Virus record (IMG/VR): IMGVR_UViG_3300042451_000363
Coordinates: 1-27,031 of that record
Source of the DNA: a virus
DNA length: 27,031 nt
Direction: 5' to 3' (one strand)
Part shown: positions 1-27,031 of the stretch, piece by piece
Layout: each line of letters begins with the position of its first letter
How positions within the stretch are numbered: position 1 is the stretch's first letter
The notes under the pieces: generated by a model
Databases searched by the model: none
Told to the model about the DNA's origin: nothing
What the model saw: only the letters and a program-made list of their open reading frames with translations
Position numbers and translations under genes: made by a program

Positions 1-297
1 ATGAGTTACACCACCATTAAACACTAATCTAAATGCAGCATCAGTATCTAATGGATTCTTCAAGTTGAATTTGTGACTTGATGCAGTTCCCCCTACAAAT
101 GGGTACAACGCTTTCATCTTTGTCCATACTCCGTAACCTTTTAAATCAGTCACAAGCGTGTTAATAGCACTCTGTTGTGTAGGGTCTGTTATTGATGCCG
201 CTGTAATGAATGCTTGTGCATCAGGGTCGACAGCAGGAGCAGGAGAATATGTTCCTCCTAAATAAATACTATTTCCTCCTCCAAGAACAACTTGCAT
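1..297 (-). CDS. Phage tail/appendage protein, N-terminal part (runs off left edge)
   Basis: A leftward reading frame starts at the ATG at 297 and stays open for 99 codons to the window edge, so only the N-terminus is visible. It begins MQVVLGGGNS, has a Pro/Ala-rich linker, then a stretch with DPDAQAFITAAS, GVWTKMKALYPFVGG and a segment ending in RLVFNGGVTH. I recognise this pattern from tail or receptor-binding proteins of many marine and Bacteroidota phages, where a concanavalin/LamG-like sugar-binding domain often follows; that domain is outside the window. It lies 5 bases after the stop of the 79-residue gene, in the same late operon. The family assignment is from memory of the pattern; the function (host surface binding) is inferred. 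Confidence 0.75.
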   Translation of the reverse strand, partial: MQVVLGGGNSIYLGGTYSPAPAVDPDAQAFITAASITDPTQQSAINTLVTDLKGYGVWTKMKALYPFVGGTASSHKFNLKNPLDTDAAFRLVFNGGVTH

Positions 298-302
298 ATT
301 AA

Positions 303-542
303 TTAGTTATTTATTTCATATTTAGGCAACTCTACGTCATTAACCCAAAGGATTATTTCTTCGTCTGTCCATGTGTCCGCATAGGTAAATCCTTGGAAGT
401 TAACGCCAAATTCTGCGCTGTCAGTAGTCAACACTACATCAACACTACAAGTCTTTAAGTTAATTGCATCTGCTACGTTTACTACCTCTACTGTTGGGTT
501 AGTAATTTCTACGTTAAACTGTTCAAATTTATAAGTTGCCAT
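303..542 (-). CDS. Small tail-associated protein, 79 aa
   Basis: This is a small acidic protein with a beta-rich look (VEVVNVADAINLKTCSVDVVL, then a GVNFQGFTY turn) and a C-terminal segment with EEIILWVNDVEL. There is no signal peptide, membrane segment or catalytic motif. It sits between two tail-type genes with gaps of 5-6 bases, so it is almost certainly co-transcribed and translated with them. I recall similar short proteins next to tail-fibre genes in Bacteroidota phages and infer a chaperone or structural role in the tail, but the sequence gives no function. The start at 542 is the first in-frame ATG after the upstream gene. Confidence 0.65.
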   Translation of the reverse strand: MATYKFEQFNVEITNPTVEVVNVADAINLKTCSVDVVLTTDSAEFGVNFQGFTYADTWTDEEIILWVNDVELPKYEINN

Positions 543-548
543 GTTTTA

Positions 549-1151
549 TTATGTTAATGTTGTTCCTGTTACTGTGAAAGTTCTAACTGCCATTCCAAAA
601 GAAGAATTTGCCTTTGCATCTGCTAACACTTGCCCCCCTCCTAATAATATCTTCATTGCTAAAGTTGTTGATTGATAAGTTGTAGACGTTTGTATATATA
701 TAGAAGATGAAATACTAAACGGAGCATAATCATATCTTCCTGTAAGAGTTGGTTCCCAATTACATATATTCATACATTCATTCATATTAAACAATCTCCA
801 CCCACTTGTAAATGTACCAATAGATAAAGCCAAACAAGCATCAATTTGTGATGTCCAAGGGTTGTTAGGCATTAAATTTCTATAATATCCCAAAACATTA
901 CTACCATTATAAGTACTCCAATCAATTATAATGTTATACGAATAAGTTTGTCCTCCTAACTCATCTGTAAATCTGTCAATGTTACCGAATGGATTGTTTG
1001 ATTCAAGTCTAAAAAAGTTAGTTTCTCTACCAGCTTGTATATTTCCATCATCTCCTGTACGGTAAGATGTGGTTTGCCCTGTCTTTATTAAGGTTGCTCC
1101 TACTGGTGCAGGCGTCCCACCAGTTTTAGCTAACTGTATTGTGGTTGCCAT
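549..1151 (-). CDS. Tail fibre-like protein with DUF1566-type fold
   Basis: A 200-residue protein. The N-terminus has a Gly/Pro/Thr linker (KTGGTPAPVG) followed by LIKTGQTTSYRTGDDG. The middle has aromatic and Asp-rich segments including IIIDWSTYNG, LGYYRNL and GWRLFNMNECMNICNW, and the C-terminus reads GMAVRTFTV. The pattern of a lysate-like 'TGQT..YRTGDDG' start and a 'W.L.N..E' core resembles DUF1566/Lcl-type domains (C-type lectin-like fold), which are common on phage tail tips and Bacteroidota surface proteins. A role in binding host glycans is inferred. The next gene in the operon starts only 6 bases past the stop. The cysteines in MNECMNICNW could form a disulfide, or reflect the cysteine habit of the neighbouring tail genes. 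Confidence 0.6.
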   Translation of the reverse strand: MATTIQLAKTGGTPAPVGATLIKTGQTTSYRTGDDGNIQAGRETNFFRLESNNPFGNIDRFTDELGGQTYSYNIIIDWSTYNGSNVLGYYRNLMPNNPWTSQIDACLALSIGTFTSGWRLFNMNECMNICNWEPTLTGRYDYAPFSISSSIYIQTSTTYQSTTLAMKILLGGGQVLADAKANSSFGMAVRTFTVTGTTLT

Positions 1152-1153
1152 GA

Positions 1154-1498
1154 TTAAGAAACAAATATGATTATAAACTCAGTACTCGTTGCGTTATAAG
1201 CAAATGATGTAAAGTAATTATTTAAAGCATCAGCAGAGAAATTTAATACTTCTCCTGGCTTAATAGTAGCGCCTAATACTGTTCCATCTGCTGCACCTAC
1301 GTTAGCTACTGATACAGAGTAAAAAATAGCAGCAACTGTATTAACATTTCCTGCTCCTGTAGGCCTAATGATACCTGGAGTTCTAGCTACACCTGTAGTA
1401 GGTGCTAATGAGTTTACTTTAACTAACAACTCTTCTTGACCTGTTACTTGTGCTTGTGTATTATTATGACCAACTATGGCGGTTTGTAATTGTGGCAT
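1154..1498 (-). CDS. Small structural protein, 114 aa, tail/appendage region
   Basis: A 114-residue protein rich in Ala, Gly, Thr, Val and Asn, almost free of charged residues in its C-terminal half (NVNTVAAIFYSVSVANVGA, then a FIIIFVS terminus). It has no cysteines, signal peptide or helix-forming stretches. The composition suggests a beta-structured virion protein, perhaps a decoration or head-fibre subunit. It is packed tightly in the late operon, with a gap of 2 bases to the following gene. I do not recognise a specific family; a virion role is inferred from composition and position. Confidence 0.6.
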   Translation of the reverse strand: MPQLQTAIVGHNNTQAQVTGQEELLVKVNSLAPTTGVARTPGIIRPTGAGNVNTVAAIFYSVSVANVGAADGTVLGATIKPGEVLNFSADALNNYFTSFAYNATSTEFIIIFVS

Positions 1499-1509
1499 GA
1501 TGATATATT

Positions 1510-1746
1510 TTAATTTTTAGAATAAAGTTTTGTTAACCAATCTTTTATATTATCAAATACGATCATACTTACTGTAGTATCTTCGCAACTAAATAAAAGA
1601 ATTCCTTTATTAGTTCCAACTAAAGCTTGTGTTTCAGATAAAATAGAATAATCAACTAGTTCTCCAGCATTATTTTCAAATTTAGAAAATAAGTATTCAC
1701 TTTCTTTAAAAGTAAATTTCTTTTTACTAATACTTAAATTTTCCAT
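1510..1746 (-). CDS. Hypothetical small protein, 78 aa
   Basis: A small protein with a Lys-rich N-terminus (LSISKKKFTFKESEYLF), a central beta-like region (ALVGTNKGILLFSCEDTTVSM) and an amphipathic C-terminal helix (FDNIKDWLTKLYS). It lies between two tail-type proteins in the late operon, with short gaps of 6 and 11 bases. I recognise no family. By context it could be a tail-assembly chaperone or a small virion component. The start at 1746 is an ATG preceded by an A/T-rich leader, as for the neighbours. Confidence 0.55.
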   Translation of the reverse strand: MENLSISKKKFTFKESEYLFSKFENNAGELVDYSILSETQALVGTNKGILLFSCEDTTVSMIVFDNIKDWLTKLYSKN

Positions 1747-1752
1747 AATAAA

Positions 1753-2379
1753 TTATATTAAAGTTTTTTGCGTATATGCTATTGCTCTATGCATAGTTGT
1801 GTTACTTATATTATCTGCTGCTGTATGATTCATAGCAAAAATAATATATACATCTCCGTAAGCATTAGGAAAAATTGCTCCTGATGAAGGAGTAGTAATA
1901 TCAGTAGATCCTAAACTAGCTGGAGTCGGGTGAACTAAAACTTCTCCGTTTCTAAATACTAAACTTCTAGATATTTTACCGTAAGTATCATTAGCAGTAA
2001 AATTTAGCATTGTAGCTAATAAAGCTGCTCCTGATAAACTTAAAGAAGTATTTGCGTAAATCATAAGTTGTACTGTAGCTGATCCTGCTTTTCTATACCC
2101 TCCACATAAAATATCTAATACACAATTATTTAAATCTATAGAACCAGCTGGTATTACAAAATGACTTGCAATTTTTATTCCTATAGGACCGCTTAATTCT
2201 GGGCTATTTAATGCAGTAGCACTTACTAAAGTAATTCCTGTATCATCGTCTTGAGGTGTATCCGTCTCTAAAGCTTTAACAATACCATATTTGTCTTTAA
2301 ACGAAAGTTTATTAGTATTCTTATCAAAGAATATTTCATTAATGCCTGCTTCTTGTCCTGATTTAACTTCGTAGTTCAT
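1753..2379 (-). CDS. Putative tail fibre/appendage protein, about 208 aa
   Basis: The frame can be extended to a TTG at 2388, but the ATG at 2379 is preferred because it lies just 2 bases after the upstream stop. The protein starts with MNYEVKSGQEAG and FFDKNTNKLSF, a pattern seen in phage fibres with an N-terminal virion-attachment part. It continues with a long beta-rich, Ala/Ser/Thr-rich region containing HFVIPAGSIDLNNC, LMIYANTSLS and VYIIFAMNHTAADN. This looks like a jelly-roll or head-fibre C-terminal domain. Its role as a receptor-binding or decorating fibre is inferred from composition and neighbours. Confidence 0.6.
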   Translation of the reverse strand: MNYEVKSGQEAGINEIFFDKNTNKLSFKDKYGIVKALETDTPQDDDTGITLVSATALNSPELSGPIGIKIASHFVIPAGSIDLNNCVLDILCGGYRKAGSATVQLMIYANTSLSLSGAALLATMLNFTANDTYGKISRSLVFRNGEVLVHPTPASLGSTDITTPSSGAIFPNAYGDVYIIFAMNHTAADNISNTTMHRAIAYTQKTLI

Positions 2380-2381
2380 AA

Positions 2382-2663
2382 CTAGCAATTTAAAAGTTTT
2401 TTAATTTGATTATATGTCAAAGAGTTGTAGTCTGTTGTATTATTAGCTATATCTCTTGTATCGTAACAATTTAATATTTCTAAAGCTCTACGTTTGTTTT
2501 TAAGTTCGTCTAGTTGTTCGCAACAATTAGCAGCTCCAAATTGTAGCGCTTGTAAATATTTAAAAACACATTGAGCAAATTCGCATTGTTTATTCCATAC
2601 TAAAATGTCAAAACAAGCTTTATTTTCTCTATTGCTTTCTGATATTGTAGAAATATATTCCAC
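2382..2663 (-). CDS. Small cysteine-containing tail-region protein, 93 aa
   Basis: The start codon is GTG at 2663, 2 bases past the upstream stop; no earlier ATG is available. The protein is helical and contains six cysteines (ACFDIL, QCEF, QCVFKY, a CCEQLDELKN motif, LNCYD and a C-terminal LLNC). It ends with a small TDYNSLTYNQIKKLL domain-like tail. The tail genes on either side carry cysteine clusters as well. I have the impression that similar helical proteins with a 'LNCYD' element occur in other flavobacterial phages near tail genes, but I cannot name a family. A structural or tail-assembly role is inferred. Confidence 0.55.
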   Translation of the reverse strand: MEYISTISESNRENKACFDILVWNKQCEFAQCVFKYLQALQFGAANCCEQLDELKNKRRALEILNCYDTRDIANNTTDYNSLTYNQIKKLLNC

Positions 2664-2665
2664 TA

Positions 2666-3196
2666 TTATCCTATTTTATCAATAATTATTACTCCCATTT
2701 CTAACCATTGTACTTCTGGTTCTGTAGCAGATCCTTCTAATTTTATTATATCTCCTGGTACAAGGTCTACTTGGTAGTTTAATGCTATTCCTTCTATAGC
2801 TTCATTAATAGAAACACGAGTTGTTCTAAAAATAGGATGGTAAGTAGCATTAATTTTAAGTTTTACAATAATGTCTGCTGTTCCTCCTGGTACATCATAC
2901 GCGGCTGCTTGTGCAGTGTACAATATTCTATATTTTCCTCCACCTCCTGCAGGCACTGTGTAAGTTGTACTAGGAATTGTTACTGGAGCATCTAAAGGTC
3001 CTGTAGAGCCTTCTCCTAAAACATTTTGTGCATAAAACACATTTAAAGGTCCTATACTTGGGCTAGTATATGTGTCTCCATTTGTATATAATACAGTAAT
3101 ATTTTGAACAACTGTATTATAAGTAATAGATACGATACCTACTCCATCATTTCCTGATAGTAGTGTTATTCCTTTACAATCTTTGCAATTGCACAT
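2666..3196 (-). CDS. Tail fibre-like protein with N-terminal Cys cluster
   Basis: A 176-residue protein that starts MCNCKDCKG, giving three closely spaced cysteines, followed by a short linker with SGNDGVGIVSI, a type of sequence used in phage fibres as an attachment or trimerisation segment. The rest is beta-rich: TNGDTYTSPSIGPLN, an FYAQNVLGEGSTGP element, an AGGGGKYRILYTAQA strand and a C-terminal LNYQVDLVPGDIIKLEGSAT. The domain looks like a TNF/C1q-type jelly roll found in phage fibres. The N-terminal cysteines could chelate a metal or link to the Cys-rich C-terminus of the next gene upstream. Function is inferred. Confidence 0.6.
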   Translation of the reverse strand: MCNCKDCKGITLLSGNDGVGIVSITYNTVVQNITVLYTNGDTYTSPSIGPLNVFYAQNVLGEGSTGPLDAPVTIPSTTYTVPAGGGGKYRILYTAQAAAYDVPGGTADIIVKLKINATYHPIFRTTRVSINEAIEGIALNYQVDLVPGDIIKLEGSATEPEVQWLEMGVIIIDKIG

Positions 3197-3215
3197 TGTA
3201 TTTTAAATTTAGTAG

Positions 3216-4046
3216 TTAACAACCTCCACAACCGCAGCCTTTACAACCTACAATTGTTTCACAATATTTTCCAGCTGCTTCTATAATAGCAGTAGCAGTG
3301 TCAAAGTCTCCACATGAAAATGCGGACTGAATTCCGTAGATAAATATTTCCATTTGATCTACTTGTTCTTTTAATGTTTTTACTGTAATTGAATCACAAG
3401 CATTAATTAGATCTACTACAAGATGATCTTTACAATTGCAAATATTACAGATAAATAATTGGTAAGTTTTATCGTTTTCGTACAACTCTGTACTGTCATA
3501 TACAGAATATACTATTTGATATATGCCGTCTGATTGATTCCAAGTTTCATCTTCAAGAGCAGTAAAAGGAAAAGGTGTTGGGTCTCCTGGTTGACTAGCA
3601 TAAACATCAATTGAGGAATCTTTAAAAATAAACTGATTTAACGGAGCAGTTCCTATAATCGTAATAGGCCCTACAGTTTGAGAAATGTTAATTTGATATG
3701 TTCCTCCGTTATTAGTTCCTGTACCTGTTAATAGTGCAGTAATCATTGTACCAGGTACTACTCCTGGACCTGTAAGATATTGCCCTACAGCAAATGTTCC
3801 TGATAAATGTAATGTGTCTGTAAATACAGTTCCTAAAATGCTTCCAGTAGAAGCAGCATTTTGAGTTGGAGTATATGTAAAAGGATATACATTAACCCAT
3901 GAATATACTACATCATCTGTATCAATATTTGGAGTTCCCCATCCTGTTGGATTATCATCAACATGATAAATTCCTGTATTTTCTGTAAGAGTTACTAGAT
4001 TACATTTATTACTTAGGGATAAAGATACTTTAGGAACTAATGCCAT
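3216..4046 (-). CDS. Virion protein with inserted Ig-like/Gly-Thr domain and Cys-rich C-terminus
   Basis: A 276-residue protein. Residues about 1-60 form a beta-rich domain (ending SWVNVYPFTYT). Residues about 66-130 form a Gly/Thr-rich module with FAVGQYLTGPGVVPGT and ALLTGTGTNNGGTYQINI, a module seen repeatedly in phage tail fibres. The host domain then resumes (NDKTYQLFICNICNCKDHL) and a helical region leads to the tail CKGCGCGGC. The 'CNICNCKD' motif resembles the N-terminus of the following gene (CNCKDC), suggesting a shared metal-binding or disulfide element. The gene is the first after the terminator at 4068-4122, so it may be read by run-through or from its own promoter. A tail or appendage role is inferred. 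Confidence 0.6.
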   Translation of the reverse strand: MALVPKVSLSLSNKCNLVTLTENTGIYHVDDNPTGWGTPNIDTDDVVYSWVNVYPFTYTPTQNAASTGSILGTVFTDTLHLSGTFAVGQYLTGPGVVPGTMITALLTGTGTNNGGTYQINISQTVGPITIIGTAPLNQFIFKDSSIDVYASQPGDPTPFPFTALEDETWNQSDGIYQIVYSVYDSTELYENDKTYQLFICNICNCKDHLVVDLINACDSITVKTLKEQVDQMEIFIYGIQSAFSCGDFDTATAIIEAAGKYCETIVGCKGCGCGGC

Positions 4047-4067
4047 TATTTAAGAGTTTGATCAAAG

Positions 4068-4122
4068 ATAATTAAAAAAATAGTAGCCCGCCACTTTAGA
4101 CAGCAAATTGTGGCGAGCTACT
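4068..4122 (-). terminator. Intrinsic terminator after the 433-aa structural gene
   Basis: On the minus strand the arms 4110-4122 and 4082-4094 form a 13-bp stem with one G-U wobble and a 15-nt loop. It is followed by a run of T (ATTTTTTTAATT on the minus strand, about 4081-4070). The hairpin begins 13 bases after the stop codon at 4136. This is a textbook rho-independent terminator and splits the late region, upstream capsid-type genes from downstream tail genes. Confidence 0.9.
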
Positions 4123-4135
4123 GAGGGTTGGAGAA

Positions 4136-5437
4136 TTACTGATTAAAGTCTGATGCAGTAAGTCCTAATGCTTGGACAAACGTTTCACCATTATTATCTG
4201 GAGTTGTAGCAAGGATACCAGAACCTGCATTATCTGCAAGGTTAAGATATACAATCACATTACCTTTACCTCCGTCCATAGATACTAGACCAGAAATACT
4301 TTCTTCCCAAGCAATATTCAAAGAAGAATATTTAGAAGTAAGATCAGTATTTCCACCGATACCAGGGATTTTAACTGTTTGGTCTCTTGGAATAGAAGGA
4401 ACAGCCAATTGGTTGTTTTCTCCTTCGTAACCATAAGAAAGGTACTCATCCATTGCAACTTGTTGCCATACTCCGTTACCGTTAAACGCACCTTGTAGGT
4501 GAGTAATAGGTGTATTTGTATCAGAGAAAGAAACAGTGAAACGGTTAGCGTAGTAATCTCTCCACTGATTTACATCAAATGGATCTACATTACCAGTCAT
4601 TCGTACACCAAAAGCCGCAGTTGCTGCAGTTGCTGCAGTAATACGTCGCACGTTAGCAATTGCATATGTACCAGATACTCCTGTAAATGGAGAGTCTAAT
4701 ACAATAGAAACACTTGCTGTGTAAGCATTTACTTTATAAACAGCATTAGTAAGACCTGCACCTTCTAAACGAATGTAATCACCTACAGCTACGTTAGTTA
4801 AAGTACCGTTGATAGCTACTGAAAGAGATCCATTTACTGCAGTAAATGTAGTAGTTGTTCCTGTAGGAACTGCACCTGCATCATTACAAAGAGCTTCAAA
4901 ACGTAAGTATTGATTAGCTGGCTCACTCTTAAAGTTAAGGTATCCATTCTTAACTAACATAGAAGCTAGTTCTGCTTGAGTACCTGTAGCATCTGTACGT
5001 ACAGGACCTGCAAACAAGCTGAAAGGTTGAGAGCGGTTAGCAGCATCATTATCACGCTTACGGATTTTGATGAAGAAATTAGTGTTGTTTGCTACAGGCA
5101 AAGCTCCTGTTGTTCCGTTGAAACCAACTGCAGTTGCTTGTTGTTGTGCAGGTTTAAATTTAGAAATACTCAATTTAACTTTTCCTTTAGTTAAAATAGG
5201 AGATTTCATTAATGGTTGAGTAATTCCTCGTCCTTGAATAACAAAGAATTGTCCATCAGAAGGCAATGCAACATATGCAGCATTATCCATTCGTCGAAGC
5301 CCTGCATCAGTAAGAACTACTGCATTTGCTGGTAAGTTTGCGCTTGTTATTACTGTACCTACTGCAGGTAAAGTAGAACTTGCTACGGTTACGTCACTTA
5401 GTACTACACTAAATACGTTGTTTGCTTTTCTTAACAT
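4136..5437 (-). CDS. Abundant structural protein, 433 aa (crAss-like virion protein)
   Basis: A 433-residue beta-rich protein starting MLRKANNVFSVVLSDVTVASS, rich in Ala, Thr, Gly, Val and Asn. It includes NGTLTNVAVGDYIRLEGAGL and a YKVNAY-type strand in a possible inserted Ig-like domain (about 200-265). The C-terminal part has WQQVAMDEYLSYGYEGEN, RDQTVKIPGI and a small GNVIVYLNLADNAG segment. I recognise the pattern from crAss-like genomes, where a protein of this type follows the capsid and connector genes. Its gene is followed by a strong terminator, which suggests high, separate expression, as for a major virion component. Whether it is a capsid auxiliary or a tail-tube protein cannot be decided here. 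Confidence 0.7.
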   Translation of the reverse strand: MLRKANNVFSVVLSDVTVASSTLPAVGTVITSANLPANAVVLTDAGLRRMDNAAYVALPSDGQFFVIQGRGITQPLMKSPILTKGKVKLSISKFKPAQQQATAVGFNGTTGALPVANNTNFFIKIRKRDNDAANRSQPFSLFAGPVRTDATGTQAELASMLVKNGYLNFKSEPANQYLRFEALCNDAGAVPTGTTTTFTAVNGSLSVAINGTLTNVAVGDYIRLEGAGLTNAVYKVNAYTASVSIVLDSPFTGVSGTYAIANVRRITAATAATAAFGVRMTGNVDPFDVNQWRDYYANRFTVSFSDTNTPITHLQGAFNGNGVWQQVAMDEYLSYGYEGENNQLAVPSIPRDQTVKIPGIGGNTDLTSKYSSLNIAWEESISGLVSMDGGKGNVIVYLNLADNAGSGILATTPDNNGETFVQALGLTASDFNQ

Positions 5438-5467
5438 TTGTTTTTGTTTTTATAATTAATAATTTAT

Positions 5468-6235
5468 TTATTCGAGCTCTTTAAATTGCTCAATGTTTTG
5501 TAATCTTTGTTCTCTAACTCTATCAGACATTAAACTGAATGCTATGTCAACTATAACTACGTGAGTAGATGTATCTAACTCTGAGTTTCTCTGGTTTGCA
5601 ACAGTTGTCCTGTTTACTACAATATTTTGAGGTGTTTTTAAATATCTCATATGATAAGTAAGGATATTAAAAGTACCGTCTGTAAATAACTCATGGCGTT
5701 TTGCAGTTGCAGGGTTTGCTGGATTAATACCTGAAGTAAATCTAGAAAACTCTGTACGCCATACTCTACAATCACCATATGGTTTATAGAATGGCTTTTT
5801 GTATTTACTCCAATTAAATCTTTGCATTTCATTATGAGCAATATCTACTACATAAGCAATGATTGGAGTATTTTCTGTGCCACATTCTATTTTATCTGTC
5901 ACAACTTCTTCATAGATTGTGTACATATGGTTACTCGGTAAATCAAAGAACTTCCCTGTTACATTATTATTTACAATAATCCCAGCTTGAGAAGCTGATG
6001 GAGGCAAAGATGGAGCATCTTGAACTAATGCTCCTAATCCTTGATTCCTTATTTCTATTTCTTCAAAACCTTTACCTTTTCGGTTATTGATTTCGTCGTA
6101 ATATTTTTTGACATACAAATTTTGGGCTTCTGTAAGAACAGAGGACAATTCAAAGTCTTCATATCCTGGAGAACCAAAACTACTAGATCTATCTAGTTTT
6201 AGTTCTAACTCGTCCGCCATTTCGTTTGCAGTCAT
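5468..6235 (-). CDS. Head-tail connector/ring-type structural protein
   Basis: A 255-residue protein. Its start MTANEMADELELKLDR and the GYEDFELSSVLTEAQNLYV segment match the pattern of conserved crAss-like proteins encoded downstream of the capsid gene. The middle is beta-rich with LPSNHMYTIYEEVV. The C-terminus, VDIAFSLMSDRVREQRLQNIEQFKELE, resembles the C-terminal helix of ring or adaptor proteins that dock on the portal ('DIAV..L..R.Q' pattern). A role as a head-tail connector (ring protein) is inferred from this and from its position, 8 bases after the 315-residue gene. I cannot assign which of the several ring proteins it is. Confidence 0.6.
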   Translation of the reverse strand: MTANEMADELELKLDRSSSFGSPGYEDFELSSVLTEAQNLYVKKYYDEINNRKGKGFEEIEIRNQGLGALVQDAPSLPPSASQAGIIVNNNVTGKFFDLPSNHMYTIYEEVVTDKIECGTENTPIIAYVVDIAHNEMQRFNWSKYKKPFYKPYGDCRVWRTEFSRFTSGINPANPATAKRHELFTDGTFNILTYHMRYLKTPQNIVVNRTTVANQRNSELDTSTHVVIVDIAFSLMSDRVREQRLQNIEQFKELE

Positions 6236-6243
6236 AGTTTATT

Positions 6244-7191
6244 TTATTTTTTTGCCAATTCAATTTTGGCTTTAATTCTTAATTTAACTTCTTGGTTGTC
6301 AGGATTAGAAAGATACATAATTGTATCTGACAAATCTCCTAATTCCGCACCGTTGTCAAGAGTATATCGTTTTTCTCCTTTACGGATAATTGCTCCTGCT
6401 TCGATTGCTTCTTGTACAAAGATACGCTCATTGTATTGTGGATGATTAACAATTTCCAAGAAATAACTTGGATTACTGTCCACAATAGATAGTACTTCGC
6501 TCTTTAACCAATTTTCATCTTTAAGAGCAGTAGCTGGTATAGCTCTACCAAGTGATTTAATAAATCCAATAGTTGCTGTTCGGCTGTTTGTAATCTCTGC
6601 GTATTTAAGATATGCTTGAGATTTAATCTCTGCTTCTTCAAGTTTTTTGACTGTTACTTTAGATTCGTCAACAATCATAAACTCGTAAGTAGCTTTTAGT
6701 ACTCTTTCATCATAAGACGGAGCTACTAGCATTTTATTAGAAATTAAAATCAAATATTTTAACATATCCAAAGGTTGATTTAAATTTAAAGTCGTACCTT
6801 CTTTAGTTAAAATTACTCTACCACGACGATCTGTTCTCCAGAAGTTTTCATCGTTTGGTAAAGTAGGATTTAAATCTACTCCTAATTCTTTTTCAAAGAA
6901 CTCTTTTTGTGTCATCCCGTTTGGATAACTTTCTTTATACTTTTCAATTAATACTCGATTATAATCATCTAGTATTACTTTAACTCCTCCTCCGTTGTTT
7001 ACACTGTTCAACGGAACTTGGTAGCTACGTTTTACTTTGTTTAACAAGAACGGATCTTTTGCTCGATCTTGTCCTTGTACTAATAAGTTACTCCATTTCC
7101 CTGATGATTCTACTGGTTTTACAGAAACTATTCTGTTTTGTAAAAATGTCCCGTAAATCGGTTTTACTATTTCTTTTTCTGCTGTCTTCAT
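6244..7191 (-). CDS. Conserved structural protein downstream of capsid gene, about 315 aa
   Basis: The frame reaches a TTG at 7203, but the ATG at 7191 (MKTAEKEIVKPIYGTFLQNR) is the likelier start. The protein is mixed alpha/beta, with VKVILDDYNRVLIEKYKE, a FWRTDRRGRVILTKEGTTLNL strand pair, and long C-terminal helices (VTVKKLEEAEIKSQAYLKYAE, then FIKSLGRAIPATAL). The C-terminal region reads GAIIRKGEKRYTLDNGAELG then a Lys-rich end, a layout seen in T4-like and crAss-like virion proteins that carry a small sensor-like domain. It lies just after the capsid terminator. Position and length match a conserved crAss-like gene of unknown role; I infer a virion or assembly function. Confidence 0.55.
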   Translation of the reverse strand: MKTAEKEIVKPIYGTFLQNRIVSVKPVESSGKWSNLLVQGQDRAKDPFLLNKVKRSYQVPLNSVNNGGGVKVILDDYNRVLIEKYKESYPNGMTQKEFFEKELGVDLNPTLPNDENFWRTDRRGRVILTKEGTTLNLNQPLDMLKYLILISNKMLVAPSYDERVLKATYEFMIVDESKVTVKKLEEAEIKSQAYLKYAEITNSRTATIGFIKSLGRAIPATALKDENWLKSEVLSIVDSNPSYFLEIVNHPQYNERIFVQEAIEAGAIIRKGEKRYTLDNGAELGDLSDTIMYLSNPDNQEVKLRIKAKIELAKK

Positions 7192-7209
7192 TTTTGCTGT
7201 CAATTAATT

Positions 7210-7254
7210 CTCTTATTTAAAAATGCCTCTCTGGGGCTTTCACCTCCCAGAGAG
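7210..7254 (-). terminator. Intrinsic terminator after major capsid gene
   Basis: On the minus strand the arms 7246-7254 (CTCTCTGGG) and 7227-7235 (CCCAGAGAG) pair perfectly over 9 bp with a 10-nt loop. A GCATTTTTAAATAA tract follows. It begins 17 bases after the capsid stop codon at 7272. It should make capsid mRNA more abundant than the downstream message. Confidence 0.9.
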
Positions 7255-7271
7255 AACATTTTGTTTATTTA

Positions 7272-8783
7272 TTAGCGAGATACGTTCAAACGTAAATCAA
7301 CTACTTTAGTAGGATCTTCGATCATCATACCTCCCCATTTTTGGAAATGTACTTCATAACCGTCTACACGAGAAGCTACCATTTTTGGTGAACCTTTTCC
7401 TGCAGGAGAGAATGGATCACGCATACCAGGGATGTACGCCCAGTTGTAATCAGGAACTCCTTTAGGTTTAACTCGGTAGATACCAGCGTTATCACCATAA
7501 TCAAGAGCTAAGATACGGTGAGATTCTACGATACCTTTTCCATCTGGGTGACGTTGTGGGAAGTAAACATCATCATCAAAGAAATCAAGGATTTCAACTT
7601 TGATAACAACACCGTTGTACCACTCATAAACGTTCCATTGTGGTTCCATTAAGAACTTAGTGTTTTTACCACCAAGGTTTCCTGGATCAGAATTACCCAT
7701 CAAGAATTTATCAGAGATTACAGTAAATTTACCTGTACCTGATTTAGCTTGAATTTGCTTAGAGATTTCGATAGCACCGAATTCACCTGTTAGCAAGTGG
7801 ATAACACGTTTTCCACGCTCAATTTTACCAACTCCCATATCGAGTAGTAACTCTAAATGCCAATCTAAATCGTAAGAGTTGTAGTAGTGAACGTTAGATG
7901 GAGCAACTTGCTCAAAGAAACCAGCACCTGATTCAACAGCATACTTAGTCTTGTCATCTTTGTTCAAATACTTATGATCTGCAGTCCAGTTTTTCTTACC
8001 GTACATCAACATACGAGCAAACATTTCTTCACACTGGTGGTGAGCAACCATATCTTGGTAGTTAATCCAGATAGATTCTGTTTGTCCTTTGTAAGCAAAA
8101 CCAAACTCTAATGGTTCGTTTTTACCTTTGTTGATTGTGTTACCTGCTACTTCATACTCCATACGTAGTGTAGAAGGACGGTTTTCCATTCTCCAAGGAG
8201 AAGTGAAATACGGCTTCGCACCTTGGTAAGAAAGTGTTGAAGGAGACAAAGAGTAAAACTTAGACCAACGAGTACCGATAGCTAACTCCTCAGAAGGAAC
8301 TGTTTTGTTTGCATTATCAGTTACAAGTTCTACTTCAACTTTGTAACGAGAGCCAGCATCCATTGCTTTTTTAACCAATAAATGATAGTCATCAACTTCT
8401 CCACGAAGAACGTTAGTTTCTTCAAAAAGTGGTTCGTCAAAGATTAAGTAGAAACGCTCTCCGTTAGCACCAATGTTTGCTGGGAAAGTACCTGCAGAAA
8501 TAGTAAGACCGTTGATTGTTTCAGCGTCTACTAGCGGCAAGTTTTTGTCATGTTGCCCTTGAAGCAACCAGTTGTAGAAACCATTTTCTTGTTCTACTTC
8601 TTTAACAGGGAAACGATCTACGAATTCACGTAGTTTACCTTGAAGATTAGTCTTGTAGATTTCTTTAATCACATTGCTAATCAACTGAGGCTTTTGTTGG
8701 TACAAAGAATGGAAGTGGTTGTCAGTAACCAAACCATTGTAATCTTTAGCTTCGTACCTTTGTAATGGAAGTAATTGAGCCAT
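7272..8783 (-). CDS. Major capsid protein (HK97-type, crAss-like)
   Basis: A 503-residue protein whose sequence I recognise as the crAss-like major capsid type. It has the N-terminus MAQLLPLQRYEAKDYNGLV, then LREFVDRFPVKEVEQENGF with YNWLLQGQ, a GERFYLIFDEPLFEETNVL strand and a C-terminal part with AYIPGMRDPFSPAGKGSP and YEVHFQKWGGMMIEDPTKVVDLRLNVSR. The last of these resembles the end of many HK97-fold proteins (axial domain). It forms the icosahedral shell and assembles with the portal and probably the scaffold-like protein encoded upstream. The gene is bordered by a strong terminator downstream, as expected for the most abundant protein. Its ATG is preceded by an A-rich leader (AAAACAAACA), typical of Bacteroidota, with no Shine-Dalgarno sequence. 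Confidence 0.9.
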   Translation of the reverse strand: MAQLLPLQRYEAKDYNGLVTDNHFHSLYQQKPQLISNVIKEIYKTNLQGKLREFVDRFPVKEVEQENGFYNWLLQGQHDKNLPLVDAETINGLTISAGTFPANIGANGERFYLIFDEPLFEETNVLRGEVDDYHLLVKKAMDAGSRYKVEVELVTDNANKTVPSEELAIGTRWSKFYSLSPSTLSYQGAKPYFTSPWRMENRPSTLRMEYEVAGNTINKGKNEPLEFGFAYKGQTESIWINYQDMVAHHQCEEMFARMLMYGKKNWTADHKYLNKDDKTKYAVESGAGFFEQVAPSNVHYYNSYDLDWHLELLLDMGVGKIERGKRVIHLLTGEFGAIEISKQIQAKSGTGKFTVISDKFLMGNSDPGNLGGKNTKFLMEPQWNVYEWYNGVVIKVEILDFFDDDVYFPQRHPDGKGIVESHRILALDYGDNAGIYRVKPKGVPDYNWAYIPGMRDPFSPAGKGSPKMVASRVDGYEVHFQKWGGMMIEDPTKVVDLRLNVSR

Positions 8784-8822
8784 TGTTTGTTTTAATTAAC
8801 TTGTTAAACGGTATATATTTAT

Positions 8823-10001
8823 TTATTTCACTTTAAATGCTTTGTCAAGCATATTTAAAATCCCTTCTGTCTTCTTAGAAGATTCAACAGATGTATTTCT
8901 GCCTACTCCTCTTTGATCTTCTGCAGCAATAACTTTATCTAATTCATTAATTGCTGCTGTTTTTGCTACTGATTTTAGTTTACTAATATCTGGTTTAAAC
9001 TTACCTGCTTTATCGATATTAAATAAGCCTAAAGTATCGTAATAGTTTATAAGCATTTCAAATTCTACAGGATTCTTTGCTTGCTTATAAGATAAACTGT
9101 TATATTCTCTTCCTGTTTTTTGATCTTTGTAAACAGGATTAATAATATTAGATTTTAATTTATCTTTAGATATTTTATTAAGATTTAAACCATCTATAAA
9201 AGCATCTCGAGAATCTATGTTAGAAAGCAACTGTTCAAAAGCTTTAGTCTGTGCTTCTTGTTGAGCTTTTGTTTGTTGTATCTTTTGCATTCTAGATTGC
9301 TCCACTACTTCATTTGCATAGTTTCGCAATTCTGGAACAGCTTTAATTGCTTTATCTTTTAGTTTTCCTATTGCAACCGCATCTTCTATAGCTTCGATTG
9401 CTTCGCTGTCTGAAAAATTTTTTGCCTTTAGCTGCTCAAAATAAATTTGTTTAGCTAGGTTTTCATCAGCTTCGATATCTTCTTCAGTAACATTGTCAAA
9501 GAACTCAAGTTTTTGTGCCATCTCTATGGCGTAACCTGCTTCGTCAAAAGCATCTTCTATTTCTAGAAATCTTTTCTTTTCAGGAGATAAACTGTTTTTC
9601 CAGTTTTGCTCCTTATGTTTAAAATGCGTATCTACTGTTTTATTTACAAGTTGTTTGATAGCATCTAGTGATCCAGGAAGTTCTTCTAATTCTGCTTCTT
9701 CTGCAGTAATTACTCCTTCTTTTACTAGCTCTTTCATCAAAGCTTTGTAAATAGTAGAGCTCCTATCCTCGTTTGAATCTGAGCTTTCTATTGTCTCTGT
9801 AGTCTCTCTAATCACTGGTGCTGGACGATTGTCGTCATCACCGCTTTCCGCTGCTACAGGTACTATTTCAAATTCTGGTGTTTCTCCTGCACCTTCGTTT
9901 GAAATTGGTTCCTCGCCTTTTTCTGCTGCTACTGCTGTATTGAGCTCTGCAGCTGACATTATTTGAAGTCCTTCAAATAAATCGTCGTTTTCTGTACTCA
10001 T
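8823..10001 (-). CDS. Putative scaffolding protein (acidic, coiled-coil)
   Basis: A 392-residue, highly charged protein between portal and capsid genes. The first ~100 residues are acidic and disordered-looking (ENDDLFEGLQIMSAAEL, then EEPISNEGAGETPEFEIVP). Residues about 120-250 are rich in Glu, Ala, Lys and Leu and look helical or coiled coil, including a Gln-rich stretch with QQTKAQQEAQTKAFEQ. The C-terminal end is Lys-rich (GILNMLDKAFKVK), as in many scaffold proteins whose basic end contacts the capsid. There is no enzymatic motif. The scaffold assignment is inferred from position, composition and length; an alternative is a conserved internal virion protein. Confidence 0.65.
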   Translation of the reverse strand: MSTENDDLFEGLQIMSAAELNTAVAAEKGEEPISNEGAGETPEFEIVPVAAESGDDDNRPAPVIRETTETIESSDSNEDRSSTIYKALMKELVKEGVITAEEAELEELPGSLDAIKQLVNKTVDTHFKHKEQNWKNSLSPEKKRFLEIEDAFDEAGYAIEMAQKLEFFDNVTEEDIEADENLAKQIYFEQLKAKNFSDSEAIEAIEDAVAIGKLKDKAIKAVPELRNYANEVVEQSRMQKIQQTKAQQEAQTKAFEQLLSNIDSRDAFIDGLNLNKISKDKLKSNIINPVYKDQKTGREYNSLSYKQAKNPVEFEMLINYYDTLGLFNIDKAGKFKPDISKLKSVAKTAAINELDKVIAAEDQRGVGRNTSVESSKKTEGILNMLDKAFKVK

Positions 10002-10086
10002 TTGCTGTCTTTATTAGTTTACAATATTAAAATTATTTTTATAGATAGTTTTAATTTTATTTATTAAAAATATATCTACTATAGCT

Positions 10087-12567
10087 TTATTTAGTTTCTT
10101 TTGCTTTTTGTGCGTCTTGTTGTTTTTTTAACCCAAGAGCTTCTCTTTGAATTTCTTCTTTTGCTAAATTAGATCTAGTTGTTTCTGCTAATTTTTCTTC
10201 AGAAATTCTAATTTGCTCTTTTTTGTGATTTTCATCAACATCTGTACGACGTAAATCTAAGAAATCGTCTATACCGTTTTTATCAGTATCTACTCTATCC
10301 ATTTGTTTACCTGTCTCTGATAGAACCATTCTATCAGCTGCGGATGCTTCACGTAATCCTGCAATTTGTAAATTAGCTTCTATTTGCTCACGTTTAATAG
10401 CAATCTCGTCTTCATGTTTTTTCATCTCAAACATTTGTTTAGATTGCTCTATTTGAGAACGGCTTTGTAATTCTTGTTGTTGAAGTTCTAACTGTTGCTG
10501 TTTAAGAGCATCATTTTCTTCTTTAATTTTTCTAGCAGATTCTTCAAGACGTTTAGAAATTTCTTGTACAGATTCTGATTGTGTAATAGCAATAAGATCT
10601 GAAATAGTAGCTTGACCGTTTTGTATAGCTGCTTGTGAGAGAGCTCGTAGATCGTTGTATAACTGAGTGTCATTAGTAGAGTTAGATACGTGGATATCAT
10701 ACTCTGACATTACGAATTCATCAAACTTAGACACCATTTGTAATCCTAGATCGTCTAATAAATACTGACCCTTTTTAGGGTTTTTCTTATAAGCGTATTT
10801 ACAACATTCTAAGAATTTAGTAAGAACTCGTTTTCTAAAATTAGCGTCTATTGCAAACCATTTTTCTGTAATATGGGATGTTTGAGATACTTCTAACTCT
10901 GTACTTCCTACTGGTTGTCGATTGCTTATTTGTCCTTCTCTTGCTCCTGATACTCCAGAAAGTTTTCCTAAAGTATTTTCAATATCAACAAGTAAGTTAG
11001 TGTACATACCTATTGCGTTAGGGTCGCCTATATTAACTTGAGTAGCAGTAAGAGTATTAAATGCGCCTGCAGATTTTCCTTGTGAAGGTCCTTTAAGGAT
11101 CTCATTTGTTGGATCTAACCAAGCAAACTTGTTTACTGTTACATAACGCATCCATTCTTTTGGATCCCATCCTGACGGAATTAAAGAAGAGTTAATTGCT
11201 GTAAAAGATCCTTTGTATGTAGCGATTTCTAATTCACGTTTGTAGTATGCTATATCGTAAGAATATGCAAGAGGTTTCATAACGTCCATCAATGATTGTA
11301 CCTTATAATCATTGGTTGAGTTAACAGATCCTACATATGGAGGAGTTCCTTTAGATTTATTTATAAGAGATTTGCTTGCATACGGTACAGGGCGCATTAA
11401 TGTATAAATATGGTCAGCAATTTTTGTACCTTCCATCCACTCATTTACCCATATCCATTTTACAGTTTCTCCTAATTCTTTTTGAACTTTGTAATCTTCA
11501 GGAACCCAGTCTTTTTGTTCTTGGCCGTCTTCATCAAAATAAGTAAGTTCGCCTATCTTTCTTCTAGATCTCCAACATACTTTAAGTACTCTAACATTTC
11601 CATAGGTATCAAATGCACCTGCAAAAGTTCTTGTACCCATCTCGTTAGGATGGAAGATTGATAGAGCTCCTTGTTCACCATAGTAATCGTAAACAGAAAT
11701 ATCACGGTTAAGACCGATACCCCCGCCTCCCATAGAAGCATCTACTTTCCCTGATTCTAAAAAGTCTATGTCGTCTGGTGAAAGGTCTTCCCAGTAATCA
11801 TCTATTACTTGTCCTACTGATCTATATCCGTATTCGACAATAATATCTGCATCTTCTATATACATAGAGTTACCTCCCATTGTATAAAGATTCATAGGAT
11901 TTACTCGTCTCATTACAGGGTTACCACCAAGTACTCCACAGTACATGATTTCTTCACCCCCAACTAATAAATCTTCAAACGTGCGTAAGAATAAAAAGTC
12001 AAAATCTCCTTCTTTGTATTCTTTCTTTAGAATTTTATTTGCAGTAATCTCTGCAATATCTTGAAATTCGTAAGTTTGCCAACGAGTAAGTTTTTCTAAT
12101 CTCTTTTGTATCTCTTCTTGAGAAATAGAAGTAGTGTTGATAATACCTACAAGCTCTTGACGAATTTGCTCCATTAACATTTCTTCTTTACGAGAAATAC
12201 CGTCTGTGTCGTTAGCAGAAATATAAGCTTTAAATTCTTTTTTGCGTTTAGAGTATTCTCCTAAAAGTAAATTGATCTTAGAGTTTTCTATGCCTACGTG
12301 CTGAAAGCTTGCTGGTAAAGATTCTAAATCTAAGTTGTCAGGATTAATATATCTTTCAAAATCCTTTACGTTGATTATATTAGATCTAAGGTTATAGTTG
12401 GTTTTTTTATTCTTAAAGTTAGATCTAAGATTTACATCAGAGGTAAGTAAGTGCTCTGCAAAGTCTATATTTTTCTTGAACCAATTATCGTCCTTTTTGC
12501 TATCAGGAAGTTTTTGTCTAGGGAAACTAATATATCCCTGCATTTTTACTGGTGAAGATTGACTCAT
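10087..12567 (-). CDS. Portal protein, 826 aa with long C-terminal coiled coil
   Basis: An 826-residue protein encoded directly after the terminase. It shows the layout of large crAss-like portals: an N-terminal SSPVKMQGYISFPRQKL region, a wing/clip region with FEDLLVGGEEIMYCGVLGG and INSSLIPSGWDPKEWM, and a stem with VDIENTLGKLSGVSGAREGQ leading into NRQPVGSTELEVSQTSHI. Residues about 660-826 are Gln/Glu/Lys-rich and almost certainly coiled coil (the crown or barrel). Within it, residues 760-768 read DTDKNGIDD, a calcium-loop-like DxDxNG motif of the thrombospondin-3/dockerin type. It forms the DNA channel and docks the terminase and connector proteins. The 85-bp AT-rich gap after its stop precedes the acidic gene. 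Confidence 0.85.
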   Translation of the reverse strand: MSQSSPVKMQGYISFPRQKLPDSKKDDNWFKKNIDFAEHLLTSDVNLRSNFKNKKTNYNLRSNIINVKDFERYINPDNLDLESLPASFQHVGIENSKINLLLGEYSKRKKEFKAYISANDTDGISRKEEMLMEQIRQELVGIINTTSISQEEIQKRLEKLTRWQTYEFQDIAEITANKILKKEYKEGDFDFLFLRTFEDLLVGGEEIMYCGVLGGNPVMRRVNPMNLYTMGGNSMYIEDADIIVEYGYRSVGQVIDDYWEDLSPDDIDFLESGKVDASMGGGGIGLNRDISVYDYYGEQGALSIFHPNEMGTRTFAGAFDTYGNVRVLKVCWRSRRKIGELTYFDEDGQEQKDWVPEDYKVQKELGETVKWIWVNEWMEGTKIADHIYTLMRPVPYASKSLINKSKGTPPYVGSVNSTNDYKVQSLMDVMKPLAYSYDIAYYKRELEIATYKGSFTAINSSLIPSGWDPKEWMRYVTVNKFAWLDPTNEILKGPSQGKSAGAFNTLTATQVNIGDPNAIGMYTNLLVDIENTLGKLSGVSGAREGQISNRQPVGSTELEVSQTSHITEKWFAIDANFRKRVLTKFLECCKYAYKKNPKKGQYLLDDLGLQMVSKFDEFVMSEYDIHVSNSTNDTQLYNDLRALSQAAIQNGQATISDLIAITQSESVQEISKRLEESARKIKEENDALKQQQLELQQQELQSRSQIEQSKQMFEMKKHEDEIAIKREQIEANLQIAGLREASAADRMVLSETGKQMDRVDTDKNGIDDFLDLRRTDVDENHKKEQIRISEEKLAETTRSNLAKEEIQREALGLKKQQDAQKAKETK

Positions 12568-12593
12568 AGTAATAATTTATTTAAGATACAAAT

Positions 12594-14771
12594 CTATGAA
12601 TAAAAATTATTATTTATAGTACCTATTGGTTTTTTCTTTAAAAGGCCCATTTCTGCAAAATAATCATTATCTAAGAAAGTCTTAACTTGATTTATTTTTT
12701 CTGTTTGTTCTTTTACCATTGTAGAGTCTAACCACATTAACATACCTAGGGCGCTTACTCTATCAAAGTTTCCTTGAGGATTCCACATAATTAATTCTGT
12801 TAGTGCAGCAGAAGAATATATAGTTTCATAGACGCGTGTCTCGGAAGTTTCTGATATTCTTTCTTGTAACCAGGATTTAATCATATTACGTGCTTCAGAG
12901 TTAACAACACTAGATGCGTTAATACCTTTAGATGTGTTAGTACCTGCTTTATATGTATCTGTTGATCGTAATTGATAAGGTGTGTCAGCTAAAAGATACG
13001 TACACTTATGTTGATCAAAGTGGTTATAAAGTCCTATGAGGTTTTTCTCATACATTCCTACTGCGTTATAGTATAATAACAACTTTCTACATACTTCATA
13101 GAAATCTTTAGCTTCAGATGTCCTACCTGTATACTCGGCTACTATTTGTCTAGTGTAACGATTCATTACAAATATACTTGGCAAGGAATCAGTAGTAGAT
13201 TTATCTTTATCGACGACGTCAATTCCTGCAATGTATGTTCCTCTAGGAATTACTCCTTCTGAGTTTTTTTGTGGCTTTACCCAAAGTTCTATACATCCTC
13301 TTTTATCATCGTTACGATTAAGTGGGAATTTTCTTATCGGCATTGCATCTTGTTCTGTGTAGAATTCTGGCTCTCCTTTTTCATTAAAACTAATATGTCC
13401 TTTAAAGCTAGCTTCCATGTATTTTCTAAACTTTCCTCCTTCTACTTCAGCAAGTTGTTCTTTAAGTTGTAAAGTTGGGAAGAATGCGCCTTCAAGAACT
13501 AAGAATGCTTCTGACGGAACCATTGGTCCATTGATAATCTCTGTCTGGTATACGGTAGGATCAGGAGATTTCTTGGCTATCTGCCGTTTGTTTTCAATAA
13601 ATATTCTAGCTAGCTCATCGTTGGTGTCAAAGTTGGGTTTGTCTTTAAACTCATTCATTGTCTTAGAATAGGGCACAAAGTATCCTATCTTTCCACGATG
13701 TTCAAATATATCTTCAAATTCTATACAGTTGTAATCATTAGGATTCCTAAAGATAGTTTCTGCATATAAAGCCGCACGACCAGAGACAAGTCCTCCTGTT
13801 CCTAGTGCCCATATAACTAGATTTTTCTTTGCCTTAGATGCTTGAATAGCCTCAATGGCTCCCCAAGATTCTTTGATATTATACATGAAACCTACCTCAT
13901 CTAATGCTACTAAGTTAGCACGAGTACCATTGGCTGCTAGCGGGTTGTCTTTAAATGTTCTATGGTAAAGTTTTGATTTAGAAATAGTAGAAGTGATATA
14001 CTTGTTAGGTTGCATAGAGCCTGAAAAGTTTACTGCTAATGGCGAAGGGTACTCTTCGTCTCCCATTATAAATCCTCCAGGTAATAATTCAAATGCTGTT
14101 TTTACTTTAGCAATAAGTGGTTCTGTATATTTAGTATCAATTGCACCTACGATACCTTCTGATGAAATGTACTCCTTTCTTTTTCTTCTTTCCAAGTAAT
14201 CATCATAATCTGTTGCTCCGTCAAATAAAAAGTTGTGAGCTAAGATTGCAGAAGTCGAGTAACTTTTTCCTGATCCCCGCGCTTGGATACTCATAAAATG
14301 TTTAGCAGAGTTTTTATATAGCGGCTTGCCCAAAGATTTACCATGGTTTTTTCTAAGGTAATCTCTAGCTGGAATATAAGTAAGTTTATTAGCTTCAGCT
14401 TCTGTGATTCTTTTAAGTTTGATAGCTAATTCTTTTTCAGGACCGTACTTTCTGTCGCAAGTAAATTGCTTATCATCTGAAAATCCTGAGAATCCACGGC
14501 ATTCTTCATAAAGAAAAAATAATTCCCAATCTATGTCTCGTAAGAATGGCAAACCAAATGCTTGCGCTACAGAAGTATCGTCCTCAAATTGGATATTATG
14601 GAAGTTGATATAATAGTACAATGGACCAGGCATCCATTTACCAGAGCTCCAGTATCCTTCTATGCACTTACGTTTTTCTTCTTTCCAAAAAGAAATTCTT
14701 TCATAGTATTCTAACTCTGGATGAAAGTCAGGAACAGAATTTAATCTAAAATTAGAATTGTTTACTATCAT
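12594..14771 (-). CDS. terL: Terminase large subunit (packaging ATPase/nuclease)
   Basis: A 725-residue packaging motor. The ATPase part shows the Walker A motif ARGSGKS (residues 164-170) after a MSIQ strand, and the Walker B motif VALDEVGF (about 288-295). The N-terminal part has KWMPGPLYYYINFHNIQF, seen in other phage terminases that start with a DNA- or ATPase-lid region. The C-terminal RNase-H-like nuclease is marked by YIAGIDVVD (Asp518), and a third acidic site is likely in NFDRVSALGM (Asp670). The protein cuts and pumps DNA into the head through the portal, encoded 26 bp downstream. Upstream lie the Zn-ribbon and small-terminase candidates. Walker A is the GSGKS form rather than the usual GxxGxGKT/S, as in many phage terminases. 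Confidence 0.95.
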   Translation of the reverse strand: MIVNNSNFRLNSVPDFHPELEYYERISFWKEEKRKCIEGYWSSGKWMPGPLYYYINFHNIQFEDDTSVAQAFGLPFLRDIDWELFFLYEECRGFSGFSDDKQFTCDRKYGPEKELAIKLKRITEAEANKLTYIPARDYLRKNHGKSLGKPLYKNSAKHFMSIQARGSGKSYSTSAILAHNFLFDGATDYDDYLERRKRKEYISSEGIVGAIDTKYTEPLIAKVKTAFELLPGGFIMGDEEYPSPLAVNFSGSMQPNKYITSTISKSKLYHRTFKDNPLAANGTRANLVALDEVGFMYNIKESWGAIEAIQASKAKKNLVIWALGTGGLVSGRAALYAETIFRNPNDYNCIEFEDIFEHRGKIGYFVPYSKTMNEFKDKPNFDTNDELARIFIENKRQIAKKSPDPTVYQTEIINGPMVPSEAFLVLEGAFFPTLQLKEQLAEVEGGKFRKYMEASFKGHISFNEKGEPEFYTEQDAMPIRKFPLNRNDDKRGCIELWVKPQKNSEGVIPRGTYIAGIDVVDKDKSTTDSLPSIFVMNRYTRQIVAEYTGRTSEAKDFYEVCRKLLLYYNAVGMYEKNLIGLYNHFDQHKCTYLLADTPYQLRSTDTYKAGTNTSKGINASSVVNSEARNMIKSWLQERISETSETRVYETIYSSAALTELIMWNPQGNFDRVSALGMLMWLDSTMVKEQTEKINQVKTFLDNDYFAEMGLLKKKPIGTINNNFYS

Positions 14772-14775
14772 AGTA

Positions 14776-15033
14776 TTATATTATACTCGGCCATTTATCT
14801 GCAGGACAAGAAGATTTCATAGATCTTGTTTTAAATTCTAAAGAACATCCACAAATATTACAACACTCTGAAACAAACTTTGCACAATCTGTAGACAAAC
14901 TAGGACATTCTTTACAAATAGAATATCTTAAGTTAGCTACATCTTCAACTGCTTGTTTTTTAATTATAGAATTACTTACTCCTTCTATAATTTCTTTTTT
15001 ATTTTTCCAAATGGTTTTTAAATCTGGTATCAT
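14776..15033 (-). CDS. Small zinc-ribbon protein, 85 aa
   Basis: The C-terminal half has eight cysteines: CKEC (40-43), C50, C57, C58, C61, C63 and C76 in SSCPADKW. The CxxC pairs fit a zinc ribbon or a double-zinc knuckle. The CPADKW end resembles the 'CP..KW' end seen in small proteins encoded beside terminase genes in T4-like phages. Its ATG overlaps the stop of the 173-residue gene (ATGA), so translation is coupled, and terL starts 4 bases after its own stop. It may bind DNA or the terminase complex; this is inferred. Confidence 0.7.
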   Translation of the reverse strand: MIPDLKTIWKNKKEIIEGVSNSIIKKQAVEDVANLRYSICKECPSLSTDCAKFVSECCNICGCSLEFKTRSMKSSCPADKWPSII

Positions 15034-15551
15034 ATTTCTCCTGAATCTGATAGTGATGCAATGTGTTTGCCTTTCTTAGTTGTCTTTTCCTCTTCGTAGT
15101 CTTTTTTAATTTTTTTATAATCTTCAAACATCTTAGGAGTATTACTTAGCATCTTGTCTAGTTTAACAAGCTCGTCAGTGTCAGAGTTTGTTATGGCTAA
15201 TCTGTAAAGCTCTTTTAAAGAGTTATCCCTCATTACCATAATCTCGTTCCAATTAACTAATGCGCGTTCAACATCTGAAAGTACTAAATTTTTATAAGCA
15301 TCTATAATATTCTGGACACTTGCCCATTTAAATTTTGCCTCTTTTATAAAATCTTTTGCAAGGATTTCTAACTTACTAGGATAATTAAAAAATTTAGACT
15401 CAGGATTAAAAGCATAAAAAATAGCCCAAAGTATCTTTGAGCTGTATGTTTTGTTTTTCGACGTGTCTTTAGAATAAAACTCATTAAATTCTTCTAAGAT
15501 TAGTAACTCAGGATTTACTGTCCAAAAACTATTTTCGTGCTGCGCTTTCAT
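15030..15551 (-). CDS. Conserved protein upstream of terL; small-terminase candidate
   Basis: A 173-residue, mostly helical protein with an aromatic N-terminus (HENSFWTVNPELLILEEFNE), then YSSKILWAIFYAFNPESKFFN, and a charged C-terminal helical region (DELVKLDKMLSN, DYKKIKKDYEEEKTTKKGKH). The position just upstream of the Zn-ribbon gene and terL, the length and the helical composition fit a small terminase subunit, but I see no clear helix-turn-helix. It overlaps its upstream gene by 23 bases and its downstream gene by 4 bases, so the three are probably translationally coupled. The TerS idea is inference only; crAss-like TerS proteins have been hard to identify. Confidence 0.6.
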   Translation of the reverse strand: MKAQHENSFWTVNPELLILEEFNEFYSKDTSKNKTYSSKILWAIFYAFNPESKFFNYPSKLEILAKDFIKEAKFKWASVQNIIDAYKNLVLSDVERALVNWNEIMVMRDNSLKELYRLAITNSDTDELVKLDKMLSNTPKMFEDYKKIKKDYEEEKTTKKGKHIASLSDSGEI

Positions 15552-15732
15552 TTTGATGCTTTTTTACTTTTTCCCACACTTCTCCGTAAGAAAGAGTTGT
15601 TATAAACTCTTGTCCATTAGAATATATAACGCTAGTATTTGGCGTTTCTCCTGGCGAGACTGCATTAATTGTTAAAAACGTTGTAGGTCTTACAGAGTTA
15701 TCTGGATAAGTTATTTCAAATGTTATGTTCAT
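15529..15732 (-). CDS. Hypothetical small protein, 67 aa
   Basis: A 67-residue protein with an N-terminal beta hairpin (MNITFEITYPDNSVRPTTF), a SPGETPNTSVIYSNGQEF segment and a short amphipathic C-terminal helix (GEVWEKVKKHQNES). It overlaps the IHF-like gene at its start (17 bases) and the 173-residue gene at its end (23 bases), which argues for real, coupled expression. I recognise no family and see no motif. Position suggests a packaging or regulatory accessory protein. Confidence 0.55.
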   Translation of the reverse strand: MNITFEITYPDNSVRPTTFLTINAVSPGETPNTSVIYSNGQEFITTLSYGEVWEKVKKHQNESAARK

Positions 15733-15988
15733 GACTTGTAATTTTCTTTTTTAAGTTAGTATTACTATGATGTATTACTCGTTTACTAGGAAAAAATTTA
15801 CCAAAGTTATCAATGTGAATTACTGGAAAATTTTCTATGTCGTACAGTTCTTCTAGATTCTTTTTGTTTTCTTTTCCTATAACATCAGCTATTTTAGCGC
15901 CAAACAATCTCCATATTTCTTCCGCCTGCATAAGAGTTAAACCGTGACGTTTAGCAATAGTGCTAATTATTTCTTTTTGTTTATTCAT
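15716..15988 (-). CDS. IHF/HU-like DNA-bending protein
   Basis: A 90-residue protein with the two-helix N-terminal dimerisation domain of HU/IHF (KEIISTIAKRHGLTLMQAEEIWRLF). A degenerate beta-arm follows, in which VIHIDNFGKFFPSKRVIHHSN corresponds to the HU 'I.GFG.F....' strand region. The C-terminal arm is short and basic. One or two IHF-like genes upstream of terL are a hallmark of crAss-like phages. The protein probably bends DNA in replication or packaging, perhaps as a heterodimer with a host partner, because only one copy is visible here. It overlaps its neighbours by 8 bases (the 198-residue gene) and 17 bases (the 67-residue gene). Confidence 0.7.
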   Translation of the reverse strand: MNKQKEIISTIAKRHGLTLMQAEEIWRLFGAKIADVIGKENKKNLEELYDIENFPVIHIDNFGKFFPSKRVIHHSNTNLKKKITSHEHNI

Positions 15989-16577
15989 CAGGAAGAGTTA
16001 GAGTAATACCAAAATCTTCTTCTTCTATTACTGGTGCTTTGGAAGCATCTATATCTCTACTTGCATTTACCGCTGCTTTAGCGTGCTCCATAGCCATGTC
16101 TAGTTCTTGAGTTATTTGCTCCGTTTCTTCTTGGTGTATATTTACTATTTGCTCGTCAAGTTCTTCGTTAAAAGTCTTAGACGGTGTAGGAGTAGTAATA
16201 GTATTAACAAAGTTTACTTCTATCCTGAAGCCCTCATGGTCAGGCTGAAATAATAACTCTGGATGTATAGAATTATCTTCCCCTAATAGAGCCTTTCCCA
16301 TAACTAGTTTTTTCTTGAGTCTAGAGATAATAACATTAAATTGTTTTTCCTCTATCTTTAACTCTTCCCTAATTTCCTTGCGCATATCAGTAGACAGTAT
16401 AAACTTACCTCGTTTATCTTGAGGTAATGCTTGATACTCATGGTCTAATCTTATGAGCTCTGCTAGAACATTACGTTCTTGAGGCGTAATGTTTAGCATA
16501 AAGTTCATAAAAGCTAATAACTGCCTATAGATTTTACTCGGATTCGTAGGAAGGGATATTATCTTTTTTTGTTTCAT
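15981..16577 (-). CDS. Conserved 198-aa protein, possible winged-helix regulator
   Basis: A 198-residue protein. Residues about 25-110 resemble a winged helix: ITPQERNVLAELIRLDHEY, then REELKIEEKQFNVIISRLKKK as a recognition-type helix, and a short wing (GKALLGEDNSIHPELLF). The C-terminal 70 residues are acidic and Gln/Glu/Ala-rich, likely helical or disordered (ENHQEE-type stretches, DMAMEHAKAAVNAS). It overlaps the upstream 131-residue gene by 44 bases, unusually long, and the IHF-like gene by 8. I recall similar proteins upstream of the IHF and terminase genes in other crAss-like phages but without a named function. A DNA-binding or transcription role is inferred. Confidence 0.6.
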   Translation of the reverse strand: MKQKKIISLPTNPSKIYRQLLAFMNFMLNITPQERNVLAELIRLDHEYQALPQDKRGKFILSTDMRKEIREELKIEEKQFNVIISRLKKKLVMGKALLGEDNSIHPELLFQPDHEGFRIEVNFVNTITTPTPSKTFNEELDEQIVNIHQEETEQITQELDMAMEHAKAAVNASRDIDASKAPVIEEEDFGITLTLPDE

Positions 16578-16929
16578 CTATAATTAGTTTCTGAATGTTT
16601 TCATCACTTGCTAAAAACTTAGCTACTTCATACCAAGAGATTAGCGCTCCCTGTGCTAGATTAGCAATAACGTCAACTATCACATGGTATTCCATGTTCT
16701 TAGCGTCAATGTTATTTGGGCGTTGGTATTTAAATTGTTGAATAGTTCTTTCTGCGTATCCTGCTTCCTTAACAATAATATCTACTATCCACCCTTTAAA
16801 ATCTTCTTCTTCTACTGGGTAAGAATTATATTTAAACTGTAGACCGTGGGCTATACTTTTATCTGTTGCTTGTATAAAACTAGTAGATAATATTTCTTTA
16901 GCCACTTTTAATTTCTCTGTTGTTCCCAT
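16534..16929 (-). CDS. Hypothetical protein, 131 aa
   Basis: A 131-residue alpha/beta protein with a VDIIVKEAGYAERTIQQFKYQRPN segment and a C-terminal VDVIANLAQGALISWYEVAKF helix, then a charged end (DETKKDNIPSYESE). The AERTIQQFKYQ stretch could be a small helix-turn-helix, but this is not certain. It shares 44 bases with the start of the 198-residue gene in another frame. I do not recognise the family. Its place in the leftward operon, between winged-helix genes and the IHF-like gene, suggests a regulatory or replication role. Confidence 0.55.
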   Translation of the reverse strand: MGTTEKLKVAKEILSTSFIQATDKSIAHGLQFKYNSYPVEEEDFKGWIVDIIVKEAGYAERTIQQFKYQRPNNIDAKNMEYHVIVDVIANLAQGALISWYEVAKFLASDENIQKLIIDETKKDNIPSYESE

Positions 16930-16933
16930 GTTT

Positions 16934-17116
16934 TTATTTTACTTTGATTTGTAGTTTATAAAGAGCATTGGCTAGAAAAAAATAATAGAATGTAATTTTT
17001 CTATTGTGCTGTCTGCAATAGTATTCATAATCTTTTTCTAGCCTTTTCTCCCTCTTAAATAATGACTCTAAACTAGAGTCTATAAATTCTCCTATTATAA
17101 CCTCAGTAGCCTTCAA
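16934..17116 (-). CDS. Possible small basic protein, 60 aa, TTG start
   Basis: The frame opens with a TTG at 17116; no ATG is available, since a stop lies five codons further upstream. The product KATEVIIGEFIDSSLESLFK and then KREKRLEKDYEYYCRQHNRK is helical, with a basic, aromatic C-terminus (ITFYYFFLANALYKLQIKVK). It overlaps the last 14 bases of the 90-residue gene and ends 4 bases before the next ATG, a pattern consistent with coupling. No family is recognised. Confidence is limited by the rare start codon. Confidence 0.45.
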   Translation of the reverse strand: MKATEVIIGEFIDSSLESLFKREKRLEKDYEYYCRQHNRKITFYYFFLANALYKLQIKVK

Positions 17117-17375
17117 AAAGCAAATTAGTTAATTTGTACTTTCCTCTATGTACTGGTATTAGTATTTCGCGATCTCTTAGAGATTTAATAATTTTTTCTA
17201 ATGCTGGTGCGCTAATAGATAGTTTATTGCAGATTTGTTCTTTGTTTATTCTATCTGCGTACCAAGTGTTGTTAATTAAATCCATTTGAAATAATATATG
17301 ATACAATGCATGAAAGCTTGTATCGTTGGATTTCAACAATATACTGTCTTTTACATCTAGATATACTAATACCAT
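17103..17375 (-). CDS. Small winged-helix DNA-binding protein, 90 aa
   Basis: The 90-residue product has the layout of a small winged helix: helix 1 (FHALYHILFQMDLINN), helix 2 (NKEQICNKLSI), recognition helix (SAPALEKIIKSLRDREI) and a short basic wing (LIPVHRGKYKLTNLLF). This resembles MarR/DUF-type phage regulators that read 'SxxALEKxIKxLxxxxIL' patterns. A transcription-regulator role is inferred. A TATCTTTG sequence (17381-17388, minus strand) just upstream fits the Bacteroidota -7 consensus TAnnTTTG and would put the transcript start near the ATG, giving a short or absent leader. The intergenic gap to the 171-residue gene is 62 bp of AT-rich sequence. Confidence 0.65.
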   Translation of the reverse strand: MVLVYLDVKDSILLKSNDTSFHALYHILFQMDLINNTWYADRINKEQICNKLSISAPALEKIIKSLRDREILIPVHRGKYKLTNLLFEGY

Positions 17376-17380
17376 AATGT

Positions 17381-17388
17381 CAAAGATA
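17381..17388 (-). promoter_or_regulatory. Candidate Bacteroidota -7 box upstream of the 90-aa gene
   Basis: On the minus strand this reads TATCTTTG, an exact match to the TAnnTTTG box of Bacteroidota promoters. It lies six bases before the ATG at 17375. No convincing TTG -33 element is seen about 20 bp further upstream, so the call is weak. If real, the message would be nearly leaderless. Confidence 0.35.
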
Positions 17389-17437
17389 TAAGAAATTTAT
17401 GATAAGAGAGAAAATTTTTTAAAATATTATAGAATTT

Positions 17438-17953
17438 TTATAAAAAGGGTCTAAATACTTCAAACACTTCTTTGTCTATAGTTTTACGTTTACGTGCTAA
17501 AAATGGATTCATCATATAGATTACTCTAACTTCTCCTGAGATTCTACCTTTGATCTGATATAGCACTCCTTCCTTGATTAACTTCTGGAGGAGTTTAATG
17601 AATGTACTCTTAGAAGAGTATCCTAAGAATCTTTGTAAGCTTTCGTTGCTATGGGGCTGTGGGCCGTTGTAAATAATATTAAGTGGAGTTTTAAGATCTG
17701 TAGCCATCATTAAAATATTATTCATTTCTGTACGTGATAATGCTTCTGATAAATAATTTACGGTTTTACAATCTAACACTACATAATCATCAGATGTAAT
17801 TACAACGTAATTACCTTCTTCTGTAACTGTTACTACCATCTTGTCTCTCTTAAGTTCTGATGTAAGTAACTCTCCTGTGTCAGAGTTTACATACTTAGTC
17901 ACATCTAGATTAACTTTCTTACTCTCTCTTGGTTTAATAACTTTATTGCCCAT
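17438..17953 (-). CDS. RepL/MarR-like winged-helix protein, 171 aa
   Basis: The frame can be extended to a TTG at 17998, but the ATG at 17953 (MGNKVIKPRESKKVNLDVTK) is the likelier start. Residues about 60-130 contain TEMNNILMMATDLKTPLNIIYN and then a winged helix with NESLQRFLGYSSKSTFIKLL as the helix-turn-helix. The C-terminal segment reads VIYMMNPFLARKRKTIDKEVFEVF, close to the 'MNPF.A.K.K.ID' ending of RepL-type plasmid replication proteins. It may act as a replication initiator or a repressor. It is the first gene of the leftward operon, and palindromes lie just upstream (17980-17994 and 18019-18072), consistent with self-regulation. RepL versus MarR-like regulator cannot be settled by eye. 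Confidence 0.7.
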   Translation of the reverse strand: MGNKVIKPRESKKVNLDVTKYVNSDTGELLTSELKRDKMVVTVTEEGNYVVITSDDYVVLDCKTVNYLSEALSRTEMNNILMMATDLKTPLNIIYNGPQPHSNESLQRFLGYSSKSTFIKLLQKLIKEGVLYQIKGRISGEVRVIYMMNPFLARKRKTIDKEVFEVFRPFL

Positions 17954-17979
17954 AATTATGATTTTTTGTAAATATACGA

Positions 17980-17994
17980 ATAGTATTTTACTAT
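17980..17994. promoter_or_regulatory. Small palindrome near the leftward promoter
   Basis: ATAGTA (17980-17985), a TTT spacer and TACTAT (17989-17994) form a perfect 6-bp inverted repeat. It lies between the leftward ATG (17953) and a candidate -7 element at 17996-18004, a natural place for an operator. Function is inferred from position only. Confidence 0.4.
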
Positions 17995-17995
17995 A

Positions 17996-18004
17996 CAAAA
18001 CTTA
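17996..18004 (-). promoter_or_regulatory. Candidate leftward promoter -7 element
   Basis: The minus strand reads TAAGTTTTG, one base longer than the Bacteroidota consensus TAnnTTTG. It is about 40 bp upstream of the leftward ATG at 17953. The tandem palindromes start about 15 bp further upstream and would cover the -33 region. The match is imperfect. Confidence 0.35.
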
Positions 18005-18018
18005 TCATAAAATTGCTC

Positions 18019-18072
18019 CAGGTGTCATTTTTAACACCTGTGGGGCTTCTGAGGTGTTATTTTTAACACCTG
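18019..18072. repeat. Tandem palindromic repeats, operator-like
   Basis: Two 21-nt units, AGGTGT(C/T)ATTTTTAACACCTG, start at 18020 and 18052 (period 32) and differ by one base. Each contains an inverted repeat: CAGGTGT/ACACCTG in the first (18019-18025 and 18034-18040) and AGGTGTTA/TAACACCT in the second (18052-18059 and 18064-18071). The two sites lie on the same face of DNA (about three helical turns apart), as for cooperative repressor or initiator binding. They occupy the divergent control region between the leftward winged-helix gene and the rightward early genes. They could also form hairpins in RNA. Confidence 0.7.
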
Positions 18073-18251
18073 GGTAAAACCTCTACAACGTAGAAGCAGT
18101 AAGGGATATAGAAGGTTTTTTGCGTTTTCACGCTTATTTATTATTTGGGATCCTTTTTTCTATATATAAACTAGTATGAAAAAACTACACCCCCTAGATA
18201 TATAAAACTCTGAAATATACCCCCCCCCTCTGAATGCTGGAGTGCTGTGCG

Positions 18252-18318
18252 GTGTCAAAGATGGTTACTACCTGACACACACAACCCCTACTAAATTTTA
18301 GCGGGGACAGTACCCCCG
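18252..18318 (+). promoter_or_regulatory. Structured leader upstream of first rightward gene
   Basis: Two hairpins lie between the C9 tract and the ATG at 18347: GTGTCA (18252-18257) with TGACAC (18273-18278), containing an inner GGT/ACC, and CGGGG (18302-18306) with CCCCG (18314-18318). GC-rich pairing is striking in such AT-rich DNA. They could be a leader regulator, protein-binding RNA, or part of an origin. No riboswitch family is recognised. Confidence 0.4.
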
Positions 18319-18346
18319 TCATGTTTAACCCTTAAAAACAAGTATC

Positions 18347-18649
18347 ATGAAAGTAATAACAATTAAAGAATTCGCACAGGAAAACAATATCGTCAACTAC
18401 GTAAAAACTGTGCGCACTAACACTAACGGCTACTGCTACGTAACATTCGTCAACGAAGCTAACGAAGCAACCAATGTATATCTCTCTCGCAAGTTGGGGG
18501 AGGAAATATCCGAAGGAGATAGCGTAGTCGAAATGTTTAAGACACACGAATGCGCTGTGTTTGAGGTAGTTAACGCTGATGGCGAGACACGAATTAAGCT
18601 TGGTAGTCGTAGCGAATCACTACGCGGTAACATCGAAGACCTGTTCTAA
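18347..18649 (+). CDS. First rightward early gene, unknown 100-aa protein
   Basis: The first rightward gene, encoding a 100-residue protein starting MKVITIKEFAQENNIVNYVK. It reads as beta-rich (YCYVTFVNEANEATNVYLSR, then HECAVFEVVNADGETRIKLG) with a short acidic C-terminal helix (RGNIEDLF), a layout seen in small OB-like or SSB-like proteins, but I cannot assign a family. Codon use is richer in C-ending codons (AAC, TAC, CGC) than in the rest of the window, which could reflect strong expression. The ATG follows an A-rich leader, TTAAAAACAAGTATC, without a Shine-Dalgarno sequence. Confidence 0.65.
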   Translation: MKVITIKEFAQENNIVNYVKTVRTNTNGYCYVTFVNEANEATNVYLSRKLGEEISEGDSVVEMFKTHECAVFEVVNADGETRIKLGSRSESLRGNIEDLF

Positions 18650-18706
18650 CGAGCAGGCTTCGTTGCCTTTTAATTAAATATAGCTCAATAACTAAATATA
18701 ATAACC

Positions 18707-18781
18707 ATGTCAATAATAATCTGTTTATCACTCGCAATAACAACAATCGCACTTAAGTATTGGTTGCTAATAAAACTATAA
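18707..18781 (+). CDS. Tiny membrane peptide, 24 aa
   Basis: A short open frame, MSIIICLSLAITTIALKYWLLIKL, is almost entirely hydrophobic and could form one membrane helix. It is preceded by an A-rich leader (AAATATAATAACC) like those of its neighbours, and its stop falls at the start of a strong terminator hairpin (18780-18799), so it ends its transcript exactly. Too short for homology judgement; a real peptide is plausible but unproven. Confidence 0.4.
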   Translation: MSIIICLSLAITTIALKYWLLIKL

Positions 18782-18804
18782 GGGAAGTAACATTCCCTTT
18801 TAGT
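18780..18804 (+). terminator. Intrinsic terminator after the 24-aa ORF
   Basis: AAGGGAA (18780-18786) pairs with TTCCCTT (18793-18799) around a 6-nt loop and runs into TTAG. The T-run is short but the position right behind a stop codon supports it. Confidence 0.6.
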
Positions 18805-18901
18805 TATTATCATTTAATATAAATCCTTGTTATAAAGATATTCTACACAGATGCGCTCATACTGTCACTGTTTATCCAACTGACAAACAATACAAACCCT
18901 T

Positions 18902-19060
18902 ATGAAAAAAATGTTACCATTCTACTTCGTGTACGTAACAGCACTCGGAGTATTCTCAGGACTATTAATGTCTATGGGAACAAACATTATGCAGGCTATC
19001 TGTGTAATGATACTATTCTGGTCTTTAATGTTAATGCCTATGCTTAACGTTAAAGACTAA
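18902..19060 (+). CDS. Small membrane protein, 52 aa
   Basis: The ATG at 18902 opens a 52-residue protein, starting MKKMLPFYFVYVTALGVFSG. It has two probable membrane helices (YFVYVTALGVFSGLLM and then MQAICVMILFWSLMLM) and a short charged end (NVKD). It follows an A/T-rich leader with ATACAAACCCTT before the ATG. Such tiny two-helix proteins are common early phage products that modify the host membrane or exclude other phages, and a holin is another possibility, but nothing identifies the function here. The gene lies just ahead of the long inverted repeat at 19085-19138. Confidence 0.6.
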   Translation: MKKMLPFYFVYVTALGVFSGLLMSMGTNIMQAICVMILFWSLMLMPMLNVKD

Positions 19061-19084
19061 TAATAGTCAATCTTTTAAAGATTA

Positions 19085-19138
19085 ATAAGTTATAGTATGG
19101 GTATTCCCTACTAACACATCTAGCGGACTATAACTTAT
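19085..19138 (+). promoter_or_regulatory. Long inverted repeat in 5' leader region
   Basis: ATAAGTTATAGT (19085-19096) pairs perfectly with ACTATAACTTAT (19127-19138) over 12 bp, enclosing 30 nt that contain a small GGG/CCC hairpin. A second palindrome (AATCTT-TTA-AAGATT, 19069-19083) lies immediately before. No T-run follows, so it is not an ordinary terminator. It may be a leader structure for the gene at 19170 or a processed RNA. Confidence 0.5.
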
Positions 19139-19169
19139 ATAGCTTAATCAATAAATAAATCATAAACAC

Positions 19170-19352
19170 ATGAGTAAACTAATCATGTTGCTAGTTACAG
19201 CAACAATTGCTTTTACAAGCATCGCAAGTAGTAATGATCCAGGAGGATATAACTACAAAAAACATTACCGTAAACAAAAGATGAGTAGAAACCTTGATCG
19301 TTTGTTTAACCGCAACAAATGTTACGGAAAATCTTATCATAACATAAGATAA
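19170..19352 (+). CDS. Small secreted basic protein, 60 aa
   Basis: A 60-residue protein with a classic N-terminal signal peptide: MSKLIMLLVTATIAFTSIAS with a likely cleavage after the Ala/Ser region. The mature part is about 40 residues, basic and Tyr/Asn/His-rich (GYNYKKHYRKQKMSRNLDRL, with a single Cys in NKCYGKSYHN). It would be exported to the periplasm or outside the cell. A phage role at the envelope, such as superinfection exclusion or interference with a cell-wall component, is conceivable but unsupported. It is closed by the terminator at 19372-19404. Confidence 0.65.
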   Translation: MSKLIMLLVTATIAFTSIASSNDPGGYNYKKHYRKQKMSRNLDRLFNRNKCYGKSYHNIR

Positions 19353-19371
19353 TAGATCTTATAGATCTGAA

Positions 19372-19404
19372 AAGAGCTGTTGTATGACAGCTCTTTATTC
19401 TTTA
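19372..19404 (+). terminator. Intrinsic terminator after the 60-aa secreted protein gene
   Basis: AAGAGCTGT (19372-19380) and ACAGCTCTT (19387-19395) form a perfect 9-bp stem with a TGTATG loop, followed by a T-rich tail (TATTCTTTAT). Confidence 0.85.
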
Positions 19405-19427
19405 TATTTACCTTAAAACATAAAGAC

Positions 19428-19709
19428 ATGGATAATAATCCTTTTGAAGACAATAACTTTTTTGTTTATCAGACTACTGTAGAAATAGAAGATGGTGTAA
19501 TACTAGTAGTTATTACAGATGGCCCAGTTGATAGCGAGGACATCATTCAAGACTATGTGTACCAACGTCACTATGATGCACAGCCTGATAAAAGTAAATA
19601 TCGCACAGTAAATCTTTCTAAAGATTTTGAGCGTATTTACGAACTAGCAAATCCTGTACATATGAAGCTTACAATGAAAGCTATCGATTATACAGCTTGC
19701 TATAGTTAG
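19428..19709 (+). CDS. Hypothetical protein, 93 aa
   Basis: The ATG at 19428 (MDNNPFEDNNFFVYQTTVEI) is preferred to an earlier ATG at 19380 that lies inside the terminator hairpin. The protein is mildly acidic with a beta-type N-terminal part (EDGVILVVITDG) and a helical C-terminal part (DFERIYELANPVHMKLTMKA), ending YTACYS. No domain is recognised. It begins soon after the terminator and its A-rich leader (CCTTAAAACATAAAGAC), and a terminator follows about 40 bases after its stop, so it seems to be a single-gene transcript. Confidence 0.6.
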   Translation: MDNNPFEDNNFFVYQTTVEIEDGVILVVITDGPVDSEDIIQDYVYQRHYDAQPDKSKYRTVNLSKDFERIYELANPVHMKLTMKAIDYTACYS

Positions 19710-19749
19710 AGTATATATACTCTGGGTTGGTTAACATTTAACCTACTAC

Positions 19750-19784
19750 AGCTCTTGGGTCTAGTATCCAAGAGCTTTTTCTTA
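19750..19784 (+). terminator. Intrinsic terminator after the 93-aa gene
   Basis: AGCTCTTGG (19750-19758) pairs perfectly with CCAAGAGCT (19768-19776) around a 9-nt loop, then TTTTCTTATT. This is a strong rho-independent terminator. Confidence 0.9.
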
Positions 19785-19801
19785 TTAAAGTTTTAAGGGT
19801 G

Positions 19802-19846
19802 AAGCACCAAGAAATGTAGAGATACAAAGTATTGGTGCTTTTTTAT
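19802..19846 (+). terminator. Second hairpin with T-run, terminator-like
   Basis: AAGCACCAA (19802-19810) pairs perfectly with TTGGTGCTT (19832-19840) around a 21-nt loop and is followed by TTTTATTCTT. The loop is long for a terminator, but the stem and T-run are good. It lies about 25 bases behind the preceding terminator and just ahead of the tRNA-like RNA, so it may end a short transcript or back up termination. Confidence 0.55.
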
Positions 19847-19860
19847 TCTTATCAAAATAC

Positions 19861-20030
19861 TAGTCAGGTGGCTGAAAGAATAAAGCGCATCTGTTATCAC
19901 AGCATACATTGAATAATGTATGCGAGGTCGGGAGATCAACTTGTTGTTGATCGTAACCTTGGAAACCCGAGATGGCACAAAGTACACGTTGCAGGTTAAA
20001 GTCCTGTCCTGACTACTAATTAGTTCTTTT
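19861..20030 (+). ncRNA. tRNA-like structured RNA with an expanded anticodon region
   Basis: An acceptor-type stem forms between AGTCAGG (19862-19868; 8 bp with T19861) and CCTGACT (20008-20014). A T arm abuts it directly: GCAGG (19991-19995), loop TTAAAGT, and CCTGT (20003-20007). TG fills positions 8-9, and a 3-bp D arm (GCT 19871-19873 with AGC 19884-19886) follows. CATCT (19888-19892) pairs with AGATG (19970-19974) as an anticodon stem, but 77 nt lie between instead of 7. The insert has hairpins at 19902-19923 (9-bp, GAAT loop) and 19934-19952 (7-bp), and TCGGG/CCCGA pairing. The variable region is 16 nt, class II size. The D loop lacks GG and the T loop has A for C56. A T-rich tract follows at 20025. 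The 3' end is not CCA. Confidence 0.65.
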
Positions 20031-20084
20031 TTTATAGGCAATGATTGTTAGCATCGTCAAAAAAATACGATCAAATTGCAAATT

Positions 20085-20126
20085 ATATCTATAAGCTCGA
20101 ATAGATATGATAGACTTTACAAGTCT
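20085..20126 (+). promoter_or_regulatory. Tandem hairpins in the leader of the 171-aa gene
   Basis: ATATCTAT (20085-20092) and ATAGATAT (20101-20108) form a perfect 8-bp inverted repeat with an 8-nt loop; AGACTT (20112-20117) and AAGTCT (20121-20126) follow with a TAC loop. They lie 56-97 bases upstream of the ATG at 20182. Such leader hairpins may stabilise mRNA or regulate translation. Function is inferred. Confidence 0.45.
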
Positions 20127-20181
20127 GAACTCCAAGAGCAAAACAAACATTTATTTATTTATCTATTTAAAATTTATTATT

Positions 20182-20697
20182 ATGAAAACTATCGTTTTAG
20201 AATCAGCAAAAGGAGTAAAAGGAGGAAAAGTTCAATTGGCATTTTCTCAAGTAATAGAAACTGGTAAAGCACCATCAAGCATTTTAGGTTTACTAAATGC
20301 ATCTGATGAGCGTTTTAACCAATCTAAACCTCGTATGGCTTGGTTAACTGCACAGCCAGAAGATGTTAAGAAGGTATTTAACCTTGATCTTAACCTTGCA
20401 GAAGGTGAAGAACTTGAAATCAACATGGTAGATCCTCGTATGGCAGGTGATAATCGTGCGTTGAACATTCAAATTACTGAGACAACAGAAGGTACTGAGT
20501 ATGATGTAGCTAACTTTGAAACTCGTGCTAAACGAGCAGGAAAAGACGGTGACTTCATCATGAAAGATGGTAAGTATATTTATGTTCGCACTACAGTTGT
20601 AGCTGGCGAAGCTAAACACTTAATCTTTGATGAAACAACTCGTGTATCTGCAAATCCAACAACATCATCTTTGATTTCTGATGCATTAGGAGAATAA
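20182..20697 (+). CDS. Abundant-looking early protein, 171 aa, unknown
   Basis: The ATG at 20182 (MKTIVLESAKGVKGGKVQLA) follows a TTTAAAATTTATTATT leader; a longer frame upstream overlaps the leader hairpins. The protein has an N-terminal beta region, then FSQVIETGKAPSSILGLLNA, PRMAWLTAQPEDVKKVFN, a beta stretch with EELEINMVDPRMAG and LNIQITETTEGTEYDVANFE, and a C-terminal region (KHLIFDETTRVSANPTTSS). The mix of charged beta strands and a short flexible acidic end (SDALGE) is reminiscent of single-stranded DNA-binding proteins, and many crAss-like phages encode a protein like this early, but I cannot assign it. Its own leader and a strong terminator behind it suggest high expression. Confidence 0.65.
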   Translation: MKTIVLESAKGVKGGKVQLAFSQVIETGKAPSSILGLLNASDERFNQSKPRMAWLTAQPEDVKKVFNLDLNLAEGEELEINMVDPRMAGDNRALNIQITETTEGTEYDVANFETRAKRAGKDGDFIMKDGKYIYVRTTVVAGEAKHLIFDETTRVSANPTTSSLISDALGE

Positions 20698-20716
20698 TCT
20701 CCGTTAAACTAAATAG

Positions 20717-20748
20717 AGGGGTAGTCTTTGGGCTACCCTTCTTTTTTT
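20717..20748 (+). terminator. Intrinsic terminator after the 171-aa gene
   Basis: AGGGGTAG (20717-20724) pairs with CTACCCTT (20733-20740), with one G-U, around an 8-nt loop, then CTTTTTTT. This is a strong rho-independent terminator. Confidence 0.9.
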
Positions 20749-20763
20749 AAAATCTTTAGCCGT

Positions 20764-21033
20764 ATGAATAATATTAAAACACGTCGTAGAGTAACTCTAG
20801 ATGAACTAGGATTATATCTGCGCACTATAGAATTAGATTATAAACCACAAGATAATCAAGAGAGAGCTGATTTAATCTCGCAATTCTTTAATGTCTTGTG
20901 TTATAAAGAAGATGTTGATCACTATGAGCAGTTATCTCATAGACATCAAGAATATCTTCAACAAGATTGGGAATTAGAATCTCGTAGAGAAGAGTATTTT
21001 AAGTCTTTAAATACTATTAACCCTTTTAATTAA
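20764..21033 (+). CDS. Hypothetical helical protein, 89 aa
   Basis: The ATG at 20764 is chosen over an earlier one at 20728, which lies inside the terminator. The protein starts MNNIKTRRRVTLDELGLYLR and is almost all helix, with many Glu, Gln, Arg and His (ERADLISQFFNVLCYK, YEQLSHRHQEYLQQDWELES). It shows no motif and no membrane segment. It precedes the secreted 149-residue protein gene by 8 bases and is probably in one transcript with it. No family is recognised. Confidence 0.6.
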   Translation: MNNIKTRRRVTLDELGLYLRTIELDYKPQDNQERADLISQFFNVLCYKEDVDHYEQLSHRHQEYLQQDWELESRREEYFKSLNTINPFN

Positions 21034-21041
21034 AAATCATT

Positions 21042-21491
21042 ATGAAATATGCATTATTAACATTGTTAGTATTACTGTTTAACTCACAAAAAGCACACTC
21101 GCAATGGAAACTTAAAAAAATAGACACTAGAGATCTATTGTTTAATGTAGTATCTGTTAAATCACACGGGCTCACACTTAAACTTAAAATCATGGACACT
21201 AGTACTATCATGTATCTTAAAGGAAACTATTTTAGTGATGAGAATCCTTTTATAACACTAGAACTCTTTACAAATGAAGGTGTTAAATACCATAACTTTA
21301 AGAATTCTAAAAGATACTATGATGATATAGTTATACTAACTCATGATCTAAAGAACACTAAAGTTCTTAAAGATTTAAAGAAAGCATTTGCTATTAGAGT
21401 AACTATACAAGATAATACTTTAGGAACTCAATCTGTTTGTTTAAATACAGAGAATTATTTAAATTTATCGAATAACTTTAGTCACGAATAG
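21042..21491 (+). CDS. Secreted/periplasmic protein, 149 aa
   Basis: A 149-residue protein with a clear signal peptide: MKYALLTLLVLLFNSQKAHS, with likely cleavage after AHS. The mature protein is about 125 residues, basic and beta-rich (LLFNVVSVKSHGLTLKLKIM, then ENPFITLELFTNEGV), with a helix (DLKNTKVLKDLKKAFAI) and one cysteine. It would be exported into the periplasm. No domain is recognised. Phages rarely encode secreted proteins outside lysis, so it may act on the host envelope; this is inference. It is followed by a region with a direct repeat and a terminator (21488-21580). Confidence 0.65.
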   Translation: MKYALLTLLVLLFNSQKAHSQWKLKKIDTRDLLFNVVSVKSHGLTLKLKIMDTSTIMYLKGNYFSDENPFITLELFTNEGVKYHNFKNSKRYYDDIVILTHDLKNTKVLKDLKKAFAIRVTIQDNTLGTQSVCLNTENYLNLSNNFSHE

Positions 21492-21553
21492 GTAAGCTCT
21501 TATTAGGAGGATAAACTAATCAGTTGTTTTAAAAAGGCATATAGGTAAGTTCT
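21488..21553 (+). repeat. Short direct repeat ATAGGTAAGyTCT
   Basis: ATAGGTAAGCTCT (21488-21500) recurs as ATAGGTAAGTTCT (21541-21553), 12 of 13 bases identical at a distance of 53 bases. The first copy overlaps the stop of the secreted protein gene. The second abuts the terminator stem at 21554. It may be a binding or processing signal, or chance. Confidence 0.4.
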
Positions 21554-21584
21554 AGCGGGAGAAGAGTGTCCCGCTTCTTTATTT
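21554..21584 (+). terminator. Intrinsic terminator before the lysin gene
   Basis: AGCGGGA (21554-21560) pairs perfectly with TCCCGCT (21569-21575) around an 8-nt loop, followed by TCTTTATTT. It separates the secreted protein unit from the lysin unit. Confidence 0.8.
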
Positions 21585-21604
21585 ATTAACTAATCATTTA
21601 TTTT

Positions 21605-22099
21605 ATGGAACCGTTTAGAAATATGCTTATGATATTCATAGGCGCATCAATGAGTGTACTGCTTATGTCTGTAAGTATCGACACAAAACCTAAAGAAATA
21701 GTAAAGGTTAAAACTAAAGTGATAGAGGTGCAACCACAAGAGATTAAATTCTCTGAAGCTAATCTTCTTAAATTATTACAAGAGCTAAATATTAAAAACT
21801 ACAGAATTATTTATGCTCAAGCAGTCTTAGAGACTGGACACTTTAGATCTAGATCTTTTACTCAAGGGAATAATTTATTCGGAATGAAAGTAGCTAAGTC
21901 TAGACCTACTACTAATTCTGGAGAGTATTTAGGACACGCAAAGTATAATTCTTGGCAAGAAAGTGTATATGACTATGCTTTGTATTACTCTAAATATCTT
22001 TCTAAGTTTAAAACTGAAGAAAGTTATTTTAACTATCTAAAGCAACACTATGCTGAAGACCCAAACTACATTAATAAACTTAAAAAAATCATGAACTAA
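21605..22099 (+). CDS. Membrane-anchored muramidase/glucosaminidase-type lysin
   Basis: A 164-residue lysis protein. Residues about 8-24 (MLMIFIGASMSVLLMSV) form an N-terminal membrane segment or signal anchor. A Lys-rich linker (KVKTKVIEVQPQEIKF) follows. The catalytic domain has YAQAVLETGHF with the likely catalytic Glu76, then GNNLFGMKVAKSR and WQESVYDYALYYSKY, typical of the FlgJ/glucosaminidase (LYZ2, GH73-like) family that cuts the peptidoglycan sugar backbone. With a signal anchor it could be exported without a holin and held on the membrane. Its stop codon overlaps the next ATG (TAATG), so the 72-residue protein is probably translated with it. Confidence 0.8.
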   Translation: MEPFRNMLMIFIGASMSVLLMSVSIDTKPKEIVKVKTKVIEVQPQEIKFSEANLLKLLQELNIKNYRIIYAQAVLETGHFRSRSFTQGNNLFGMKVAKSRPTTNSGEYLGHAKYNSWQESVYDYALYYSKYLSKFKTEESYFNYLKQHYAEDPNYINKLKKIMN

Positions 22100-22317
22100 T
22101 GGAAAAGACAGGAACTTATAAACTATCTGTAAAGAAAGCAGGTACAAAGAAAGCTGAAGAATTATTTAGAGGTAATTACTGGGCGTGTATGACGTATTAT
22201 CATCGTCAAACTCCTTGGAGTTTTATGTTACATCATAAATTTATAGATGATGTTTATACTATAACAAAGGTAAAAACCACTACTACTAAAAAACAAAAAG
22301 AGTCCCTAGTAAAATAG
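22099..22317 (+). CDS. Small basic protein co-translated with the lysin, 72 aa
   Basis: The ATG shares an A with the lysin stop (TAATG), indicating coupled translation. The protein is Lys- and Thr-rich, with a central aromatic stretch (LFRGNYWACMTYYHRQTPWS) and a basic C-terminus (VKTTTTKKQKESLVK). I see no membrane segment, so it is not an obvious holin or spanin. It may help lysis or be unrelated. Its stop codon lies inside the loop of the terminator at 22301-22322. Confidence 0.6.
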   Translation: MEKTGTYKLSVKKAGTKKAEELFRGNYWACMTYYHRQTPWSFMLHHKFIDDVYTITKVKTTTTKKQKESLVK

Positions 22318-22330
22318 GGACTTTTTATTT
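22301..22330 (+). terminator. Intrinsic terminator overlapping the end of the 72-aa gene
   Basis: AGTCCCTA (22301-22308) pairs perfectly with TAGGGACT (22315-22322) around a 6-nt loop (GTAAAA), then TTTTATTTT. The stop codon TAG at 22315-22317 is part of the stem, so coding sequence and terminator overlap. Confidence 0.9.
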
Positions 22331-22344
22331 TAAATCAGAATAAG

Positions 22345-22536
22345 ATGAATTGTATAAAATGTGGTAAACCAGCAGATAAAATATACTCACCTGACTTAGA
22401 TGTCAAGGGTATAGGTATGTGCAATAGACATGAAGAAGAAATTAAAATAGATCTTTTAATTGCACAGTTTCAAGAAAATGGTTGGGAAAAGTTTAAAAAG
22501 AAATATTTAAAATCTAAAGAAAATGAGAAAATTTAG
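22345..22536 (+). CDS. Small zinc-finger-like protein, 63 aa
   Basis: A 63-residue protein with an N-terminal CxxC pair (MNCIKCGKPA, Cys3 and Cys6) and a later Cys26-x2-His29 (MCNRHEEE). This CCCH arrangement should bind one zinc. The C-terminal half is an amphipathic helix rich in Lys (LIAQFQENGWEKFKKKYLKS). It may be a small DNA-, RNA- or protein-binding factor. The following gene starts inside it (14 base overlap), so they are coupled. No family is named. Confidence 0.65.
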   Translation: MNCIKCGKPADKIYSPDLDVKGIGMCNRHEEEIKIDLLIAQFQENGWEKFKKKYLKSKENEKI

Positions 22537-22846
22537 TAAAAAAGAATTAGAATATTTTAGTCAAGGAGATCCTTTATATCCTGATGATAAAAATAAAGTT
22601 AATTCTCTTTATGCAGAAAAAGAAGAATATTTAAGATCTATAGGCGCTACTGATGAAGATATAGAAGAAGGAGATGACTTATGTCCTGAAGAGTTGTGGT
22701 TTTATGCTTGTGATATAGTCGCTTTGTTAGCTGAAGAACTTTTAAAAGAAAGAGAAAGAAAGTATGATAAGTTAATGGGACCTATAGAAGATATAGAAAG
22801 AGAACTTAAATATTTAAAAGAAGCAATAAAATCTAATTTGGAATAA
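22523..22846 (+). CDS. Hypothetical acidic helical protein, 107 aa
   Basis: A 107-residue acidic protein. The N-terminal half has YFSQGDPLYPDDKNKVN and then ATDEDIEEGDDLCPEELWFY, and the C-terminal half is a long charged helix (EELLKERERKYDKLMG, then DIERELKYLKEAIKS). It overlaps the zinc-finger gene by 14 bases and ends 2 bases before the radical SAM gene, suggesting one operon. The acidic nature and coil could indicate a DNA mimic or a partner of the next gene, but nothing proves this. Confidence 0.6.
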   Translation: MRKFSKKELEYFSQGDPLYPDDKNKVNSLYAEKEEYLRSIGATDEDIEEGDDLCPEELWFYACDIVALLAEELLKERERKYDKLMGPIEDIERELKYLKEAIKSNLE

Positions 22847-22848
22847 GT

Positions 22849-23706
22849 ATGCTAGAGAAAGTAACTAGAAAAACGTTTACTATTAGAGAATCTGGTAGAT
22901 CTAGTGATTATATTACTCCATCGTTTGGTTATGGTTGTTTGCTACAATGTGGATATTGCTATATGAAACGACATAAACCTGAAGGTTTATCTGTTGCTAA
23001 GAATATAGGGGATATCTTAACTAGTATAAATAACCATGCATATTTCTATGCAGATGTAGAAAAACCTAATCAAACAGATGAGAAATACATCACCTATGAC
23101 ATAGCTTGTAACGAAGATTTTGCTTTGCATTCTAAATACTATCCTTGGCAGGATATATTTACATTCTTTAGGGATCACCCTGTAGCAAAAGCAACTCTTG
23201 CAACTAAGATTGTACCTATTAACTTTTTAGAATTTGATCCAAAATACAAGGTTCGTATAAGATTTAGTCTTATGCCTCAAAGAATCTCTGATATTTTAGA
23301 GCCAAATACTAGTAAGATAATAGATAGAATCAAAGCTATTGATGCTTTTATAGAATCAGGATACGATGTTCATGTGAACTATTCACCCGTGGTTATCTAT
23401 GAAGGCTGGCAGGAAGATTATAAAGAACTTTTTGAGATGATGAATAACTATGTGGACTACAAAGAATTAGTAAAAGCAGAGGTGATTTTTCTTACTCACA
23501 ATGAAAGTAAGCATCTTTATAATCTAGAAAAAAATATTCCTGGAGAAGAATTACTATGGACTCCTGAAATTCAAGAAAGTAAAATATCTCAGTATGGTGG
23601 TAGAAATGTTAGATACAAACATCATCTTAAAGCTGAGTATATTAAGGAATTTCGAGAAATTCATCGTAACTTAATCGACTGGAACATAATAAGATATATA
23701 TTCTAA
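22849..23706 (+). CDS. Radical SAM protein resembling spore photoproduct lyase
   Basis: A 285-residue radical SAM enzyme. Cys30, Cys34 and Cys37 (GCLLQCGYCY, CxxxCxxC) would hold the 4Fe-4S cluster that cleaves S-adenosylmethionine. The overall pattern follows spore photoproduct lyase (SPL): YDIACNEDF with Cys87 lines up with the lyase cysteine in its EAACTSD segment. RIRFSLMPQRISDILEPNTS matches the RFRFS..S....FEPGTS segment, and VVIYEGWQEDYKELFE matches IYRHEGWERGYFELF. The tyrosines around the third cluster cysteine are also kept. SPL repairs UV thymine dimers of spore DNA by radical chemistry. The N-terminus is shorter than the roughly 340-residue bacterial forms. Repair of phage DNA photoproducts is inferred, or another DNA modification. 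Confidence 0.8.
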   Translation: MLEKVTRKTFTIRESGRSSDYITPSFGYGCLLQCGYCYMKRHKPEGLSVAKNIGDILTSINNHAYFYADVEKPNQTDEKYITYDIACNEDFALHSKYYPWQDIFTFFRDHPVAKATLATKIVPINFLEFDPKYKVRIRFSLMPQRISDILEPNTSKIIDRIKAIDAFIESGYDVHVNYSPVVIYEGWQEDYKELFEMMNNYVDYKELVKAEVIFLTHNESKHLYNLEKNIPGEELLWTPEIQESKISQYGGRNVRYKHHLKAEYIKEFREIHRNLIDWNIIRYIF

Positions 23707-23717
23707 ACTTATTAATT

Positions 23718-23828
23718 ATGAGAAAAATACCTGAATTTTGGCAAGGAGTATTATTAGGCTTTCCTCTAGGAGTTATGTTCTTTGCGCTTGTAATAGTAGT
23801 ATTTATGGAGTTTATACTAAATGTATGA
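23718..23828 (+). CDS. Minute membrane protein, 36 aa
   Basis: A short frame with its ATG right after the radical SAM gene: MRKIPEFWQGVLLGFPLGVM, then FFALVIVVFMEFILNV. A single membrane helix of about 22 residues is evident, with a short positively charged N-terminal side. Its stop overlaps the start of the next tiny frame (ATGA at 23825-23828), an arrangement typical of translated genes. It could be a small holin-type or regulatory membrane peptide; homology cannot be judged. Confidence 0.55.
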   Translation: MRKIPEFWQGVLLGFPLGVMFFALVIVVFMEFILNV

Positions 23829-23911
23829 GAGTATTTAACACCATATTATTATTTATACAATTAATACTTATATTAATAATTGTGAATTTATTATTTAAAA
23901 ACTTAGATTAA
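23825..23911 (+). CDS. Minute membrane protein, 28 aa, overlapping the previous one
   Basis: The frame starts with the ATG that overlaps the preceding stop by 4 bases. It reads MRVFNTILLFIQLILILIIV followed by NLLFKNLD, almost all Leu/Ile, a single membrane helix. Paired overlapping membrane peptides of this kind resemble small lysis-associated or channel pairs, but the evidence is only hydropathy and layout. It ends 5 bases before the 66-residue gene. Confidence 0.5.
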   Translation: MRVFNTILLFIQLILILIIVNLLFKNLD

Positions 23912-23916
23912 AAATT

Positions 23917-24117
23917 ATGAAAGTAGAACTAATTATGAACGGAGCTGTAAAAGTTGTTATGGTTCCAGAGAACGAGCTAGAAAAAATAGCTTTAAATTTG
24001 CTGAGTAAGTGTGAGTTACAAAGCACTGAGATAAACTCACAAATACAAATATTAGATAAAATAGTACATGACGGTTTAATAATTCAAAGTAAAAAACAAC
24101 AAGATGGCAAAGTATAA
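23917..24117 (+). CDS. Hypothetical protein, 66 aa
   Basis: A 66-residue protein starting MKVELIMNGAVKVVMVPENEL, a short beta hairpin, followed by a helix (EKIALNLLSKCELQSTEINS) and a second helix (QIQILDKIVHDGLII) with a basic end. It resembles small phage proteins with a beta-beta-alpha layout but no family is recognised. It overlaps the next gene by 14 bases. Confidence 0.6.
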   Translation: MKVELIMNGAVKVVMVPENELEKIALNLLSKCELQSTEINSQIQILDKIVHDGLIIQSKKQQDGKV

Positions 24118-24298
24118 AATAGTTGCTGAAGATCCAGAGAAAAACATAGTGTCTGGTTTTAGAATAATGGTAAAGAAAAATTGGTACACCCGATGGAAAT
24201 ATGTTAGAAGAACTAATGATCCTTCTGCTCATGCATGGTGGTCTACAAAACGTGGAGCTCAAGCATATATTAATTTCCTGCCTAAAGACAAAAAATAA
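24104..24298 (+). CDS. Small basic aromatic protein, 64 aa
   Basis: A 64-residue, Lys/Arg/Trp-rich protein: MAKYKIVAEDPEKNIVSGFR, then KKNWYTRWKYVRRTNDP and HAWWSTKRGAQAYINFLPKD. The pI is clearly high, and the aromatic-basic pattern suggests nucleic acid binding, like small phage proteins that bind DNA or RNA. No named family is evident. It is in a chain of overlapping or closely spaced genes leading to the DNA polymerase. Confidence 0.6.
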   Translation: MAKYKIVAEDPEKNIVSGFRIMVKKNWYTRWKYVRRTNDPSAHAWWSTKRGAQAYINFLPKDKK

Positions 24299-24300
24299 CT

Positions 24301-24423
24301 ATGAGACATATCTACAAACAAGGCATAAATTCAATAAGAATAATGCTTAGATATAAAAAACTCAATAGTAAACTTCGTCATAGAGCTTATAAAGTTTATA
24401 TAAACAACGAAGACGGTAACTAA
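24301..24423 (+). CDS. Very small basic protein, 40 aa
   Basis: The frame from the ATG at 24301 encodes MRHIYKQGINSIRIMLRYKK and then LNSKLRHRAYKVYINNEDGN, highly basic with Arg, Lys and His, then a short acidic end. It begins 2 bases after the preceding stop and ends 3 bases before the DNA polymerase ATG, which supports reality by spacing. It resembles a small RNA- or DNA-binding peptide; function unknown. Confidence 0.5.
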   Translation: MRHIYKQGINSIRIMLRYKKLNSKLRHRAYKVYINNEDGN

Positions 24424-24426
24424 TCA

Positions 24427-26436
24427 ATGATTTATTTAGTAACAAATCAACAGGCTATGTTTAGTCCTGTAGGGTATTCTATGGCTACTGTCGAAGAGTC
24501 TTTAGAATACCTGGAACAATTAGAAATTATAGGTTTCGATACAGAAACAAGAGGTTTGGATCCTTTTACAAAGGAGTTACTTTCTATGCAGCTAGGTGAT
24601 CAAGAGAAACAGTACGTTGTAGACTGTCAGTCTGTAGATCCTAAGTTATATAAGAAAGTATTGGAGAGTAAGATGCTAATAATGCACAATGCAAAGTTTG
24701 ATCTTAGATTTCTGTATTACTATAACATTGTTCCTACACAAATATTTGATAGCTTTTTAGTAGAAAGAATCTTGACAACAGGTATAGACACAGCTAGAAG
24801 ATCTCTAGACGCAGTAGTATATAAATACTGTAAGATAGAGCTCGATAAATCTGTGCGTGGAAATATCCATCGTGAAGGTCTTTCTACTAGAGTTATTAAA
24901 TATGCTGCTGATGATGTTAAGTATCTTCATCAAGTAAAACGTAAGCAAGAAGTTGCACTACAAGAAAAGAACCTGCATAAAACTGCAAGTTTAGACAATC
25001 AATTTGTATGTGTGTTGGCTTATATAGAATTCTGCGGTATGTATATGAATCCTGAAGACTGGCGCAATAAATGCGACGATGATCTCAAAGATTTAAACAC
25101 TGTAAAGTTATTACTTGATGAGTTTATACTAAACAATCAAAGCACTTATCCTCAATATATTGATAATCAATTATCTCTATTTGACGATGGTATAAAATGT
25201 AAGTTAAATTGGGCTTCTTCTAAGCAAGTAATTCCGTTTATGCAAAGTCTTGGTGTAGATACCTTGACTAAAGATAAAGAGACGGGACTAATGAAGCATT
25301 CTGTAGACAAGAAAGTACTTGGCCCACAGAAGAAGAAACATCCTATTATCTCTACTTACATAGAATATACTGAGCATCAAAAGGTAGTTAGTACCTATGG
25401 AGAAAATTGGTTTGATTATATTAATCCTGTGACGGGTAGAATACATAGTAATTATACCCAAATAATGAACACAGGCAGACTATCTAGTGGCCAAAAGGGT
25501 AAACCTAAGCAAGGTATCCCTCAAATGCCTAATATGCAAAATATTCCTTCCGATAATCGTACTAGAGGATGCTTCCAAGCAGAGCCTGGCAACTTACTAA
25601 TAGTAAGCGATTACTCTGGGCAAGAGCAAATTGTACTTGCAAATAAATCTATGGACAAAGATTTGATTTATTTCTATCAACAAGGTCTCGGGGATATGCA
25701 TTCATTTGTGGCGTCTAAGATTTTCCCTGAGTTAAGTTCTTTAACTCTTGATGAGATTAAAGATAAACATAAGGATAAAAGACAGATTGCAAAGGGTGCA
25801 GGTTTTGCTATTAACTATGGCGGTACGGGTATAACTATTTCTCAAAATCTTAGTTTGTCTATACAGGAAGGTGAAGAAGTTTACAAAGAATACTTCAAAG
25901 CTTTTCCTGGATTAGCAAATTATTTTAAAACTGAGAAAGCTAGAGCACTTAAGTTAGGATACATACAGTTTAATAATATTAGCAGAAGAAAATGTTTCAT
26001 TCCTTTCTTTGAAGACTATGAAAGACTGCACAAAGAAATATATGAAACAGACGGGTTTTGGGAGGATTATAAGTTGGAAAAGTCAAAAAATTCTAGTATT
26101 TTTATAAACCATTTCAAGCCAAAAGTTCGAGAATATTTCATGAAAAAAGGTGACATCGAAAGAATGTCTCTTAATTATCCTATCCAAGGTACTTCTGCGG
26201 ATATTACCAAACTTGCTGGCATTTATTTTTTCAAATATCTAGTAGAGAATAACTTAGTATTTAAAGTCAAACTGCCTAATGTTGTCCATGACGAGTGGAT
26301 AGTAGAAGCACCTGAAGATATGGCTAAGAATATTAGTAAAGTTCTACAAGAGTGTATGGAAAGAGCGGGTGATGTATTTTGTAAAACAATTAAACTTAGG
26401 GCAGAGCCCTGTATAACGCGATTTTGGAAACATTAA
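24427..26436 (+). CDS. Family A DNA polymerase with 3'-5' exonuclease
   Basis: A 669-residue replicative polymerase. The proofreading exonuclease shows GFDTET (Asp38, Glu40), HNAKFD (Asp92) and YAADD (Tyr159, Asp163). The polymerase domain shows the T-type TGRLSSG and PNMQNIP segments. It also shows motif A VSDYSGQE (Asp395, Glu400), motif B RQIAKGAGFAINYG (Arg452, Lys456, Phe460, Tyr464) and motif C HDEW (His621, Asp622, Glu623). The 5'-3' nuclease domain of bacterial Pol I is absent, as in T7-like enzymes. Motif A is unusual: DYSGQEQI replaces the common DYSQIELR. The Phe at the O-helix position that governs ddNTP discrimination is kept. The next gene begins immediately (26437), suggesting coupling. 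Confidence 0.95.
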   Translation: MIYLVTNQQAMFSPVGYSMATVEESLEYLEQLEIIGFDTETRGLDPFTKELLSMQLGDQEKQYVVDCQSVDPKLYKKVLESKMLIMHNAKFDLRFLYYYNIVPTQIFDSFLVERILTTGIDTARRSLDAVVYKYCKIELDKSVRGNIHREGLSTRVIKYAADDVKYLHQVKRKQEVALQEKNLHKTASLDNQFVCVLAYIEFCGMYMNPEDWRNKCDDDLKDLNTVKLLLDEFILNNQSTYPQYIDNQLSLFDDGIKCKLNWASSKQVIPFMQSLGVDTLTKDKETGLMKHSVDKKVLGPQKKKHPIISTYIEYTEHQKVVSTYGENWFDYINPVTGRIHSNYTQIMNTGRLSSGQKGKPKQGIPQMPNMQNIPSDNRTRGCFQAEPGNLLIVSDYSGQEQIVLANKSMDKDLIYFYQQGLGDMHSFVASKIFPELSSLTLDEIKDKHKDKRQIAKGAGFAINYGGTGITISQNLSLSIQEGEEVYKEYFKAFPGLANYFKTEKARALKLGYIQFNNISRRKCFIPFFEDYERLHKEIYETDGFWEDYKLEKSKNSSIFINHFKPKVREYFMKKGDIERMSLNYPIQGTSADITKLAGIYFFKYLVENNLVFKVKLPNVVHDEWIVEAPEDMAKNISKVLQECMERAGDVFCKTIKLRAEPCITRFWKH

Positions 26437-26862
26437 ATGGAAAAGAGAAAAAGAGGAGGTAAAACTCAAGTGGGTAATCTTGATATATCTGAAAGAATAG
26501 AAAAACTAAAGAAAGAGATAGAAAAATTAGAATCTATATTATATCTACAAGAATACTTTGCTAAGATTAAAAGTTATCGGGGTATATATATGGTAGAGAT
26601 GCGTAGATATTTTTCTGTAAAACTAGAACAAGAAGGTTTTTCTATATCCGAGATAGGAAGAATTATTGGTAAGCATCACTCTAGTGTTATCCATATGTTG
26701 AAAGAAAATTTTAACGATGATGTAACAGAAGTAGTCAATGCTAATGCTGATAAGTGGGTTGCAGAAGGACTTTATCCTAAAAGTTATGCCACATCTGATG
26801 TGTCTTATTTACATCCAAAAGGAACAAGAACAGTTGTTAAATACAAATTAGTACAATTATGA
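26437..26862 (+). CDS. Small protein with DnaA domain IV-like helix-turn-helix
   Basis: A 141-residue protein. It has a basic start (MEKRKRGGKTQVGN), then a coiled-coil-like helix (ISERIEKLKKEIEKLESILY). Residues about 55-90 read MRRYFSVKLEQEGFSISEIG, then RIIGKHHSSVIHML. This closely follows the DnaA domain IV helix-turn-helix, where 'LSLPEIG..FG.RDHTTVIHA' reads DnaA boxes. The AAA+ domain of DnaA is absent. The C-terminal part contains KWVAEGLYPKSYATSDV and a basic end. It likely binds DnaA-box-like sites, perhaps in the phage origin or to compete with the host initiator. Its ATG directly follows the polymerase stop, and its own stop overlaps the helicase ATG. Confidence 0.75.
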   Translation: MEKRKRGGKTQVGNLDISERIEKLKKEIEKLESILYLQEYFAKIKSYRGIYMVEMRRYFSVKLEQEGFSISEIGRIIGKHHSSVIHMLKENFNDDVTEVVNANADKWVAEGLYPKSYATSDVSYLHPKGTRTVVKYKLVQL

Positions 26863-27031
26863 GTATAGATAGAACATCTAGACAAATTGAGGGTTTAAGG
26901 CGCTGGAGAGCTAGTAATTTTTGTGGTATTGCTGAATATCCTACAGGATTCGGTAAGACTTACACAGCAATTATGGCTATCAAAGGTATGGTAACAAAGG
27001 TAGGACTAGAAAGTTGCCTTGTTATTGTGCC
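26859..27031 (+). CDS. SF2 (SNF2/DEAD-like) helicase, N-terminal part, runs off right edge
   Basis: The ATG overlaps the previous stop (ATGA). The visible 57 residues read MSIDRTSRQIEGLRRWRASN, then FCGIAEYPTGFGKTYTAIMA. The TGFGKT segment is helicase motif I (Walker A), preceded by the Q-motif-like 'RQIEGLRRW' found in SF2 helicases of the type II restriction/SNF2 branch. The trailing VGLESCLVIV(P) looks like motif Ia. The rest lies beyond the window. The position next to the polymerase agrees with the SNF2-family helicase of crAss-like replication modules; the exact subfamily cannot be determined. Confidence 0.85.
   Translation, partial: MSIDRTSRQIEGLRRWRASNFCGIAEYPTGFGKTYTAIMAIKGMVTKVGLESCLVIV

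What the first reader, a model, noticed from the sequence alone, without database searches (positions are those of the whole stretch)
19861..20030. tRNA-like RNA whose anticodon loop is replaced by a 77-nt structured insert
Seen: an 8-bp acceptor stem (19861-19868 with 20008-20015) and an abutting 5-bp T arm with a 7-nt loop. There is also a D-arm-like element, a 5-bp anticodon-type stem (19888-19892 with 19970-19974) and a 16-nt class II-size variable region. The stem encloses 77 nt with two perfect hairpins and a TCGGG/CCCGA pairing. The D loop lacks GG and the T loop has A in place of C56, so both partners of the elbow contact are lost together. There is no CCA. Simple removal of an insert gives no normal anticodon loop with purine 37, and the insert is far too small for a group I intron. 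Inference: a phage RNA that mimics or hijacks tRNA handling (RNase P, synthetase, ribosome), a tRNA with an unusual intron, or a decoy against host tRNA-cutting defences.
Basis: partly seen in the sequence, partly recalled or inferred. Interest (0 to 1): 0.8.

Follow-up and report, generated by a model that had tools for sequence, protein, structure and literature searches.

The report
Phage tRNA scaffold carrying variable RNA
This is a phage RNA that keeps the elbow and amino-acid end of a leucine tRNA but has a 104-base folded insert where the codon-reading arm should be, and it belongs to a large family, not found described, of phage RNAs with the same frame and a different insert in almost every copy.

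Summary
The element is real. An 8-bp acceptor stem, a D arm and an abutting T arm (19861-20015) enclose 104 nt with two perfect hairpins; standard tRNA tools and Rfam miss it. It is not a lone oddity. A covariance model built without it finds it at 39 bits (E 7e-8). At least 161 distinct relatives occur in Bacteroidota-type environmental phage contigs. They share one leucine-tRNA-like scaffold (acceptor, D arm, T arm, A73, A15-U48, D-loop GG, C56). The anticodon and variable arms are replaced by a hypervariable 17-160-nt insert. Only 2 of 161 have a canonical anticodon arm, against 117 of 137 ordinary tRNAs from the same loci. A15-U48 covaries to G15-C48 (p 1e-6), so the L-shaped elbow is under selection. 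The anticodon-type stem is not a family feature, which argues against an intron. Most likely these are non-decoding tRNA-Leu-derived RNAs, matured as tRNAs, that use the tRNA body as a stable (possibly leucylated) carrier for cargo RNA. The family and its non-decoding nature are well supported; transcription, charging and the role of the cargo are inferred. The window member has lost both partners of the elbow contact, as a few relatives have. I found no description of such a family.

The parts
19861..19868 (+). 5' strand of the acceptor stem: T-1 plus AGTCAGG (positions 1-7)
   Evidence: 8/8 Watson-Crick with 20008-20015; same sequence in most relatives
19871..19886 (+). D arm, 3 bp (GCT/AGC), loop GAAAGAATAA with A14 and A15 but no G18G19
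   Evidence: sequence; aligned to the family D arm by model R1
19887..19990 (+). 104-nt structured insert in place of the anticodon and variable arms; T48 at 19990
   Evidence: insert fold z -2.6; hypervariable position in the family
19902..19923 (+). perfect 9-bp hairpin GCATACATT-GAAT-AATGTATGC
   Evidence: sequence and fold
19934..19952 (+). perfect 7-bp hairpin GATCAAC-TTGTT-GTTGATC
   Evidence: sequence and fold
19991..20007 (+). T arm, 5 bp, loop TTAAAGT (A at position 56)
   Evidence: sequence; R1 match
20008..20015 (+). 3' strand of the acceptor stem CCTGACT and discriminator A73; C follows, no CCA
   Evidence: sequence; A73-C74 conserved in relatives
19750..19776 (+). terminator-like hairpin upstream; a second hairpin with a T run lies at about 19802-19845, ending some 15 nt before the element

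Best explanation
The element is a gene for a non-decoding RNA derived from a class II leucine tRNA. The tRNA's acceptor stem, D arm and T arm are kept as a scaffold, and the anticodon and variable arms have been replaced by a 104-nt folded cargo. It is one member of a large phage family with a constant scaffold and hypervariable cargo. Inferred mechanism: the transcript is cut to size by host tRNA processing (RNase P at the 5' end, 3' trimming, CCA addition). The tRNA body makes it stable and visible to tRNA-binding proteins. Many members keep the full set that lets bacterial leucyl-tRNA synthetase charge a tRNA-Leu without anticodon or variable arms, so they may carry leucine. The cargo, not a codon, carries the specific function, most likely binding a host or phage target during infection. 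Shown: scaffold, selection on the elbow, absence of an anticodon arm, hypervariable inserts, cassette-like turnover. Inferred: transcription, processing, charging, role of the cargo.
For: Model R1, built from 32 relatives without the window, finds 19861-20015 at 39.1 bits, E 7.4e-8. Of 161 distinct relatives recovered from their 3' half, 122 have A15-U48 and 7 have the compensating G15-C48 (p 1e-6); 146 have the D-loop GG and 159 have C56; 2 have a canonical anticodon arm against 117 of 137 ordinary tRNAs in the same loci. When elements are found by D and T arm only, 135 of 161 have 7/7 acceptor pairs, and none has more than 5 when the 3' side is slid by 3. Inserts fall in 196 clusters of 224 and are modestly but significantly structured (mean z -0.62, p 1e-9), with compensatory changes in insert classes found more than once, e.g. 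L084/L043. One 131-nt class is 97% identical in 8 contigs whose flanks are related but rearranged. 13 of 20 relatives of the window phage carry 1-3 elements. E. coli tRNA-Leu lacking the anticodon and variable arms is still charged if A73, A15-U48, G18G19, A20a and the D/T-loop contact are present (PMC9976931); 89 of 161 have the complete set.
Against: No expression data. Two hairpins with T runs lie just upstream and no promoter match was found. The window member lacks G18G19 and C56, so by the leucine rule it should be a poor LeuRS substrate. No shared motif was found in the inserts. No antisense match to the neighbourhood or similarity to E. coli rRNA points to a target. This insert itself has no divergent homologue, so its inner fold has no covariation support.
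Confidence: 0.55

Rival explanations
1. A precursor tRNA with an unusual intron: the insert is removed by an unknown activity and a normal decoding tRNA results.
For: A 5-bp stem CATCT/AGATG can flank the insert in the window; members sit among ordinary tRNA genes in arrays.
Against: Across the family a 27-31 stem is no commoner than in shuffles (26% v 26%). Many inserts are too short for an anticodon arm plus a variable arm. No self-splicing intron family matches. In the window no excision restores a loop with purine 37.
Confidence: 0.1
2. An RNA decoy against host defences: the tRNA body attracts tRNA-cutting, tRNA-modifying or tRNA-sensing host proteins and the variable insert is diversified by the arms race.
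For: Hypervariable inserts with a conserved tRNA elbow, many copies per phage and turnover between related phages are what a conflict would produce.
Against: Known anticodon nucleases need an anticodon loop, which is absent. No link to a defence gene was sought or found.
Confidence: 0.2
3. Decaying tRNA genes: degraded pseudo-tRNAs kept by chance in recombining phage tRNA arrays.
For: The window member has lost the elbow contact; some relatives also have insertions in the D loop.
Against: Acceptor pairing, the Levitt pair (with covariation), C56 and the D arm are kept in nearly all members while the anticodon arm is almost always gone. A 131-nt class is 97% conserved, insert included, in 8 contigs. 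Random decay would not spare these parts.
Confidence: 0.1
4. A charged RNA used for its amino acid: the RNA is leucylated and sequesters LeuRS/EF-Tu or donates leucine, with the insert serving only to keep it off the ribosome.
For: Most of the leucine identity set is conserved across the family.
Against: It does not explain why inserts are so diverse and sometimes individually conserved; the window member lacks GG and C56.
Confidence: 0.1

Closest known systems
Class II tRNA-Leu
   Same: D arm GGTGGCGGAATTGGTAGACGC, A73, A15-U48, G18G19-C56 and 5-bp T arm in most members
   Different: No anticodon arm or variable arm; a 17-160-nt hypervariable insert instead; the window member also lacks GG and C56
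tmRNA
   Same: tRNA-like acceptor/T domain with the anticodon stem replaced by another structure
   Different: D stem kept, no G3-U70 pair, ARAGORN finds no tag-encoding tmRNA, far shorter
Pseudo-tRNA of Bacillus cereus (tRNAOther, PMC3399842)
   Same: tRNA-like gene that does not act in translation
   Different: A single bacterial gene; no constant-scaffold, variable-insert family
Engineered tRNA scaffold (RNA of interest placed in the anticodon arm of a tRNA for stability; known to me from memory, not looked up)
   Same: Same architecture: tRNA body with cargo RNA in place of the anticodon arm
   Different: Man-made; here a natural family in phages, on a leucine-type scaffold

Membership tests
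tRNA-scaffold family described here (model R1) | constant acceptor/D-arm/T-arm scaffold enclosing an insert | tested here: met
   39.1 bits, E 7.4e-8, window not in the training set
tRNA-scaffold family described here (model R1) | D-loop GG and C56 elbow contact (146/161 and 159/161 of members; common, not universal) | tested here: not met
   window D loop GAAAGAATAA, T loop TTAAAGT. The contact is not universal: the 131-nt class lacks both too, and A56 goes with loss of GG (p 4e-5; related members, so not fully independent)
canonical (decoding) tRNA | 5-bp/7-nt anticodon arm with U33 and purine 37 | tested here: not met
   sequence; ARAGORN none; only 2 of 161 relatives have one
canonical (decoding) tRNA | Rfam tRNA score at or above 29 bits | tested here: not met
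   18.8 bits
tRNA-Leu (identity elements) | A73 and A15-U48 | tested here: met
   A at 20015; A at 19876 and T at 19990
tRNA-Leu (identity elements) | G18G19 with U55/C56 | tested here: not met
   no GG, A56
tRNA-Leu (identity elements) | leucylation by LeuRS | not testable with these tools
   needs an in vitro charging assay
tmRNA | tag reading frame and G3-U70 pair | tested here: not met
   position 3-70 is T-A; ARAGORN finds no tmRNA
group I or group II intron in a tRNA | intron core recognised by Rfam | tested here: not met
   no Rfam match in the window; in 16 relatives' loci only tRNA matches
known ornate phage RNAs (GOLLD, ROOL and others in Rfam) | Rfam covariance model match | tested here: not met
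   no match among 4227 families

The most novel reading that the evidence does not exclude
Bacteroidota phages carry a modular arsenal of small RNAs built on one leucylatable tRNA scaffold. Each has a different, rapidly evolving cargo RNA displayed in place of the anticodon arm, exchanged as cassettes between phages and used to act on host (or rival phage) targets: a natural counterpart of the engineered tRNA scaffold.
Probability: 0.4. Interest if true: 0.92.

Novelty: categorically new. Interest (0 to 1): 0.82.

Why it matters
tRNA finders either miss these genes or report them as tRNAs with impossible anticodons, so a large class of phage RNAs appears to have gone unseen. A natural constant tRNA scaffold with a hypervariable insert would be a new way for viruses to deploy RNA. 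It gives a direct test of which tRNA parts suffice for maturation and leucylation in vivo, and it raises a sharp question: what the cargoes bind.

Tried and rejected
Similarity search in GenBank phages with the bare window region gave only chance matches; with the family scaffold it gave tRNA halves and a tRNA-Leu fragment beside cyanophage integrases, not this family. The closest named phage, Cellulophaga phi14:2, has no such element by the same scan. Antisense matches of inserts to their own loci equal shuffles. Matches to 16S/23S rRNA in either sense equal shuffles; a GGGATAAC-like stretch seen in one insert was therefore dropped. No motif is shared among inserts beyond shuffles. An anticodon-type stem around inserts is not enriched, and pairing of the two insert ends is only marginally above controls. 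Eight literature searches found no description, but the library lacks most subscription journals and preprints.

Full report
What is in the sequence. The window is part of a crAss-like phage: the portal, terminase and major head proteins match PHROG families, and the terminase's closest named relative is Cellulophaga phage phi14:2, order Crassvirales. The element lies between the leftward structural genes and the rightward replication genes, just before a conserved 171-aa gene. The fold is better than shuffles for the whole (z -3.8) and for the insert alone (z -2.6). ARAGORN and Rfam do not see it; the tRNA model gives a sub-threshold 18.8 bits.

Relatives. The same position in relatives of the phage holds nothing, ordinary tRNAs, or other odd tRNA-like genes. 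One relative, L020, has 350 nt downstream of the gene an element that shares the acceptor and T-arm sequence of the window. In nearly all of them a matching 5' half (TAGTCAGGTGGCGGAATTGGTAGACGC or close to it) lies 31-168 nt upstream. The 5' half was not part of the search. The same pattern occurs in only 6 contigs of 84,980 cellular genomes, all in metagenome bins, four of them labelled Bacteroidota. The joined scaffold is not found in 50,697 GenBank phage records.

The scaffold is a tRNA under selection. With elements found by D arm and T arm alone, 135 of 161 have all 7 acceptor pairs; with the 3' strand slid by three bases none has more than five. In the 161 elements found from the 3' half, A14 (143), A15 (140), D-loop GG (146), C56 (159) and U48 (133) are conserved. 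The A15-U48 Levitt pair changes to G15-C48 in seven of the nine G15 elements (p 1e-6). This is covariation in a tertiary contact of the L-shaped elbow. Counts are of sequences, not independent events. A canonical anticodon arm is present in 2 of 161, against 117 of 137 ARAGORN tRNAs with other acceptors from the same loci. The region 27-31 finds a pairing partner no more often than in shuffles, so the inserts do not replace only the anticodon loop: the whole domain is gone.

The inserts. They run from 17 to 160 nt (median about 60) and fall into 196 clusters of 224. As a group they fold slightly better than shuffles (mean z -0.62, p 1e-9). Insert classes found more than once show compensatory changes: in L084/L043 a six-pair stem changes GAGCAA/TTGCTC to GTTGAA/TTCAAC. 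One 131-nt class is 97% identical in 8 contigs; its flanks are related but rearranged, as expected of cassettes gained and lost in arrays. Up to about a dozen R1 matches lie within 5 kb (L042), mixed with ordinary tRNA genes.

The window member belongs. R1, built from 32 relatives without the window, finds 19861-20015 at 39.1 bits, E 7.4e-8. Thirteen of 20 relatives of this phage carry one to three R1 matches. The joint loss of D-loop GG and C56 recurs: the 131-nt class has lost both, and A56 goes with loss of GG (p 4e-5; related members, so indicative only). Two other relatives of the phage carry a member in which the T loop reads GGCAGTT or GGCAGCT and the D loop has no GG.

How it may work. 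Bacterial LeuRS does not need the anticodon or variable arm. Truncated E. coli tRNA-Leu is charged if A73, A15-U48, G18G19, A20a and the D/T-loop contact are present (PMC9976931). Eighty-nine of 161 elements have this complete set. Hence the inference that many members are matured and leucylated like tRNAs but cannot decode, and that the insert is the working part, the tRNA body giving stability and a handle. The window RNA, without GG and C56, is predicted to be a poor LeuRS substrate, so for it the carrier role is more likely than a role of the amino acid. Expression is unproven: hairpins with T runs lie just upstream and no promoter match was found. No target was found by complementarity to the surrounding DNA or to E. 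coli rRNA.

Novelty. Eight searches of open-access papers found pseudo-tRNAs, tRNA introns and plant-virus tRNA-like structures, but no family with a constant tRNA scaffold and hypervariable insert. Preprints and most subscription journals are not covered.

Noticed in passing
window 20038-20144: Conserved 5' leader of the 171-aa gene in all close relatives: a 6-bp stem enclosing GCATCGTC-AAAAAA, with both-side changes at every pair (4-10 of 17 sequences), then a GACTTTATAAGTC hairpin. Candidate cis-regulatory RNA without an Rfam match.
   Followed up: partly
L016:1530-1613, L027:1680-1763, L028:1983-2067, L233: At the syntenic position, tRNA-like genes with another acceptor (GCTAAG) whose anticodon arm is a long hairpin closed by an AGGT tetraloop.
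   Followed up: partly
L044, L074, L093, L138: Another tRNA-like class with a conserved insert (CTCGTCTCGTGGGCGCTGA ... GGTTGACCACAAAGCCGGC), other acceptors and G at the discriminator.
   Followed up: no
L121 (element starting 4211), L197 (minus-strand element starting 3729): Two unrelated scaffold elements share an additional insert in the D loop that itself resembles a miniature acceptor plus T arm, with compensatory changes.
   Followed up: no
L057, L068, L076, L088, L105, L135, L141 inserts: Several inserts contain a second T-arm-like hairpin (GTTCGA in a 7-nt loop), as if tRNA pieces were recombined.
   Followed up: no
L232, L236 (element at 1501-1655): Near-identical scaffold element with T loop GGCAGTT or GGCAGCT and no D-loop GG: the elbow contact is replaced on both sides.
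   Followed up: no
window 22849-23706 and 21605-22099: Spore photoproduct lyase-like radical SAM gene (Pfam SPL, 3e-23) and a glucosaminidase-domain gene (1e-18) in the early region.
   Followed up: no
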